Shown here piece after piece: positions 1 through 61,870 of a stretch of 61,870 nt of DNA. Below the pieces are notes generated by a model, which worked only from the letters and a program-made list of their open reading frames with translations, did not search any database and was not told the origin of the DNA. Position 1 is the first letter of the stretch, and every line of letters starts with the position of its first letter. Source of the stretch: Candidatus Helarchaeota archaeon. GTDB lineage: Archaea > Asgardarchaeota > Lokiarchaeia > Helarchaeales > RDOG01. The stretch lies in contig JALGVI010000008.1 of the NCBI GenBank assembly GCA_029838215.1, positions 1-61,870 on the forward strand. Direction: 5' to 3'. The translations under genes were made by a program, and so were the position numbers.

Positions 1-566
1 GAACCATCCGACATTGCCGTGTGCCCGTGTATGTCTCCCCAATAAATGCGCTGGTCGGGAGTTCCTTCCGTGACAATAATGGGGTTCGAATAAGCAGAAT
101 GTCCGAAATTGTCTAGGACTTGCAAGTAATGAATTCCGGGCGTGTTTAATTGTAAGTTTGGAAACACGTGCATTCCATCATCGCAAATTTCAAGTCCTGT
201 CCTTGGAAAAAGATAAGAAAATATCCCAAATACCGTGAACTGATAAGGATTGCCCAAAATATTTGAACTTAAAATGTCTAACTGCCGCGTGGTCGTGTTG
301 TAGACATAATCACGGACCCAAATTCGCCCATTGTAACTGGTTGATAATCTCTCGTAAATGTCCCATGCTTGAACCGATACCTCAAACGACTCTCCTTGCT
401 GGACAATTGAAGGACCCTTTATCCAAAATTGGCTAAATGCATTGGATTCTAAAGTCGTGTAATTGATCATGTTTGGATCGGCTGTCCAAACAAACATGGA
501 GCCAATGATGATTACCAATGGGACGAGAAATCCCGCGTTTTTTAAAGTAATATTAATGCTAACCAC
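1..566 (-). CDS. PHP-domain (DUF3604-like) membrane-anchored protein, 3' part cut by the window edge
   Basis: Reading the minus strand from a GTG at 566 gives an open frame of 188 codons that runs off the left edge. A hydrophobic stretch (LVPLVIIIGSMF) close to the N-terminus looks like a signal or membrane anchor. About 150 residues follow that resemble an extracellular beta-rich domain, and then the motif YWGDIHGHTAMSDGS, typical of the start of a PHP/DUF3604 metal-dependent hydrolase domain (first HxH metal ligands). The catalytic remainder lies outside the window. The start overlaps the 3' end of the upstream gene by 25 nt, so the two are probably co-transcribed. The exact start is uncertain because no clear ribosome site is visible. 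An outward-facing phosphoesterase is inferred, not shown. Confidence 0.75.
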   Translation of the reverse strand, partial: MVSINITLKNAGFLVPLVIIIGSMFVWTADPNMINYTTLESNAFSQFWIKGPSIVQQGESFEVSVQAWDIYERLSTSYNGRIWVRDYVYNTTTRQLDILSSNILGNPYQFTVFGIFSYLFPRTGLEICDDGMHVFPNLQLNTPGIHYLQVLDNFGHSAYSNPIIVTEGTPDQRIYWGDIHGHTAMSDG

Positions 567-1123
567 AACAATAATAATTGTGCAAATAATAAATTGAAAA
601 TTGCATTTGCTATGATCAAGATTCCGAAAACCTTTCCTCTTAAATCCCTGGAGTATAACAAGTATCCCCCAATACCGAAGGAAAGCAGGTTAAAATATGG
701 CAATATTGATGCAAAAAATCCAACAAGCGTTAAAATCAAGTAATGATAGGAAATGCTACTGATCTTTTTAGCACTTTCCTCTAACGAGTCCTGAAAATCA
801 TCGATGTCATGAAGTGCTGTTGTAACATCATCCGAAAATGACACGTGGTTTTTGATTTTTAGGATTTCATTCATGCGATCTTTTATGATGCTCCGACCCA
901 AATCAGTATTTTTCTTTTTTTTCCCATCCAAATCTCTAATTTTTTCCTTAATCTGCATTTTTTTGTCTTTCAATTCCGTCAGAAACTGATTTGCACTCGA
1001 TTCTTTTTCAAATAGACCAATTTCTACGATTTTTTTCTCTAAATTCGCAAATATTTGGTCATTGGCTTCATCAATCAACTGCAAGGATGCGTTTTTTAAT
1101 TGTTGCGGAGCTTTTTTTACCAT
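542..1123 (-). CDS. Coiled-coil protein with C-terminal membrane segments
   Basis: A 193-residue protein not recognised as a named family. Residues about 1-110 are highly charged and probably alpha-helical/coiled-coil (many K, E, D, L heptads). Residues about 125-193 are strongly hydrophobic with two or three membrane helices, ending in a Leu-rich tail. This suggests a cytoplasmic coiled coil tethered to the membrane. Its 3' end overlaps the start of the PHP-domain protein, which makes co-transcription likely. A membrane scaffold is one possibility, but nothing in the sequence fixes a function. Confidence 0.7.
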   Translation of the reverse strand: MVKKAPQQLKNASLQLIDEANDQIFANLEKKIVEIGLFEKESSANQFLTELKDKKMQIKEKIRDLDGKKKKNTDLGRSIIKDRMNEILKIKNHVSFSDDVTTALHDIDDFQDSLEESAKKISSISYHYLILTLVGFFASILPYFNLLSFGIGGYLLYSRDLRGKVFGILIIANAIFNLLFAQLLLLWLALILL

Positions 1124-1230
1124 GTGGAGTCCATCCTATCGTATACCAACTTTTTTACACAATACTTTATAATCTTTCAGTTTAAATTATAGTTTCAACT
1201 GTTGAGCGAGTCAGAAAGGAAGTCAAAATC

Positions 1231-1776
1231 GTGAGTTGTAGAAAAGCCGAAGACAAAGATATTGATTCCATGGTCAATTTATGGTGGAAACTGCACGAAT
1301 ATAATAGCAAGTTTGATAAGAATTATTATGCCATTTCATCTAAAGAAGATGCACTTGAATACAAGAGAAAGTATTATAAAAATATCATTAATGATGAAAA
1401 TTTCTTCATTTCGATTATTGAAAGTGAAGACGAAAGGGTGGTCGGCTATATTCTTGGCGAGGTAAGGGAGCGAGATCCTTTTTACGTGGCAAATAAATTC
1501 GGAAGACTTCATGAAGCGAGCGTCGATCCTAATTTTCAACAAAAGGGGCTTTTTATCAAGGCTTATCTTGGTTTCCTGAAGTTTCTCAAAGAGAAGGATA
1601 TCGATTTGGTCGATGCTGAAATGGATTTGGAGAATTCGGCATTGGCAGCATACTGGAAATTGAATTATTATAAGAGGAGTTTCAAGCTCATCTCTTGGAT
1701 AAAGAAAACGGAATACTTCATAAGGAGACTGGAGAAAAGGAAGAAATCGAAAAAGAAGGGGAGTATAGTTGATTAA
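1231..1776 (+). CDS. GNAT-family N-acetyltransferase
   Basis: A 181-residue protein with GNAT layout: an N-terminal segment opening with an acidic-helix start (AEDKDIDSMVNLWW), a central strand pair (VVGYILGEV), the acetyl-CoA-binding loop and helix (ASVDPNFQQKGLFIKAYL, a variant of the Q/RxxGxG/A motif) and a C-terminal strand with YWKLNYYKR. The last ~15 residues are very basic (RRLEKRKKSKKKG). GTG start at 1231, with AAGGAAG about 9 nt upstream. Family members transfer acetyl groups from acetyl-CoA to amines; the substrate cannot be told. The gene stands alone, divergent from the coiled-coil gene. Confidence 0.85.
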   Translation: MSCRKAEDKDIDSMVNLWWKLHEYNSKFDKNYYAISSKEDALEYKRKYYKNIINDENFFISIIESEDERVVGYILGEVRERDPFYVANKFGRLHEASVDPNFQQKGLFIKAYLGFLKFLKEKDIDLVDAEMDLENSALAAYWKLNYYKRSFKLISWIKKTEYFIRRLEKRKKSKKKGSIVD

Positions 1777-1873
1777 AAATAAACGAACAAAACGAGCTAC
1801 GGTCCTTTTTAATGGTTTAAATTATTTTAAATGTTTCCCGTTAATTATTTGAAAAAATATTCGAGAGCATTAT

Positions 1874-1882
1874 GGTATATAA
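1874..1882 (+). promoter_or_regulatory. TATA box for the DUF2889-like gene cluster
   Basis: GGTATATAA lies about 75 nt before the proposed ATG at 1949. A second AT-rich element (ATTATATTTTA, about 1909-1919) lies closer and may be the one used. Either would serve the run of genes from 1949 to about 4349. Confidence 0.45.
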
Positions 1883-1948
1883 CAGCGTGATGAGGGTAAA
1901 ATCGGAAATATTATATTTTAACTAGTGAATAGGAAAACTGAGAAGAAA

Positions 1949-2425
1949 ATGGTGTTATTTTATACTAAAAACAAAGAAGTCCACGTATTTGAAGGACCCG
2001 ACAACACACAAAGAATCCTTGCTCGCATGACTGATTTCTGTTTTGATGGAGAAATTGAAGTTATTGCTTCAAAATCCATGGAAATCTTAGAAATATCGGG
2101 AAAAATAAAGAACCAACACAATGATTCCTGCTTGCAAGCCTTGCCACTTTTAGAAAAGTTTAAAGGTCGAAGAATTGGGGGTGGCATTACCAAGATGGTG
2201 TATGGCACTATCGGTAGAAGATGTCCGTGCTTGGCAAGTTTAGTAATGGAGTGTTTCGAAGGTGCCATATTGGGAATGACTGCGGGACCATTGGAAAAGG
2301 CAGTTCCTCATTTATTTAAATCACCCGGTGAATTTACAAAGAAGAAACTCATCAAATTTATGCCGCATTTAAAGAATTCTTGTTGTGCCTATACCATGAA
2401 TCCGGACGAGCAAGGAGGAAGATGA
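1949..2425 (+). CDS. DUF2889-like protein, copy 1
   Basis: About 158 residues if read from ATG 1949, which sits behind a purine-rich GAGAAG and aligns with the N-terminus of the next gene; GTG 1925 is the longer alternative. The order of elements matches DUF2889: an N-terminal strand region with an acidic GPDNT turn, an ILEISGKI strand, a Cys-containing helix, then GGGITKMVYGTIGRRCPCL and a C-terminal helix (MECFEGA). It pairs with its neighbour at 2427-2903, with 1 nt between stop and start, so this is a tandem duplication. The biochemical role of the family is unknown. It has a Cys-rich stretch (CPCL; later SCC). Confidence 0.65.
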   Translation: MVLFYTKNKEVHVFEGPDNTQRILARMTDFCFDGEIEVIASKSMEILEISGKIKNQHNDSCLQALPLLEKFKGRRIGGGITKMVYGTIGRRCPCLASLVMECFEGAILGMTAGPLEKAVPHLFKSPGEFTKKKLIKFMPHLKNSCCAYTMNPDEQGGR

Positions 2426-2426
2426 G

Positions 2427-2903
2427 ATGCTAAAGTTTTGCAGGACAAAGTTTGTAGGATACGAAAAAGTAGATGATGAGACTTTCAAGGTTTTTGGCAC
2501 GTTAGATGACACTATTTACTCGATGAAGGTTGATTTAATTATCAAGCTTCCAAACTTGGAAATTTCTGCCATTCAAGGTGAAATGAGACGATTCACCACT
2601 CCTTTTTGCGAAGAAGGCAAAGCTTTTCTAAAAAAAGCCATTGGTTTAAAAATTGAACCGGGTTTTCAAAGCAAAGTGAAGAGATTGATAGCGCGACCGG
2701 GATGTCGGCACTTTGGGAACCTGATTAATGAGTGTTGTGAGGCAATTATTCCCGCACTCTTGACACAGACTTATAGGGATCGGAAATTCGACGATCCCAG
2801 CATTACATTTGATACGATTATCCAAGATTTGTCTGAAAAATATCCCGCGATTAAAAATTATTGTTCAGGTTTCTCAAAAATTCTTGAGGAGAAGTCCGCG
2901 TGA
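2427..2903 (+). CDS. DUF2889-like protein, copy 2
   Basis: A 158-residue protein that follows the DUF2889 pattern more closely than copy 1: a Y/V-rich start, GTLDDTIYSM, a strand LEISAIQGEM, then FTTPFCEEGKAFLKKAIGL and RPGCRHFGNLINECCEA, equivalent to the conserved GC(T/R)HL segment. The ATG directly follows the stop of copy 1, and its own stop overlaps the next start (GTGA), so translational coupling is likely through three genes. The two copies differ in the conserved Cys/His segment (CPCL versus GCRH), so they may have split roles. No enzymatic function is established for the family that I can name. Confidence 0.72.
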   Translation: MLKFCRTKFVGYEKVDDETFKVFGTLDDTIYSMKVDLIIKLPNLEISAIQGEMRRFTTPFCEEGKAFLKKAIGLKIEPGFQSKVKRLIARPGCRHFGNLINECCEAIIPALLTQTYRDRKFDDPSITFDTIIQDLSEKYPAIKNYCSGFSKILEEKSA

Positions 2904-3529
2904 AAATCGATTTGCACGTGCATACCAAACCGAAATCCCCTTGTTCGAACATGACACCAGAGGGAGCAATTGCAGAGGCCAAAAAAATCGGAATTGACGG
3001 TATTTGTTTCACGGAACACGATGTTTTATGGTCTGATGAGGAAATTGAGCAATTAAGAAAAGATGAAGACTTTCTTATCCTGCGTGGTTGTGAGATTTCG
3101 AGCATGGATGGTCATTTTTTAATATTTGGTCTTGAGCAACAGATGGAACCCTTTCTCACGATTCAGGAGATTGCAGAACTTCGCAAGAAACCTACTTCGT
3201 TTTTAGCAATTGCCCATCCATTTCGTGAATTCTTGGTAGTTGGACTGGATCAACTCAATTTAAACATTGAAGAGGAATCACGAAAGGATTATTTCGTTTA
3301 TTTAGATGGGATTGAGATCAAGAATGGGCGCTCTTCAAAAAAAGCCAACCGTTTTGCAGAAAGAATTGCAAACAAGTTAGAATTACGGGGTATTGGAGGA
3401 AGTGATGCCCATGAATATCACGAGATTGGTAAGGTCGTCACGGAATTTCAATCAGAAATTACTAATGAGACTGATCTCATTAAAGAACTTAAAAATGGAA
3501 CATTTAAAGTAGAATATTTTAGAGATTAA
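2900..3529 (+). CDS. PHP-domain metal-dependent hydrolase
   Basis: A 209-residue, single-domain PHP protein. Metal-ligand motifs appear in canonical order: DLHVHT near residues 4-9, FTEHD near 40, HPFRE near 108 and GGSDAHEY near 172. The family hydrolyses phosphoester bonds (histidinol phosphate, 5' nucleotide ends, or unknown phosphates) with two or three metal ions. The length matches stand-alone archaeal PHP proteins. The start is GTG, overlapping the preceding stop by 4 nt (GTGA). Its place between the DUF2889-like pair and DUF169 suggests a small-molecule substrate; the substrate itself is inference. Confidence 0.85.
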   Translation: MKIDLHVHTKPKSPCSNMTPEGAIAEAKKIGIDGICFTEHDVLWSDEEIEQLRKDEDFLILRGCEISSMDGHFLIFGLEQQMEPFLTIQEIAELRKKPTSFLAIAHPFREFLVVGLDQLNLNIEEESRKDYFVYLDGIEIKNGRSSKKANRFAERIANKLELRGIGGSDAHEYHEIGKVVTEFQSEITNETDLIKELKNGTFKVEYFRD

Positions 3530-3548
3530 TGATAAAAAGTGAGAAAAA

Positions 3549-4349
3549 ATGACAGATTGGAGTCTTTTTACAAAAAAATTGGAGCAATACTTGCGCCTTA
3601 AAACATTTCCCGTTGCGTTCAAACTTTTAGAAGATGAAAACGACTTGCGGGCTAATAAATGGTGTCGAATACCTGATAAAAATGCCACGCTATGTCAATT
3701 AATAACTCGAGTCCGGTGTTTTGATTGGACAATTGGTGCCACTGTTGAAAACTTTGCAACGCCAATTTGTCCTTACATGCTTGGACTTACGGAAAAACCT
3801 CAAATGGTCAAGGACGGCACGTATCGGGCAATTAAATGGTTTAAAAACATTGAAGATTCAAAAAAGTTCGAAGAAAAATTTCCTACTGTTCCTTTTGGAA
3901 AATATAAAGCAGTAATGCTGGCTCCTCTTCAGTACAATCCTTTTGAACCTGACATCATTTTGATATATGGAAACCCAGCGCAAATGATATTGATGATTAA
4001 TGCCCTTCAATACAAGGATTATGAACGTTTTGAATTCTTTTGCGTTGGGGAATCGTCTTGCACTGACTTCATAGCCCAATGTTATCTCACGAAAAAACCA
4101 TCTCTTTCCATTCCGTGCTACGGTGAAAGACGCTTTGGACATGCTCAAGATGATGAGATGGTAATGGCAATACCTGCAGATTATCATAGAAAACTGATTA
4201 AAGGTTTAGAATTTCTTTACAAGCGAGGAATTCGATATCCAATTCCTTACTTTGGGGCTGAGGTGGATCCTACACCCGGTCTCTTTGATGCCTATGGTGG
4301 ATCTCGCAAGTATAAGAAACAACGAGTAAAATATAAAGACCCGGATTAG
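3549..4349 (+). CDS. DUF169 family protein
   Basis: 266 residues with the DUF169 pattern: an N-terminal helix leading into LKTFPVAFKLL, a Cys cluster (TLCQLITRVRCF), ICPYMLGL, a central PFEPDIILIYGNPAQM segment and GESSCTDFIAQCY followed by LSIPCYGERRFG. The conserved cysteines suggest metal or Fe-S binding, but this is not established. ATG 3549 has a GTGAGAAAAA purine stretch before it. It lies 19 nt after the PHP gene and 50 nt before the acyl-CoA synthetase alpha subunit, in the same direction. Confidence 0.85.
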   Translation: MTDWSLFTKKLEQYLRLKTFPVAFKLLEDENDLRANKWCRIPDKNATLCQLITRVRCFDWTIGATVENFATPICPYMLGLTEKPQMVKDGTYRAIKWFKNIEDSKKFEEKFPTVPFGKYKAVMLAPLQYNPFEPDIILIYGNPAQMILMINALQYKDYERFEFFCVGESSCTDFIAQCYLTKKPSLSIPCYGERRFGHAQDDEMVMAIPADYHRKLIKGLEFLYKRGIRYPIPYFGAEVDPTPGLFDAYGGSRKYKKQRVKYKDPD

Positions 4350-4399
4350 AAAAGAGCTCCTGTTAGATTCAAGTTTTGATAATTTTTTCGGTGAAAACG

Positions 4400-5836
4400 A
4401 TGGTTTCGGAATCATGGAAAGAGATCGATGACATTTTTCATCCAAGAGGCGTTGCAATCTTCGGCGTTAGCAGGAAAGGTGGGCTTGGAACGCTCTTGCT
4501 TCAAGGTTATATTGACATGGAGTTTCCCAATATTTATCCAATCAATCCTAAAGCAGCAGAATCAGGTAATAAGATCTTAGGACTTGATGTCTTTCCTGAT
4601 TTAAAATCCATTCCCGGTCCTGTGGATTTAGTCGTGATGTCCGTGCATCCAAAACTCGTCAAGGAGCTTCTAATACAATGCGGGGAGAAATCGGTTCGTG
4701 CCGTGATTTTGTTTACTGCAGGGTTTGGAGAATTTGATGAATCGGGTAAGGAACGTGAACGCGAGCTTGTAGAAATTGCACGAAAATATAACATGAGATT
4801 GATCGGTCCAAATTGTATGGGGATCTATTGTCCTGCTACAAGAGTTTCATTCTTCCCAGCACTTCCCAAAGAGAGTGGTCCTGTCGGATTCATCAGTCAA
4901 AGCGGCTCTATTGCCAACCTGCTTTGTTTTGCATCAATTTTACGAGGGATTCGATATTCAAAAATGATTAGTTTTGGAAATGCTGCGGATTTGAATTTCA
5001 ACGACTTTTTTGAATACTTGGGAGATGATCCTGAAACAAGAGTAATTGCTTGTTATTTGGAAGGAATCAAGGATGGACAGCACTTCATCAAGTTAGCTGA
5101 ACGAATTTCAAAGAAAAAGCCAATAATAATTTGGAAGGTTGGGGAGACATCTTCAGGAGCTCGAGCCGCTGCTTCACATACAGGCTCCTTAGTTGGTAAT
5201 TATTCGCTTTGGACGAAAATCTTTGACAAAAATGGAATCGTTGTCGTAAAAAATCACCAAGAATTAATAGAAACTATAGGCGCCTTCACGAATCCTTGTT
5301 ATCCGCAGGGGAATTCCGTGGCAATAATATCCGGACCGGGTGGTCCTGCGGTTTCTTCAGCAGATGCTTGTGAAATGAATGGTTTAAAATTAGCAAAGAT
5401 CTCTCCCGAAACGGTACAAGAATTGAGCAAAATTATTCCTGAATTTGGCACGAGTTCAAAGAATCCCATTGATTTAGGATTACAAATTTCTTTTGACAGT
5501 AATTTGGAACGGAAGGCAATCGAGGCGGTTGCCAGGGACCCAAAAGTTGACATGCTTTTAATTTACTTGGGCGTGATTAAAAAAGAACACGTGAAAAATC
5601 TCTTGAGAATTCAAAAAGAGGTCCAAAAACCGATAGCCATCGTGACAGCAATTGATATATTGACGTCATCAAAAGGAATGGGTCCTGTTCGCAACTTATT
5701 TACTCCCGTTCCCACGAGAAAGGCATCCCGTTTCCTAGCAGAGATGAACGCGAATGGAATATCGCTCCACATGACTGAACAAAATGCAGCTAAGACACTC
5801 TGGCATTTATATCATTATGGAATAAAAAAAGGATGA
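4400..5836 (+). CDS. ADP-forming acyl-CoA synthetase, alpha subunit (CoA-binding and CoA-ligase domains)
   Basis: About 478 residues from ATG 4400, chosen because GGTGA sits 5 nt upstream. The N-terminal CoA-binding Rossmann domain (FHPRGVAIFGVSRKGGLG) is followed by GPNCMGIY, then the ligase domain with FISQSGSIANL and the phosphorylated-histidine segment ARAAASHTGSLVG, and a third flavodoxin-like domain. This is the alpha subunit of NDP-forming acetyl/acyl-CoA synthetase. The family makes ATP from acyl-CoA (acyl-CoA + ADP + Pi to acid + CoA + ATP) together with an ATP-grasp beta subunit. No ATP-grasp domain is present here or nearby. The gene ends 5 nt from a convergent gene. The acid used is unknown. 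Confidence 0.88.
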   Translation: MVSESWKEIDDIFHPRGVAIFGVSRKGGLGTLLLQGYIDMEFPNIYPINPKAAESGNKILGLDVFPDLKSIPGPVDLVVMSVHPKLVKELLIQCGEKSVRAVILFTAGFGEFDESGKERERELVEIARKYNMRLIGPNCMGIYCPATRVSFFPALPKESGPVGFISQSGSIANLLCFASILRGIRYSKMISFGNAADLNFNDFFEYLGDDPETRVIACYLEGIKDGQHFIKLAERISKKKPIIIWKVGETSSGARAAASHTGSLVGNYSLWTKIFDKNGIVVVKNHQELIETIGAFTNPCYPQGNSVAIISGPGGPAVSSADACEMNGLKLAKISPETVQELSKIIPEFGTSSKNPIDLGLQISFDSNLERKAIEAVARDPKVDMLLIYLGVIKKEHVKNLLRIQKEVQKPIAIVTAIDILTSSKGMGPVRNLFTPVPTRKASRFLAEMNANGISLHMTEQNAAKTLWHLYHYGIKKG

Positions 5837-5841
5837 TGTTT

Positions 5842-7134
5842 TTATCGGGTAATTTTATTCTCAAATCTTTTCATTTTCTTTCTGTATTTGATAATTTTTC
5901 TACTTATTTTCTCTTGGCTCTTCCAGTGTCCAAAAAGAACACCCTTGGATGCCAGCGTATTCAACATTCTCTCAATGTCTTTATCGAGAAAATAAACGGG
6001 ATTTTCTAGGTCCCAATAAGGTGTTCCTGGGAGTGGAATGAAAAAGTGCATGTGAATGCGAGCTCCGTTCCTGTGTAGATCTTGAAATACTTCTATACTT
6101 TTCACTTGATCTTCTTTAGTTTCCATGGGAAATCCAAAGATAAAATCGAGAATTGGTTGAAAATCGTATTTTTTACATAGGTTTACAGCATCATAAACTG
6201 CTTGTAACGAATGACCTCTACCTATTTCCTTAAGAATATGCGGGCTTCCTGATTGTGCTCCTATGACGAGATTATCATTATTCACGTATTTTTTTAAGAT
6301 ATCAAGGGTATCTTCTCGGACGAATTCAGGGCGAACCTCTGAGGGAAATGTTCCGAAGAATATCCTTCCTTTATTCTGTATTTCGTCTCGGATAGATTTT
6401 AAGAGCGTATCTATTGCTCCTAGGTTGATACTTTTTCCATCTACGCTCCCATATCCCAGAGCATTTGGCGAAATGAATCGAAAATCCGTCTTTTCATTAC
6501 TCTTCATAAATTTTACGTCTTTCATGATGGTTTCGATCGATTTATGACGTGGTTTTATTCCAAAAATTCTTGATGTTTGACAATACTTGCATTGAAAAGG
6601 ACATCCTCGCGTGATTTCCAAGTGATTATATAATTTTAATTTTCTTGAAATCGATGAATACTCATTAATATCGACCATTGCCCTTGCTTCTGTTTGAATA
6701 AAACCCGTTTCTTTGAAAAGAGAAATTCCTTTTACTTGCTCAAGTGGTGTTTCATCTTTATAAGCTCTAATTAATTCGGGTAGTGTTTCTTCTGCTTCTC
6801 CATTAACAATGAGATCAAATCCCATTTTTAACGTCCCGTAAGGATCTCCTGAAGCGTGTGAACCGCCTGCAATCATTTGAATGGGTAAATTGGCATGCTT
6901 TCTTCTTATGTACTTTAACATCCTTTGAATTTTCTTGATTTCTGCGGATGTGAATGAAAATCCGAGAATGGTCAGGTCAGATGAATTAAAACTCGAGATC
7001 TTCTCCAATTGGTCTTCACGTAACAAATTCACGTCAAGATCGGGAAAAGAACGTTCAATTATGCTGCAAAGGGTCGCTATGCTAGAATTGTTGTGTCTTG
7101 TATGGATTAAGACAATGTCTATTGATTTGGTCAT
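5842..7134 (-). CDS. B12-binding/radical SAM protein, MJ_1487-like
   Basis: About 430 residues. The N-terminal ~130 residues form a cobalamin-binding-type Rossmann domain (ILGFSFTSAEI, then MIAGGSHASGDPYGTLKMGFD and VNGEAEETL). The radical SAM core follows, with the cluster motif TRGCPFQCKYCQ near residue 180 and later strands including FIFGFPMET. The AGGSHASGDP signature fits the TIGR04013 (MJ_1487) group, whose reaction is not known. ATG 7134 is preferred over GTG 7143, although neither has a strong ribosome site. The gene is convergent with the acyl-CoA synthetase gene. Confidence 0.85.
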   Translation of the reverse strand: MTKSIDIVLIHTRHNNSSIATLCSIIERSFPDLDVNLLREDQLEKISSFNSSDLTILGFSFTSAEIKKIQRMLKYIRRKHANLPIQMIAGGSHASGDPYGTLKMGFDLIVNGEAEETLPELIRAYKDETPLEQVKGISLFKETGFIQTEARAMVDINEYSSISRKLKLYNHLEITRGCPFQCKYCQTSRIFGIKPRHKSIETIMKDVKFMKSNEKTDFRFISPNALGYGSVDGKSINLGAIDTLLKSIRDEIQNKGRIFFGTFPSEVRPEFVREDTLDILKKYVNNDNLVIGAQSGSPHILKEIGRGHSLQAVYDAVNLCKKYDFQPILDFIFGFPMETKEDQVKSIEVFQDLHRNGARIHMHFFIPLPGTPYWDLENPVYFLDKDIERMLNTLASKGVLFGHWKSQEKISRKIIKYRKKMKRFENKITR

Positions 7135-7161
7135 GAGCAACACGGCGTTTTTGAAATATCT

Positions 7162-8217
7162 TCATTTCTGTGAGTTCAAAGCATTTATTCTTTTTATTAT
7201 AATGTCATTTGCTATTTTTAATTGATTTAAAAAGATGATGGAGTTTGGACTCAAAATATTTACTTTTTGAGAACCAATATATTCTTCCTTGTATGTTTGA
7301 TTCCAAGAAAGTAATTCATCGGCTGAACGGTGAACGCTTATCATTCCATGGCTATATTTACCGGAAGAAACTTTATAGAGAAGTGGAACATGATGGTCGG
7401 CTTGAATTTTATCAACGAAATCTTTACGAATGGAATCATCAATTTCAATGAGGGAGAATACCAAAAAGAATCCAACGGGTGCAAAAAAATTCTGGAAATA
7501 ACACCGGGGAAACTCGATGATGTCGTGTTCAATTAATTTTTTGATATGTTGTTCGATGGTTTTTCTGTGCTTACGGAGTTTTTGTGCAATGCTATTTTCA
7601 TTAATTCGAATATAGTCTGTTTCGTTGATCTTTCCGTGAATCACGTATTTTAATAGTTCATAACTCGTGTAATCAATTTCATAGTTGTTAATTTCGATGG
7701 TTTTTTTTCTCCCTTTTTCAAATTCCTCTTCAATCAAATATAGAACTGAAGTCAAGTCATATTTTTGGATGAGATCATTTGATAGATAATAACTCGTGGA
7801 TGGCTCTCGATTTGAGCGAGAAGGAATCTTTTTCTCTCCCGTCAAGCTTTCGCGCCAGATTTGATAGGAATGAACCGTTTTATGGTATTCGAATAACAGA
7901 ACATTATAATTTTCGTCAATGATGTAGAAACCTGCGAAAATATTAGGATCATTCTTCATCCATTTTTCTGCTTGATTGGGTAAATCCGCATAAACAATAA
8001 TAAACAAAGGATATTCTTGAAATATGAGTCCTTTTGGGAAGCATATTGGTTGTGTTATGATTTTTTTCTCAAGCAAGTCATTAATTCTTCTAATAACTGT
8101 CGATCTATGTTTTTTTACACCTTGTGATAAATTCGTGTAATTAAATTCAATTCCATTTCCTTGTATTATTTCCTTAAGGATTTTGAAGTCTAAATCATCG
8201 AAATTGAAATTCTTCAT
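7162..8217 (-). CDS. Transcriptional regulator with two winged-helix domains
   Basis: About 351 residues. Two Lrp/AsnC-like helix-turn-helix units are visible: residues about 5-60 (LDFKILKEIIQ ... KHRSTVIRRINDLLEKKII) and about 190-245 (YELLKYVIHG ... LRKHRKTIEQHIKKLIEHDII). Each is followed by an alpha/beta segment that could be a sensing domain. This tandem build is seen in archaeal regulators; the ligand is unknown. ATG 8217 is chosen because a TATA-like TTTTTTATAAAAT lies about 20-30 nt upstream, implying a leaderless or nearly leaderless message. It may control the divergent or adjacent genes, including the radical SAM gene downstream. Confidence 0.8.
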   Translation of the reverse strand: MKNFNFDDLDFKILKEIIQGNGIEFNYTNLSQGVKKHRSTVIRRINDLLEKKIITQPICFPKGLIFQEYPLFIIVYADLPNQAEKWMKNDPNIFAGFYIIDENYNVLLFEYHKTVHSYQIWRESLTGEKKIPSRSNREPSTSYYLSNDLIQKYDLTSVLYLIEEEFEKGRKKTIEINNYEIDYTSYELLKYVIHGKINETDYIRINENSIAQKLRKHRKTIEQHIKKLIEHDIIEFPRCYFQNFFAPVGFFLVFSLIEIDDSIRKDFVDKIQADHHVPLLYKVSSGKYSHGMISVHRSADELLSWNQTYKEEYIGSQKVNILSPNSIIFLNQLKIANDIIIKRINALNSQK

Positions 8218-8343
8218 GCATATTGTTTTCAATTTATTTTATAAAAAATAATACCCTAATGACGTGATTAATATCATTAATGATAATTTATTCCTCTAAA
8301 TCACGAAAAAAAATGAAATAATGAAAAATTTGATTGCAGTTAA

Positions 8344-10170
8344 CTACATTATTATTCTTCGTAGTTCTGTTTGAATGAGATTTCCAAACTGCCCTCTTTG
8401 TTCTGGTGAGAGCCTGCTCAAGAGTTCTTCTAAAACATAAACAGAAATGCAATACGCCAATTGTCTTTTGGATGCTGTCAGTCCTTGCAGAAAAATGTTC
8501 TTGCCCGCTTTATCAAAAATGGCTTCAGCGATCTCTTTCATGTTACGTGATTTTAAGGCTGATTTTAAGATTTCCCGGATTTTCGCTTTGAATGCAGGAT
8601 CATTAGCATCCGTGTAAGCCAAGCCCATTAGATCAAGGGAACAGGTTGCAGTGCAGAATTGACAGGCAACAAATGGCTTTAGTACCATTTTCTCCAATGT
8701 TCTTCGTATATTTTGAGATTCCATTACCATTCCGAGGTTCTCATATGCTTCAATGGCACGTTCGAAATATTTCTTTGCCTTTACGAATTTACCACGTGAA
8801 TAGAGTGTTTTAGCCATCATGTTCAGACTTTCAGCAATACCTCTGTTATCACCCATTGATTTTCTAATTCGAATGGCTTGTTCATACATTGACATTGCTT
8901 CTCCGACTCGCCCAACCAGAACTAACACTTCCCCTAAATCCATGAGAGCAAGTGCTTCTCCCCCTTTATCTTTATTAGCTTGAGTTTGTTCTAAGAGTTG
9001 GCGTCGGATTCGCACCGCTTCATCTTTATTTCCCATTCCAATGTAGCATGCAGATATTTTTTTGAGGACTATTTCTGGAAAATGGTTATATACTTCTTTG
9101 AAATAAGACAGCGCATCTTGATATCTACCAAGTTTCAGCAAGATATTTCCTATTGCAAGATAATTTGTAATTAATTCTGCTGTATTACCTAGTTGATGTA
9201 ATATATTACTTACCATCTGATAGATGTTTAATGCTGTTTCATATTGTTCTAATTCACCATAAGCAGTTCCCATTTTTATTAGAATTTCCATTTCCAAGTT
9301 GGGATCTCCAATTTCGTTTTGAACAATGTTTAGGGCTTTTTGCAAGTATTCTAAAGCATAATCTTGCCGTCGCTGTCCAATCAGAATGGACCCGATGGTG
9401 AGATAATTTTGAACCTCTTGATGCCGGTCATCCGAAGTGCCCAGCGAAACATACGTTATTATCGGAAAGATTGACGTGCCTGCAGGAGCTTGCTCACGAA
9501 CTGGTAATGTGCTTATGTCATTTGGATCTAACACTAGAAGATTCTTTGAGATCCGCTCAAAATCCATTTCGGATTGAAAGAAAAAAATCATTTCTGAATA
9601 GCCCATGGGCAGCGCAAAATAAAAATAATTTTGTTCAAAACCAGGAGATGCCGTGGAATGAAGAGTTACCATGACTTTTGGATTCATTCTAAACGTATGA
9701 ACGCCCATCATGGAATTGATATACTCATAATCGGTATATATTTTCCACTTTACAGAGCGCCCCATCGTGAATGAGATGCGAACTGCAATGTTGCCCAAAT
9801 CTTGTCCTTGAAAAACCTCAATCTTACGAGTGCCCTGCCCTAGATTTTGCGTTAGATTCTTCGTAGGAAGAGCACCAATTGGAAATGGAGATATCGTGAA
9901 GATTTTATCATTTTCTTCAGTAGCAGCTCCAAAGAATGAAGTATCCGAGATTTGAATGGGAACCATTGATTCAAATTCTTCCGTAAATTCAACTTGTTTC
10001 TTAAATAAGCTATCACGGAATTCAACTATCATTCCCTCTTCAATGAAGAGAGCTTGTCCATAATTTTCCCCAAGTAACGACAACTTGATCATTTCCATGC
10101 TTTCATAAAGGGCTTTTTGTCTGTCGAGTTGCGAACTAATTAATATCATTTCTGATTGATTAATAAGCAT
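8344..10170 (-). CDS. TPR-repeat protein with unassigned N-terminal domain and Cys-containing C-terminus
   Basis: 608 residues in three parts. About 1-240 is a mixed alpha/beta region with no family I recognise. About 250-480 carries roughly six tetratricopeptide repeats, with visible units such as YLTIGSILIGQRRQDYALEY and YLAIGNILLKLGRYQDALSY. The last ~120 residues contain C-x2-C-x3-C (CQFCTATC) and a helical tail. TPRs are protein-binding scaffolds. It is divergent from the CitG-like gene, with only 20 nt between start codons, so both promoters must overlap the coding ends or one start is wrong. No partner can be named. Confidence 0.8.
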   Translation of the reverse strand: MLINQSEMILISSQLDRQKALYESMEMIKLSLLGENYGQALFIEEGMIVEFRDSLFKKQVEFTEEFESMVPIQISDTSFFGAATEENDKIFTISPFPIGALPTKNLTQNLGQGTRKIEVFQGQDLGNIAVRISFTMGRSVKWKIYTDYEYINSMMGVHTFRMNPKVMVTLHSTASPGFEQNYFYFALPMGYSEMIFFFQSEMDFERISKNLLVLDPNDISTLPVREQAPAGTSIFPIITYVSLGTSDDRHQEVQNYLTIGSILIGQRRQDYALEYLQKALNIVQNEIGDPNLEMEILIKMGTAYGELEQYETALNIYQMVSNILHQLGNTAELITNYLAIGNILLKLGRYQDALSYFKEVYNHFPEIVLKKISACYIGMGNKDEAVRIRRQLLEQTQANKDKGGEALALMDLGEVLVLVGRVGEAMSMYEQAIRIRKSMGDNRGIAESLNMMAKTLYSRGKFVKAKKYFERAIEAYENLGMVMESQNIRRTLEKMVLKPFVACQFCTATCSLDLMGLAYTDANDPAFKAKIREILKSALKSRNMKEIAEAIFDKAGKNIFLQGLTASKRQLAYCISVYVLEELLSRLSPEQRGQFGNLIQTELRRIIM

Positions 10171-10190
10171 ATTCTCTTTATTGATTAATA

Positions 10191-11138
10191 ATGTTTTTTC
10201 ATGAGATTAAAACGCCTCTTGACGTTAGTCGCTGCGGTCAGGTCGCTGCATTATTAGAATGTTCTGCATATCCAAAACCCGGGAACGTGCACAGATTAAA
10301 AGATCACCCTACAACAAGGTATGAACATTTTTTAATTGGAGCTTCCATCATTGGAAAGCCTCTAGAAAATTTAGCTGAAAAAGGAAGCCTGTTTAAGTTC
10401 GACAGCACCCATTATTCTAGGTTCCAGATTGGAAAAGAAATCCTCCAAGCAGTAGAAGATACTGCAACGTGGCAAACTGGTGGAAATATTAATCTGGGTG
10501 TTATCCTCTTACAAGCACCTCTCGCTGCCACGGCAGGCACGTACCTACACGTCGGTTATGATGATTTGGATGCTTTTCGCACCACATTACAGAAAATCAT
10601 TCAGGAAACCACCCCTGAAGACAGCTTGAACTTATATAAGGCATTACAAGTTGCTAATCCCGGGGGGATGGGTGAAGTTGAAGATCTTGATATCCACGAT
10701 GAGAGTTCCATGAAAAAAATTCAGGAAGACCAACTAAATCTTCATTCTATCTTTTCAACATGTGCTGATAGAGATGCCGTTGCAAGAGAATGGATTACTT
10801 CATTTGAACTAACTTTTAAATTGGTATATCCATTTCTGGAAAATCGCATCAACGAACTCCAAGACATTAATCTTGCAACCATCGATACTTTTCTTCATGT
10901 TTTATCGAAAGTGCCCGACACGTTGATCATGCGCAAGGCTGGACCCGAAGCAGCACGTGTTATCTCTGAAAAAGCGAGAGAAATAATTATTAAAGGGGGA
11001 ATTACCAAACAAAAAGAAAAGGTTTATGAATTCGATGCATTCCTACAGGAAAAAAAAGGGCTGTATAATCCGGGAACTACTGCAGATCTTATTGCTGCTG
11101 GTTTGATGGTCGCCCTTCTACGGGGATTGCGCATTTGA
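10191..11138 (+). CDS. CitG/MdcB-like triphosphoribosyl-dephospho-CoA synthase family protein
   Basis: 315 residues. The family pattern is clear: ALLECSAYPKPGNVHRLKDH near the N-terminus (compare E-x4-PKPGNV), HFLIGASI, then TGGNINLGVILLQAPLAA and GGMGEVEDLDIHDESS. CitG makes the prosthetic-group precursor of citrate lyase from ATP and dephospho-CoA in bacteria. Archaeal members exist where citrate lyase is absent, so the true substrate may differ. No citrate lyase or malonate decarboxylase genes are present in the window. ATG 10191 is the first plausible start. Confidence 0.8.
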   Translation: MFFHEIKTPLDVSRCGQVAALLECSAYPKPGNVHRLKDHPTTRYEHFLIGASIIGKPLENLAEKGSLFKFDSTHYSRFQIGKEILQAVEDTATWQTGGNINLGVILLQAPLAATAGTYLHVGYDDLDAFRTTLQKIIQETTPEDSLNLYKALQVANPGGMGEVEDLDIHDESSMKKIQEDQLNLHSIFSTCADRDAVAREWITSFELTFKLVYPFLENRINELQDINLATIDTFLHVLSKVPDTLIMRKAGPEAARVISEKAREIIIKGGITKQKEKVYEFDAFLQEKKGLYNPGTTADLIAAGLMVALLRGLRI

Positions 11139-11239
11139 TCTTGTAGTTTTTATCTGTCTGACTCGGCAAAATCTTTTTGGTTCCATTGGAAATGGAGTCA
11201 AGGAATATTATTTTATTGTTGTCAGATGATGTTTTTATC

Positions 11240-11398
11240 ATGAAAACAACCTCAATTCCCCTTACTGAGTTATATTTCAAGAAAATAGAAGAGGTCATGA
11301 AAAAGGAGAATATTCCAACCAAAAGCGAGCTCGTTAGATTGGCCATTCGTGAACTCATTGAAAAAGATAAGAAGTTTCTCGAAGATCATTTTATTTAA
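11240..11398 (+). CDS. Small ribbon-helix-helix (CopG/MetJ-like) protein
   Basis: 52 residues from ATG 11240. The sequence reads TTSIPLTELYFKKIEEVMKK, then TKSELVRLAIRELIEKDKKF, which fits strand-helix-helix RHH DNA-binding proteins (basic strand, S-E-x-V-R-x-A-I in helix 2). A longer frame opens at 11177, but the added residues do not fit the fold. Such proteins act as dimeric repressors, sometimes as antitoxins. No toxin gene is adjacent on the same strand. Confidence 0.7.
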   Translation: MKTTSIPLTELYFKKIEEVMKKENIPTKSELVRLAIRELIEKDKKFLEDHFI

Positions 11399-11420
11399 TA
11401 AGAAGGGGATTTTTTATTCT

Positions 11421-11936
11421 TTATTTCCTTGCTTTTTCAAGGATTTTTTCCAAGTCTTTTTTAGAAAGAGATAATTTTGTTTTTTCATACACGCGTTTGG
11501 TGAGGGAACCCAAGTCTGGATTCTCGTCATGTAATTTGAGTAGTTGTTTAACGAATTTTTGATTAAAATGCGTGAGTGTATTCATTTCAATAATGATGCC
11601 GGATTTCCACTTGCGGAAAAAAGGTCTAACCTCCCACAATCCTGCTCCTGTTATTTCGGCGACCTGTTTATCCGTGATTTTGATGTACTTGCCTTCAAGC
11701 GCATTAATTTTCTTTTTTAATTGATAATGGCTTATTATCCTGTAAATGAAATATGCGAGGGGGTATATCAATCCTAATACGATTAAAACTGTATAAACAA
11801 CAACGTTGATGATCGTGAGTTCCATGGCATTAATTATATTATACGAAACAAATGTAATGACCACAATCATTATTAACAGAATCGAAGCTCCCCATAGTAT
11901 CCAATTTAGCCAACGTAAAACTAACTTCCAGTTCAT
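11421..11936 (-). CDS. Membrane protein with two N-terminal helices and cytoplasmic domain
   Basis: 171 residues, not recognised. Two hydrophobic segments (about 12-33 and 42-66) are followed by a basic soluble region of about 100 residues with a possible helix-turn-helix (ITDKQVAEITGAGLWEVRPFFRKW) and a charged helical C-terminus ending LEKILEKARK. This may be a membrane-anchored DNA- or protein-binding protein. It is convergent with the RHH gene (23 nt between stops) and in line with the next minus-strand gene. Confidence 0.7.
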   Translation of the reverse strand: MNWKLVLRWLNWILWGASILLIMIVVITFVSYNIINAMELTIINVVVYTVLIVLGLIYPLAYFIYRIISHYQLKKKINALEGKYIKITDKQVAEITGAGLWEVRPFFRKWKSGIIIEMNTLTHFNQKFVKQLLKLHDENPDLGSLTKRVYEKTKLSLSKKDLEKILEKARK

Positions 11937-11993
11937 GTAATTGCCTCTAATTGTAGATAAGTCTTATTTCCAAATTTGCATTCGATTTTTCAT

Positions 11994-12359
11994 TCAATAC
12001 CTTTTTGGACGTTTCTGAGGTTTCGCCGTTTTAAGAACTTCATTACCCTTACTTTCTAATTCTTCTTTAGGGGTCATCCAAATTATTCGTAAATCAGACG
12101 GACTTTTTGGCATTTCAATAAATATCTTACCAATTATTCCGTATCCATAGACCCCGTCTTTCAACACGGCAGTTTTATCGATGAGAATCTGAATTGCTTG
12201 CTTGCCACCTTCCAATTCGACCAAACTCGGATGGCAAGGCGTGTAACCAATTCCGAGATTTGTCAAATATTTCGTAATTTCCCAATCTAATTCATCATTG
12301 AGTGCGCCTGTCTCATGAATGACCTTTACTACTTTTGGCTCTTGCGACATATTTGCCAT
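11994..12359 (-). CDS. Conserved-looking hypothetical protein, 121 residues
   Basis: A soluble protein of mixed alpha/beta composition: MANMSQEPKVVKVIHETG, LDWEITKYLTNLGIGYTPCHPS, then GYGIIGKIFIEMPKSPSD and a Lys/Pro-rich tail. No family recognised. ATG 12359 is the first ATG. Its codon use is like its neighbours, which supports a real gene. It lies between two membrane-protein genes on the same strand. Confidence 0.6.
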   Translation of the reverse strand: MANMSQEPKVVKVIHETGALNDELDWEITKYLTNLGIGYTPCHPSLVELEGGKQAIQILIDKTAVLKDGVYGYGIIGKIFIEMPKSPSDLRIIWMTPKEELESKGNEVLKTAKPQKRPKRY

Positions 12360-12462
12360 CTCAGTTTCTTAAAAAACGACATGAACAGTCTTTAGATAAC
12401 AATTTGTATTTATTGTCTTTTTATTTTAAGATTTTCGTAAAATGAAATTTCATCATTTGGAG

Positions 12463-13662
12463 TCAGTTACGCATTTTTCTTTTCATTTTTTTTGCTTCTG
12501 AGAGATAACTCAACGTTTCTTCTGTTTCCGTTTCGGTCAGAACTCCCGATTGCAACAAAAAGTTAATTGGAATGATGCCTAGGAAAAGTACAAAAAGCGT
12601 GATGACGGGATTTATGAAAAGAAAGGGTTGGAAGAAAAATAGGCTTAAAACCGCTACCAAGCCGCTGGTGCAGATGAAGACGGAGAAATACTTTGCACGA
12701 TCCTTTGCTTTTAAATAGCTAAAAACCAGAAAAACATTCGGGAAAATGCTTCCAATGGTCAACATTTCCAAAATTTTGAGAGGATATAGTAATACAACCC
12801 TTGCAATCGGGTTTGTGAGCGTCAGGCTATACAATAAGATATGAACTGCAAAAAGCATGAAGGGTATGATGAAAGAGAGCTTTCTTCCGAAGAATACTGA
12901 TATTAAAATGCCTGCTATGAGAAGGCACGCGTTTACTGCAAGATCAATGATGTTAAATTGGAGTGACAAGAAATTTGTATATAATGAGGGAACGTCCGTG
13001 CCAAGAATACAAAAAATCAAGATGGAAATCCATGCAATGAAGTAAATGAACACTTTTTTGCTCAATTCTATTTTTTCAGGGACAACGGGATCAACATTCA
13101 ATTTATTTAGAATTGCTAAAAAAATTCCAAGCAGGATTTGAGCAATTAAAGCAAAAATCACGTAAAAAACTGCCCCGATAAAAGAGTATATTATTGAAGC
13201 AATGCTAAATCCGAGAAGCACGGTCAACAAACATATCCCAATCACGCCTTCACGTTTTTTAAGTCCCAAGGAAATGAAGTTAATCTCATAACTCAACGAA
13301 CTAACAAAATTCAGGAACATTCCAAAAATGATCAAGAAAAGAAGCACGAGGAGTAACGGCAAAGGCATTATTGATAAGAATAAGTTGGAAATCAACACGA
13401 TGATTAACATTACATAAGATAATTGAATTAAAAAAGTCAGACGATTTGCCTTATCTATTAAAAAACCGAGAACAATTAGTCCTGCAACTATGCTACAAAT
13501 GAATATCACGGAGATGAAAAGGTATGAGACATTTAAAAAGAAAAGTAAAAGATCTTGATAAGGTTGGAATGTTAATAATAAAGGAATGGTAAACACGTTA
13601 TGTCCGACAGCATATGAAATGATCAACAACGATAATGTATCGGATTTTTTAATGGACAACAT
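12463..13662 (-). CDS. MFS-like multi-pass membrane transporter
   Basis: 399 residues with about 12 hydrophobic segments arranged in two halves, split near residue 195-210. A short cytoplasmic loop after the second segment (LGFLIDKANRLTF) resembles the G-x3-D-R/K-x-G-R/K loop of major facilitator proteins. The substrate is unknown; the hydrophilic C-terminal tail (ETETEETLSYLSEAKKMKRK) is short. The assignment rests on topology and the loop only. The upstream gap (13663-13871) is shared with the divergent oxidoreductase gene and is AT-rich. Confidence 0.65.
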   Translation of the reverse strand: MLSIKKSDTLSLLIISYAVGHNVFTIPLLLTFQPYQDLLLFFLNVSYLFISVIFICSIVAGLIVLGFLIDKANRLTFLIQLSYVMLIIVLISNLFLSIMPLPLLLVLLFLIIFGMFLNFVSSLSYEINFISLGLKKREGVIGICLLTVLLGFSIASIIYSFIGAVFYVIFALIAQILLGIFLAILNKLNVDPVVPEKIELSKKVFIYFIAWISILIFCILGTDVPSLYTNFLSLQFNIIDLAVNACLLIAGILISVFFGRKLSFIIPFMLFAVHILLYSLTLTNPIARVVLLYPLKILEMLTIGSIFPNVFLVFSYLKAKDRAKYFSVFICTSGLVAVLSLFFFQPFLFINPVITLFVLFLGIIPINFLLQSGVLTETETEETLSYLSEAKKMKRKMRN

Positions 13663-13871
13663 TTCACGCCACGTACCAAACGTTGAAAAACCACGTTTTC
13701 ATTCCTGAATCTTGCTTAATTGATAATTATCTTAAAATAAGTAACGAGAAACTTAAATTTTTTTAAATACCTATTTTTTTAATATTCATGTTTGTAATTA
13801 CTTCATTTTATTAATGACAACAAACTGATCGATAAAAAAATGACTAAACAAGCAAGACGTGAGGAATATAA

Positions 13872-14978
13872 TTGAGATCTCTTAATATCGGCTTAATAGG
13901 AGTTGGCAATATTGCAATAACACACCTGACTTCTTTATCGGAGATTAACTCGAACGAAGTTTTGAGGAAAAAATATAACACGTCGCTTCACATCAAAACC
14001 CTGATTGATATAGAAGAGAAAAAAATACAGCTTCTTCAAAAAAAACGCGCATATGGAGCAGAAGTTTTTTCCACGTCTCCACGAGATCTGTTCGATGATG
14101 ATGACATCGATGTAATATACATAAGTACTCCCACAAGATTTCATTTTGAGCATTTTGAACGAGCTGTAGAGGCAGGAAAGCATGTTTTCGTTGAAAAACC
14201 TCTTGCTTTCGGATTACCTGAGATTAAAAAAATGATCGCTTTACAAAAGCGTCATGATGTCCACGTTCAGGTCGGTTTGGTTCTAAGGCATTGCCCAATT
14301 TTTTGGAAATTAAAAACGATAATGAAGGAACATGAAGATAAATTTGGCGAACCACTTGCAATGATTTTTCGGGATGATCAGGAGTGGCCAATTTCGACTC
14401 TTGCACATCCTTCCGAATGGAGGAAGGATCCTGACTTAGCTCGTGCGGGATGTTTATTTGAACACAGCATCCACGATGTTGATTTGATTGAAAGTATTTG
14501 TGGCGGCACCCTAAAACATTTAAAATCCAACATAAAATATATCTCAAACTTGACAAGTGGTATTTTGGAAGATTCCGCAATGATTCAAATGGAGTATGCT
14601 CCCGAAATTCCCGTGTCTTTGATTAGCATTTGGCATAACGTGGCACGAGATCAGCGCAGGATTGAATTCTTTTTTGAGCGTGCCTTTGTATTACTTGATG
14701 GTTACGAAATTCTTCGATTTAAAACCTTTCGATATCAGATTGGACGGAAAAGAAAATCCTTAAAACTTATAGACATCCAGAAAGAGTATGCTTTATTAAA
14801 TGGTGTCCCTGATATCGTGCCCACTTTTGGGCCATATTTTTATGAGAATCTCGGATTCTTAGAATCAATCATTGAAGATGTCGAGCCACAACCCGGATTA
14901 GAAGTTGGTTTTCGAGCTCACGAAATCATCGAAGCCGCCTATGAATCGTCTCGGAAAAATAAGATAATCACGTTTTAA
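13872..14978 (+). CDS. Gfo/Idh/MocA family NAD(P)-dependent oxidoreductase
   Basis: 368 residues. The Rossmann motif GLIGVGNIAITHL lies at the N-terminus, followed by DDDDIDVIYISTPTRFHFEHFERAVEAGKHVFVEKPLA, which contains the EKP catalytic-lysine motif of the family. The C-terminal half is the alpha/beta dimerisation domain (HSIHDVDLIESICGG). TTG 13872 is taken as start because GAGGA lies about 8 nt upstream and the Rossmann fold begins right after it. Family members oxidise or reduce sugars and cyclitols; the substrate is unknown. Confidence 0.9.
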   Translation: MRSLNIGLIGVGNIAITHLTSLSEINSNEVLRKKYNTSLHIKTLIDIEEKKIQLLQKKRAYGAEVFSTSPRDLFDDDDIDVIYISTPTRFHFEHFERAVEAGKHVFVEKPLAFGLPEIKKMIALQKRHDVHVQVGLVLRHCPIFWKLKTIMKEHEDKFGEPLAMIFRDDQEWPISTLAHPSEWRKDPDLARAGCLFEHSIHDVDLIESICGGTLKHLKSNIKYISNLTSGILEDSAMIQMEYAPEIPVSLISIWHNVARDQRRIEFFFERAFVLLDGYEILRFKTFRYQIGRKRKSLKLIDIQKEYALLNGVPDIVPTFGPYFYENLGFLESIIEDVEPQPGLEVGFRAHEIIEAAYESSRKNKIITF

Positions 14979-15038
14979 AATAAAAAATGAGATTTCCCAT
15001 TTCTGATTATCGAAATTTTTAGAAAAATGTTCATTTTT

Positions 15039-15797
15039 TCATTCATTTTCTAATGGTTTCCCGCATTGCGTGCAAAATCTAAAAGCTGGATCCACGGGAT
15101 TGCCGCACTCGCACGTGATTCTTTGACCGCATTCCGTACAAAAATTGATTCCTTCCCGAATCGGTGATTCACATTGAGGGCAGATTTTTGGGAATTCTTC
15201 TACAATTTCGGAAGGAATTTCTGAGGTTGGTTTTTCCAATCGAGTTCCACAGGTCATGCAAAATTGTGAGTCTTTGATGACAACCATCGAATTGCATTTT
15301 GGGCATTTTAGGAAACTGCCGCAATTGTCACAGATATTCGGTGCTTGACCTGATGAAATTTCTAATTTGGCATCGCAAAAAGGACATCGCGTTATTGTTT
15401 CGGGTTTTTTCTCTAGTGTTTTTGTTTCTCCTCCAATAATGGTTCTCATGACGTCTATGGGAACAACTTTTAGTCGTCGTCGCTTGCAGTCATTGCACAA
15501 GTATTTTAATTTCACGTGAATGGTGGAAACTCCCTTATATTTACCATAAAGTCTTAGAGGATCCTCATAAAGCTGGACGTTTGGCGAATTGCATACAAAA
15601 CATCGATTTAAACCCGCTTTCATTTCAGCTATATCGTAATCAAAACTATTCAAGATCTGTTTTGTCTTTTTGTTACAAGCCGGACATTTAAAGACAACAT
15701 GTAATTTATTCCCATAACCCGGTTGTCGTACTTTAAGAATATTTAATGCTTCTGAATTATTACAAAACTTGCATTTTAATGCTGTCGAATACGTCAT
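15039..15797 (-). CDS. Multi zinc-ribbon protein
   Basis: 252 residues with at least eleven CxxC-type knuckles (for example CKFCNN, CPACNK, CFVCNS, CPFCDA, CDNCGS, CPKCNS, CPQCES, CTECGQ, CTQCGK), enough for five or six zinc ribbons. The C-terminal half is a string of rubredoxin-like double knuckles. Such proteins bind nucleic acid or protein. It is divergent from the JAMM protease gene, and the shared 163-nt gap has a TATA element for each direction, so a functional link to that gene is possible but unproven. Confidence 0.8.
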   Translation of the reverse strand: MTYSTALKCKFCNNSEALNILKVRQPGYGNKLHVVFKCPACNKKTKQILNSFDYDIAEMKAGLNRCFVCNSPNVQLYEDPLRLYGKYKGVSTIHVKLKYLCNDCKRRRLKVVPIDVMRTIIGGETKTLEKKPETITRCPFCDAKLEISSGQAPNICDNCGSFLKCPKCNSMVVIKDSQFCMTCGTRLEKPTSEIPSEIVEEFPKICPQCESPIREGINFCTECGQRITCECGNPVDPAFRFCTQCGKPLENE

Positions 15798-15821
15798 TCA
15801 AATCGTCCTCGAATCCGTTTT

Positions 15822-15836
15822 AAATTTAATATATCG
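15822..15836 (-). promoter_or_regulatory. TATA element for the zinc-ribbon gene
   Basis: On the minus strand this reads GATATATTAAATTTA and sits 25-39 nt before ATG 15797, which implies a transcript with almost no leader. It is one of two opposed TATA elements in this intergenic region. Confidence 0.45.
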
Positions 15837-15887
15837 GTGGTTCTTAAAAAATCTATATTTAATGGAATTTTAATTCAAGTTTCGAAA

Positions 15888-15898
15888 ATTTATATATT
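15888..15898 (+). promoter_or_regulatory. TATA element for the JAMM protease gene
   Basis: TTTATATATTA lies about 65 nt before the TTG start at 15961. Expected transcription would begin near 15920-15925, leaving a leader of roughly 35-40 nt that includes a GGTGAT ribosome-site candidate. Confidence 0.5.
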
Positions 15899-15960
15899 AG
15901 GAAACGTCATTTTAAATTGAAGTTCTGGAAAATTCACTCAAAGAGATGGTGATTTGAAAT

Positions 15961-16689
15961 TTGGTGACTGAATTACGAGTAGTTTTGGATCCCAAGGCAA
16001 ATGAAACAATGAAAAAACACATGTATCGTTACGCGGGTTCAAGTTTGCCTGAAGATCAGTGGCGGGAAGCCATGGGTGTTTTTATAGGGTATACAAAGAA
16101 GAAAGTGATCTATGTATCTCGTGCGATTCCACTCGTGCATGGAACGGACGTGGATTTTGAATTTGGACCAAAAGAACTCGTCACTTTCGATAAGATAGAT
16201 CGTCGTGCTCAGGAACGAGGGCTCATCATTCAGGGTTGGTATCATTCCCATCCCGGGATCGGCATTTTTTTATCTCCCGATGACATGAAAAACCATTTGG
16301 TATATACCACCTTTAATCCAACTGCCATTGCGCTTGTTTTTGATCATACCGAGCATCGAGAACCTGTCAGTCCCGGTTTTAAGATTTTCATCACTCCTGA
16401 ACCCGGTAGTATTTCTGCTTATGAAGAAGTACCTTTCGAAATTGCAAGCGTAAAAATCAAGAAAAAGAAGATTAAGGGAGAGCCGCCTGATCCGTTTTTC
16501 TTTTTAGAAGAATTTTTAACGGAATTGGATGCCATTACCAAAACGAAACCATCCATTGCCGTGAAAGACCTTGCGGATTTGTTGGGACTGGACGTGGACT
16601 CCGTAAATACGCTTATACTGGAAGCAATTAAGGATAAATCGTTACCCGGAACCCTGGAAAAAGACGTTCTTTTATTTAATAAGACTTAA
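15961..16689 (+). CDS. JAMM/MPN+ metalloprotease, Rpn11-like
   Basis: 242 residues. All zinc and catalytic residues of a JAMM isopeptidase are visible: Glu36 (EAMGVFIG), His95 and His97 in HSHPGIGIFLSPDD, Ser105 and Asp108. The HSHPG-x-FLS form is close to the proteasomal deubiquitinase Rpn11 and related Asgard and archaeal enzymes that cleave ubiquitin-like conjugates. The C-terminal ~70 residues (from FFFLEEFLTELD) form a helical, possibly winged-helix region. TTG 15961 or GTG 15964 is the start, with GGTGAT about 12 nt upstream. No ubiquitin, E1, E2 or RING gene lies within the window, so the substrate is inferred from the family only. Confidence 0.88.
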   Translation: MVTELRVVLDPKANETMKKHMYRYAGSSLPEDQWREAMGVFIGYTKKKVIYVSRAIPLVHGTDVDFEFGPKELVTFDKIDRRAQERGLIIQGWYHSHPGIGIFLSPDDMKNHLVYTTFNPTAIALVFDHTEHREPVSPGFKIFITPEPGSISAYEEVPFEIASVKIKKKKIKGEPPDPFFFLEEFLTELDAITKTKPSIAVKDLADLLGLDVDSVNTLILEAIKDKSLPGTLEKDVLLFNKT

Positions 16690-17960
16690 AGTAACACTCT
16701 ACGCCTGAACTCCTTAAACATGCGACTGAACGTCTTTTTATCGTGTTTCTTCTGTAGTTCATCCACTATTTTCAATTGTAACGCTTCGATGAAAAGGATA
16801 TCTTCTCTGCCTTCCTTTCGACCTTGTTCCAAGAGATCTTCAATTAATTGTTTTTCTTGAAGAACCGTGATGATGGCATCAACGAATTCATCCAAGAATC
16901 CCGAATGATAGTAGAAATGGTGGTCCATGCGAGAAAAGTAAATTGAACGGTCTTCACAGTCGTAAAGATTCTTTATCCACTTATTCTCATAACCGCGAAG
17001 TATTTGAATGGAATAGTCTTGCTTTTTATGTGCTTTTAACAATGTTTCTGCAGCAAGTTGCCCACTTTTTCTAGCATGCCAAATGCCCTCATACGTGAAG
17101 CGGTCAATGAATCCTGCAGCTTCTCCAATGAGCAATATTCGATCATCAAAAGTATATTCAACTATCCGGTCGGCAATTGGATGAGCCCAATACTTCTTTC
17201 CTTCTATTTCTTTTATTTTTGAATCTTTTAGTTTCTCTTTAATGATTGGATGACCTTTTATAATTTCCTTGAATTTATCTACGGAAACCATCTTATCCAA
17301 ATAACCCACGGTCAGTCCTGATTTCTTCGCAAATATCCATGCATATCCATGTTTGGCGATGTGCGCGGTATCGAAATAAAGTTCCCAGCTGCCCCCTCCA
17401 AATCGTTCTTTGATGACATTTTCAGGGAGCTCGAATTCTGCTTGCACGGTATTTACAATGTCCACGGGGCGATCGATGTTCAACTGTCTTTGAAGTCGCG
17501 TGTTATTTGCACCCGTTGCAATCACGAGGCATCGGGTTTTGAGGCGAGATTTATCTTTAAGTTCGAGTTCGACATGATCCTTTGCCCTCTTGGCACTAAT
17601 CACTTCTGAGTTTGTTCTTAGCGTGGCACCTTCTTTTTGTGCTTCTTCCAAAAGGTATTTATCAAATCTGTCTCGATAAACCAGCTTACCGTAATCAATT
17701 CCAGCTTTACTAAATTCAATTGTTGCTATCTTCGAAAAGCTTCCCATTGTAAATGTGTCCACGTCCGCATCGATGACTTCCGCGGGTAAAGACCCAAAAT
17801 CCTTCTCGTTGCGAAACATGACGCCACCTCCACAAGGCTTGTAGCGATCAATGTTACCTTTTTCGAGAAGAACAACATCGATTTCTTTATTGGTTGCAAC
17901 ATGCTTGGCACAGGTTGCCCCTGCTGGTCCTCCGCCAACGATTATGATGTCGTGAATCAT
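16686..17960 (-). CDS. Geranylgeranyl reductase family flavoprotein
   Basis: 424 residues. An N-terminal FAD dinucleotide motif (IIIVGGGPAGATCAKHVA), the YKPCGGGVM segment typical of geranylgeranyl reductases, a second flavin motif (RILLIGEAAGFIDRFTYEG) and a C-terminal helical domain. In archaea these enzymes saturate the isoprenoid chains of membrane lipids at the cytoplasmic membrane face. The coding end overlaps the JAMM gene end by 4 nt (convergent). ATG 17960 directly precedes the Rossmann strand. Confidence 0.88.
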   Translation of the reverse strand: MIHDIIIVGGGPAGATCAKHVATNKEIDVVLLEKGNIDRYKPCGGGVMFRNEKDFGSLPAEVIDADVDTFTMGSFSKIATIEFSKAGIDYGKLVYRDRFDKYLLEEAQKEGATLRTNSEVISAKRAKDHVELELKDKSRLKTRCLVIATGANNTRLQRQLNIDRPVDIVNTVQAEFELPENVIKERFGGGSWELYFDTAHIAKHGYAWIFAKKSGLTVGYLDKMVSVDKFKEIIKGHPIIKEKLKDSKIKEIEGKKYWAHPIADRIVEYTFDDRILLIGEAAGFIDRFTYEGIWHARKSGQLAAETLLKAHKKQDYSIQILRGYENKWIKNLYDCEDRSIYFSRMDHHFYYHSGFLDEFVDAIITVLQEKQLIEDLLEQGRKEGREDILFIEALQLKIVDELQKKHDKKTFSRMFKEFRRRVLL

Positions 17961-18021
17961 TTTTTCCTTTACCTCTTTAAAACTTCATTTATACTTTCAG
18001 TTAAATGCTCAAAAATTGATT

Positions 18022-19434
18022 TTATCGTTTTCTTTCACTATATGTTATGCAATTATTAATGGCTTTTGCACAGAAATCTATTAATTCAAATGTCGGTATT
18101 TTTTCTTCATTGTACCATTCCTGCACGGTCCTAACTAATTTCTCGATTCTTATTTCTTTTTTCAGTTTTGAAGTTTGCCTTAGAACGACAAAAATTGGGA
18201 TATGATGTTTTTCCTTAACTTCTTTAAAGATTTTCACGCATTCCCTGAATGAATTCAGGCTAATGTAATTTGCAATCTGGTCAATGATAATGCCGTGGAT
18301 GTTCTCTTCTGCAGCCACTATATTAAGGATATTGCTAAGTCCATCCAATCTAAGATACATTGGATCTCCGAGGTCAATGGGATTACGCGTTCCCACGCCA
18401 CCTCCAGCTAAAAACTGATTAATTTTTATAATTGCTTGTTTTGAAAGTTGAGGCACTCGCAACTGATTGATGTTACATTGATCGACCATTTCGACTCCAA
18501 TGGCACCACCGCCGCCTATTACTGCCATGTTTCTTCCCTTAAGATTACTCACGTGGTGCATTACAACCGTTGTATCGACTAATTCTTCAAGGGAATCGAC
18601 ACCGATAATATTATATTGCTTGAAAAGACCTTGCCATATTTCCTGAGATGATGCCAAAAAACCAGTATGGCTTTGAGCTGCTCTGCATCCGTCTTGCGTG
18701 TGTCCTGCTTTCCAAATTATTAACGGCTTGCGCAATTTAGGTAGTATACCTCGCAACCGTGTTTTATCACTTTCTGTAATTCCTTCAAGATAACCGCCGA
18801 TAATCGTGGTTTCCTCATCTTCATTTAAGTATTCAAGGAAATCTGAAATGCTTAAATCACTGGCATTGCCATAGCTCACGACTTTGTTGAAACGTAGACC
18901 TTTTGTTACTCCTTTTGTGACGAAATAAACGGCATTTCCACCAGATTGCCCTATAAAACTGACAGGTCCTGCATCTTGAGGGAATTCAGCACCCGGTAAT
19001 AATGTGATTCCTCCTTTTGGACAATAAACACCAAAACAATTCGGACCCATTATTCGACAGTTCGTTTCCTTCACTAATTCTTTGATCCTACATTCTAATT
19101 CATGACCTTTCTCATCCATCTCTTTAAATCCTGCAGTTACGATGATGATTGAGTTTATATTCTTCTGAATACATTTTTCAAGCTCGGAAATGACGCTTTT
19201 TGCTGGCACTGTTATGTATGCTAAATCAATGGGCTCTGGAACTGCTTCCAGAGTTGGCACAGATTGCAAGCCGAGTATTTCTTCTCCAGAAGCATTAATT
19301 GGATAGATTTTTCCTTTTTCAGGATATTTAAACTGCAGGAGTGAAAATAAATAAGTATTGCCGAATTTCCCCGGTTTCCGGGACGCGCCTATCATTACAA
19401 TGCTTTTCGGAAAAAAGAATTTGTCTAAAGTCAT
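18022..19434 (-). CDS. ADP-forming acyl-CoA synthetase, alpha subunit, second copy
   Basis: About 470 residues from ATG 19434, which has AGAGGA about 8 nt upstream; a longer frame to 19509 adds a poor N-terminus. CoA-binding domain (FFPKSIVMIGASRKPGKFG), GPNCFGVY, FIGQSGGNAVY, and the phospho-histidine segment CRAAQSHTGFLAS are all present. It is a distant paralogue of the gene at 4400. No ATP-grasp beta subunit is nearby. It is divergent from the thiolase gene, so acyl-CoA made by thiolysis may feed ATP formation here; this is inference from context. Confidence 0.87.
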   Translation of the reverse strand: MTLDKFFFPKSIVMIGASRKPGKFGNTYLFSLLQFKYPEKGKIYPINASGEEILGLQSVPTLEAVPEPIDLAYITVPAKSVISELEKCIQKNINSIIIVTAGFKEMDEKGHELECRIKELVKETNCRIMGPNCFGVYCPKGGITLLPGAEFPQDAGPVSFIGQSGGNAVYFVTKGVTKGLRFNKVVSYGNASDLSISDFLEYLNEDEETTIIGGYLEGITESDKTRLRGILPKLRKPLIIWKAGHTQDGCRAAQSHTGFLASSQEIWQGLFKQYNIIGVDSLEELVDTTVVMHHVSNLKGRNMAVIGGGGAIGVEMVDQCNINQLRVPQLSKQAIIKINQFLAGGGVGTRNPIDLGDPMYLRLDGLSNILNIVAAEENIHGIIIDQIANYISLNSFRECVKIFKEVKEKHHIPIFVVLRQTSKLKKEIRIEKLVRTVQEWYNEEKIPTFELIDFCAKAINNCITYSERKR

Positions 19435-19579
19435 TGTTAAATCCTCTGAATGAGTTTCTAAACGGACACAAATTTTATTATTTAAAATTCGAGAAGGACT
19501 ATTTAACAAATTCTGAGCTCCTTAAAGAAAGAGTTTTATCGTGTATTCTAAGATTAGTCGAATGGAGACGAAAGAAAAA

Positions 19580-20806
19580 ATGAGAGACGTTGCGATCATT
19601 GGAGTTGGACATACAAAATTTGGTGTATTAAAAGAGAAAAACATTTTGGATTTGGCTTGCGAATCTTCATTACAAGCCATTGAGAATTCTGGGTGTTCAA
19701 ATAAGAAATTTGATGCTGTATATGTTGGAAACATGTGTGCGGAGTCCCTAAATCACTTTACGGGACTTGCAAGTGCGCTCGTGGACCGAATTAATTTAAT
19801 TCCTGCGGCTGCAGATCAAATAAAAAATGGTCCCGCTAGTGGTGGTTCCGCCATCAAAGCAGGGTTCCAAGCGATTAAAGCAGGGACATGTGATTTGGTT
19901 TTGGTGACTGGTGTTGAAAAAATGACACACGTAAAAGAACGCGGTCGTGTGACTTCAACTGTTGCCACCATCACGCATCATGCTGGTGAGCGCTTGCACG
20001 GTGTTTCCTTGCCTGCAATGGCAGGAATGCTCACGCGTTATTATCTTCATGAGTATAATGCTACAATGAAATATCTGGATGATATTGCGATTAAAAATCA
20101 TCGAAATGGTGTTCATAATCCTAATGCACACTTTCAACGTGAAATATCCGAATTCATGAAAAGAGCAGAACAAAAAGGAAAGGGGTCTTGGAGTGATGAA
20201 TACGAATTTCTTCATGATGACAAAGTCAATCCCATAATCGCCGATCCATTAAGATTGTTTCACGTTTGTCCTGTTTCAGATGGTGCAGCATCTGTTATTT
20301 TATGTGAAGGCGCGCTTGCGAAGAAAATGACCGATAAACCCATTTACATCCGTGGTGTTGGACAGGCAACCGACACGCATCTCGTCACTGAGCGTAAAAC
20401 GCTTCGTGAACTCGAGGCAGTTCGGTGGGCTTGTAATCAGGCCTATAAGATGGCAGGCAAGTCTTCAAAAGATATTGACGTTGGAGAGCTTCATGATGCC
20501 TTTGAAATTCTCGAAATAATGCAAAGCGAAGCGGCAGGATTCTTTCCACTGGGTGAAGGGGGAAAAGCAGCCGAAGCAGGTAAAACAACCATAGACGGTG
20601 AAATTCCAATCAATCCTTCAGGAGGGTTAAAAGCAAGAGGTCACCCATTAGGAGCAACAGGTGTAGCACAAGTCGTCGAATTATATTGGCAGCTACGAGA
20701 AGAAGCCGGAAAAAGACAGGTATCTAATCCGAAAGTAGGAATCACCGTGAATTTTGGAGGATTTGGAAATAATATCGTTTCGATAATTGTTGAGCGAGGT
20801 TTTTAA
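19580..20806 (+). CDS. SCP2-type thiolase-fold protein with replaced active-site cysteine
   Basis: About 408 residues from ATG 19580, where the family's first strand begins (RDVAIIGVGHTKFG); ATG 19562 and GTG 19541 are longer options. Thiolase landmarks are present: VYVGNM, VLVTGVEKMTHV, GELHDAFEILE and GGLKARGHPLGATG with the catalytic His. At the nucleophile position, where relatives read CASG, this protein reads GPASGG, so the acyl-accepting Cys appears to be Pro. The downstream DUF35 gene begins 2 nt after the stop, as in known thiolase/DUF35 complexes. It may be a thiolase with altered chemistry or a non-catalytic relative. Confidence 0.85.
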   Translation: MRDVAIIGVGHTKFGVLKEKNILDLACESSLQAIENSGCSNKKFDAVYVGNMCAESLNHFTGLASALVDRINLIPAAADQIKNGPASGGSAIKAGFQAIKAGTCDLVLVTGVEKMTHVKERGRVTSTVATITHHAGERLHGVSLPAMAGMLTRYYLHEYNATMKYLDDIAIKNHRNGVHNPNAHFQREISEFMKRAEQKGKGSWSDEYEFLHDDKVNPIIADPLRLFHVCPVSDGAASVILCEGALAKKMTDKPIYIRGVGQATDTHLVTERKTLRELEAVRWACNQAYKMAGKSSKDIDVGELHDAFEILEIMQSEAAGFFPLGEGGKAAEAGKTTIDGEIPINPSGGLKARGHPLGATGVAQVVELYWQLREEAGKRQVSNPKVGITVNFGGFGNNIVSIIVERGF

Positions 20807-20808
20807 AC

Positions 20809-21159
20809 ATGACCGAGGAAAAAGTAACGTGGAAAACATGTCAAAAGTGCGGATATCTTCAGCACCTCGACCATCATCGTTGTTTAAATTGCAATAACGC
20901 CGACTTTAAGGAAATAGACGGGCAAGGACCTTTGGAATTAATAACTTATACGATTCTACGCGCTCCCCCAAAAGAATTCGTGGGGCAAGAACCCTATGCA
21001 TTGGGCATTGCGAAATTTGAAAACGGCATTAAAATCCTGGGACAGCTTACAACGAAAGAAAACCTTAGCATTGGGATGCAATTGAAACTCGTGGCATCAA
21101 AATTGTGTGATAATCTCAACGGACAACCCGTTAACGGATATAAATTAGCTCCCCTTTAA
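20809..21159 (+). CDS. DUF35 OB-fold, rubredoxin-like zinc-ribbon protein (thiolase partner)
   Basis: 116 residues. The N-terminal zinc ribbon has Cys11, Cys14, Cys25 and Cys28, followed by an OB-fold with the usual GPLELITYT strand and PYALGIAKFENG. In archaea the DUF35 protein binds the SCP2-type thiolase and shapes the acyl-CoA site or passes intermediates to HMG-CoA synthase. No HMG-CoA synthase gene is next to it here. ATG 20809 starts 2 nt after the thiolase stop, so the two are surely co-translated. Confidence 0.9.
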   Translation: MTEEKVTWKTCQKCGYLQHLDHHRCLNCNNADFKEIDGQGPLELITYTILRAPPKEFVGQEPYALGIAKFENGIKILGQLTTKENLSIGMQLKLVASKLCDNLNGQPVNGYKLAPL

Positions 21160-21181
21160 TTTTTATAAAAAAAAGAGAGAA

Positions 21182-21991
21182 TTAATCTCGTTTGTAGCCA
21201 TACCAACACAAGATAAGCCCAATGATGATAATCAATGGCAAGAGTGGTTCAAAAAGCCACATGCTGAAATTCATCCAGGCTTCATGTCGGATGATGCTCG
21301 TCACCGGATCGCTTCCGGGAAAGAGACCTGTTGGAATCGTTCCAATCGGAACGCCGAGGAAGACATTCAAGAGACTCCAGACGAAATCCATTGCACGAGT
21401 TAAAATATGGATGTTTAAAGCCTCGCCTCCAAATATACTAACATATCCAAAAAATGTTAGAATTGCCTTTCTTCGGATATCTCCTTCTGATTTCATTCCA
21501 ATATACAGGTATAGAAGTGGTACAACTGCGACAGTCAGCGCGATCAAATATTGTGGAAGTTCAATTATGAATGATCCCGTAACGAGAACGAGTATTGCCA
21601 GCGAAAATGGGACTATTGAAATAAGACCCTTGGTCTTAAGGATGGAATAACGTTCAACTCCAACGCTGAGAAATCCCAGTCCTATAAAACCGAGAAAATA
21701 TATGAAAGATTCTCCATTAAATCTAAGAAGAATGCCCAAAAATGGAATTGATACATGATAACCAAGAGTATACCACGAACTTATTCCATAATCCGCCCAA
21801 AGCATCCACACTACTTCAAGTATTGACCCAAGACTCATGCAAAGAAAAAAAGCGCCTGCAAACCATCCGATTGTTTCGTCATCAACTTTTGCTCTCCTGA
21901 AGAATAGGATTACGAAGAAGATGTAAAAACCAAACTTAATGAGCTTTAGGACAATAGTCAAGTCATTGAATATTAGTGGTAGTATCGACAT
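21182..21991 (-). CDS. Seven-helix membrane protein
   Basis: 269 residues with about seven hydrophobic helices. A short loop, LYLYIGMKSEGDIRRKAI followed by a hydrophobic helix, matches YFYLAGKSTGELRTIAL in the protein at 29557, so the two are related. That loop motif is also seen in 7TM sensor regions, but no kinase or effector domain is attached here. No family name can be given. It is convergent with the DUF35 gene. Confidence 0.7.
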   Translation of the reverse strand: MSILPLIFNDLTIVLKLIKFGFYIFFVILFFRRAKVDDETIGWFAGAFFLCMSLGSILEVVWMLWADYGISSWYTLGYHVSIPFLGILLRFNGESFIYFLGFIGLGFLSVGVERYSILKTKGLISIVPFSLAILVLVTGSFIIELPQYLIALTVAVVPLLYLYIGMKSEGDIRRKAILTFFGYVSIFGGEALNIHILTRAMDFVWSLLNVFLGVPIGTIPTGLFPGSDPVTSIIRHEAWMNFSMWLFEPLLPLIIIIGLILCWYGYKRD

Positions 21992-22429
21992 GCTCTACTC
22001 ACCTATTTTTTCACCGCATGGCTTTGTTTCTTCTAACCAATGCGATCTTTTTTCAGAATTTATACCATCTGTAATGGTCTTTTTGTGAAGAGTTCTTTTC
22101 ATCAAATATAAAAATATATTGCTAATTGAAAGATTAAAGTCAAAAAGCTAATTCATTTATAAAGTTCTGACACGAAATAGGAAAGAGAATTTAAAACAAG
22201 TAATTTAAAATTCGAGTTCAAGCTATAAATTCAAGAAATTTATGATGAACTTTTACGACAAACCAAATTTAAACGTTGAATTATTGATTTTTGAGCATCC
22301 CCTGCAAAACTTTTTAATATCCTATTACTGGCTCATCAGGATGTAACAGACGTAGAAATTTTTATGATGTCCATATCGAACAAACAAATTCTTTAAATTA
22401 AATGACGTTATACAGATCAATGTTTCATG

Positions 22430-22576
22430 TTGAACGAACCTTCTTACGGGGAGACCCGAGAAGGAAAGAGTTCCACTTCACGGTCATGAGAATGACACCT
22501 CTCGAGGCATGCGGTTTCGCCTCTGGATTCGTAGAACAACGGACAAGCTTTTAAGGAAGAATGTCGATGTTTGTCC
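22430..22576 (+). ncRNA. Candidate structured RNA (multi-hairpin, two GAGA tetraloops)
   Basis: The 675-nt gap 21992-22666 has no gene, but this part is richer in G+C than its surroundings and folds on inspection. Hairpin A, 22439-22464: six pairs, a 2-nt bulge, four more pairs and a GAGA loop. Hairpin B, 22483-22496: five pairs with a GAGA loop. Hairpin C, 22504-22523: five pairs. GTTC 22470-22473 can pair with GAAC 22534-22537, closing B and C. GGACAA 22541-22546 can pair with TTGTCC 22571-22576. It is not recognisable to me as tRNA, SRP RNA, RNase P RNA or a known riboswitch. It could be a separate RNA or the leader of the GTPase gene. The strand is assumed; 21992-22429 shows nothing else. 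Confidence 0.5.
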
Positions 22577-22666
22577 ATAAAAAAGAAATTGTTTCAAGCA
22601 AACGTGTAACTTGTAGCCATGAAAGAAAGGGAATATAGATTTCAATGAATGGAAGTATGATGCGCA

Positions 22667-23185
22667 ATGACGATCATATTTAAGACCGTTATCGCCGGTG
22701 AAGGCGGTGTTGGAAAAACAGCATTGACGATCCGTTTTACAAAAGGCGTATTTATTGAAGGAACAAAAATGACCATTGGCGTGGACTTTTCTGCCGTAAA
22801 AGTAACGCTGGGAGACGAATCCGTAACCTTGCAGCTTTGGGACTTTGGTGGTGAATCACGATTTCGATTTATTTTACCTGGTTATTGTAAAGGGGCAAGT
22901 GGAGCACTATTAGTTTTTGACTTGACTCAAGAATACACTTTTAAATCTCTTCCCGAATGGCTTGAATTAATTCGCACCAATACACCGCCGGAAACTCCAA
23001 TCGTGCTAGTGGGAACTAAGATGGACCTTCCAAATCGAGTCATCACACGGGAAATGGCTGAAGCATTCAAGGATGAAAAAGGTTTAGCCGGATATATTGA
23101 ATGTTCATCAAAAACTGGAACAAATGTCGGTCATGTCTTTGGTCTAATGACACAGGCAATGTTAAAAGCAAGTCGAGGTAGTTAA
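22667..23185 (+). CDS. Ras-superfamily small GTPase, atypical switch II
   Basis: 172 residues. G1 GEGGVGKT (11-18), a switch I threonine in MTIGVDFS, G3 WDFGGESRF (Asp59, Gly62), G4 GTKMD and G5 ECSSK. It is related to Rab/Ras proteins, but the catalytic Gln after DxxG is Glu63. This may slow GTP hydrolysis or signal a different mechanism. There is no C-terminal cysteine for prenylation. Such GTPases are abundant in Asgard archaea. It starts about 90 nt after the structured RNA candidate. Confidence 0.9.
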   Translation: MTIIFKTVIAGEGGVGKTALTIRFTKGVFIEGTKMTIGVDFSAVKVTLGDESVTLQLWDFGGESRFRFILPGYCKGASGALLVFDLTQEYTFKSLPEWLELIRTNTPPETPIVLVGTKMDLPNRVITREMAEAFKDEKGLAGYIECSSKTGTNVGHVFGLMTQAMLKASRGS

Positions 23186-23197
23186 TTTAAAATTCGA

Positions 23198-24013
23198 TCA
23201 GGAACGAACGAGAATATTATTTTTTTTAAGATATTTTTTAACGTCTTCACAAGTATACTCTCCATAATGGAAGATACTTGCAGCAAGGGCGGCACTCACG
23301 CTTGTTTCTTTAAAAACTTCAAGGAAATGTTCAAGATTACCCACGCCTCCCGAGGCGATAACCGGAATTCTCACGCTTTCTGAAACGGCACGATTAAGCG
23401 GTATGTCAAATCCGATTTTTGTTCCATCACGATCCATTGATGTCAATAGTATTTCTCCAGCACCCAATTCTTCGACTTGTTTTGCCCATTTTAAAGCATC
23501 TTTGCCCGTTCCTTTTCGTCCACCGTATATGTAAACTTCCCACCAACAAAGACCGTCAGGAGTTTCAATTATTATCTTGTCTTTTGGGACATCATCGGGA
23601 GTGACGTAAACTCGTTTCGCATCGATCGCAACCACGATGCATTGTCTCCCAAAAATTTCTGACGATTCTTTGATCAGGGCGTGATTTTTTACTGCCGCAG
23701 TATTTATCGCTATTTTATCGGCTCCAGCAAGGAGAATGGTCCGGACGTCTTCTACGGTTCGAATTCCGCCACCGACTGTAAAAGGGATAAACACTTGTTC
23801 TGCCGTACGATGAACGACATCGAGCAAAATATCTCTTTTATCGGAAGAAGCCGTTATATCTAAAAAAGTAAGTTCGTCTGCACCCTGCTTGTCGTATTGT
23901 GCTGCCAACTCTGGCGGATCGCCTGCTTCCCGGATATTCACGAATTTAATGCCCTTTACGACCTTGCCTTCCGTCATGTCTAAACAGGGGATGATGCGTC
24001 TTGCCAATGGCAT
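23198..24013 (-). CDS. hisF: Imidazole glycerol phosphate synthase subunit HisF
   Basis: 271 residues. The (beta/alpha)8 barrel of the cyclase subunit shows RIIPCLDM at the first strand (catalytic Asp), [18 protein letters not shown] (second catalytic Asp), [11 protein letters not shown] and VIASGGVGN. HisF uses ammonia from the HisH glutaminase to convert PRFAR to imidazole-glycerol phosphate and AICAR in histidine synthesis. No hisH is in the window. It is divergent from hisI, which suggests a split histidine regulon. Length is normal (about 250-270). Confidence 0.96.
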
Positions 24014-24150
24014 GATAATAACTCCAAGATTTTTCTAAAAATCGGTTCGAAACCTGATGACTTCTTAAATTTCTAAACCAAAAATTCCATTAAAGAATTC
24101 TTCATGATGGAAATGATAAAATTTTTATTAAATATATCTAATGGATTTCG

Positions 24151-24573
24151 GTGATTGAACTGTCTGAGCGTAAAATTTTCGATGAAAAAAGAATTTCAGA
24201 AATTGTTGAAATGTTGGATTTTACAAAAGCTAATGGATTGATTACTGTTGTTACTCAGGATTACAAGACCAATGAAATCCTAATGGTCGCTTATGCAAAC
24301 GAAGAAGCCGTTCATGAAACTCTCGCAACAGGAAAAGCGCATTATTGGAGTCGAAGTCGGAAGACTCTATGGGAAAAAGGAGGTCATTCAGGTCATTTCC
24401 AATACATCAAGGAAATTTTCGTTGATTGTGATGCTGACTGCCTAATTTATAAAGTCGAGCAGGTAAAGGCCGCTTGCCATACCGGATATTATAGTTGTTT
24501 TTATCGAAAAATCGAAAAAGACGGTATTACAATTATCGGAAAGCAAATTTTTGATCCCAAATCGGTTTATTAA
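24151..24573 (+). CDS. hisI: Phosphoribosyl-AMP cyclohydrolase HisI
   Basis: 140 residues, a stand-alone HisI without a fused HisE part. Conserved segments are present: LITVVTQDY, EVLMVAYAN-like, HYWSRSRKTLWEKGGHSGH and the zinc-binding FVDCDADCLIYKVEQVKAACHTG. It opens the adenine ring of PR-AMP, the third step of histidine synthesis. GTG 24151 is the start; an AT-rich TATA-like stretch lies only about 20 nt upstream (TATTAAATATAT), which suggests a leaderless message. It is divergent from hisF. Confidence 0.95.
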   Translation: MIELSERKIFDEKRISEIVEMLDFTKANGLITVVTQDYKTNEILMVAYANEEAVHETLATGKAHYWSRSRKTLWEKGGHSGHFQYIKEIFVDCDADCLIYKVEQVKAACHTGYYSCFYRKIEKDGITIIGKQIFDPKSVY

Positions 24574-24613
24574 CTAGTTAGTTTCCGTGTGAATAAAAAA
24601 AATTGAAAAAAAG

Positions 24614-25159
24614 TTATTTCTTGTATGTACTTTTCTTTTTTATCCGCAATTTCTTCCAGAACGCCGTTTCTAAAACGCTTCTCAAGAAATTAATACATAC
24701 TGCAACCAGTAGTAGCGTCCCATACCAAAAGAACGTTCCATATCCGAATAAAAAGAATGCCCCTACTGCATATCGAACATTTATTCCGAGACCGAGCAAG
24801 TCGTTGAGTTGGAGTGGGATTTCAAGGAATAACAAGAAGAACATTAGCGTGTCAATCAGGACGAAAGAGTATCGAAAGATGCCAATCACGCCTGCATATA
24901 AAGGATATGCCTTATATAATAAATTATAGAGGAACACACAGGTAACCAGACAAACTCCAATGATTAATACGAACAATTTATATGAAGGATTGAAATTTCC
25001 TATATTAAATCCTTCAATTACTGCTGTAGAACTGAGTGGAAGGATTAACGTTGAGAAAAGTGTTATCCCTGAATATAAAATGGCTTCACCGACTGCTTTT
25101 CCCCCTATCTTGTATATTTCATCTTGAACTTCAACTATTTCTTCATCCATCTTCGGCAT
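24614..25159 (-). CDS. Membrane protein, about four helices
   Basis: 181 residues. A short acidic N-terminus (MPKMDEEIVEVQDEIYKIGG) precedes about four hydrophobic helices and a very basic C-terminus (FWKKLRIKKKSTYKK), which by the positive-inside rule lies in the cytoplasm. No family recognised. It is followed 15 nt upstream by another minus-strand membrane-anchored protein and is probably in an operon with it. Confidence 0.65.
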   Translation of the reverse strand: MPKMDEEIVEVQDEIYKIGGKAVGEAILYSGITLFSTLILPLSSTAVIEGFNIGNFNPSYKLFVLIIGVCLVTCVFLYNLLYKAYPLYAGVIGIFRYSFVLIDTLMFFLLFLEIPLQLNDLLGLGINVRYAVGAFFLFGYGTFFWYGTLLLVAVCINFLRSVLETAFWKKLRIKKKSTYKK

Positions 25160-25174
25160 TTTATCGCATCCTCC

Positions 25175-25675
25175 TTAAGGCGTTGGAATGTCAAATCCTC
25201 CTGTCGCATAGATACCAAACCAATTAAAATAAGGACCAATAGATACATAACCCGTAAAATAGAACTGCGCACTCAAGTTATGATAGGCGAAAGGTATGGC
25301 TGAGATACTTATATTTACTACTACGAAGTTATTAACGCTAAACGGAAGTATTAAAACTGGTGTGCTATAAACATCTATATACGTGTAACCATTTTCAGAA
25401 ACCCACGTATCATTCGCAAGGTCATCAATTGTTCCATTTTGGATTCTTACCGTTACCATTGAATTTACCGTAAAAGGTGCTGCTGGATAGCTAATCGGAC
25501 CGACCGTTACGACATAGTCCGGATGACTGCCCGTAAATGCGGGTGTAAAAATTGACGAATTTGTAGAAATAGCGATAACACTCCATGTCATGAATACACC
25601 AAGAACAGAACATACCAAATTGACAATGATTGCAGAATATTTTACTGCCTTTACCAATTTTTTTTGCCAGACCAC
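25175..25675 (-). CDS. Membrane-anchored extracytoplasmic protein
   Basis: 166 residues. A basic start (WQKKLVKAVKYS) and one hydrophobic helix (AIIVNLVCSVLGVFMTWSVI) make an uncleaved signal anchor. The remaining ~130 residues are rich in Ser, Thr, Tyr, Asn and Val, like an extracellular beta domain. No family recognised. It lies 15 nt before the four-helix protein on the same strand. Confidence 0.65.
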   Translation of the reverse strand: MVWQKKLVKAVKYSAIIVNLVCSVLGVFMTWSVIAISTNSSIFTPAFTGSHPDYVVTVGPISYPAAPFTVNSMVTVRIQNGTIDDLANDTWVSENGYTYIDVYSTPVLILPFSVNNFVVVNISISAIPFAYHNLSAQFYFTGYVSIGPYFNWFGIYATGGFDIPTP

Positions 25676-25768
25676 ATTATCACCACGTTGTTTTTTTCAT
25701 GGATAATTTTGATTTCTGATGGTAAAAAAATATGAAAATTATGCGGTTTAAAGCTTTTTAAAAATAAA

Positions 25769-25948
25769 TCACGAAGCTCTTATTAATTCTCTAGGACGTC
25801 CTTTTCCTGCTTTTACCTGTGATATGTGAATTTTATTTTCCTCTTGAAGCTTTTTAAGAAGAGTATTTAGGCTTTTTCCTGAAAGTCCCGCATTTTTACT
25901 CAATTCCTTTTTAGAGAGTGTGCCATTTGACTTTAATCGTCTATCCAT
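25769..25948 (-). CDS. Small winged-helix-like DNA-binding protein (59 residues)
   Basis: Found by reading the minus strand of a gap. ATG 25948 has AGGA 7 nt upstream. The protein reads MDRRLKSNGTLSKKELSKNA, then GLSGKSLNTLLKKLQEENKI, then VKAGKGRPRELI. This has the look of a winged-helix half: helix, helix-turn-helix with S-x-K-S-L-N-T-L-L-K-K-L, and a GKGRPRE wing like those of archaeal ArsR/MarR-type proteins. It is too short for a full wHTH dimeriser, so it may be a minimal protein or the remnant of a longer one. Confidence 0.5.
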   Translation of the reverse strand: MDRRLKSNGTLSKKELSKNAGLSGKSLNTLLKKLQEENKIHISQVKAGKGRPRELIRAS

Positions 25949-26037
25949 TAATCGTTCCTGGGGCCGTGCTTTGCGGATTTGTCATCTATAAGATTTTCGG
26001 GCAAGAATGATTTCATTCTTTTTTTTTAATTAAAAGA

Positions 26038-26151
26038 TTATTGGATGTAATCGACTTCGAATGGTGTTTTTGGAAGAACCTCTGCTCCTTTATTTGTGAC
26101 GAGTGTTGGCGACTCCAATCTCAATCCTCCAAGCCCGGGTCTATTAAACAT
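26038..26151 (-). pseudogene. Remnant of an M24 (Xaa-Pro) peptidase C-terminus
   Basis: The minus strand from ATG 26151 encodes 37 residues, including PGLGGLRLESPTLVTNKGAE and ending in FEVDYIQ. This matches the last segment of M24 metallopeptidases (pattern GG-hydrophobic-R-hydrophobic-E-x-x-hydrophobic-L-V-T-x-x-G-x-x-x-L), including the metal-ligand Glu of the RxE motif. The rest of the ~350-residue enzyme is missing: upstream are 100 nt of AT-rich sequence and then the RecA-like gene. It is probably a leftover from a deletion or replacement. Confidence 0.5.
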
Positions 26152-26240
26152 TATTAATTTTTAGAGTTTTCAAAATCGGACTTTTTTTACTTTCACGGAC
26201 CTCTCTCGGTTCCATTAGTTTTTTCCCTCTCTCTTTCCTC

Positions 26241-26250
26241 GTTTAAATAC
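26241..26250 (+). promoter_or_regulatory. TATA box for the RecA-like gene pair
   Basis: GTTTAAATAC is a good archaeal TATA element. Expected transcription begins near 26270, which rules out the TTG at 26252 as start and supports ATG 26297, behind GGTGATGA. Confidence 0.5.
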
Positions 26251-26296
26251 CTTGTTCACGTTTTACTTCGTAGAAGACAGCGGTGATGATGTCAAG

Positions 26297-27049
26297 ATGA
26301 CTCGAGACGATTCAATGTTAATAACGCATCCCGCATCTCACGAGTATCAGCGAAGGCGAAGGAATGCCCGTTTACCCACGGGTACTCCTGAACTGGATGA
26401 GTTACTTGGAGGTGGAGTTTTGCCCGATCGTTTTTACCTCCTTTGGGGTCAGCGCAAGACACTAGCATGCATTCTTCATCAGCTCGTGATTCGAGCATTC
26501 CTACCACCTGAATCGGGGGGCATCGTTCCATCTCCCAAGATCGTGTTCGTGGACGGTGACTTCTCGTTTGATCCGTATTTTATCACGCGACAGGCAATCT
26601 TGCATCGGTTGAACCCCTCTTTAATCCTTGATCGCATTCAGGTTGCTCGGGCGTTTGATTGGCAAAACATGGTGGAACTCGTGAGCGAGCGACTCAAGAA
26701 ACTCGATGCCCGGCTTTACATCATCACGGGATTGACCGTGCATTTTAATCCGGCGGTTCAAAATAGTTACCGTGAGCTTCTAAAGATCGTGGGTGCCTTC
26801 AAATCCGTGCTCCTTGCCAGAAATGCCATTGGCGTGGTGACAACTCGGCAAGATCCTCATTCGTTTTTTAAACCCATGGGAGGAAAAATCCTGTCGCATT
26901 TCGCTACCGTGATGGTACAGGTCATCGTGCGGTCGAAGTTCACGGAATACCGTCTCTTGAAGGGAGGCAAGCCCCACAAGACCTATCAATGGCACGTGCA
27001 GGATCTGCCATTGCAGACATCACTTGATCATTTCTGGAGGAAAGGTTGA
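26297..27049 (+). CDS. RecA/RadB-like protein with degenerate P-loop
   Basis: About 250 residues. The N-terminal TGTPELDELLGGGVLPDRFYLL matches the entry of RadA/RadB/KaiC-type RecA domains. At the Walker A position it reads LLWGQRKTLAC instead of GxxxxGKT, and no clear Walker B aspartate follows (YIITGL). ATP hydrolysis is therefore doubtful. RecA-fold length is nearly complete, so it may be a recombinase paralogue acting as an accessory. The gene and its partner are more GC-rich than the flanks. Its stop overlaps the partner start (ATGA). Confidence 0.75.
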   Translation: MTRDDSMLITHPASHEYQRRRRNARLPTGTPELDELLGGGVLPDRFYLLWGQRKTLACILHQLVIRAFLPPESGGIVPSPKIVFVDGDFSFDPYFITRQAILHRLNPSLILDRIQVARAFDWQNMVELVSERLKKLDARLYIITGLTVHFNPAVQNSYRELLKIVGAFKSVLLARNAIGVVTTRQDPHSFFKPMGGKILSHFATVMVQVIVRSKFTEYRLLKGGKPHKTYQWHVQDLPLQTSLDHFWRKG

Positions 27050-27294
27050 TGGGACGCACGTTACCGACATTTCGCCGTCTTCTTGAGAATGAGATAGAAA
27101 CGTGGAAGGACTTTCGAAGGGCTCTTCGTCCTGCTGATCAGGAACGATTCGATGAACTGATGAATGCCGCCCGCAAGAGGGCAGATGCAGGTAGCTATGC
27201 AACGCGAATGAGCATCAATGAAATCCTCTTTGCGTGCATCCTTCTCGAACTCAAGGAAGAAATTCAAGAATTAAAAAAGAAAAACAACGGTTAG
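27049..27294 (+). CDS. Small helical partner of the RecA-like protein
   Basis: 81 residues from ATG 27049, behind GGAGGAAAGG and sharing ATGA with the preceding stop, so it is translationally coupled. It is helical and charged, with LLENEIETWKDFRRAL and a C-terminal coiled coil (LLELKEEIQELKKKNNG). No family recognised. The arrangement suggests that it binds the RecA-like protein in a complex. Confidence 0.7.
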   Translation: MGRTLPTFRRLLENEIETWKDFRRALRPADQERFDELMNAARKRADAGSYATRMSINEILFACILLELKEEIQELKKKNNG

Positions 27295-27805
27295 AACAAA
27301 TCTAATCCTTTAAACGCCATTCTCTGAAAACTTATCTTCAATCTCTGTTATGAATCGTTGCAGTGAAGGTGTCAGCGAGAGACCGAGTTTTTTTAGTTTC
27401 ATGTTGAGCTCTTTTCTTTTTTCATCCGACAATTTATTGATCGTGGGTCGTTTATTCGTCTCTCATTCCTCCACGAAGATCCTTGCATAAGGCTCCTACG
27501 GGAATTTTATTTCAACTTCAAGCAGTTAGTGATCGCATCGACTATTTTAAATGGAATAATACATGCAAGGGTAACTAAAGTTTTCGAGAATGGTAACCAA
27601 TATTCAACGAAAACGTTTCCTTCGACTCTCCTTAAAGAGATCATGCTTATATTACTTATATATATCTATGTATCACGACAATTTGAAGTTTAAAAGGAGA
27701 ATTTGATGCAAAATTTTTAGAAGTGAAACAAACGAGGCTTGTGAAAGTCGACATGGTCATCTTTAGATGTCTGAGAAGGAAATATTGAAAAGTGAAAAAC
27801 ATGTG

Positions 27806-27925
27806 TGGTGCCGAGACCGCGACTTGAACGCGGGTCCAGGGGATGCTGCCGCACTGGTTCCATTTCATTAAGCTGGACCTGAGAAACGTCCACAGCCCCT
27901 TAGTCTACCACTAACCTATCTCGGC
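27806..27925 (-). tRNA. tRNA-His (GUG) with intron and A73
   Basis: The minus strand folds as a tRNA: acceptor GCCGAGA/TCTCGGC, U8, a D arm with GG, anticodon stem AGGGG/CCCCT and T arm CCGCG-TTCAAGT-CGCGG; 3' CCA is encoded. Removing 46 nt from the anticodon loop after position 37 leaves the loop C-U-G-U-G-G-U, so the anticodon is GUG (His). The base at position 73 is A, not C, and the base before G1 is A, so no G-1:C73 pair is encoded. Five-prime exon 27890-27925, 3' exon 27806-27843. It lies divergent from hisS, 103 nt apart. The rest of the 27295-28028 gap shows nothing convincing. Confidence 0.88.
27844..27889 (-). other. tRNA-His intron (bulge-helix-bulge)
   Basis: A 46-nt insert between tRNA positions 37 and 38. 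The exon-intron junctions form an archaeal splicing motif: 3-nt bulge GGA, a 4-bp helix (CTGT with GCAG, one wobble) and 3-nt bulge CAT, cut two bases into each bulge. The intron itself can form a short hairpin (GGTCCA with TGGAACC, one mismatch). Confidence 0.75.
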
Positions 27926-28028
27926 TTGTTTTTCTGGCTTTGTTTTTTCAGATACAAGTTATTCAACACAAAGATATTTTAAAATTTTCTTCTCATTATG
28001 TTTAACAAATGAATTTTGAGGTTTTGCG

Positions 28029-29426
28029 TTGAAGAACTTGGATTTAGACAAGCCTTCGGGAACTCGAGATTTTCTCCCGAAAGAGATGCGGTTGCGAAGT
28101 TCTATCTTGAAAACGATTCGAGAAAAAATAGAATCAATGGGTTATCAGGAAGTCCAAACACCAACATTTGAATTTTTAAATCTATTTGAAATTCGATCTG
28201 GAGAAAAATTTCGTGATGACGTTTTTGTTTTCCAAGATCCGACTAAATACTTGAAAGATGAAGATAAAGTTGTTGATTACGTCTTACGACCTGAGTTTAC
28301 TGCTCCGATATGTCGTTTATACGTGACGAGTGATTTATGCGTGCAACCCAAGCCCGTGAAAATTTATTATGTCGGATCCTGTTACCGTTATGAAACGCCC
28401 CAGCCCGGACGATATCGCGAGTTTACTCAAGTCGGCGTGGAATTGATTGGTTCTTCTCATCCCGAAGCGGATGTAGAACTCATTCTGGTGGCTGTTGAGG
28501 CATTAGAAGCCTTAGGACTTGATGATCTTTTAGTCCGAATCAATGACTTGAACATATTACGCGGTTTATTGAGCGATTTCAATTATGATTTTGATTTTCA
28601 GAATAGAATCTTCAATGTCATTGATGGTGCATCGAGCGATTTACGGAAATTGGAACTCGGCGTTCCCATAAACAAAGTTCGTGATGAAGTACTTGAAGAA
28701 GTCCGAGAAGAGTTATCAGAGCTGAATCTTGCCACAGACCTGATTTCCATTCTCATGATGTTTTTAGATCTTCAGGGTGACCTTAATGTCATTCTTCCCG
28801 AAATCAAGACTCAGATTAAAAAATATCCCAATGCAATTAAAGCTCTCGAAGAATCCCCGCTTGAGTTTGTCATTAAACGATTAAAGACACAAGACATGAC
28901 GAAATATAAGATCGATCTTGGGATTGCGCGAGGTTTGGATTATTATACGAACATTGTTTTTGAAATTGACCTTCCCATTTTGGGAAATCAAAAACAGGTC
29001 TGTGGTGGCGGGCGATACAACCGATTGATCCAAGAGTTCGGAGGAGAAGATACTCCAGCAACGGGTTTTGCATTTGGTTTTGATCGTCTTGTTCTTGCAT
29101 GGCAAAAGATACATCAAGAAAGTGAAACGAATAATAATGTTGACGTGATGATCGTCCCATATAGTCTTGCAGAACAGGACTGGGCATTTAAAATCTCTAA
29201 ACAATTGCGGCTCAAGGGATTTAAGGTTGAAATCGACTTAATGCGTCGCAAATTCAGGAAGAGCTTGGATCATGCAAATAAAAAACAAATTCCCTTTACG
29301 ATTATTATCGGACCGGATGAAGTCCAAAAGTGCCAGTTGTCTGTAAAAAACATGAAAACTGGAGAGCAAAAGCAATTATCTCTGAATGAAACCGTGCTTG
29401 AGTTGAAAAAGAACCAAATGAAATGA
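28029..29426 (+). CDS. hisS: Histidyl-tRNA synthetase
   Basis: 465 residues with class II motifs: motif 1 region (PSGTRDFLPKEM ... QTPTFEF), motif 2 with GSCYRYETPQPGRYREFTQVG, the His-specific loop LGIARGLDYYTNIVFEI, and motif 3 GFAFGFDRLVLA. A C-terminal anticodon-binding alpha/beta domain follows (KISKQLRLKGFKVEIDLMRR). It charges tRNA-His in the cytoplasm. TTG 28029 has GAGG 8 nt upstream. Its gene is divergent from tRNA-His, a notable pairing of enzyme and substrate. Length is typical (420-500). Confidence 0.96.
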   Translation: MKNLDLDKPSGTRDFLPKEMRLRSSILKTIREKIESMGYQEVQTPTFEFLNLFEIRSGEKFRDDVFVFQDPTKYLKDEDKVVDYVLRPEFTAPICRLYVTSDLCVQPKPVKIYYVGSCYRYETPQPGRYREFTQVGVELIGSSHPEADVELILVAVEALEALGLDDLLVRINDLNILRGLLSDFNYDFDFQNRIFNVIDGASSDLRKLELGVPINKVRDEVLEEVREELSELNLATDLISILMMFLDLQGDLNVILPEIKTQIKKYPNAIKALEESPLEFVIKRLKTQDMTKYKIDLGIARGLDYYTNIVFEIDLPILGNQKQVCGGGRYNRLIQEFGGEDTPATGFAFGFDRLVLAWQKIHQESETNNNVDVMIVPYSLAEQDWAFKISKQLRLKGFKVEIDLMRRKFRKSLDHANKKQIPFTIIIGPDEVQKCQLSVKNMKTGEQKQLSLNETVLELKKNQMK

Positions 29427-29497
29427 ATTTATTATTAAATTCTTTTTATTTATATAAAAAAAGAGGGATTTCTTCAATTTAGATAAAAGTCAAAAAG

Positions 29498-29509
29498 ATT
29501 TATATTTTA
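29498..29509 (+). promoter_or_regulatory. TATA element before the 232-residue membrane protein
   Basis: GATTTATATTTT lies about 50-60 nt before ATG 29557, placing the transcription start near 29530. Confidence 0.45.
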
Positions 29510-29556
29510 TCTGAAGCTATTGTTTCATCCTGATATTCAGAAGAGGTCCGATTATT

Positions 29557-30255
29557 ATGGTCGTTGAAATCATAATTTCTGTAGTCATAACGATTTTGAT
29601 GATATACGTTCAAGTTTTGGATTTGTATTTCATTTACTATTTCTTTCGTAAGTACCTTGAGAAGAGAAAAGAAGTACAGGCATACTTTGAACTCGGTTTG
29701 GCATTATTCTTTCTAATGAACATGGTGGGTCTATGGTTTCGACTCATATTTGCGATGATTTTCGTCTCTCTGGCGGCTCAGGGACAATTTGTCTACTCTG
29801 TCATCTCCGTCATATCACTGATCATTCTGATGTTTGTCGTAGAACATCAATTCTGGAAGAAAAAGACGCGATATGTCATAACCATTGTCTATTTAGCATA
29901 TTTGGTCATTGTGACTATCATAGCACTTACCACGCAGTTTCAAATAACTTTCGTTACATCTCCCATAAGTTACATAAATCTCGTTTTAGTTAGTGCTGTT
30001 CCAATTGCATATTTTTACCTTGCAGGTAAAAGCACCGGAGAACTAAGAACCATTGCACTCGCATTCGGAATTGGATTCGCCTTCATATTATTGGGTGGGA
30101 GCATCCAACCTGAAAACGTGATGCAATATTACACTCCTGCGGCACTTCTATATCTAGTAAATCCCATTTCCTATTTCGTAAATTACTTGTTGGCAATCGT
30201 GTGTTTGGCAGTTGGATTCTCAACCGTGCTTGTTGGAATTATCAAGTCCCAATAA
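29557..30255 (+). CDS. Seven-helix membrane protein, relative of the one at 21182
   Basis: 232 residues with about seven hydrophobic helices. The loop YFYLAGKSTGELRTIAL followed by a hydrophobic helix matches the equivalent loop of the protein at 21182-21991. A cytoplasmic loop after helix 1 (RKYLEKRKEVQAY) is basic. No effector domain is attached and the family is not recognised. It stands alone behind a clear TATA element and is convergent with the DUF998-like pair. Confidence 0.7.
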   Translation: MVVEIIISVVITILMIYVQVLDLYFIYYFFRKYLEKRKEVQAYFELGLALFFLMNMVGLWFRLIFAMIFVSLAAQGQFVYSVISVISLIILMFVVEHQFWKKKTRYVITIVYLAYLVIVTIIALTTQFQITFVTSPISYINLVLVSAVPIAYFYLAGKSTGELRTIALAFGIGFAFILLGGSIQPENVMQYYTPAALLYLVNPISYFVNYLLAIVCLAVGFSTVLVGIIKSQ

Positions 30256-30316
30256 TTATCTCTTTTTTTTATAGCTCCCGAGAAAAAAAAATTAAGGAAA
30301 GGGAATTATTCTAGAG

Positions 30317-31117
30317 TCATTTCCCGTTAGTTCTTCGTTCCAGATGGTTCTTTTTAAAGATTATGACAAAAACAAGCGACATGATCCATGCCATGATCAT
30401 GAAATACATTATCCACTCGAATGTTGCCAATGCTCCTAAGAAACCGAGAACTGGTATCAGATACTTGGTCAATGGTGCAAGAATGAAGTTCAACACGACT
30501 GGCATTGCAATTCCATAAAGACCGATAATCTTCGGAAATGGTGTCTCTAGTCCCAATATCAAGATTCCAAATAGAAGAGCATTCAACTCAAAGCCATAAA
30601 AAGCCATTAGTGCTGCAATTACATGGATAAACAGGATACCGTCTTCGCTGAAGATTCCTATGAATAAAAATCCAATGCTTGCAATAAATCCGAACAAGAA
30701 GCCTATGCTAGCTAACTGAATTCTTATTCGATGTGCAAAAATCTTTCGAATCTCCTCCGTTTTTTCAGGAATTGGCGCAAGAATTTTTTCAACGTAAAAT
30801 GCCAAAAGAATCGTTAAAATTCCTCCGATAATGCAGGAGACGTTGAAGAGAAATGGAGCTGGAGTATACAAGTTGCTACCTAGATGGCTGACAAAATGCG
30901 TGACCATTGTATAGATGCCCGCGGTGTAGATTCCCGGAAGAATTATCGGTGCAACTATGGCAACGCACAAAGCCGTTATCAATAATGGCAGATAGACCAC
31001 GATCAATGCAATTATGCTAATTCGTACGGTATTGTATGACGTTAACAACTCGTATATTAATTTGTACAGGTTAATCACGTATATCCGAGTTTGATTTAAA
31101 AAATCCTTTGCGCTCAC
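30317..31117 (-). CDS. DUF998-like multi-pass membrane protein, copy 1
   Basis: 266 residues with about seven or eight helices. The FVSHLGSNLYTPAPFLFNVSCIIGG segment matches the DUF998 signature (S-x-L-G-x4-P-A-x-x-F-N). It shares both this segment and LAPIPEKTEEIRKIFAHRI with copy 2, from which it is separated by 6 nt. They are tandem paralogues in one operon. DUF998 proteins have no established function. Confidence 0.78.
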   Translation of the reverse strand: MSAKDFLNQTRIYVINLYKLIYELLTSYNTVRISIIALIVVYLPLLITALCVAIVAPIILPGIYTAGIYTMVTHFVSHLGSNLYTPAPFLFNVSCIIGGILTILLAFYVEKILAPIPEKTEEIRKIFAHRIRIQLASIGFLFGFIASIGFLFIGIFSEDGILFIHVIAALMAFYGFELNALLFGILILGLETPFPKIIGLYGIAMPVVLNFILAPLTKYLIPVLGFLGALATFEWIMYFMIMAWIMSLVFVIIFKKNHLERRTNGK

Positions 31118-31123
31118 TCATTC

Positions 31124-31894
31124 TCACCCTTCTTTTTCTCCACGTAATAATATCACTAGAGATACGGGAACAATCCAGCCAATAATCACGAAAAGAAGCA
31201 TCCATTCAAGCAAGTAAGTGTTTATATTTCTCATTCCAAGCATGATCAGGATTGTGAATAGCATGATAAAGAAAGGACCGAAGATACCATAAAGACCAAG
31301 GCTTTTTGGGTAAATTGATTTTGAGAGAACTATCAGGAGACCATAGAAAATCGTGCTGAAAAAGAACCCGCCAAATGCAAGAACGGAAGCAATTCCGTGG
31401 AGAATATCCATTCCACCTGTTAACGGTGCTAAAAGACTCGAAACGTCTTCACTCCACGCGCCCACGAGGATGAGACCGATATTTCCAATAATCGCAAATA
31501 AGTATCCATAACTGGCCAATTGAAATTTTATTCGAGGTGCTAAAATCTTACGCATCTCTTCTTCTGTCGTTGGAATCGGTGCGAGAGTTTTTTCAAGATA
31601 GTGCGTCGTTGGAATTAGAAGTATTCCTGAGATGATGAAGTTAATGTCAAGAAGAAACGGTGCAGGCGTGTGATTAAAAGATCCGAGATCACTAATCCAA
31701 TTCGTGAGAATCGTGTAATGACTGGGGCTAAACGCCGCGACAATCACTGCGATGATCAAGAACGGAAAAAAAACGCACAAAGCCGCATAGAGTGAATATT
31801 TTACGGTTGTATAGTTCGTTATGAAGTCATACGCACTTTTATGTGCCTTGACTAAAACTTCTCGAGTGTCCAATAACCATTCTTCAATTCCCAT
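31124..31894 (-). CDS. DUF998-like multi-pass membrane protein, copy 2
   Basis: 256 residues. The topology is the same as copy 1, with WISDLGSFNHTPAPFLLDINFIISG and TLAPIPTTEEEMRKILAPRI at equivalent places. The N-terminal region (YDFITNYTTVKYSLYAAL) also matches YELLTSYNTVRISIIAL in copy 1, so the whole gene was duplicated. It is first in the two-gene operon. The function is unknown. Confidence 0.78.
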   Translation of the reverse strand: MGIEEWLLDTREVLVKAHKSAYDFITNYTTVKYSLYAALCVFFPFLIIAVIVAAFSPSHYTILTNWISDLGSFNHTPAPFLLDINFIISGILLIPTTHYLEKTLAPIPTTEEEMRKILAPRIKFQLASYGYLFAIIGNIGLILVGAWSEDVSSLLAPLTGGMDILHGIASVLAFGGFFFSTIFYGLLIVLSKSIYPKSLGLYGIFGPFFIMLFTILIMLGMRNINTYLLEWMLLFVIIGWIVPVSLVILLRGEKEG

Positions 31895-31984
31895 TTTTTC
31901 GCTCTCCTTATAAAAAGCGGTATTTATTTAATAATTCTAGAATTGAAAAATCTTTTTCAGATTTTGAAAAAAAGCAAATTTTAA

Positions 31985-32227
31985 CTATTGTGCCCACACG
32001 TCAAAGAAATGCAGTCTTGTATCCGCTTTTTCAGCTATTTTCACGCTTTCAAGCAGTCGCTGGAGGTTCTCTTTTTCCTCGAGACAAGTTTTTCGTTGTT
32101 CTTCGGATATTTTATCATTCTTTAGTTTTGATTTGATATTATCAATGTCCTGCTCGATTTCCTTGATGAGCTCTTCGATTTTTTTGCCGGGTTTTGGAGA
32201 TCTTCCACAATGCTGGGCAACCATCAT
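31985..32227 (-). CDS. Small coiled-coil protein
   Basis: 80 residues. The centre is a strongly predicted coiled coil (KIEELIKEIEQDIDNIKSKL ... LEEKENLQRLLESV). The ends are different: CGRSPKPGKK at the start and RLHFFDVWAQ at the end. No family recognised. The frame is supported by its amphipathic heptads rather than by homology. Confidence 0.5.
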   Translation of the reverse strand: MMVAQHCGRSPKPGKKIEELIKEIEQDIDNIKSKLKNDKISEEQRKTCLEEKENLQRLLESVKIAEKADTRLHFFDVWAQ

Positions 32228-32293
32228 GCATCACGTTCGATTTTTTTTATAATTCTGTTATTATCAATTGCTTAAAAAACTTGATAATCCTCA

Positions 32294-33127
32294 TCAGGTT
32301 TTCTTTTTCCGTGCTTTAGACATCAAATCATCCAGATACTTACGTTGTTTGGTCCAGTCACACCAAATCGCTTTAGTAGGGCACTTTAGCTCACAAATAT
32401 AACATCGATCGCAGTCCTTTGTCCACGTGGGAAACGGATCTAAGACAATTGAATCAACAGGACAAATTTCAGCACAATAGCCGCATTTCGTGCATTTTTC
32501 TTCTTCAAGATGAAATTCTGGGAACCATTCCTGCATGTATTCGAAAGTCCACATCTTTGCTGATGGATTATCTTTCTCCCAAAATTGTTTTTCGGGCGTG
32601 CTTTGGTTCAAGCATTTTTGGACCATGGTTCTTCCAAATTCATGAGCCTCATTAAGCTCCTGCTCGTCGGGGTGTCCGCGTGAACTGGGCAGCCATCCTC
32701 CCATGTGCCCATACATCTGGTGGACGTCCCATCCAATCCAATCATCCCGACCATCAATGACCTGAAGTCCCTTGTTCTTCAATATGACTTTCATCTGGTG
32801 CAATGTTGAACCGGGATTTCCACCACTGGTGCAAAAGAGAAAACCTTTTAGACCATTCAAAGATGGATATTCTTTTAATTCGAATAAAATATGATATGGA
32901 GGATGGAAGTAATAAACGGGAACCCCCAAGCCGATTAGATCATATTGATGAAAATCCATTTTTTTAATTATACCCAAATCGTCTTTGAATTTTTTCAAGT
33001 GAACCAATTCACACGTGCTACCGGTAGACCTGATTCCTTCAGCTATTTTCTCAGCGATCCTTTTTGTATTTCCTGTAACTACCTGTGAAAAGTATAAAAT
33101 AACGGATTTAATTGACAGGGTGAGCAC
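32294..33127 (-). CDS. EFR1-type flavodoxin/ferredoxin fusion
   Basis: 277 residues. The N-terminal flavodoxin-like domain starts VILYFSQVVTGNTKRIAEKI (FMN-phosphate loop) and includes LIGLGVPVYYFHPP. The C-terminal ferredoxin domain has two cluster motifs, CTKCGYCAEICP and CDRCYICELKCP, for two [4Fe-4S] centres. EFR1 proteins are soluble electron carriers or oxidoreductases; the partner is unknown. GTG 33127 precedes the first strand. It stands alone between a coiled-coil protein and the K+ channel. Confidence 0.85.
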   Translation of the reverse strand: MLTLSIKSVILYFSQVVTGNTKRIAEKIAEGIRSTGSTCELVHLKKFKDDLGIIKKMDFHQYDLIGLGVPVYYFHPPYHILFELKEYPSLNGLKGFLFCTSGGNPGSTLHQMKVILKNKGLQVIDGRDDWIGWDVHQMYGHMGGWLPSSRGHPDEQELNEAHEFGRTMVQKCLNQSTPEKQFWEKDNPSAKMWTFEYMQEWFPEFHLEEEKCTKCGYCAEICPVDSIVLDPFPTWTKDCDRCYICELKCPTKAIWCDWTKQRKYLDDLMSKARKKKT

Positions 33128-33284
33128 CGTCTTTTTTGCAAAAAGAGGAAAAATTCGTTTATCAATTTTTTTTAAAATTTCTTTCTCGTGCTTTTTAAGG
33201 CACGATGATGTCTTGGCAATGTATTTATAGGAAAGTTCTGGTTGAAGTTAGAATTGAGAAAAATAGAAAGGGAGAAATGGTGCT

Positions 33285-34289
33285 CTAACTAATTTTATCT
33301 TCTGCCAGAACCAAAAGAATATCGTCTTTCTGAATGGTAAGATCGAATTTCGGATTTAAAAGAACGTTTTCTCCTCTTATCATTCCAATTAGGAGACCAT
33401 CATATTTCTCCTTGATCGGGGTGATTGTTTCCCTGAAAGTTTTACCCACATGGTCTTCAATTTCTTCAACGTTATAGATTTCCGTACCTTCAAGTGAGAG
33501 AAGATCGTGGTAAGCCGGATAAATGCTCGGTGCTTGCAAAGTAACACTCAGAAAATTTCCGATTAGTTCGTCCCTGCAGATGATGAGATCACAGTTCACT
33601 CGCTTGAAATGTTGAATATTTTTCTTGTTTTTCACGTCTACGATTGATATACACTCAGGATTTATGTTTTCTATGGATAGAACTGATAATAACGTTGCTC
33701 CATCATCTTTTAGTGAGACCACCGCTCTCGACGCTTTTTTCACTCCTGCGGCTATTAAAGTGTCTCCATCCGTGGGATTGCCTTGAATATAGGCTCCCCA
33801 AGAATCATCCCAATCATCCGGAATTGGATCTTCGTTTAATACTACTACTTTTATGTGTTCTTTTGATAATTGTACAATTAAGGTGCGTGTGATTTCGTTT
33901 AATCCGCAAATTAAAATTATATCATTCATCTTTTTCACCATTTTCAGGTATTTTCTCTTTTTAAAAAGTTTTGATTCTATAATTGAGTCAATAATCGTGG
34001 CCATGGCAAGTGAAACCAGAGCCACACCGAAAAATGCAAGAATCATTGCAAGGATCTTCCCTCCCATGGTACTTGGCGTGATGTCGCCAAATCCAATGGT
34101 AGTAATTGTAATGACAGTCCAGTAAAAGCTATCTAGTAGTTTGGATGGTACAAATACCAACGAATATGGTGGCTCAAGAATGTAAAAGCCAACCGTACCA
34201 ATAAAGATGAAAAGTATCGTCAGGGTAATGGCCATGCCTAAAACAGTCATGGATTTTTTGCGAAGTATCTGAAGGAATCGTTTAAACAT
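33285..34289 (-). CDS. Two-helix potassium channel with RCK domain
   Basis: About 334 residues. Two membrane helices flank the pore loop FYWTVITITTIGFGDITPS, with selectivity filter TIGFGD. A TrkA-N/RCK Rossmann domain follows (NDIILICGLNEITRTLIVQL) and then a TrkA-C-like domain (GKTFRETITPIKEKYDGLLI). This is the MthK-type layout of a ligand-gated K+ channel in the cytoplasmic membrane. ATG 34289 is preferred over ATG 34298. Confidence 0.92.
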   Translation of the reverse strand: MFKRFLQILRKKSMTVLGMAITLTILFIFIGTVGFYILEPPYSLVFVPSKLLDSFYWTVITITTIGFGDITPSTMGGKILAMILAFFGVALVSLAMATIIDSIIESKLFKKRKYLKMVKKMNDIILICGLNEITRTLIVQLSKEHIKVVVLNEDPIPDDWDDSWGAYIQGNPTDGDTLIAAGVKKASRAVVSLKDDGATLLSVLSIENINPECISIVDVKNKKNIQHFKRVNCDLIICRDELIGNFLSVTLQAPSIYPAYHDLLSLEGTEIYNVEEIEDHVGKTFRETITPIKEKYDGLLIGMIRGENVLLNPKFDLTIQKDDILLVLAEDKIS

Positions 34290-34331
34290 GAAGATCACGT
34301 CCGGTCACCCAATATTTTTATCTTTTACGAC

Positions 34332-34937
34332 TCATTCATTGATTCTTTTTTTAATTCGAATTGGAAAATCATGTCCAGGAATGATAACATCGGCTCGTTT
34401 CACGATTTTTTTCATTGATTCAAGAGCTTTTTTTCGATCCACGTTAATAAATGGAATTATCCCGTTCAAATAGTTATTTCTGATAGGAATTGCATCCCCT
34501 GAAATGGCAAATACTTGTCTTCTTTTCACGAGTATTGCGATGCTATCCCAAGAATGACCCGGAGTATCAATGATTTCGATATTATCTTCTAGATGGAATG
34601 GGAACTCTTGGATTTTAACATCTGCTTCTTTTTTTTCACCGTGACAATGCATGTAAATGCGAGCCGAAGGAAAAAGTGAATTATTCTCGACGTGATCTTT
34701 GTGACAATGAGTGTTTATGATTATATTGATGTCATCCGGTTTTAGATCGTGTTGCCTCAGGGCATTAATGATGTATTTTTCATCATCTTCTCTAGACGTG
34801 TCGATCAAGATGTTGTTTGCTTCGGTTTGGATTAGCGTGACGGTGGATCGCGCATCTTTTATCATTCCGCTGGGATGAAGGATCAATATTCCCGGACGAA
34901 TAATTTTGAATTTTTTAATCACGTTTCTCTTTTCCAT
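34332..34937 (-). CDS. Metallo-beta-lactamase-fold hydrolase
   Basis: About 201 residues. Metal-binding motif NTHCHKDHVEN (HxHxDH), a further His in YMHCHG, DTPGHSWDSIA and ISGDAIPIRNN complete the five MBL motifs. Members hydrolyse thioesters, lactones or phosphoesters. The substrate is not clear. The start overlaps the end of the nitroreductase gene, so translation is coupled. Confidence 0.85.
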   Translation of the reverse strand: MEKRNVIKKFKIIRPGILILHPSGMIKDARSTVTLIQTEANNILIDTSREDDEKYIINALRQHDLKPDDINIIINTHCHKDHVENNSLFPSARIYMHCHGEKKEADVKIQEFPFHLEDNIEIIDTPGHSWDSIAILVKRRQVFAISGDAIPIRNNYLNGIIPFINVDRKKALESMKKIVKRADVIIPGHDFPIRIKKRINE

Positions 34938-35466
34938 AAATTTCATCGTATAGGATCCGGTTTAATGGAATGCGTTTTGGTGGTCTTGGTTGTTCTGCCG
35001 GTTTTCCGATTGGAATTATTGCCACCGGTCTGATTCCTTGATTCATTGGAATTTCTAGTGCTTCTGCCACGAGATCATCTCGGAATGCGCCTATCCAACA
35101 TGCTCCCAACCCACGTGCTGAAAGTAATAATAAAAGCGTCTGGATGTATGCGGCGGTATCTTGTAGAGCATAAAGATTTGCTCCTCGATCGCCATAAATT
35201 TTTGCGGTTCTTGGCATGTTTGCACAAACCACTAAGACGAATGGTGCTTCTGCTATAAATGTTTGATTAAGTGCGGCTTTTACGAGGGCTTCTTTTCGTT
35301 CTCGTGATTTTATTAAAATTATATCCCAGCTTTGCAAATTTCCTGCACTGGGTGCCCAGCGCGCTTCGTCAAGTAGATTAATAATCGTTTTCTCGTCAAT
35401 ATCTCCACTAAATCTTCTTATGCTTCGTCTTTCTCTTATTATTTTTGCAATATCTTGTTGATAAAT
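34915..35466 (-). CDS. Nitroreductase-family flavoprotein, probable ATT start
   Basis: About 183 residues if read from ATT 35466. A shorter frame starts at TTG 35337 but lacks the conserved N-terminus. Translating upstream in the same frame gives IAKIIRERRSIRRFSG and LLDEARWAPSAGNLQSWD, the classic FMN-binding N-terminus of nitroreductases. No ATG, GTG or TTG lies in frame between that segment and the preceding TGA. GGAGTGA sits 6-9 nt upstream of the ATT. Either a rare ATT start is used or one base is wrong. The rest (AYIQTLLLLLSARGLGACWIG, GKPAEQPRPP) is typical. Enzymes of this family reduce nitro, quinone or flavin substrates. Confidence 0.85.
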   Translation of the reverse strand: MYQQDIAKIIRERRSIRRFSGDIDEKTIINLLDEARWAPSAGNLQSWDIILIKSRERKEALVKAALNQTFIAEAPFVLVVCANMPRTAKIYGDRGANLYALQDTAAYIQTLLLLLSARGLGACWIGAFRDDLVAEALEIPMNQGIRPVAIIPIGKPAEQPRPPKRIPLNRILYDEIYGKEKRD

Positions 35467-35513
35467 TTCATTTCACTCCAAGTCTTTAAATTAGGATAAA
35501 AAATGGTCAAATT

Positions 35514-36722
35514 TTAGGAAGCAAATGACCCATTTCCTTGGTATTTCACGAGCAATCCTTCAAACGTGCGTTCCGTGGCGATATTTATCGTGAACAACTG
35601 ATAATCTGCGGAGAATATGTCTTGAAAGTAGTCTGAAAGAGTTTTAATGGCACTAGCAATGAACAAAAATTCGAACCGTCCTTCTTGGTAATCTGTCTTG
35701 TATTTTTCCGCAAGTTCTTTTATCAGGAAGACATTTCTAGTGCTGAAAAGATATGTTATGTTCACTCGAATATCGATGGATGAAATGCTCGGGGGACACT
35801 CGACGTTTATCCGGGCAGGGTCCATGGAAAAAATTTGAACAAACCATTCCTTGATCATGGAAGTGCCGTGACTTATAAAAAAGTTGGCGATATTTTCAGT
35901 AGAAAAGGAATCCTCAAAAATGTTTTGATATTTCTTGATGATTTTTACACGTTTATCGACTTCTTCCAGCGCAATTTTTTGAATGATATCTTCGAAAATG
36001 CCATCCTCAAGTTTAAATTGGGATTTAAATGCAATCTTGCCGAGGAGATTTTCAAATTTTCCCATTTCTTGTTCATGTTCACCGCGCAGTTTCAAGTATT
36101 TGTCGCACAATTTGATTTTCTCGTGGATCCACTCTAAACCCTCTTTATATTTCAATTTTTTAGCCCAAAATTCTGCCTTTTCGAGATACATGCGACCGTC
36201 ATAGTAATCGTCTTCATCCAAATTTACTTGAGCGGCTTCAGCAAGAGAATAGTATTTTTCATATAATTCGTCCCTTGTCATGCTTTCGGCTTGATAGTTC
36301 CAATATTCTTGTTCGGATTGTATGTCCAAGCGTCTTTGATATTCTGAGATTATTTCTTCTTTTGTATTTCCTGAATATGTCGGCTCTATTTTTTTAATTG
36401 CTGAGACTGATTCTTGTACGACCACATCATCCATGTCGTCGAGTGCTCGGATTAGAAATCCGATGCTTTTTTTTGCAGGAGGTCCCAATTTTCCAAGTGA
36501 AGCCGCCACCCATGACCTCACGTTTGGATTTTTATCATTTAGTGCAATGATGAGGTGGTCCACGACGCCCAGTTCTAAGCCATCTTGTCCCGAATTTCCC
36601 AAGAGCATTGCGGCTTTGGTTCTTTTCTTTTCATCTTTGTTTGAAAGATCTTTTATTGCTTTTTTAATTTCTTTTTCCTTCAAATATGGCTCTCTCCACG
36701 ATTGAGCTTGTAAAGCTTCCAA
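35514..36722 (-). CDS. HEAT-repeat protein with C-terminal domain shared with the 48546 gene
   Basis: 402 residues. Residues about 20-115 hold two or three HEAT-like repeats (KKRTKAAMLLGNSGQDG, NPNVRSWVAASLGKLGPPA, VVVQESVSAIKKI). A helical linker follows, about 140-220. The last ~150 residues align with most of the protein at 48546-49100: both have an I-x-Y-x-F strand followed by I-x5-L-x-K, then L-S-x-x-F and Y-x-L-x-T. The shared domain is unnamed to me. TTG 36722 is the start. Confidence 0.75.
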   Translation of the reverse strand: MEALQAQSWREPYLKEKEIKKAIKDLSNKDEKKRTKAAMLLGNSGQDGLELGVVDHLIIALNDKNPNVRSWVAASLGKLGPPAKKSIGFLIRALDDMDDVVVQESVSAIKKIEPTYSGNTKEEIISEYQRRLDIQSEQEYWNYQAESMTRDELYEKYYSLAEAAQVNLDEDDYYDGRMYLEKAEFWAKKLKYKEGLEWIHEKIKLCDKYLKLRGEHEQEMGKFENLLGKIAFKSQFKLEDGIFEDIIQKIALEEVDKRVKIIKKYQNIFEDSFSTENIANFFISHGTSMIKEWFVQIFSMDPARINVECPPSISSIDIRVNITYLFSTRNVFLIKELAEKYKTDYQEGRFEFLFIASAIKTLSDYFQDIFSADYQLFTINIATERTFEGLLVKYQGNGSFAS

Positions 36723-36824
36723 AAATTACCAGAAACATTCAAATTTTTCTAGAATGGTTTTTCCAAAATAATATGTCAGCCATGGTTTAAAAGAATTTAA
36801 CATGATTTAAAAGATTAAATTCCC

Positions 36825-38297
36825 TTATTTTTTTGTTTGTTCGCCAATAAAGAAATCCCGAATAATTCTTGCTTGATTGTTGCTTATTAAAGGTGTTTCT
36901 TCAAGTTCTTCCAACGATGCGGCTTTTATATTTTGAATGCTTCCGAATTTTTTAAGTAAAGCTTGCTTTCGTTTTTTTCCGATTCCTGGTATTCCATCCA
37001 AAATGCTTTCAAAAGTGCCTTTTCGTCGTAATTTCTTATAATATGAAATGGCAAATCTATGGGCTTCGTCCCTGACTCGTTGAAGTAAAAAAAGTGCTTT
37101 AGAATTCAAGGGTAAAGTCATCGGATCGTTTTTAAAAGGAAAATAAATGAAATCGTGTTCTTTTGCCAATCCACATATTTGGATTTTGTTCAAACCGAGT
37201 TGGTTTAGGACTTCTTTTGCCATATTAACTTGTCCCAGTCCTCCATCAATCAGAATTAAATCGGGTTTCCTCAATTTTTCGGTTAATACTCTCTGGTAGC
37301 GACGCTTTATTAATTCTGCCATCATTGCATAATCATTTGGTCCTTGAGAACGCATTCGATAACGCCTATATTCTTCTTTCATTGGTAAACCATTCTCAAA
37401 AATCACGCACGCTCCCGTTGCAAGACCCGTCTCGCTTCCGCCGATGTCGAAACCCGCGATTCTCATCGGGGTTTTCGGCAATTTTAGAAGCTTTTTAAGT
37501 TCCTTGACACTTTCAGACAGGAAAAATGTCTTCGTTTCAGGAGATAGACGAACATTTTGCACCACGCGTTCCAAAGCCCGTATTTTATCTCTGTATTCGG
37601 CAGCAATTTCGAATTGCAAGTTCTTAGATGCGGCATCCATTTTATCATGGAGGTCTTTAAGTAGTTCTTCTTTTTTCCCTGAGAGAAATAAGATTATATT
37701 TTTAACATTTTCATCATATTCTTCTTTGGAAATCTCACCAATGCAAGGACCCGGGCATTTCTTATACTGAAACCTTGTACAAAATCTATCATTTTCCTTG
37801 ATTGGTCTTTTACAATCTGATGCCGGAAAAACTCTAAGAAGGTAATCAATGCTTCTCTCTAACAATTTCATGTCCATGAATGGTCCAAAATAGACACCTG
37901 GTTCACGGGGCTCATTTTTTGTGAGTCGCATTATTAAAATTCTGGGAAATTTTTCGTTTGTCGTAATGTGGACGTATGGATGGCTCTTGTCATCCTTCAT
38001 TAATGAATTGAATTTTGGCTTGATTTTCTTAATGAGGTTCGTTTCCAGAATGAGTGCTTCAATTTCTGAGTCTGCTTTTTGAATTTCAACATCTCGGATT
38101 TGAGCGACAAGTTGTTTCAATTTTGGATATGATTCGAAATTCAGGTTTGATCTGAAATAGGAACTCACTCTCTTTTTCAAGGAAATTGCCTTTCCAACGT
38201 AGATTATTTCATCTTTCTCATTTTTAAATAGGTAACAACCAGGAGAAAGCGGCAATTTATTGATTTTTTTCATTAACTCTTCATTTTTTACGTTCAA
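36825..38297 (-). CDS. uvrC: Excinuclease UvrC
   Basis: 490 residues. The GIY-YIG nuclease domain comes first (LSPGCYLFKNEKDEIIYVGKA), then Cys-containing linkers (YKKCPGPCIGEI), a UVR motif region, the RNase-H-like 3' nuclease (DIGGSETG, LILIDGGLGQ) and one helix-hairpin-helix (LDGIPGIGKKRKQALLKKFG). UvrC makes the two cuts flanking bulky DNA damage, with UvrA and UvrB. At 490 residues it is shorter than many bacterial UvrC (about 600). It ends an operon starting with two longin-like membrane proteins. Confidence 0.95.
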   Translation of the reverse strand: MNVKNEELMKKINKLPLSPGCYLFKNEKDEIIYVGKAISLKKRVSSYFRSNLNFESYPKLKQLVAQIRDVEIQKADSEIEALILETNLIKKIKPKFNSLMKDDKSHPYVHITTNEKFPRILIMRLTKNEPREPGVYFGPFMDMKLLERSIDYLLRVFPASDCKRPIKENDRFCTRFQYKKCPGPCIGEISKEEYDENVKNIILFLSGKKEELLKDLHDKMDAASKNLQFEIAAEYRDKIRALERVVQNVRLSPETKTFFLSESVKELKKLLKLPKTPMRIAGFDIGGSETGLATGACVIFENGLPMKEEYRRYRMRSQGPNDYAMMAELIKRRYQRVLTEKLRKPDLILIDGGLGQVNMAKEVLNQLGLNKIQICGLAKEHDFIYFPFKNDPMTLPLNSKALFLLQRVRDEAHRFAISYYKKLRRKGTFESILDGIPGIGKKRKQALLKKFGSIQNIKAASLEELEETPLISNNQARIIRDFFIGEQTKK

Positions 38298-38829
38298 GGT
38301 GATCTCCTAACTCCTTGACGATTTTCAACATTAAAGGAAAGATTTTTTTCTTGTATCTTTTCATGCCGATATTCATGTATTGGTGAAATCGGTCATTCAT
38401 GACTCTTGCTAAATCTGAGTTTTCAAAAAATCGATAATAGACATGATGCTCCTTCCTCTTTCTATCAAAGACCGTCAAATTTGGCTCTACTCGAAGATCC
38501 CGTGCTTGGATTTGAATTTCTCTGAAAGGATGCTCGGGATAATCTTCTTCAAGAGAAATTCCGTATCGTTTCATATATTCTTCATCTGAAAACGGATGGA
38601 TTATGTAAAAAGTTGGCGAATACGTGTCGTCCTTCCCAAATTCGAAGAAATAGCCTGCTTGTCGAAATAATTCTCTATAGAAATCGAATTTACTTGCGAG
38701 ATATGAATTACCGGCTAATCGCAAATTCATTGCAGTTAATAATCGTTTTTCATTTTTCTCCTTCAAAATGATCTTTCTATAGGACATGCCAAGAAAAATA
38801 TGATAGCGATCTTCTTTTATTTTATTCAA
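38281..38829 (-). CDS. Unrecognised soluble protein overlapping uvrC
   Basis: 182 residues, basic and mixed alpha/beta, with many Tyr, Phe and Arg (YHIFLGMSYRKIIL, FREIQIQARDLRVEPNLTVF, HHVYYRF). No membrane segments and no family I recognise. Its 3' end overlaps uvrC by 17 nt and its start is 1 nt from the upstream membrane-protein stop, so it is inside the operon. Confidence 0.7.
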   Translation of the reverse strand: MNKIKEDRYHIFLGMSYRKIILKEKNEKRLLTAMNLRLAGNSYLASKFDFYRELFRQAGYFFEFGKDDTYSPTFYIIHPFSDEEYMKRYGISLEEDYPEHPFREIQIQARDLRVEPNLTVFDRKRKEHHVYYRFFENSDLARVMNDRFHQYMNIGMKRYKKKIFPLMLKIVKELGDHLERKK

Positions 38830-38830
38830 T

Positions 38831-40606
38831 CTAAAGCGACTGGTCGGGCAAAGTGAATAATTCTTTTTCTCTTCGTTTTTTCTCGAATTCTCTTTTTAGG
38901 ATGTAATAAATTGAGCCAAAACAAACGCCGCCTGCGGTTATGAGAAAGATGTTCCTAAATGTCATGTTGAACGTGAATTGTTGAGCAACAGCAGGAATGA
39001 AAAATGCGAATGGTATTTGAACGAAGTAATCTCCAATAAACCAGATCTCAACGGTTCCGAAAAGAAGAAGCGTGATATAACCGCTATATTTTAGGAGAAC
39101 AAGTCCATCAAAAGTTCCCGGGAGAAACTTGTCGGGAGGAATTTCATTCAATAATGAGATGGAATGCCAGAAGTCATGAACGCTTTGAAACAGTATCCAG
39201 ATTACATAGCCGAGATGTAACCCAAATACGGCCAATAGCGAATAATTTAGAACTTGCCAAAGGAGACCTGCCAGACCTGTTACCATGAAAATTGTTCCAA
39301 ACCGGAGAATAGCAGAACCATGAATCAACGAGAAAAAGCTCATCATTACAGCAACAGCAAAGAAGAAAGAGTGGGGTGAATTGAATGTACTCCAAAAATG
39401 GAACTTTTGCTCTTCTACTTTATCTGGCTTCAAATAGGGTAAGAATTCTCCTACAAAATCGTGCGTGATTGTCTTCAATTTTCTTGCCACGATCATGATA
39501 ATTACGACAGCACTTGCCTCGAGAAAAAGAAAAACCAAAATGTAAGGGTAGATAAAATGAATGATTAAATTGCCTGCTAACATTTCCGTGAAATAACAGA
39601 AAAGAGGAATGCAGACCATTAGGCCACTCATTATGATGAAAAATGTCCAAGATAATGTTAGAAAAGGGCTGAGTTGTTCCATGTCTTTGAAGTTTAGGCT
39701 TTCACCATTAAAGATCTTATAATAATAGATCATTAAAGCGATTATACCCATTAAATCAAGGACCAAGACGATCACGTCAACTTCCCATTCATACGTGGAG
39801 CCGAGAATCATGAATTTATCAAAAATATCTTTCATTAAAAGCAAGAACGGTATTAAGAAGAAGGCAAATGTAGAGATTGTAGCAATTTTTTGCAAGCTTG
39901 ATGCATTTCTAGAATAGTTGCCATTCTTTATTGAATTTGCAAGAAAAACTACAAGCGGCAATGTAAAAAATATGCCTTCAGTAAAAAGGAAAATCAAAAT
40001 CCCTAAAAAAGTCAAGATATTTAATGCTAATAATTCTCCTAATGGGTTCTTGTCTATTTTAGTATTATCTACTTCCCAAAATGAAAAGTGATGAATCATG
40101 CTACTAATGTTCATGCATTGAAAAATCACGAAGAAAGATTGAAGAAATAGGATGGCAGTTGCGCCCCAATACACGACAAAATACGGTATGATGAAAGGAT
40201 TTTCGAGAATTGCTACAGGTATTAATGTCCAGCGATTCATGACGAAAAATGGAAGAAATAAGAAAAAAAATAGGAAGGAAATATTAATGAACTTATCCTT
40301 TTTTTTCTTAAACGTTTTATTTAGCCATTTCTTTGTATCGTCGATGTACTCATTTTTCACGTGTTCGTCAATGGTCGTATTTGAAATCAAGATATCATGA
40401 GTCTTTGTAATGCGTGACTTGAGAATTTTTGGCATGATGAACGTAAAAGGTAATACCAATGGAAGAAAAAATACGCTATAGGATGTAAAAAATAAAAATC
40501 GAACGTTTTCCAAGATGAAAAACATGGGAAATGAGCTGATAAAATAAAAAATGGTCGCAATGGCAACGATAACGATGCGATTTCTCATTTTTTTGGTGTT
40601 CCTCAT
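38831..40606 (-). CDS. Large multi-pass membrane protein (about 12-14 helices)
   Basis: 591 residues, mostly hydrophobic helices joined by short loops. A charged cytoplasmic loop near residues 70-105 (KSRITKTHDIL ... DDTKKWLNKTFKKKKDK) separates the first two helices from the rest. No family recognised. It overlaps the 40603 gene by 4 nt and precedes the 182-residue gene by 1 nt. Membership in an operon with longin-like membrane proteins suggests a membrane-associated complex. Confidence 0.72.
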   Translation of the reverse strand: MRNTKKMRNRIVIVAIATIFYFISSFPMFFILENVRFLFFTSYSVFFLPLVLPFTFIMPKILKSRITKTHDILISNTTIDEHVKNEYIDDTKKWLNKTFKKKKDKFINISFLFFFLFLPFFVMNRWTLIPVAILENPFIIPYFVVYWGATAILFLQSFFVIFQCMNISSMIHHFSFWEVDNTKIDKNPLGELLALNILTFLGILIFLFTEGIFFTLPLVVFLANSIKNGNYSRNASSLQKIATISTFAFFLIPFLLLMKDIFDKFMILGSTYEWEVDVIVLVLDLMGIIALMIYYYKIFNGESLNFKDMEQLSPFLTLSWTFFIIMSGLMVCIPLFCYFTEMLAGNLIIHFIYPYILVFLFLEASAVVIIMIVARKLKTITHDFVGEFLPYLKPDKVEEQKFHFWSTFNSPHSFFFAVAVMMSFFSLIHGSAILRFGTIFMVTGLAGLLWQVLNYSLLAVFGLHLGYVIWILFQSVHDFWHSISLLNEIPPDKFLPGTFDGLVLLKYSGYITLLLFGTVEIWFIGDYFVQIPFAFFIPAVAQQFTFNMTFRNIFLITAGGVCFGSIYYILKREFEKKRREKELFTLPDQSL

Positions 40607-41607
40607 TTATTATTAGAAAATTCCTGTTCAGATGCGAGTTTAGCTAGCTTTGATTTTTTACTTTTAATTTTTACGATTGGATGAAGCCGCCAGATATCCA
40701 TTAGATATCCTCCGAATTGAGATCCAGCCAGTGTCATGATGATGATTAGAGGAAAAAGTGCTGCGAAAGTGAAAAGACTTGAAACTCCCAAATAGACAAG
40801 TGAAAGTCCAAATATTCGAATGGAGCTATCATTCGCAAGGAACGTGAAGAGAATCCAATTCTGAACGATTAAGAACCCAATTTGCGTGAATGCAATGGTA
40901 TATCCCCGCTTTCGGTTTCCAGCAATGAAGCCCGCTATGAAAGCACTAGGTAAATACATGATCAGCACGGGGAAATTCAAAGCAAATATCAGGATGAGAG
41001 TCGAGATCATGAAATGCGTGAAAAGCCAATCTGCCCAAATTTGCCATTCTGAAGGGTTTATCGTGATTTTTTGGAAAAAAACTTGGAGATATGCTGAATA
41101 ACTCTGGATATAAGTATATAATAACGTCAACGTGATATTATCTGTTGTCCAGAAAAAAAGAAACGTTAATAACGCCAACCCTACAATAATTGCGAATGAT
41201 AACGTTAATTTATTTCGTGGATAGGTTCTCAATCGAACTATTTTATCCAGTTGACGTGTAAAAATCTGAAATTTTTCTATGTTTGAAGACAAGTGAGCAT
41301 CCGGAAATTTGGATAGAAATGAATCGTGAATTTTTCGGAGAATTTTTTGAACGTGATTTAGGTTATCACGTGGATCGCAAATAGCCGCAATGGTCAAGTG
41401 CGAATCGGGATGCTTGTAAAGCACGAGTTGTCCAATATCTAGATCAAGGCTATTCAAATGAGAACCACGAATTGCTTCCTTTGAGAAATCAGATATGGCA
41501 GTTAAGAACCCTGTAATGAGTTGTTCATCGAGTCCAAAGGCACCTCCCCAGTTATGCGTGTAAATGGCGAGTCCTGCTTCATTTATGATGTAAAGGTCCA
41601 TCAGCAT
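40603..41607 (-). CDS. Longin-like domain membrane protein, copy A
   Basis: About 334 residues from ATG 41607. The N-terminal ~120 residues read LYIINEAGLAIYTHNW, LITGFLTAISDFSKEAI, then a strand region and a C-terminal helix (VQKILRKIHDSFLSKF). This fits a longin/roadblock-like beta-alpha sandwich of the kind found in vesicle-trafficking regulators and in Asgard proteins. About five membrane helices follow and a short basic tail. It pairs with copy B (24 nt apart). Assignment to longin is by pattern, not proof. Confidence 0.75.
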   Translation of the reverse strand: MLMDLYIINEAGLAIYTHNWGGAFGLDEQLITGFLTAISDFSKEAIRGSHLNSLDLDIGQLVLYKHPDSHLTIAAICDPRDNLNHVQKILRKIHDSFLSKFPDAHLSSNIEKFQIFTRQLDKIVRLRTYPRNKLTLSFAIIVGLALLTFLFFWTTDNITLTLLYTYIQSYSAYLQVFFQKITINPSEWQIWADWLFTHFMISTLILIFALNFPVLIMYLPSAFIAGFIAGNRKRGYTIAFTQIGFLIVQNWILFTFLANDSSIRIFGLSLVYLGVSSLFTFAALFPLIIIMTLAGSQFGGYLMDIWRLHPIVKIKSKKSKLAKLASEQEFSNNK

Positions 41608-41631
41608 TGTAAGCAACCAGCGACATTCTTG

Positions 41632-42552
41632 TTATTTTTGTTTTTTTCCGGAACTATATAAAATCTCTTTTTCAGGAGGTATGGGATAAAAGTATCTTTT
41701 TTCCAACGATAGCCCACCAATGTAAATAAAAATGAAACACGATAAGAGGTATAGGGGGAGGTATAAGATTATTATGAGATTGATTGTTATGGCATTTATT
41801 GACAATTCAAAGACTCTAGCACGTTGGGCCTGCCCTGCAACAAATCCTAATAACCAGTTGCTGACTAAGAATGTCCCCACGAGGATTAGTGTCAATCCAA
41901 ATGCATGCTTCCACTTTGAACTCCCTGAAATATATCCTATTGCAATTGCACTGGGCACGATTCCGATAAGGAGAAAAAATTGGAGTCGAGCGGTAATGCT
42001 TGCAAAATTAAAAAGATTCGTAAGGGGTTCGTAAGATGTTCCACCCGTGAAAAAATATCTACTTAGAAAATCACTTAAGAAATTTATCGTGATAAAAGAG
42101 AAGAGGACTAAAATTAATCCTCCAATGGCAAGACCCAGCAAATCCATTTGCCAACCACGCTTGCGGATTTTATTTTCCACGATTTGCTCTATCGTGGGAT
42201 CGAATTTTTCCCGAATTACTGAGATATCTAACTTTCCTTTGAGTAAATAATCCTTAAATTGCAAATAGAATGCTTCTGCAATTTCCATCAAGGTTTTTTT
42301 GATTAGAGAGAGATTGTCTTTTTGAGATGCCAATGCGGCAATAGTTATCTTTAGGGTCCGATCGAAGTGAATGACAAGTTGTTCGGTCTGAACATCTATT
42401 TTTGAGAGTTTTTCTCCCATTGTTTCTTTTGAGAAATCTGAAATTGCAGTCAAAAACCCCGAAAGTAGTTGATCATCGATTGTTGAATGAGCGAAGGATT
42501 TGTGGTATATTCCAAGACCACCTTCCGTGATAATAAACAAGTCGTAGATCAT
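41632..42552 (-). CDS. Longin-like domain membrane protein, copy B
   Basis: About 306 residues from ATG 42552, the position equivalent to copy A's start. LFIITEGGLGIYHKSF and LLSGFLTAISDFSKETMG match copy A almost word for word, followed by a helix (IKKTLMEIAEAFYLQF) and about five membrane helices. It leads the operon of five genes to uvrC. A longin head on a membrane anchor could recruit GTPases to the membrane. The 418-nt gap upstream (42562-42979) contains only AT-rich sequence and a doubtful 71-codon frame. Confidence 0.75.
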   Translation of the reverse strand: MIYDLFIITEGGLGIYHKSFAHSTIDDQLLSGFLTAISDFSKETMGEKLSKIDVQTEQLVIHFDRTLKITIAALASQKDNLSLIKKTLMEIAEAFYLQFKDYLLKGKLDISVIREKFDPTIEQIVENKIRKRGWQMDLLGLAIGGLILVLFSFITINFLSDFLSRYFFTGGTSYEPLTNLFNFASITARLQFFLLIGIVPSAIAIGYISGSSKWKHAFGLTLILVGTFLVSNWLLGFVAGQAQRARVFELSINAITINLIIILYLPLYLLSCFIFIYIGGLSLEKRYFYPIPPEKEILYSSGKKQK

Positions 42553-42979
42553 TCGGTTCACTACATGTTATCGTTTTTCCTGCAGACATAAATCTATGGA
42601 AACGGATTTATTTTATTCTTTTCGTGGATGCAAAAGTCCTTTTATGTAAATATTGTTGGTGAAATCAAAAAACTTGGGAGCTGATTTTCATAAATAATGG
42701 GGAAAATTCATTTTTTGGTCGAAATCATTAATATTTCCATTCATCAGGAAGATTTCACGTATTTAATCGCTTATTCTAGTGAAATTCCTTCATTGATCTT
42801 CGTTATTAGAAAGATTTTTCTTATGGTTTTGCATGAAAGAATTGGAGATAAAATATCTTTTCGTATCTCAAGAAGACAATTAATTCCGAAAAGATCCAAC
42901 AAATTTATTTAAAATGGACATATTTTTTCGTTAGTTGGACGTGTATGCTCGTGAAAAAGGAAAGCGAAGATGGTTTTCA

Positions 42980-43762
42980 ATGGTTGGTTTAATATCTGGC
43001 AAAAATATGCTCGTTACTGGTGCTGGTAGTGGAATTGGGCGGGCTATCGCCGTGCGAGGTGCAAGAGAGGGTGCAAACGTGATCGTGGTTGATATAAATT
43101 CACAAGGTGCTCGGGAAACGGCAGAATTAGTCAAAAAAGAAAACCAAAAAGCGATTACCATCATTCGTGATGTAAGCACGGCTGAAAACGTAAAGGAAAT
43201 CGTGAAGATTACCTATGAAAATTTTGATCGATTGGATATTTTAGTAAATAATGCTGGAATTGGGGGAACAAATCTCTCTCCCGTCATCAAGCTGGATGAA
43301 AAAGATTGGGATCGCATATTTCAAGTAAACATTCGGGCTGTCTTCTTGATGTGCAAGTATTTCTTGCGACACATGATTAAAAATGAGACTCCCCGGGATC
43401 AGATCCGTGGAAAAGTAATAAATATTGCTTCGCAGCGTGGCAAGACGGGAGGAGCAGGCCTTAGTGCTTATAGTGCTTCCAAAGCGGCTGTAATCAGCTT
43501 TACTCAATCTCTCGCTAAAGAAATGGGGCGAAAACGAATCACGGTGAATTGCATTTGTCCCGGAACGATTTATACGGGGATTTGGGGCGGTGCGACCATT
43601 GACCAAATAAAAGGTTTTGGTGGTGAAGTTCCTCTCAAGTATAAAAAAGTGGGTCTTCCTGAAGATGTGGCAGGCGTGGTCATGTTTTTAGCCTCGAAAG
43701 ATGCTGATTGGATGACGGGGCAAGCGGTTAATATTACCGGTGGCATGATCATGACTCGTTGA
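42980..43762 (+). CDS. Short-chain dehydrogenase/reductase (SDR)
   Basis: About 260 residues from ATG 42980. Classical SDR features: cofactor motif TGAGSGIGRA, DVSTAENV, NNAG (LVNNAGIGG), catalytic Ser/Tyr/Lys in SAYSASKAAVISF, and a PGTIYTGIW loop. It is closest in style to 3-oxoacyl-ACP reductase-like or alcohol dehydrogenases using NAD(P)H. The longer TTG start at 42935 adds an untypical basic segment. It is 18 nt from the ThDP enzyme gene, so they are probably one operon. Confidence 0.9.
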   Translation: MVGLISGKNMLVTGAGSGIGRAIAVRGAREGANVIVVDINSQGARETAELVKKENQKAITIIRDVSTAENVKEIVKITYENFDRLDILVNNAGIGGTNLSPVIKLDEKDWDRIFQVNIRAVFLMCKYFLRHMIKNETPRDQIRGKVINIASQRGKTGGAGLSAYSASKAAVISFTQSLAKEMGRKRITVNCICPGTIYTGIWGGATIDQIKGFGGEVPLKYKKVGLPEDVAGVVMFLASKDADWMTGQAVNITGGMIMTR

Positions 43763-43780
43763 TTTTTCTTATAAAAAAAA

Positions 43781-45508
43781 ATGGTAATGAAAATGACCGA
43801 AGAAATTAAAACTGGTGGAGATTTATTTATTGAAGCCATGTTGGCTGAAAATGTTCGTTATCTCTTTGGAATTCCAGGGGGACAAATGTTACCCATGTAT
43901 GATGCGGTACAAAGATGGGGACGAGAACAAGGCATAGATACGATTAATTTTCGGCATGAACAGGCGGCAGCTCATGCTGCTGATGCTTGGTCTCGATTGA
44001 CTGGCAAGCCCGGCGTGTGTTTTGGGACTGTCGGTCCCGGGACGACTCATTTGGTGCCGGGAGTTGCTTGTGCTCAGGCAGATAATATTCCAATGGTTGT
44101 GGTTGCTCCAACCGTGGCATATAACTTGAGTGATAGTTTTGGCTTACAAAGCGGATTAGATCAGATGAATTTAATGAAACCAATAACAAAATATCAGAAA
44201 CACGTTGAAAAAACGGATGAAATACCAACGTCCATTCAAAAAGCATTTCGACAAACCACGACAGGTCGACCGGGTCCTGTTTTTCTGGAAATCACGAAGG
44301 AAGCTTTTTATGGTCGCACGGAACTGAAACATCCCATTTCTGAGCCATCTGATTATCGTCCTGTTCTTGGAGGCGAAGGTCACCCTGAATTGATCAAGCA
44401 GGCTGCGAAACTCATCATTAAGAGCAAGGAGCCCGTGATGATTGCAGGCGGTGGCGTGATCATGGCGGGAGCATGGGAGGAATTTCGTGCGCTTTCAGCA
44501 TATTGCAAGATTCCTGCCATGACTACTTTCATGGGAATTGGTGCAATTTCAAGTGAGAGTGATACTTTTATTGGGGCAACAATGAGTTCACCTGCAGCAC
44601 AAAATGCTGGTCAATCGGATTTGGTTCTCGCTTTTGGGTGCAAGTTTTCGCACACGCTTGCTCTCGGAAGAGAACCGATGTGGAAGATTGATAAACAAAA
44701 ATTGGTTCACGTCGATATTGATCCGACCATGATCGGTCATAATAGGCCTGTGGATGTTGCCATTGTTGGTGATTGCAAGCTGGTTCTCAAGCAACTACTT
44801 GAAGAAATAAAAAGACTACAACCTGCTCCTGTTGAAAAACGCCCTTGGTTATCCGAGTTGAGAAGGGTAAGAGCGAATTCAATTGAGAGCGTGAATAAAC
44901 GAGCAATGAAAGAAGCACGTCCAATGCTTCCCGAAAGAATGTTAAAGGAAGTACTCGAATTCATCAATGAAGACGCGATTATCGTGATTGATGGTGGAGA
45001 TATTGTTCTTTATACACTTTTGCAGATTGATTTTTACAAGCCCCGCCCTCCTCGTTCAACATTAAATAGCGTATCAATGGGACATTTAGGTACAATCATT
45101 CCTTATGCGGTTGGTGCATGTCTTGCAAGACCTGATAAGCAAGTGGTTGGAATTACAGGAGACGGGTCATTTTTGTTCAACATACAAGAATTAGAAACAG
45201 CGGTTCGATATGATCTACCATTTATCATTATAGTTGCCAACAACTCGGCATGGGGCATGATAAAAGCCAATCAACAGCTCAACTTTAAAAAGAGATTCAT
45301 TGACACTGATTTTCCAGATATAAATTATGCTGATATTGCGAGGGGATTTGGTTGTCATGCTGAACGAATAAGTGATCCTGCGGAAATCAAGCCTGCACTT
45401 AAAAGAGCTGTTGATTCAAAAAAGCCATCAGTTCTTGACATTATCATTGATTTCAAAATTCCTAAAATCCGAAAATTACTTGCAAGTATTGGTTTGTCGC
45501 TCGGCTAA
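43781..45508 (+). CDS. Thiamine-diphosphate-dependent enzyme (acetolactate synthase/oxalyl-CoA decarboxylase family)
   Basis: 575 residues with the three domains of this family: Pyr domain (YLFGIPGGQMLPMYD; catalytic Glu in NFRHEQAAAHAADA; GPGTTHLVPGVA), a middle domain, and the ThDP-binding domain with GDGSFLFNIQELETAVRYDL ... NNSAWGM (GDG-x(24-27)-NN motif). Members decarboxylate 2-ketoacids or transfer acyl groups (acetolactate, glyoxylate carboligase, oxalyl-CoA, sulfopyruvate). Which substrate cannot be told. No small regulatory subunit follows, unlike true acetolactate synthase operons. It lies between SDR and DUF39-ferredoxin genes with gaps of 18 and about 10 nt. Confidence 0.88.
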   Translation: MVMKMTEEIKTGGDLFIEAMLAENVRYLFGIPGGQMLPMYDAVQRWGREQGIDTINFRHEQAAAHAADAWSRLTGKPGVCFGTVGPGTTHLVPGVACAQADNIPMVVVAPTVAYNLSDSFGLQSGLDQMNLMKPITKYQKHVEKTDEIPTSIQKAFRQTTTGRPGPVFLEITKEAFYGRTELKHPISEPSDYRPVLGGEGHPELIKQAAKLIIKSKEPVMIAGGGVIMAGAWEEFRALSAYCKIPAMTTFMGIGAISSESDTFIGATMSSPAAQNAGQSDLVLAFGCKFSHTLALGREPMWKIDKQKLVHVDIDPTMIGHNRPVDVAIVGDCKLVLKQLLEEIKRLQPAPVEKRPWLSELRRVRANSIESVNKRAMKEARPMLPERMLKEVLEFINEDAIIVIDGGDIVLYTLLQIDFYKPRPPRSTLNSVSMGHLGTIIPYAVGACLARPDKQVVGITGDGSFLFNIQELETAVRYDLPFIIIVANNSAWGMIKANQQLNFKKRFIDTDFPDINYADIARGFGCHAERISDPAEIKPALKRAVDSKKPSVLDIIIDFKIPKIRKLLASIGLSLG

Positions 45509-45520
45509 CAAGGAGAATTG

Positions 45521-46807
45521 GTGTGGTTCATGAAAACAAGATCAATTTCAGAGATACAAGACAAAATCAAGCGTGGAACTGCCGTAGTGATGACTGCACA
45601 AGAGTTGGCAGAGGCCGTTGAAGATGGACAGCGTTTTACATTTGATGATATTGACGTGGTAACAACTGCCACTAAAGGAATCATGAGTGGAACCTCTGCA
45701 ATATTTTCGTTTCGTGTGGCAGGGAAAGGTGTTTTCAAGCGAGCTCTTGAGACTAAGATGAATGGAATTCGATGTTTTGTTGGTCCCTGTCCAAATGAAA
45801 CTTTAGGGATGGTCGATTTAATCGTTCATGGCACGTCTAAAAGCATTGAAAAACCTCGATATGGAGGAGGTCATCTTTTTAGAGACTTGGTTGAAGGAAA
45901 AACCATTGATGTAGAAGTCTTGCCTACAGACGGTGACATAATTAAAACAACCATTACTCTCGACGAAATGTTTTATGCAAAAATGTTAGGCATTCGACAA
46001 TCCTTCCGGAATTATAACGCTTTCATGAACCCTCAGAAGGACCCTGTAGATACCATTTTTAGCATAACAAAAATGCCCGGCAAGTGTCAGGGCATTACGT
46101 TTTGCGGTTGCGGGATCATTAATCCGCTTCAGAATGATCCAAATCTGGAAGTCATCGGTGTTGGAACACCCATCTTGATGAATGGAGCTTTGGGTCGCGT
46201 CATTGGTGAGGGCACGCGCAGTTCATGGGCAAAACCAAATTTGATGTCCTTAGCCAACATGTTTGACATGAAACCGCAATATCTCGGAGGGTTCAACACG
46301 AGCGAAGGTCCTGAGACAATCTGTACTTGGGCAGTACCCATTCCCATTGTCAATGAAAGAATCTTTAAAGGTCTGAAATTCGTGGATTCAAATGTTCCCC
46401 TAAACGTTGTAAATGTTTTAGGACGTAATCCCATCTTCCAGATCGACTACGGAAAAGTATGGAAAAGAAATTTCTACGTTTCTTTTGAACCTGACAAGTG
46501 TCTTAAATGTGAACCGTGTCCAATAGAAACAATTTGTCCAACAAGTTGTTTTACGGTCGAGGGCGGAATTGACAAGAATTACTGCTTTAATTGTGGAACT
46601 TGTGTTAGAAATTGCCCTGAAAATGCTTTTAAAGGAGACCTCGGTGAAATAAAACACGAAAACAAGCTCATCAAGATCGTTGGACGGCAAAGTGATCGTC
46701 ATGGTGCAATTCAAATCATGGATGAATTGAAACACCGCATTCTAAATGGTGAGTTTCCATTAAATCTTCCTATCGAGCGTCTATCATTCAAGGTCGATAA
46801 TTATTGA
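45521..46807 (+). CDS. DUF39 homocysteine-biosynthesis-type protein fused to a ferredoxin
   Basis: About 428 residues from GTG 45521, chosen for an AGGAG site 5 nt upstream. The first ~320 residues are DUF39 (TTATKGIMSGTSAIFSF, VGPCPNETLGMVDLIVHG, GITFCGCGIINPLQNDPN). In methanogens this domain converts aspartate semialdehyde to homocysteine using sulfur. The C-terminus has two [4Fe-4S] motifs, CLKCEPCPIETICP and CFNCGTCVRNCP. The Cys in VGPCPNE is a candidate catalytic residue. Sulfur transfer to an aldehyde is inferred from the family; the operon suggests the ThDP enzyme may supply or use a related carbonyl compound. Confidence 0.87.
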   Translation: MWFMKTRSISEIQDKIKRGTAVVMTAQELAEAVEDGQRFTFDDIDVVTTATKGIMSGTSAIFSFRVAGKGVFKRALETKMNGIRCFVGPCPNETLGMVDLIVHGTSKSIEKPRYGGGHLFRDLVEGKTIDVEVLPTDGDIIKTTITLDEMFYAKMLGIRQSFRNYNAFMNPQKDPVDTIFSITKMPGKCQGITFCGCGIINPLQNDPNLEVIGVGTPILMNGALGRVIGEGTRSSWAKPNLMSLANMFDMKPQYLGGFNTSEGPETICTWAVPIPIVNERIFKGLKFVDSNVPLNVVNVLGRNPIFQIDYGKVWKRNFYVSFEPDKCLKCEPCPIETICPTSCFTVEGGIDKNYCFNCGTCVRNCPENAFKGDLGEIKHENKLIKIVGRQSDRHGAIQIMDELKHRILNGEFPLNLPIERLSFKVDNY

Positions 46808-47002
46808 GTTCAATTTATCTCCTTAAAACGTGAAGATAAAGCATTTTCTATAAAGTTAATAACTTTTCCTTCTATTTTTATTAAGTTTTAGAAGAAAATT
46901 CCGTTTTGGTTGTTTTAGTATTCCTTGAAAGCTTTTTTTCTGTTCAGCAAGTATTAATAATCTTAAATCGAAAAAGTTTCCCATTCAATTCATTTCAAGA
47001 CG

Positions 47003-47956
47003 ATGATTTGCATGACTCTAAGTGAAAACTCAATTTTGAAGGCATTGACTCCAGATAACGTCAAACGTGCTATTCCTCTAGGATTTGGACTATTAAAGCG
47101 TGCTGCTAAGAAACGACCTCTTGCCGTGAATTATGATCTAACATATTCCTGTAATCTAAGATGTGAACATTGTTATTTTTCACGTGCTGTAGAAGAGAAG
47201 CGACTTCAAAACCAATCGTTAGATGAATTGACTGACGAACAATGGATTAAGACTTTCCGTTATCACCACTCATTAGGAATTAACTCTGCGGCTTTAACAG
47301 GTGGTGAGCCTACTCTCCGCATGAACCTCATCAAAGAAGCCGTTGACATATTTCCAATGGTTCAGATTGCCACGAATGGGCTCATCAAGATGCCAAAATT
47401 TCCCGGAAAACAACCCGTGATATGGACATCACTTGATGGTCGTCCTGAAACTCATAATGCAATTCGTGGGGCTGAAGTATTTGACCGAGTGATCGAAAAC
47501 ATCCAAAATGACAAGCGAATTTTCATTTCAATGGCGGTTAGTGCCTCAAATTATGATGAAATTGACGTGGTTGCTAAAATTGCCCACGATGCTAATGTTC
47601 GAGGGCTTTTCTTCCTTTTCTACACGGGCTATCCGGGAGACCCATTGCTTCTTAAAGGAAAAAGTCTTCGCAAAGCCGTGAAAGGAATTTCTAAAGCAAT
47701 GATGGAATATGGCGATTTTATCGTTATTTCGAAAAAAATGATCGAAACATATGTCACGAAATCTCACGTCCCGACTTGCATTTTCAAGAATGGCGGCGTC
47801 CAAAGTTTTTACCCAAATGGAAAACGAAAATATTGCGTGATGGGGAACAGTCCCGCCTTGTGTGCTAATTGTGGGTGCATAGTTCCCGTGGCATCTCATT
47901 GTCTCGCCAAATTCGATCCGGAAACGATTGAGAAATTAAAGAAATTTCCGTTTTAA
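47003..47956 (+). CDS. Radical SAM protein
   Basis: 317 residues. The cluster motif DLTYSCNLRCEHCYFSR and TGGEPTLRMNLI are classical. The C-terminal part has further cysteines (PTCIF, YCVMG, LCANCGCIVPVASHCL), possibly for a second Fe-S cluster, as in SPASM or similar proteins. ATG 47003 is the first of two ATGs; ATG 47012 is equally possible. Substrate unknown. No peptide substrate gene is seen next to it. Confidence 0.9.
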   Translation: MICMTLSENSILKALTPDNVKRAIPLGFGLLKRAAKKRPLAVNYDLTYSCNLRCEHCYFSRAVEEKRLQNQSLDELTDEQWIKTFRYHHSLGINSAALTGGEPTLRMNLIKEAVDIFPMVQIATNGLIKMPKFPGKQPVIWTSLDGRPETHNAIRGAEVFDRVIENIQNDKRIFISMAVSASNYDEIDVVAKIAHDANVRGLFFLFYTGYPGDPLLLKGKSLRKAVKGISKAMMEYGDFIVISKKMIETYVTKSHVPTCIFKNGGVQSFYPNGKRKYCVMGNSPALCANCGCIVPVASHCLAKFDPETIEKLKKFPF

Positions 47957-48017
47957 TTTTTTTAATTCATGCAATTAAAGCAGTTAAATTAACATGAAAG
48001 ACAAAATAAGAAAGAAA

Positions 48018-48407
48018 TTAATCGATAATTACATTTTCTTCTGAGATATATCCATTTCTTTGAAGCCAACGGGCTTGAGATTTCGTGTATCGCAAGATTA
48101 TATCGCCCCTTTCATCGCTTTGCATTTCTGCCCACGGTTCAACTAAAACCCAGTCGTCTATTCGAATCCACATTCTTTTACGAATTTTTCCTCTTATACG
48201 ACAATTTCTGATCTTTTCATCCATGCATTGGACTTTTAACCAACCCGCTCCAAGTAATTGGATCACGATGCCCAGCACTTGATTCTCATTCGGGACGGTA
48301 ACACGCCGTTGGATGGTAGTAGGAGCATTATGACCGGCTCCTCCTCTATTTTTCTTTTTTCCAGCTTTCTTTTTTGGTATTATAACACTTCCTAAATTAA
48401 AACTCAT
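48018..48407 (-). CDS. eif1A: Translation initiation factor aIF1A
   Basis: About 129 residues from ATG 48407; a longer frame to 48446 adds an N-terminus unlike the family. Basic N-terminus (KKKAGKKKNRGGAGHN), then the OB-fold of eIF1A: VLGIVIQLLGAGWLKVQCMD, IRGKIRKRMWIRIDDWVLV and the C-terminal DIILRYTKSQARWLQRNGYI. It binds the small ribosomal subunit A site and helps start-codon selection. The long upstream AT-rich gap holds its promoter. It is unlinked to ribosomal genes here. Confidence 0.93.
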   Translation of the reverse strand: MSFNLGSVIIPKKKAGKKKNRGGAGHNAPTTIQRRVTVPNENQVLGIVIQLLGAGWLKVQCMDEKIRNCRIRGKIRKRMWIRIDDWVLVEPWAEMQSDERGDIILRYTKSQARWLQRNGYISEENVIID

Positions 48408-48545
48408 GCACGTAATTTTTATCGGTGAAAATAAGCAAGACTTCATTTAATGAAGATTATCTTAGCTCATGTTTAATTTTAATTATTTTTACTTTAATTT
48501 TTATTAAATGTTGTGCTTATTTTTTAATTCTTTATAAGTAAAAAG

Positions 48546-49100
48546 TCATCCAATCCGACCATCGTAAGTAAGAGCTATCTTGATGCAACCATCATCAAGT
48601 GATTCAATGTTGACGCTAGAAGTATACAGCCTATATGACGTGGTCAAGATTGGCGTGAAGAATCGTGAGAGAATCTTCGTTGCATTAGATAGGAATAATT
48701 TGGCAACATCTTTTGGGGATTCTGCAATGACACCATGCTTCGATAGGCAATTATTGATGATTTCTAATTCTTGCGGTTCAAAAACGTAATTTATCTTGAT
48801 GATTGCATCCACATTTGAACGACCGATTTCACAAACGGTGCCCAATTTTTTCTGATCAAATGCAAACAAGTAGCATAGAAATGTTCCGAAGAGGGCTTTC
48901 CCGATCCATTTTAGAAATGGCGATATCGTATGATTTCCATATTTTTTCGTCCATTGCTTGTATGCTTGATTAAACTTTGTAATAAATGAATCTATCGGAC
49001 CTCTTTTCGCCTCTTCAAGGAATGCTAGAACGCCCCCAGTTATCTCCATTTTACTTGCTTGAATGATTCTATCGACCATTCCTTCAAATCGTTCATTCAT
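48546..49100 (-). CDS. Unrecognised protein sharing a domain with the HEAT-repeat protein at 35514
   Basis: 184 residues, soluble apart from one hydrophobic patch (LFGTFLCYLFAF). Its last ~130 residues align with the C-terminus of the 402-residue HEAT protein, including L-S-N-A-x-K-x-L-S-x-F-F then Y-R-L-Y-T. No named family. It is divergent from the TIGR00725-type gene. It may be a small-molecule-binding or dimerisation domain. Confidence 0.7.
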   Translation of the reverse strand: MNERFEGMVDRIIQASKMEITGGVLAFLEEAKRGPIDSFITKFNQAYKQWTKKYGNHTISPFLKWIGKALFGTFLCYLFAFDQKKLGTVCEIGRSNVDAIIKINYVFEPQELEIINNCLSKHGVIAESPKDVAKLFLSNATKILSRFFTPILTTSYRLYTSSVNIESLDDGCIKIALTYDGRIG

Positions 49101-49214
49101 TAAAGCATCAACTCATTTTTATTTTGAATTGAACCACTGAGTTTTATATTTTTATGCTTTCAAAAACGATTATTTCTTGATAGAAAATTAAGTTTTTTCA
49201 AGGAAGAATGATTA

Positions 49215-49697
49215 ATGAAGCAAATAAGCGTGATAGGAGCTGGTGTATTGCAGGATCGTAGAATATATGAATTCACGCGTGAATTGGGACGCGCTTTGGC
49301 GAAAAACGGGTATATCGTGGTCTGTGGCGGAAAAGGTGGTGTAATGGAAGCTGTTTGCAGGGGAGTTCATGACGAAAATGGTATTTCTGTCGCAATTTTG
49401 CCAAGCATTAATGATGAAGAAGCTAACGAATATGCCTTCATAAGAATTCCCACGGGTCTTGGAGAAGAACGGAACAGGTTAGTCGTCCAATCTGCTTCCG
49501 TGATCATTTGCATTGCAGGTGAACGCGGCACGCGAATGGAGGCAAAATATGCGCTAAAATTGAAAAAACCCCTAATAACGGTTCCACATACAGGTGGTGT
49601 TTCGGAAGAATTTAGCACTTTGGTTTCCGATAACATGCATGTTGCTAATGATATTAAAGAAATTCTGACACTTCTTAAAGAGATCACGAAAAATTGA
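49215..49697 (+). CDS. TIGR00725/LOG-family Rossmann-fold protein
   Basis: 160 residues: ISVIGAGVLQDRRIYEFTRELG, then VVCGGKGGVMEAVCRGVHDENG, and later GEERNRLVVQSASVIICIAG and GTRMEAKYALKLKKP. This is the SLOG-like family related to LOG nucleotide 5'-monophosphate phosphoribohydrolases, with an altered PGGxGT motif (AGERGT). Its substrate is probably a nucleotide derivative. Its end overlaps the convergent kinase gene by 14 nt. Confidence 0.88.
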   Translation: MKQISVIGAGVLQDRRIYEFTRELGRALAKNGYIVVCGGKGGVMEAVCRGVHDENGISVAILPSINDEEANEYAFIRIPTGLGEERNRLVVQSASVIICIAGERGTRMEAKYALKLKKPLITVPHTGGVSEEFSTLVSDNMHVANDIKEILTLLKEITKN

Positions 49698-50238
49698 CTT
49701 GCTTTTTCTCACCACGCCAATGACGGATTAACTGTTCGTACATTTTTTCTAGACTCTCATTGGCATTAATATAAATAATGTCATCAAGATGTTCCCTCCA
49801 AGTTGGTAACTCAATTTTTTCAAAATATTCCGTTATTATTTCTTCGGGAACCTGACGGTGATTTCGTTCTTGATTTCTTTTTAGAGCGATTTCCAAGCGG
49901 GCTTGCAGGAAGATGATCCAAACGGCACCTTTTTCATACTTTGCTAAGGAAATGAATCTTTTTCTGTATGAGCGCAAATAATTCGTGCTATCTAAAATGA
50001 CGATCTTTTCTTTTTGCAATTCTTCAGCAACTCGGTCTTCAATGGTCTGCCATGTATTTTCCTCATCGACCATCTCATAAGTTCCTGTTAATTCCTTACG
50101 TGTTTCATCGGAAGAAATTAGAGAAATGCGATCTTTAAACACGCTTTCGAGTTTTTCTTTCAATAATTTCGAGAACGTTGTTTTTCCGCTGGCTTGAATG
50201 CCCGCTATTAGTAGGAGGGCGCAGTCACCCCTAGGCAT
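49684..50238 (-). CDS. PSTK/KTI12-like P-loop kinase
   Basis: About 184 residues from ATG 50238, which has GGTGAT 8 nt upstream. The P-loop GIQASGKTTFSKLLKEKL, a Walker B-like VILDSTNYLRSYRKRFISLA and a helical lid (RNQERNHRQVPEEIITEYFEKIELP) match the L-seryl-tRNA(Sec) kinase/KTI12 group of P-loop kinases. The substrate may be a tRNA or small molecule. No selenocysteine machinery is present in the window, so a PSTK function is not proven. Confidence 0.8.
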   Translation of the reverse strand: MPRGDCALLLIAGIQASGKTTFSKLLKEKLESVFKDRISLISSDETRKELTGTYEMVDEENTWQTIEDRVAEELQKEKIVILDSTNYLRSYRKRFISLAKYEKGAVWIIFLQARLEIALKRNQERNHRQVPEEIITEYFEKIELPTWREHLDDIIYINANESLEKMYEQLIRHWRGEKKQVNFS

Positions 50239-50351
50239 GGAATAAATCACCATTTTTTATAGAGATAAATCAGAGATACAGATTTTTATGATGTGATAAT
50301 ATAAAAACATAAAGAAAAAAAACCGGTGTTTTTTAAAGATTTTAGACGAAT

Positions 50352-50915
50352 TTATTTTACAAGAGCTTCTGCAAGGGTGCGAAATGCATCTTCAACATTT
50401 TCTCCGCTTTTTGCGGATGTCTCAATAAAGCGAAGGGCTCCAATCAATTGCTTCATTTCTTCACCTTTTTTTGTTTCGATTGGTTCGAGACCTTCTTTCA
50501 GTAAATTTTTATCGACACCTTTCAATTCGTCCTTGATGTCCTTCTTGTTTCCGATTAAGATCATTGGTATGTCTTTTCCGCCGATGGCTGCTTTCAAGTC
50601 GTCATGAAAATCACCGACATCAAGATAGGTCGAAGGACGGGTCAAATCGAATACAAGCAAGGCACCTTGAGCACCACGATAATACATGTTTCTGACTTTG
50701 CCGAAATGTGTCTGTCCAGCCACGTCCCAGCAGGAAAGTTGAACTGTTTTATTGTCAATTTTTAATTCTTTCAACAGGATATTGACACCTATTGTTTCGA
50801 TGTACTTTTCTTTGAAGCTATTTGCTACAAAACGATTAATCAATGACGTTTTTCCAACGGCTGGACTTCCGATGCACACGATTTTAAAACTATAGACTTC
50901 TTTATCTCTGGACAC
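50352..50915 (-). CDS. Rab-like small GTPase
   Basis: About 187 residues from GTG 50915, behind GAGGG 6 nt upstream. ATG 50957 is the longer, weaker alternative. G1 GSPAVGKT (16-23), ETIGV switch I, G3 WDVAGQTHF with catalytic Gln, YRGAQGALLVFDLTR as in Rab proteins, G4 NKKD and G5 ETSAKSGENV. There is an insert between G4 and G5 (GVDKNLLKEG). No C-terminal Cys for prenylation. It is eukaryote-like, as expected for Asgard archaea, and would need a partner for membrane attachment. Confidence 0.93.
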   Translation of the reverse strand: MSRDKEVYSFKIVCIGSPAVGKTSLINRFVANSFKEKYIETIGVNILLKELKIDNKTVQLSCWDVAGQTHFGKVRNMYYRGAQGALLVFDLTRPSTYLDVGDFHDDLKAAIGGKDIPMILIGNKKDIKDELKGVDKNLLKEGLEPIETKKGEEMKQLIGALRFIETSAKSGENVEDAFRTLAEALVK

Positions 50916-51122
50916 TGTAAACCCTCTAAAAAATTTTAGTTGTAGGTTTTTGGACATGATTTTTCTAACTGACGCATGGACTCGTCTCGTAATTGGAATA
51001 TTATTTGTCTTTATATTTTAAGCTTATTGAGCATGAAAAACCTGACAAGATTGTTTCGTTTTGAAGCGAAATTCAAAAACGAATTCAAAAAAAGAATTAC
51101 AGATTGAAGAAAATACTCTTTT

Positions 51123-52310
51123 TCAGTCTTCTTCTTCCATAACTTCACTTTGAGTAAAACCGTCTTCGTCTAATTCTTCTAAAGTTTCTCCTATTCCATC
51201 CTTGATCGATTTTACCGGGACATCTACAAATCCGCTTCGCAAGGACTTTACCATTGCTAATGAAATTTGCAATATATCGCGAGCATCTTTTCCATTTAGA
51301 ATCGGCTCGGCATCGTCTTTGACGCATTTAATAAAATGTCTCGTGCAATTTATGAAACTCCACTTCCAATCTGTTTGTTCTGGTAATTCTTGATGCCATT
51401 CTCCATCCCGATCAATCCAAAATAGACCCGGTTGTCCGGGACCTCCTTGATGGCAATTCTCAAACATCCTTCCTGTCAAGCCGTTAATCCATAAAATGCC
51501 ATTTGCACCATGAATCTCTACTTGTTCATCTTCACCATAATAATTCGAGCGAATCGGAGCAAAAGGTGTTTGGGAAATAACCCACGTGCCAAATTTATCG
51601 TGGCTCTTTTTATATAGAATCACGGCAGGAACATCTGCCTTGAGAACCTTTTTCATCCGATAGCCGCCTTTCCAGGCTTGCACGCTCTTAATTTTCTTGA
51701 GGAACATGTGAATGATGCTGTGCTTATGGTAACCATCATCATAAAGCCAGGGCATCTTATAATTCTCACGTTCCGTTATGCGCCAATAGTATGACCGAAG
51801 ATAATCCAGCTTCCAACTACTCAAAACATCATCAGCCGCCCAAGTACGTATGTTCACTGCATAAGGCTTACCAATAATTCCGCTTTCAACGAGTTCCAGT
51901 GCTCGAAGGTAAGGAGGATGAAATCGTGAGTTCTCAAAAACTTGAAATTTTACTCCTGCCTTTCTTGCGGCGCTTATCATTGCATCCATGTCACTCAACG
52001 TATTCGCAGGAACTTTTTGCAAGTTCACGTGTTTACCTGCTTCACACGCTTCGACTACCATCTTTGCATGTAAAGAATGTGGTGTCAGGACCTCAATTAT
52101 ATCCAAATCAGGATCCCTCAGCATCTCGTGATAATCCGTAAATGTATTTTTTATACCATATTCCGCGGCAGTTTTTTTCAAGCGACGCTTATTTTTATCG
52201 CAAATTGCATGTACTTCTGCATCAGGATTATCCAGATATCCCATGACGTTCAACGTAAATATCCTCCCGACGCCAACGATTCCGACTTTCAATTTTGTAA
52301 TTTTAATCAT
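51123..52310 (-). CDS. Gfo/Idh/MocA family oxidoreductase
   Basis: 395 residues. Rossmann motif VGIVGVGRIFTLNVMGYL, DLDIIEVLTPHSLHAKMVVEACEAGKHVNLQKVPA, where the family's EKP reads QKV. The C-terminal domain includes DDGYHKHSIIHMFLKK and GANGILWINGLTG. Lys is kept but the preceding Glu is Gln. It acts on sugar-like substrates with NAD(P). It is a distant paralogue of the gene at 13872. The acidic C-terminal tail (EVMEEED) is unusual. Confidence 0.88.
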   Translation of the reverse strand: MIKITKLKVGIVGVGRIFTLNVMGYLDNPDAEVHAICDKNKRRLKKTAAEYGIKNTFTDYHEMLRDPDLDIIEVLTPHSLHAKMVVEACEAGKHVNLQKVPANTLSDMDAMISAARKAGVKFQVFENSRFHPPYLRALELVESGIIGKPYAVNIRTWAADDVLSSWKLDYLRSYYWRITERENYKMPWLYDDGYHKHSIIHMFLKKIKSVQAWKGGYRMKKVLKADVPAVILYKKSHDKFGTWVISQTPFAPIRSNYYGEDEQVEIHGANGILWINGLTGRMFENCHQGGPGQPGLFWIDRDGEWHQELPEQTDWKWSFINCTRHFIKCVKDDAEPILNGKDARDILQISLAMVKSLRSGFVDVPVKSIKDGIGETLEELDEDGFTQSEVMEEED

Positions 52311-52443
52311 CTCTTAAAACATGTCAAATTCCTTGATAATATTTAAAACTATGTCACGAAGTATTCAAAAAAATAATTCAAGTAATTTATCTTTTGAACC
52401 GGATTAGAAGAACAATTATGCAGCGTTATAATACCAAAACTAA

Positions 52444-55400
52444 TTACCATTCGTTTCTCTCTTCTCTCATTTTAGCTCTATCTATATATTGATCCAACTC
52501 TGCGAGATATTCATTAAGCCATTGTAGAACATTATTATTAGTTTCATCTAGTTTCAATTTAGAGAATTTTTCCTTCTTTTTTTGATAGTGAAGACTAGCT
52601 GGTGGTCTATAAATCTCTGTTCCTGTTGTAAAATTGATTAATAATTCTATACGGACATCTTCCAAATGTCCATATCGTTTTAACACTTTGTAGGACAATG
52701 TGGGATTATTATTGTCATCATAAAGAGCACGTGGAGCATATCTCGCAATAAGTGATGCTCTATTTTGCTCATCCTCATCAATCCAACCCCATATTAATTT
52801 TAAGGGTATTAAAGAAAGAAAGTTCTTTCTTTGCATCCAATTTAATAACCAGAAAGATCTAGAGTCATGTTGGTATTTATCGATAATAAAATACTGCGTT
52901 ATTGATTTCCAAATTTGCTCTGGGAATTTTTTTCCAAAATCTATCAAAAAATTATTTATATAAGAGTCATATCCTTCAATGATTGTTCCCTCTTCACGAA
53001 AATGCTGGAATATAATTTCAACAATTGTAATACTTTCATTTGGATATAATTCAAAGAATTTAGAAGCGATCCTATACCAATAGAAAGAATCCATGTTGCT
53101 GAATTTATATTCAATATTCTTTCGAAACAACCGTTCATCTGTAAGTAATTTTAATGTTAATTCCTTCGGAAGTATTTTCTCTGAATCATGTTGTACATAA
53201 TAGGAAAAATAAAAATCGAGAATTAATGCAATTGCTTCAGTTCTAGGTGTTTCAATTAATAATTTCAACCATTTATTGAATGTATCTTCTGACATTGCCT
53301 GAGATCTGTGTCCAAGATATGAATCCTGTAATTGTTTGAGTGTAATGGCACCATTCTTATAGAGATTTAAAATCCTAAGAACAGATCTATCAGTTACACC
53401 TGATCGTTGAGAAAGTTGAAAAACCAACTCAAAATATTTTTCCTGTTTATATAAATCATCCAGAATTTTTTCCCATTCCTCTCTATTTCTTTCAAAGATT
53501 GAACGAAAATAGCCGTTTATTAGGGAATAATTAATCGGTTCCTCTTTAGATTCTATGAATTTAAGAAGATTTGGTAAAAGTGAAAGAATTTCATCCTTTT
53601 TACCCAATTCATAGCCAAAAAAATAAGCTTTATTTGCTTGATCTGTTAATAACCAAGTTAATTCGGACCTTAATAAAGCAGGATTCTTTATTGCATCCTT
53701 TGCTAATTGTTGAATTTGGTTTCTAGCTTCACCTATTGGTAAACCATCTCGATCAATATCGTCTTCAAAAAGCAGACTCATACCGACATATCGTTTTAAA
53801 AGGGAGGGAAAATCGTTTCCTGTCAGTTCTTCCTTCAATTTAGTCCATCTGACCAGAATGTCATCTGTTAACAAGCCCTTTTCAAAATGTAAGAGTTCAC
53901 TAATGCGATTAAGTAACATTTCCCTATTGCAGAATTTTCTTTTCGAGAGAGTTTTGATGGTCTTAAAAACAATCGTTTGGAATTCTGATTTAGTTCCTAG
54001 ACTTCTGATTTTATTAATTAATATATTACAAGCTTCAGCTTGCAAATTTTCTTCTAGTTTGTCAATCTCACTTTCTAATAGACTCCAGATAGCGCGATGT
54101 CCTTGAATCCACTCTTCATAGGATTTAGGAGTCCAAAATTGTTCGTCTTTTGGGAAGCCGTAATTAATATTATCGATTACTCTAACAAATCTACGGACCT
54201 GTAAAGCTCTTTCACAGGCTTTAAGAACTAACATTTGGCGATCCTTTATGCCTGAATTGAATGCATCTTTAATAATTGGTAACCTTTCGAGGGGTGAAGC
54301 CGCAGTTGGAGCGACTTTTCCCGGTCCTGGAGAGAAAAGATCAATGAATACACCTGTTGCATTATTTGCATAGCTTTCATTTTCTGCTTCGGCCAGTAAT
54401 AGGAGAATTCTTGCTGCACCAAGAAATAGTTCCTTTTTTCTGGCGAGCTTTTGAAGAGCCCAAATGATTTCTCTTCGACCATTTTTATATTCGAGTCTTT
54501 CTTCCTTAGTCCATTTACCAATTGTATTATTTAGGCATTTCAAAGCGGATTCTGGATCAGCCTCAGTGAGAATTAAAAAAAAATTTGCGCCTAATTTACT
54601 TTTCAAGAATTCCTTATTAGCCCCTTGAAATGGTCCAGCTTCCCCGAGTATTTCTCTAACCTTTTTCATCGCAACTTCAGACTTCTTAGCATAAGCAAAC
54701 ATCTCAAAAAACCATTCGCGCAGTTTTGGTTTTAGTTTCTTTGAGAAATCTTCTAATTCTATACCTAAACCATAACGATCCCAAAATTCAGTCCAAAGCC
54801 ACACGTGAAATAGCTTTGGAGTTATATAGAGTGTAATATCTCCTTGAAGGATCTTTCTTTTCCTAAGAGTAGATATTATCTCTTGAAATCTCATCCATGT
54901 AATTTGTGGATCTGTTTCTTCTATCAGTTTAGCGATATATCTCGCTTCATTAATTAAATCACGTCCAAATCCAAATCTCTTAAAAATTGAAAGATATCTT
55001 AGAGTTAATTCTCTTTGGACTACTTTTTGGTCGTTAGGATCATCTCCACCTGTGATAAAACGTTTCCATAGATTTGTGTAGTCCACTTCTTTCAAAACAT
55101 CTTCAGGGTTTTCAGGATCTTCTCTTAAATTCATACCAATGATATGAGCCACTCTTGGGTTACCATCACAATAACTGGCCCATTTTTTAGCTAAATCTTT
55201 ACTTACTCTATAATTTTCTATGATCTCAACGATCTTCTCAAGCTCTAAAGGCTTTAAGCTGTAGTACCTTGTAGTACCCGCTCTATACTCTTCTTCTTCT
55301 GGATAAATACTGATAAGTTTTATTCTAGGTCCCCGATTTCTCAATTTATTCCAAAGATTTGAACTCGTTGATACATCTAAATCATCAACAACTAAAATAA

Positions 55401-56253
55401 CATAAAAATCATTATCAACTCTTAAAATCTCATTTAAAAGAGGATTTTCTAAGAAATTACTAGGACGGGAAACATAAATCACCAAAGGGGAAAGATCCTC
55501 TCTCCGAGTGGCTTCATAAATAAGTTTAGTTTTCCCGATCCCTGGTTCTCCCAATATTCGGATATGAATGGAATCGTCAGCTCCTCTTAACTCACCCTGG
55601 AGAGCTGATACCAGCTGGTCCTCATTTTGATCTGGCATATATTCATTTCTCATATCTTCGTCTTGACCCCAACTCTTATGGGTTTGAAACTGTATTTTTT
55701 CAGTTCCTTTAATTAATAAGCATAAAGAAGGATATGGTTTAAAAAATCCAATCAGACCCGTCTGATCAAAAATATCTATCTGAGGATCTTCATAGTCACA
55801 ATCGTTGTGCAGGATGTCCCTTAAATTTGATTCTGCCAAAACACGTTGCTCCTTAAGTAATTCTATTCCAAAACAAACAATAACATATCTTCCACCACCA
55901 TCAAGACAGTGTTTTATCATTTTTTTAAGGTTATTTTTATTTGGTTCTTTTCTTTCACCAAATAATTCGTTTCTGAGCTCTGCTAGCTGCCATGGCTCAA
56001 ATGTTTTGCCAGATTTTATTTGAAACCCCGTTTGTCCCTTCTTTATTAGACCACTTTCATTTTCAGTATCGTTCTCAATATAAGCATCAATTCCTCCATC
56101 CTTCACGGAACTATCTGTCTTTATTGTAATCTTGGAGGGAGGGATCTCTAATCTTGTAGATTCAGCATACAATAATTCGCGGAATATGATATGAGATTCA
56201 TCAGGAGAGTACCTATCTAACTCTTCCTTTTTAATTGTAAACATTGTTTCCAT
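52444..56253 (-). CDS. Nuclease-NTPase-helical repeat protein, Avs/STAND-like (1269 residues)
   Basis: Three parts. Residues 1-200 form a PD-(D/E)xK-like domain (KDGGIDAYIE with Asp52 and Asp56, then FQIKSG with Gln78 and Lys80; an upstream Glu in a helix is near 26-31). Residues about 205-480 form a P-loop NTPase (GEPGIGKT 235-242, Walker B VILVVDDLD 285-293, a CDGNPRVAHIIG sensor-like segment). About 480-1269 is a long helical-repeat tail likely to sense a target. This is the build of Avs-type antiphage STAND proteins and Mrr-like restriction sensors. No member can be named. It is last in a four-gene operon. Confidence 0.78.
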   Translation of the reverse strand: METMFTIKKEELDRYSPDESHIIFRELLYAESTRLEIPPSKITIKTDSSVKDGGIDAYIENDTENESGLIKKGQTGFQIKSGKTFEPWQLAELRNELFGERKEPNKNNLKKMIKHCLDGGGRYVIVCFGIELLKEQRVLAESNLRDILHNDCDYEDPQIDIFDQTGLIGFFKPYPSLCLLIKGTEKIQFQTHKSWGQDEDMRNEYMPDQNEDQLVSALQGELRGADDSIHIRILGEPGIGKTKLIYEATRREDLSPLVIYVSRPSNFLENPLLNEILRVDNDFYVILVVDDLDVSTSSNLWNKLRNRGPRIKLISIYPEEEEYRAGTTRYYSLKPLELEKIVEIIENYRVSKDLAKKWASYCDGNPRVAHIIGMNLREDPENPEDVLKEVDYTNLWKRFITGGDDPNDQKVVQRELTLRYLSIFKRFGFGRDLINEARYIAKLIEETDPQITWMRFQEIISTLRKRKILQGDITLYITPKLFHVWLWTEFWDRYGLGIELEDFSKKLKPKLREWFFEMFAYAKKSEVAMKKVREILGEAGPFQGANKEFLKSKLGANFFLILTEADPESALKCLNNTIGKWTKEERLEYKNGRREIIWALQKLARKKELFLGAARILLLLAEAENESYANNATGVFIDLFSPGPGKVAPTAASPLERLPIIKDAFNSGIKDRQMLVLKACERALQVRRFVRVIDNINYGFPKDEQFWTPKSYEEWIQGHRAIWSLLESEIDKLEENLQAEACNILINKIRSLGTKSEFQTIVFKTIKTLSKRKFCNREMLLNRISELLHFEKGLLTDDILVRWTKLKEELTGNDFPSLLKRYVGMSLLFEDDIDRDGLPIGEARNQIQQLAKDAIKNPALLRSELTWLLTDQANKAYFFGYELGKKDEILSLLPNLLKFIESKEEPINYSLINGYFRSIFERNREEWEKILDDLYKQEKYFELVFQLSQRSGVTDRSVLRILNLYKNGAITLKQLQDSYLGHRSQAMSEDTFNKWLKLLIETPRTEAIALILDFYFSYYVQHDSEKILPKELTLKLLTDERLFRKNIEYKFSNMDSFYWYRIASKFFELYPNESITIVEIIFQHFREEGTIIEGYDSYINNFLIDFGKKFPEQIWKSITQYFIIDKYQHDSRSFWLLNWMQRKNFLSLIPLKLIWGWIDEDEQNRASLIARYAPRALYDDNNNPTLSYKVLKRYGHLEDVRIELLINFTTGTEIYRPPASLHYQKKKEKFSKLKLDETNNNVLQWLNEYLAELDQYIDRAKMREERNEW

Positions 56254-56277
56254 TCTATTTCATTCCCAATTAGTACT

Positions 56278-57279
56278 CTATTTAGTTCCTTTTCTTTTTT
56301 TCCTTTCTTGGATCATCTCATATGTTTTAGAACTGAAGAATTTTTCTTTATTCTTCATTGCTTCTTTGCCAATTCTTTGTATTTCATTCTGATCCCATTC
56401 ATATGAGTCTATTTCTTTAATTCTTGTAAAGATGAAGTTTAATAGTCCTAATCCATTGATTAATCCATCTTGAATTCCTTGGTCTGTCATTAAAACACCC
56501 TTTTCAAAAACCTCTGCGCCCTCAAATCCTAGAAATGAAGTAGGTTTAATAGCAGAAACAATAGAAATTGATGGAATATGGCAAAAAACAAACATTTGTG
56601 TCCTATCGTCATTAGATGCAAAAGTAGCATCAACTGTCCGTCTTATATATGGTTCAAATCCATCTGGTAAATCCAATTGTCTAGAAATTAATTCTGAAAT
56701 TCCTTTTCTCCAAATAATAATGTAATGAGAATTAATTTCGTTCCAGTTTGCATGTTGAAGTATATAACGCTTCCATTCAACCAAACAATTTTTAATATCC
56801 TCTCTATTAGAATTGAATACCTCATCTTTTAGGCCTAAATTATAACAATCATTATATAAAATTCTCCAAGATTGAGAAATTACATATTTTAATAGACGAG
56901 AATCATATTTAATATTAGTTGGTACCCCTTTTTCATTTATCTGGTAGAAAATTGTCCGAGCAAAATAGTTTTCAAATTTTCCGATTGATTGTTCACAAGA
57001 ATTGCATAACATGGGAGTTTTTACTAAATCTTGAACTCTTTGCTTTGGATTTTCAGCTTTTCTTAAAAATTTAGTTGCACCAGTCTTCTTTATCCATTTT
57101 CCAACAAAATTTGGAATTATGTGACTGATTTGTAGAGTATTTTGTTTTCCACAAAGAGGACATTTAGCAAAGGTACTTTTCCTTTTGTACCTCATAGTTA
57201 TCTTCAACTCTTCGGATTTATTAACGAATTTATCATAAATAATTCCAATCTTTGTTCTTTTTGAATCTATGGTTTTCAC
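56278..57279 (-). CDS. CxxC/SHIIP treble-clef (HNH-like) putative nuclease
   Basis: 333 residues from 57279; ATG 57195 gives a version starting at MRYKRKSTFAKCPLC. A first zinc pair CPLCGKQN, SHIIPNFVGKW, and a second pair MLCNSCEQSIGKFENYF make a treble-clef, HNH-like signature (CxxC ... HIIP ... CxxCE) seen in many proteins of unknown function, some in defence islands. The rest is an alpha/beta region (SHYIIIWRKGISELI, MFVFCHIPSISIVSAIKP). It overlaps the preceding 151-residue gene by up to 47 nt and ends 24 nt before the 1269-residue gene. Confidence 0.68.
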   Translation of the reverse strand: MKTIDSKRTKIGIIYDKFVNKSEELKITMRYKRKSTFAKCPLCGKQNTLQISHIIPNFVGKWIKKTGATKFLRKAENPKQRVQDLVKTPMLCNSCEQSIGKFENYFARTIFYQINEKGVPTNIKYDSRLLKYVISQSWRILYNDCYNLGLKDEVFNSNREDIKNCLVEWKRYILQHANWNEINSHYIIIWRKGISELISRQLDLPDGFEPYIRRTVDATFASNDDRTQMFVFCHIPSISIVSAIKPTSFLGFEGAEVFEKGVLMTDQGIQDGLINGLGLLNFIFTRIKEIDSYEWDQNEIQRIGKEAMKNKEKFFSSKTYEMIQERKKRKGTK

Positions 57280-57688
57280 AAAATAACTCTAGAAATATTT
57301 CTGAAGCTTCTAATGATTTTGGAGTCTCGAAATATTCGAAAATCTCATAAAAAATACTATTTCCTTCTGGGATATACTGAATGACTTTTATTTGATTCCC
57401 GGTCAATTTAAGCTTATTTGGAAACGATTTGTCAATTTTTTGATATCTTCGCTTCGTGTTTGGTAATTTTGCGTCCTCTGAAACATGAATGGGTTCAAAT
57501 TCCCACCTAAGGTTCTGACGACATTCCCAGAATTTTAAACACTCGGGATCATTATATATCGGATATAAAAATCCCATTAAAATTGTCTGCATTTCACTTA
57601 ATTTATTTTCTAATACGAAAGAATTAATAATATCATTTTTTAAAATGGTTTCCAAATAATTTTTTATCGAAAAATTCTTCTCAATCAT
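57233..57688 (-). CDS. Defence-operon protein with KSFPN domain, short copy
   Basis: 151 residues, soluble. It contains LYPIYNDPECLKFWECRQNL, then YQKIDKSFPNKLKLTGNQIK and YEIFEYFETPKSLEASEIF, which align with the N-terminal ~110 residues of the neighbouring 385-residue protein. The domain is unnamed to me and looks alpha/beta. ATG 57688 shares one base with the stop of the upstream gene (TAATG), so translation is coupled. It is probably a partner of the longer copy, with which it may form a heteromer. Confidence 0.68.
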   Translation of the reverse strand: MIEKNFSIKNYLETILKNDIINSFVLENKLSEMQTILMGFLYPIYNDPECLKFWECRQNLRWEFEPIHVSEDAKLPNTKRRYQKIDKSFPNKLKLTGNQIKVIQYIPEGNSIFYEIFEYFETPKSLEASEIFLELFCENHRFKKNKDWNYL

Positions 57689-58830
57689 TAAATAATTGCC
57701 TCCTGACTATTTCTTTGATTAATTGACTGTTGCTTCATTTTTAAAGGGATGAAATCATCCAACCAAGTAACGAACTTAGGATTGGAAGCAAATTCTTTGG
57801 TAAAAATTAGAAAACCTACTGGTGTCTGGATTTTAAAAAAGAGAAACTTAGAATCAAGAGTATCCGTATTTATTTGGGTTATTAATCCATTTTCTTGTAT
57901 TTTTTCTTGAGGCATGCTAATTTCCAAGAGAGATTTCGATACGTATCCATATTTCATATTTTTAGGTATTTTTGGTATCCAGAAATACCCTTTTTTAGAA
58001 ATTTGATTTATGCGGGAAATTAAAGCATCTCTAATTGAAGAATTATGCTTAGAACATGCTCTATATTTTTCAATCTTAAAGATCCAAGAACCTTGGCTTA
58101 AATTTTTTAATTGTTGCTCCATAACTAAGCTATGAAAATATTTGATAATCTTATATCCTTTATATAAAGTGGTTTTTTGCCTGATAATTCTTCTTTGCTT
58201 TATTAAATCACTAATTGCTCTTCTTAAAGATGCATCTGAGCAAAAATTCGTTTCAAGAAAAACCTGTTCTAATAATAACTTTGTTAGACCATATTTACTA
58301 AAATAAATAATCAGTTCGATTATTTCTCTTCGATTTTTCCCTAAATGAAAGATAATAGGTTCATCTTTAATATCGCAAATATAAAATCCTAAGTTATCCA
58401 TTTTTTGAGAAACAACTTCTGAATTAAGGTAAAATTTACCATCTAGGGATTTTTGAGATATTCGGGCAATAAAATTTTCAAGATATTTTCTGCTGATAGT
58501 ATTTTTTGCTTGATAAGCATCTAAAATCTCATAAACTTCTTTTTTTGAGCGCGGTTTATTAAGAAATTCAAAAATTTGATAACATTTTTCAGACTGATCT
58601 GGCTTATAATAATAAATCGAAATGCTATTTCGAGTTAATTCAATCCGATTGGGAAATGATTTATAGAGATCTGGGTATGATTTTAAAGAAGTTCCTTTAC
58701 TGGATTGTTTAATTGCTGTCTCTAAATGTAAAATTCGCGAAATTTCCCTATTTTCCCAAAAAGCACTGGCTTCATCACTATTATAAAGGTTCTTTGTTTT
58801 TTCGATTAAAATCGTTCTGAATTCTTCCAT
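57688..58830 (-). CDS. Defence-operon protein with KSFPN domain and winged-helix-like region
   Basis: About 380 residues from ATG 58830, behind GGTGAT 8 nt upstream; TTG 58845 is a longer frame. The N-terminal ~110 residues share the KSFPN domain with the 151-residue protein. The middle (about 190-250, ASLRRAISDLIKQRRIIRQKTTLYKGYK) looks like a winged-helix DNA-binding fold. The C-terminus includes FFKIQTPVGFLIFTKEFA. It is first in the operon, and a regulator or sensor of the system is likely. No family named. Confidence 0.7.
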   Translation of the reverse strand: MEEFRTILIEKTKNLYNSDEASAFWENREISRILHLETAIKQSSKGTSLKSYPDLYKSFPNRIELTRNSISIYYYKPDQSEKCYQIFEFLNKPRSKKEVYEILDAYQAKNTISRKYLENFIARISQKSLDGKFYLNSEVVSQKMDNLGFYICDIKDEPIIFHLGKNRREIIELIIYFSKYGLTKLLLEQVFLETNFCSDASLRRAISDLIKQRRIIRQKTTLYKGYKIIKYFHSLVMEQQLKNLSQGSWIFKIEKYRACSKHNSSIRDALISRINQISKKGYFWIPKIPKNMKYGYVSKSLLEISMPQEKIQENGLITQINTDTLDSKFLFFKIQTPVGFLIFTKEFASNPKFVTWLDDFIPLKMKQQSINQRNSQEAII

Positions 58831-58941
58831 TTCTTTTATCACCAATAGGTCGAGATTTTAAGGTTAGTGTTTCTCACTAGTCTGTGGCTAGGTACGCTTT
58901 TAAAGTCGGACATTTTTCCTCGATAATATAATGAGCGTAAT

Positions 58942-59340
58942 CTAGTGAGTCTCGCCATTTTTCCTTTCTCCTCTTTTCATTTCTTCATATTGACCCTTCA
59001 ATAAGCGGATTTGGAACCTCCAAAACTCTGCCGAAGTCATGAACCCCGCCTTTTTTAAGCACTCCTTAAATTCCATGTTCACGTCCTCTGGAACCGTAAA
59101 AGAATACATCTTCCACTCGATTTCGGGCGAATCTCGACACTCTCGAATGAATTCCTTGATTGTCGCATGAATCCACTTCGAAATTTTCGTATGATCTTTT
59201 TTTATCGCCCGAACTAACGCTTTCAAATCTAATTCTTTGGGAATCTTAAACCCATTCTTGACTTTTTCAGGCTGATTTTCGACCTTAATGGGTTCTGAAA
59301 TGAAGAAGTCCTTCAAGGATTTATGTCGTTTAGAATCCAC
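58942..59340 (-). CDS. Unrecognised basic protein, 132 residues
   Basis: GTG 59340. The first ~40 residues are disordered-looking and charged. Then LDLKALVRAIKKDHTKISKW, a helical stretch, and FTVPEDVNMEFKECLKKAG with SAEFWRFQIRLLKG, which hints at two short helical DNA-binding elements (RHH-like: F-T-V-P-E-x-V strand followed by two helices). This may be a regulator of the defence operon, 111 nt upstream of it. No strong ribosome site. Confidence 0.55.
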   Translation of the reverse strand: MDSKRHKSLKDFFISEPIKVENQPEKVKNGFKIPKELDLKALVRAIKKDHTKISKWIHATIKEFIRECRDSPEIEWKMYSFTVPEDVNMEFKECLKKAGFMTSAEFWRFQIRLLKGQYEEMKRGERKNGETH

Positions 59341-59521
59341 GTGTGAAATTTTTCATCAACTCCTAACGCGATGTGCGTTAAAATAATCTTCAGAAGGTAT
59401 TTTTCCCGCATTAATCAAAACCTCCCTCTCTCTTTTAAAAGAGTTAGTTGTAAAATCATTGGTAAAATTATGAAATTCTAATAAAAGAACTTTGCATTAT
59501 GTCCATTATGAAAAAGTAATG

Positions 59522-59550
59522 AAATAGTAAGCATTAAATAGTAAGCATTA
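59522..59550. repeat. Two 15-bp direct repeats at 14-bp spacing (operator or iteron candidate)
   Basis: AAATAGTAAGCATTA occurs at 59522-59536 and again at 59536-59550, sharing one base. A degenerate third copy (TATATAGTCTGC) follows. CATTATG occurs twice just upstream (about 59494-59510). They lie in the 263-nt gap between divergent genes at 59340 and 59604, where operator sites are expected. Confidence 0.6.
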
Positions 59551-59603
59551 TATAGTCTGCTAAAGATTACTTAAATCAAAATAAGCGTGGGGATAATTTT
59601 TTG

Positions 59604-60533
59604 ATGCGAAAAAATTTAGCGATAACTTGTGAATCGATTTGGCAAGAATGGGCAAGTGCTTTTGAATTATCGTTTAAAAAGGGAAGCATGGATCCAGCAA
59701 TTTTCAAGAAGCTACGGTGTTTAGACTGTCCAGCACTAAATCATAAAAATCTAAGACCTCCTGCATATGGAATGAATGATGAACTTGCTGATGCATATAA
59801 AAGTATTGTAGTGTTTAATGAACCGATGGATTATACGGATCCTGATGATACTCTTTACGAAAATTTGACCGAAGCACTTATTAATCGCTCCAGCACCTAC
59901 GAACAATTCATGGCACCGCTAAGAGCTACTAATTCATTTCAAAACATGGAAACCATTAAAGAGGTCGAGACGATTCTCAAAGACCTGCAAAATAAGATCT
60001 TTTATCCTGCCTACTACACGAATGCGGTTAAATGTTATGATGAAGCGGTTAAAGATAAGAAGACTAAGATTAAAGAAGCCCTCGAACATTGTTATGATTA
60101 TTTCATTCGAGAGCTGAAAGTCATCGATTCACCAGTTGTTCTTACATTTGGAAATGCCAGCTACCTGTTAATGCAAAAACTATACGAAGATGAACTTCGA
60201 GCTGGGAACTTTCAGTTTGAGCTAAGTCCTGTGGAGAATCCGAGTGGATGGCCCCTATCTAAATCGAAATTTAGTTCAAATCACACGAATATTATAATCA
60301 TTGAAGATAATTTGCAGGGGCAATTTAAAAAGAGAATTTGGGGGGTATTTCTTCACTCCGTTCCATATAGAGCGAGTGCGAACATTAAAGGTGTTAAAAC
60401 TGACCTTCTCGAGAAGGTGAGCAACAGGACGCATAAGCCAGATCCAGAACTAGAAGGCGTAGAGTTCTATCGTGATTCAGTGCGGACCACGCTGCTCGAA
60501 ATAAAGGAATTAATTCCAAAAGTACAACTTTAA
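59604..60533 (+). CDS. Unrecognised protein with weak resemblance to uracil-DNA glycosylase fold
   Basis: About 309 residues from ATG 59604; GGGGAT lies about 13 nt upstream. A Cys-containing segment CLDCPALNHKNLRPP near the N-terminus and VVLTFGNASYLLMQKLY late in the protein recall the C-x-x-C-x-L and V-V-x-x-G-x-x-A strand-helix of family 4/5 UDG proteins. The catalytic GLNPG loop is not visible, so this is only a suggestion. It lies downstream of the direct repeats, transcribed away from the defence operon. Confidence 0.6.
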   Translation: MRKNLAITCESIWQEWASAFELSFKKGSMDPAIFKKLRCLDCPALNHKNLRPPAYGMNDELADAYKSIVVFNEPMDYTDPDDTLYENLTEALINRSSTYEQFMAPLRATNSFQNMETIKEVETILKDLQNKIFYPAYYTNAVKCYDEAVKDKKTKIKEALEHCYDYFIRELKVIDSPVVLTFGNASYLLMQKLYEDELRAGNFQFELSPVENPSGWPLSKSKFSSNHTNIIIIEDNLQGQFKKRIWGVFLHSVPYRASANIKGVKTDLLEKVSNRTHKPDPELEGVEFYRDSVRTTLLEIKELIPKVQL

Positions 60534-60672
60534 TTAAAAAAAGGAGTAGAGTTATTTTCTCTCGGTGGCATTTTGGACTTTATCAACCGTCCTTTGATAC
60601 CAAGAGAATAGATCTCCATCATCAGATAATTCCATGGGAAGATTCTCAACAAATTTTCTTTTGGAAGGAATG

Positions 60673-61113
60673 CTAATAACCGTGGACATGGATTTTCCCC
60701 CAAAAAATGATTTTCATGACACACCGAGCTTGAATGGTGCGTGACCAATCGCAGAAAATGAACCAAGGTACGAAAAGTACCTGACAAAGAATTTCAAACA
60801 TGAAATTTTGGCGGTATAGTAGTAAAGATATTGTAGAAATACAACTGAGGGCGAAGTTAAAACTGAGGAGACAAGATATTCCATATTTCTTGTTTAATAT
60901 ATAATTCTTTATTTCATTTTCAGTTAAATTAAAGGTAAGAATTATTGATATTCCAAGAATAAATAGACAAAAAAAAATCAAAGAAAAGAATCCCGGATTA
61001 AGAAAAGAAATTAATAAAAATACCATAAAGAAAAAGGAAGCACTAAATATAAATGCTCCACATATGTATCGAATTAATTTCTCCTTATCCATAATACTTT
61101 TCCTTTGACTCAT
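60673..61113 (-). CDS. Small membrane protein, four helices, copy 1
   Basis: 146 residues with about four hydrophobic helices (GAFIFSASFFFMVFLLISFL, FFSLIFFCLFILGISIILTF, and two more) and a short basic N-terminus. It is 1 nt from the next gene on the same strand. No family recognised. The C-terminal 20 residues are not hydrophobic and the end may be altered by a frameshift, since another frame continues beyond it. Confidence 0.55.
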   Translation of the reverse strand: MSQRKSIMDKEKLIRYICGAFIFSASFFFMVFLLISFLNPGFFSLIFFCLFILGISIILTFNLTENEIKNYILNKKYGISCLLSFNFALSCISTISLLLYRQNFMFEILCQVLFVPWFIFCDWSRTIQARCVMKIIFWGKIHVHGY

Positions 61114-61114
61114 A

Positions 61115-61594
61115 TCACCATTTGTCCTTATTTTTTTGATAATAGAAGTAAAAGCTAATACTGAGAACGGAAGAGAATAAAATAATAATAATAACGAATA
61201 TCATATTGAGTAGATATAAATCGATCCCGAAAAACGGTAATAAGGGATCGCGAATCCAAGGAAGAAAGATATTGAAACTTGAGAATGACGCAAATAAAAT
61301 CAAAAAACTTAGGCAAACCCATCCGAATTGACCCTTGGAAGTCCAAAACTGAAACCGTGATTTTCGTTCTCCTTTAGGAACTCGAAATAAAACATCAATA
61401 AAAAATAACATTATTAAATTGAAATATAGAGCAATGCACCAACCCACCGTTATTGAAGTTTTAGAAATGAAGGGAGGTATCAGATCAGGGCGAGAATAAA
61501 CCACAGAAAGAATAATGAGTGGAATAATAAGAACTATAATACAAATGAAAATACTGATGTCTAATGGTGTCATTCTTCGTTTCTTTTTTTCCAT
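61115..61594 (-). CDS. Small membrane protein, four helices, copy 2
   Basis: 159 residues with about four helices and a very basic start (MEKKKRRMTPLDIS). The layout resembles copy 1: two helices, a loop with Lys/Arg, then two helices and a charged tail (YYQKNKDKW). Unknown function. It is immediately upstream of copy 1 and about 50 nt downstream of a third short hydrophobic frame. Confidence 0.6.
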   Translation of the reverse strand: MEKKKRRMTPLDISIFICIIVLIIPLIILSVVYSRPDLIPPFISKTSITVGWCIALYFNLIMLFFIDVLFRVPKGERKSRFQFWTSKGQFGWVCLSFLILFASFSSFNIFLPWIRDPLLPFFGIDLYLLNMIFVIIIILFSSVLSISFYFYYQKNKDKW

Positions 61595-61644
61595 TCTAAC
61601 ACATTCTAATTTTCTCTATCCTATCTTGATGCAAATTATCTCTG

Positions 61645-61785
61645 CTAAGAGGGAGGAAATGGTGGCTCAAAAATAAAGAAGGAAATTATAGTTAATAAAA
61701 TCATTGCAACCTCGACTCCTGCAATTAGACCAGCGATTGAACAAATTGCACCGATTTTTTTTCTTTGGACAAACTTGGACAACAC
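61645..61785 (-). CDS. Short hydrophobic protein near the right edge, start uncertain
   Basis: The minus strand is open from a TGA near 61846 to TAG 61645. From GTG 61785 it reads 46 residues, including VLSKFVQRKKIGAICSIAG, a hydrophobic helix and the end FEPPFPPS. In frame upstream lies a polar stretch (ADPPHEDARKHS) that could be more of the protein. One or two membrane helices. Whether it belongs to the small membrane-protein group next to it is unclear. Confidence 0.4.
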   Translation of the reverse strand: MLSKFVQRKKIGAICSIAGLIAGVEVAMILLTIISFFIFEPPFPPS

Positions 61786-61825
61786 CCGTAAAGAATGTTT
61801 CCTAGCGTCTTCGTGGGGCGGATCG

Positions 61826-61842
61826 GCACGCCCCGGGCGTGC
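61826..61842. repeat. GC-rich palindrome near the right edge
   Basis: GCACGCCC, one base, then GGGCGTGC: perfect 8-bp arms. The last ~80 nt of the window are far more GC-rich than anything else here. Confidence 0.6.
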
Positions 61843-61870
61843 TGGTGAGTGTCAGGTGACTTCACGGAGC

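Follow-up and report, generated by a model that had tools for sequence, protein, structure and literature searches.

The archaeon Candidatus Helarchaeota encodes a well-conserved STAND nuclease-type protein that belongs to a known family, the one recognised by the PADLOC profile PD-Lambda-4_A. Its gene, here BIG, is the last of four neighbouring genes on a stretch of 61,870 nt (the window), which the first-pass annotation had taken for a candidate undescribed defence system. BIG probably acts as a lone predicted STAND nuclease, and the three genes before it, A, B and HNH, would be a separate, acquired low-GC cassette that it does not need.

The locus and its genes

The host is an Asgard archaeon with a draft genome of 3.62 Mb. 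The contig, whose end is at 61870, looks chromosomal, with Pfam-assigned genes for histidyl-tRNA synthetase, UvrC, a histidine-biosynthesis protein and a Ras-family GTPase. A (57688..58830), B (57233..57688), HNH (56278..57195) and BIG (52444..56253) are minus-strand open reading frames in tandem, A first and BIG last, and by codon usage trained on the window's other large ORFs each frame is the best of six. A encodes 380 aa from an ATG, the start with which the annotated span of 52444-58830 agrees, or, if a TTG at 58845 is used instead, 385 aa; B encodes 151 aa and BIG 1269 aa, while HNH encodes 305 aa from an ATG or 333 aa from a GTG at 57279. The genes had been described as separated by overlaps or a 24-nt gap. 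The shared strand, the A/B overlap (1 nt) and the 24 nt between HNH and BIG are as described, but the overlap of B and HNH depends on the start chosen: it is 47 nt with the GTG at 57279 only and gives way to a 37-nt gap with the ATG at 57195, which is favoured because it agrees with the start positions of most relatives. A search for promoters gave 35 sites (30.2 +/- 5.8 in shuffles) and one for terminators 6 (3.4 +/- 1.7), with a bacterial model ill-suited to an archaeon.

Upstream on the same strand lies U (58942..59340, minus strand, 132 aa), a possibly repressor-like gene with weak PHROG matches, two of them to transcription-regulation families (E 0.0086 and 0.099); relatives of U are absent from the other 221 of 222 genomes. 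Divergent from the operon, positions 59601-60533 of the plus strand encode a uracil-DNA-glycosylase-like protein (23.8 bits against a Pfam cut-off of 24.3). A P-loop gene at 49684-50253 of the minus strand is kinase-like, of the KTI12/AAA_33 type (Pfam E 5.7e-22); its marginal PADLOC matches, at E 6e-4 to 7e-4 with PtuA and VakA, probably reflect no more than the common P-loop.

Domain make-up and conservation of BIG

Three parts can be distinguished in BIG, all on the minus strand. Residues 1-195 (55669..56253) are a predicted PD-(D/E)xK-type nuclease domain, with D56 encoded at 56086-56088 and K80 at 56014-56016; residues 197-517 (54703..55665) are a STAND (NB-ARC-like) core with the Walker A motif GEPGIGKT at 55528-55551; and residues 521-1269 (52447..54693) form a long C-terminal part, alignable over its length among relatives and presumed to be the sensor.

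A protein-database search with BIG returned 176 matches, itself included. In an alignment of the window protein with 26 of the 120 matches listed, D52, G54, D56, Q78, I79, K80, G238, G240 and K241 are identical in all 27 sequences, and G235 and T242 of the P-loop are kept in 23 and 26. A second alignment of 40 rows (39 relatives used) has Q78 and K80 throughout and D56 in 39, with a gap in the one other row; among the 49 sequences used for a tree, D56 and Q78 are invariant, K80 occurs in 48 and I79 in 43. The GGID...QxK nuclease-type motifs and the P-loop first noticed in the 1269-aa protein are confirmed. In the structure model the catalytic-type D...(E/Q)xK residues fall on adjacent strands (57-61 and 73-81), and the order of helices and strands in residues 1-195 is compatible with a PD-(D/E)xK-type reading; nuclease fold and activity are predicted from these residues and this model. 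No solved nuclease appears among the best 50 rows of each of two fold searches, an absence that is uninformative because the rows were taken up by the STAND core. Compared by profile with two further Asgard proteins, the nuclease domain gave no match, nor did a Pfam scan of the 27 aligned sequences return a nuclease.

For residues 197-517, the structure model and fold search agree on a STAND fold, in which the P-loop NTPase is extended by helical and winged-helix parts of NB-ARC type. The fold resembles that of NB-ARC/resistosome-type ATPases such as NRC4, CED-4 and the archaeal 2qen and 2fna, at 12-18% identity; BIG differs from these in having another N-terminal effector and another C-terminal part.

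In at least three of the relatives listed (P0004, P0007 and P0009) the nuclease-STAND protein begins with a fused DNA-binding domain of LexA type, an arrangement present in two of the 27 sequences scanned, which may tie the protein to DNA-damage control.

Relation to known defence systems

BIG matches PADLOC PD-Lambda-4_A (PDLC03991), one of a set of profiles here without curated cut-off, at E 3.4e-25 (86 bits) over residues 3-771 and model positions 2-767 of 1283, and the profile recognises this component in all 27 aligned sequences. The large protein can therefore no longer be called undescribed, as it was at first, while the initial likening of it to Avs/STAND proteins, with nuclease motifs ahead of the P-loop, is supported by the defence-profile match and by the fold. 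The likeness to PD-Lambda-4_A lies in the profile match and the P-loop NTPase; BIG differs in its Asgard host and in about 500 C-terminal residues beyond the matched stretch. PD-Lambda-4 has a second component, PD-Lambda-4_B, next to the first, as the model name suggests. No such partner is recognised beside BIG: A, B, HNH, U, the uracil-DNA-glycosylase-like gene and the flanking genes have no PD-Lambda-4_B match in PADLOC, which may lack a model for it.

Avs4-type STAND nucleases consist of a nuclease-type domain, a STAND core and a long C-terminal part, and act by sensing and oligomerising. BIG shows the order found in Avs (AVAST) proteins such as Avs4 and, by analogy, likely uses the same sensing-oligomerising logic; no AVAST-named PADLOC profile matches it at E up to 10, in a library that may lack Avs models.

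The PD systems come from a functional selection in E. coli (Vassallo et al., 2022, PMC9519451), the main text of which does not contain the name PD-lambda-4; in PMC10952713 the system is tabulated under the P-loop NTPase family PF13555. Helarchaeales are credited with 9.1 defence systems per genome (PMC11291487). The terms PD-lambda, AVAST and Avs have no occurrence in the main text of that paper and likewise none in PMC12988326.

Spread of the family and its neighbours

A scan of genome contigs located 78 BIG loci, 59 of closer and 19 of distant relatives. Nine of 227 Asgard genomes match the BIG profile at E up to 1e-3. The match is full-length in the window genome and in another Helarchaeota genome (G001) only, partial in G073 and G022 and short in the remaining five. 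Among 72,556 plasmid records 17 match, five of them covering 80% of the query or more. The 50,697 phage records yielded no match, and a viral scan gave 103 pattern matches with no relative among them. The tree comprises the window protein and the relatives from 48 of the 59 closer loci, 11 having been dropped as truncated or for stops in the raw tblastn span. Archaeal and bacterial phyla are intermixed in it, and the window protein stands apart from its same-family Helarchaeota relative (L054, genome G001), with weak forks nearby.

In the loci examined BIG keeps no regular company. Searching the 78 loci by tblastn with A, B and HNH (E up to 1) found no convincing companion. Among the 59 closer loci, 49 of which have more than 2600 nt of upstream sequence, 438 ORFs lie within 4 kb and no neighbour family occurs in more than six loci; a same-strand ORF within 60 nt of BIG is present upstream in seven and downstream in 12. 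The Helarchaeota relative in G001 likewise stands without a companion, in a genome without a match to the A/B or SHIIP profiles (the latter describing the HNH family). Directly 3' of this relative, L054:11897-13084 encodes a 395-aa protein that is HEPN-like by eye, with no Pfam or PADLOC match at E up to 1e-3.

Three Poribacteria loci (L006, L024 and L032) have two clustered genes after BIG. In L006, the one scanned, they match HsdS and HsdR profiles, a defence-type setting in which BIG sits as if in a type I restriction operon. Five further Poribacteria loci (L007, L008, L016, L034 and L043) have BIG relatives in a row of MoxR/DUF58/VWA-like genes, so named by eye.

The companion genes

A and B had been recognised as a paralogous pair sharing a KSFPN domain, and the paralogy is confirmed, with B corresponding to the N-terminal part of A (E 4.5e-11 at 30% identity across 107 aa; by tblastn, 33% across 96 aa). 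Beyond each other, the two have no convincing relative in the searches made, and on the sequences compared they are an unexplained orphan pair. A protein-database search with A recovered A alone among 1996 scored candidates, and no relative was found in viral contigs, phages, plasmids or 147 relatives. Neither protein matches anything in Pfam (above cut-off), PADLOC or PHROGs, and the PDB offers for A two antibody matches at chance level, which leaves nothing to bear out the winged-helix-like part once ascribed to it. The searches covering B were those of Pfam, PADLOC, PHROGs, the BIG and SHIIP loci and, with an A/B profile, the 227 Asgard genomes. This profile finds A and B in the window genome and four weak matches in as many other genomes (E 1.1e-4 to 7e-4), all dropped: the two that were opened and have a whole gene are 575-aa proteins, MoxR-like ATPases by eye, and for a match in L096 no such gene is listed. 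Also discarded were faint tblastn matches of A: at E 0.04 inside the BIG gene of L033, at E 0.045 in L093 and at E 0.14 in L095.

HNH encodes a treble-clef, HNH-like protein with a SHIIP motif and matches phrog_26326 over residues 5-302 of 305 (E 2.4e-44). Its CxxC...SHIIP...CxxC motif, spotted at the outset, is kept throughout its family, with C12, C15, S24, H25, C64, C67 and E68 invariant in all eight aligned sequences. The suggested second nuclease is thereby no more than putative: the zinc-type cysteines and histidine are kept, but no Pfam HNH model reaches its cut-off (HNH_5 at 16.2 bits against 27.5, its relatives likewise under). Following the last CxxC the SHIIP protein has Glu, at a position that Asn or His occupies in the HNH consensus. 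A model from a two-row alignment reaches a pLDDT of 38.1, too low to judge a beta-beta-alpha-metal fold.

Relatives of the SHIIP protein are few. At E up to 1 they occur in 11 of 72,556 plasmid records, four over 80% of the query, and in a single phage record. The SHIIP profile matches three of 227 Asgard genomes, and of these the window genome alone also belongs to the nine that match the BIG profile. The neighbourhoods compared were those of eight of the 11 plasmid records, two Asgard loci (L093 and L094) and the window end. The SHIIP gene is common to all; beyond it, a weak pairing of L088 with L092 is all that matches at E up to 1e-4, and none of the ten other loci gave a match to A or B, bar the faint A match in L093. 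Near the SHIIP gene of one plasmid record lie a cytosine methyltransferase gene and a restriction gene of AlwI type. In G018 (L094) a fragment only is left, a broken remnant without a full reading frame, lying head to head with a gene for a 1483-aa STAND-like protein (L094:5360-9811, minus strand); this has a NACHT-like P-loop just under cut-off and an N-terminal match to PADLOC endonuclease effector profiles (E 1.3e-8), one of them SAVED/PDDEXK. In G074 the SHIIP gene is intact (336 aa, with stops preceding its ATG) and follows a gene whose N-terminus is nuclease-like by eye, with no profile match. SHIIP genes thus adjoin nuclease- or STAND-type genes in three of three Asgard genomes, a pattern that is suggestive but falls short of a test.

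Origin of the companions

The GC content is 0.284 in A, 0.285 in B and 0.301 in HNH, against 0.339 in BIG, also low but less so, and 0.401 in U. In 2-kb windows before 52 kb the mean is 0.381 (sd 0.021), and the lowest value, 4.35 sd under that mean, falls at 56501-58500. The low GC of A, B and HNH suggests a common source different from the host's, and U, given its own value, probably lies outside the cassette.

Alternatively, these three genes could play no part in defence and be what a mobile element, whether a virus, a plasmid or one of homing type, carried in or left behind, a reading that deserves attention at somewhat less than even chances. It would account for the lowest GC of the window, for the match of the SHIIP protein to a phage-protein family and to plasmid genes, for the decayed SHIIP copy in G018 and for the orphan state of A and B, which is commonplace in mobile elements. 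Against it, Pfam recognised no mobile-element gene in the flanking genes scanned, and the flanks show no convincing repeat, only short ones present in two copies and inverted matches far apart. Viral-contig scans with single proteins, whose reach is close relatives, were empty as well, and HNH has its one phage record.

One system or chance neighbours

In a single defence system, A and B would sense or regulate, the SHIIP protein would serve as an adaptor or as a second nuclease, and the role of executioner would fall to the STAND protein. Close same-strand spacing speaks for such a unit, as do the SHIIP genes beside nuclease- or STAND-type genes in three Asgard genomes (one judged by eye, one a broken remnant); unrelated immune systems are also described as recurrently gaining accessory genes (PMC12799240). 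Yet the four genes were never found together elsewhere in everything searched: there is no second copy in the 78 BIG loci, the 227 Asgard genomes or the plasmid records (searched with BIG, HNH and A), the other SHIIP loci lack a common neighbour apart from the weak L088/L092 pair, and the GC of the companions differs from that of BIG. Since A, B and HNH stand beside no other family member examined, the grouping is likely a chance neighbourhood, and the original proposal of a four-gene system is improbable. More doubtful still is that A, B and SHIIP form an undescribed sensor-nuclease cassette that plugs into varied Asgard STAND- or restriction-type nucleases and here feeds one of PD-Lambda-4 type. 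That the STAND protein is instead a host signalling or cell-fate ATPase is very unlikely: STAND proteins also work in cell death and transcription control and the five MoxR/DUF58/VWA-like rows would fit, but the PD-Lambda-4_A match, the retained nuclease-type residues, the type I restriction neighbours and the patchy cross-phylum spread argue against it.

Proposed mode of action

For BIG as a lone nuclease, the scheme of activation is modelled on how STAND nucleases of Avs type behave. The protein would stay inactive until infection, when its C-terminal part, a putative sensor, would detect a viral component or product. Binding of ATP would then let the protein oligomerise through the STAND core, activating the N-terminal PD-(D/E)xK-type domain to cut DNA, and the damage would kill or arrest the infected cell and so give protection. 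Domain make-up and conservation are the parts of this mechanism that the compared sequences themselves supply; oligomerisation and protection through killing or arrest are proposed by analogy. The A/B/HNH cassette would have been horizontally acquired, have come to sit before BIG and be dispensable for its action.

Implications

Removing the four-gene unit, found once only, clears away a false lead and leaves the A/B orphans to future sampling. What stands is the placement of a predicted STAND nuclease of PD-Lambda-4_A type in an Asgard archaeon. As the family extends across many phyla without a recurrent partner in the loci examined, a one-gene version of this defence becomes testable.
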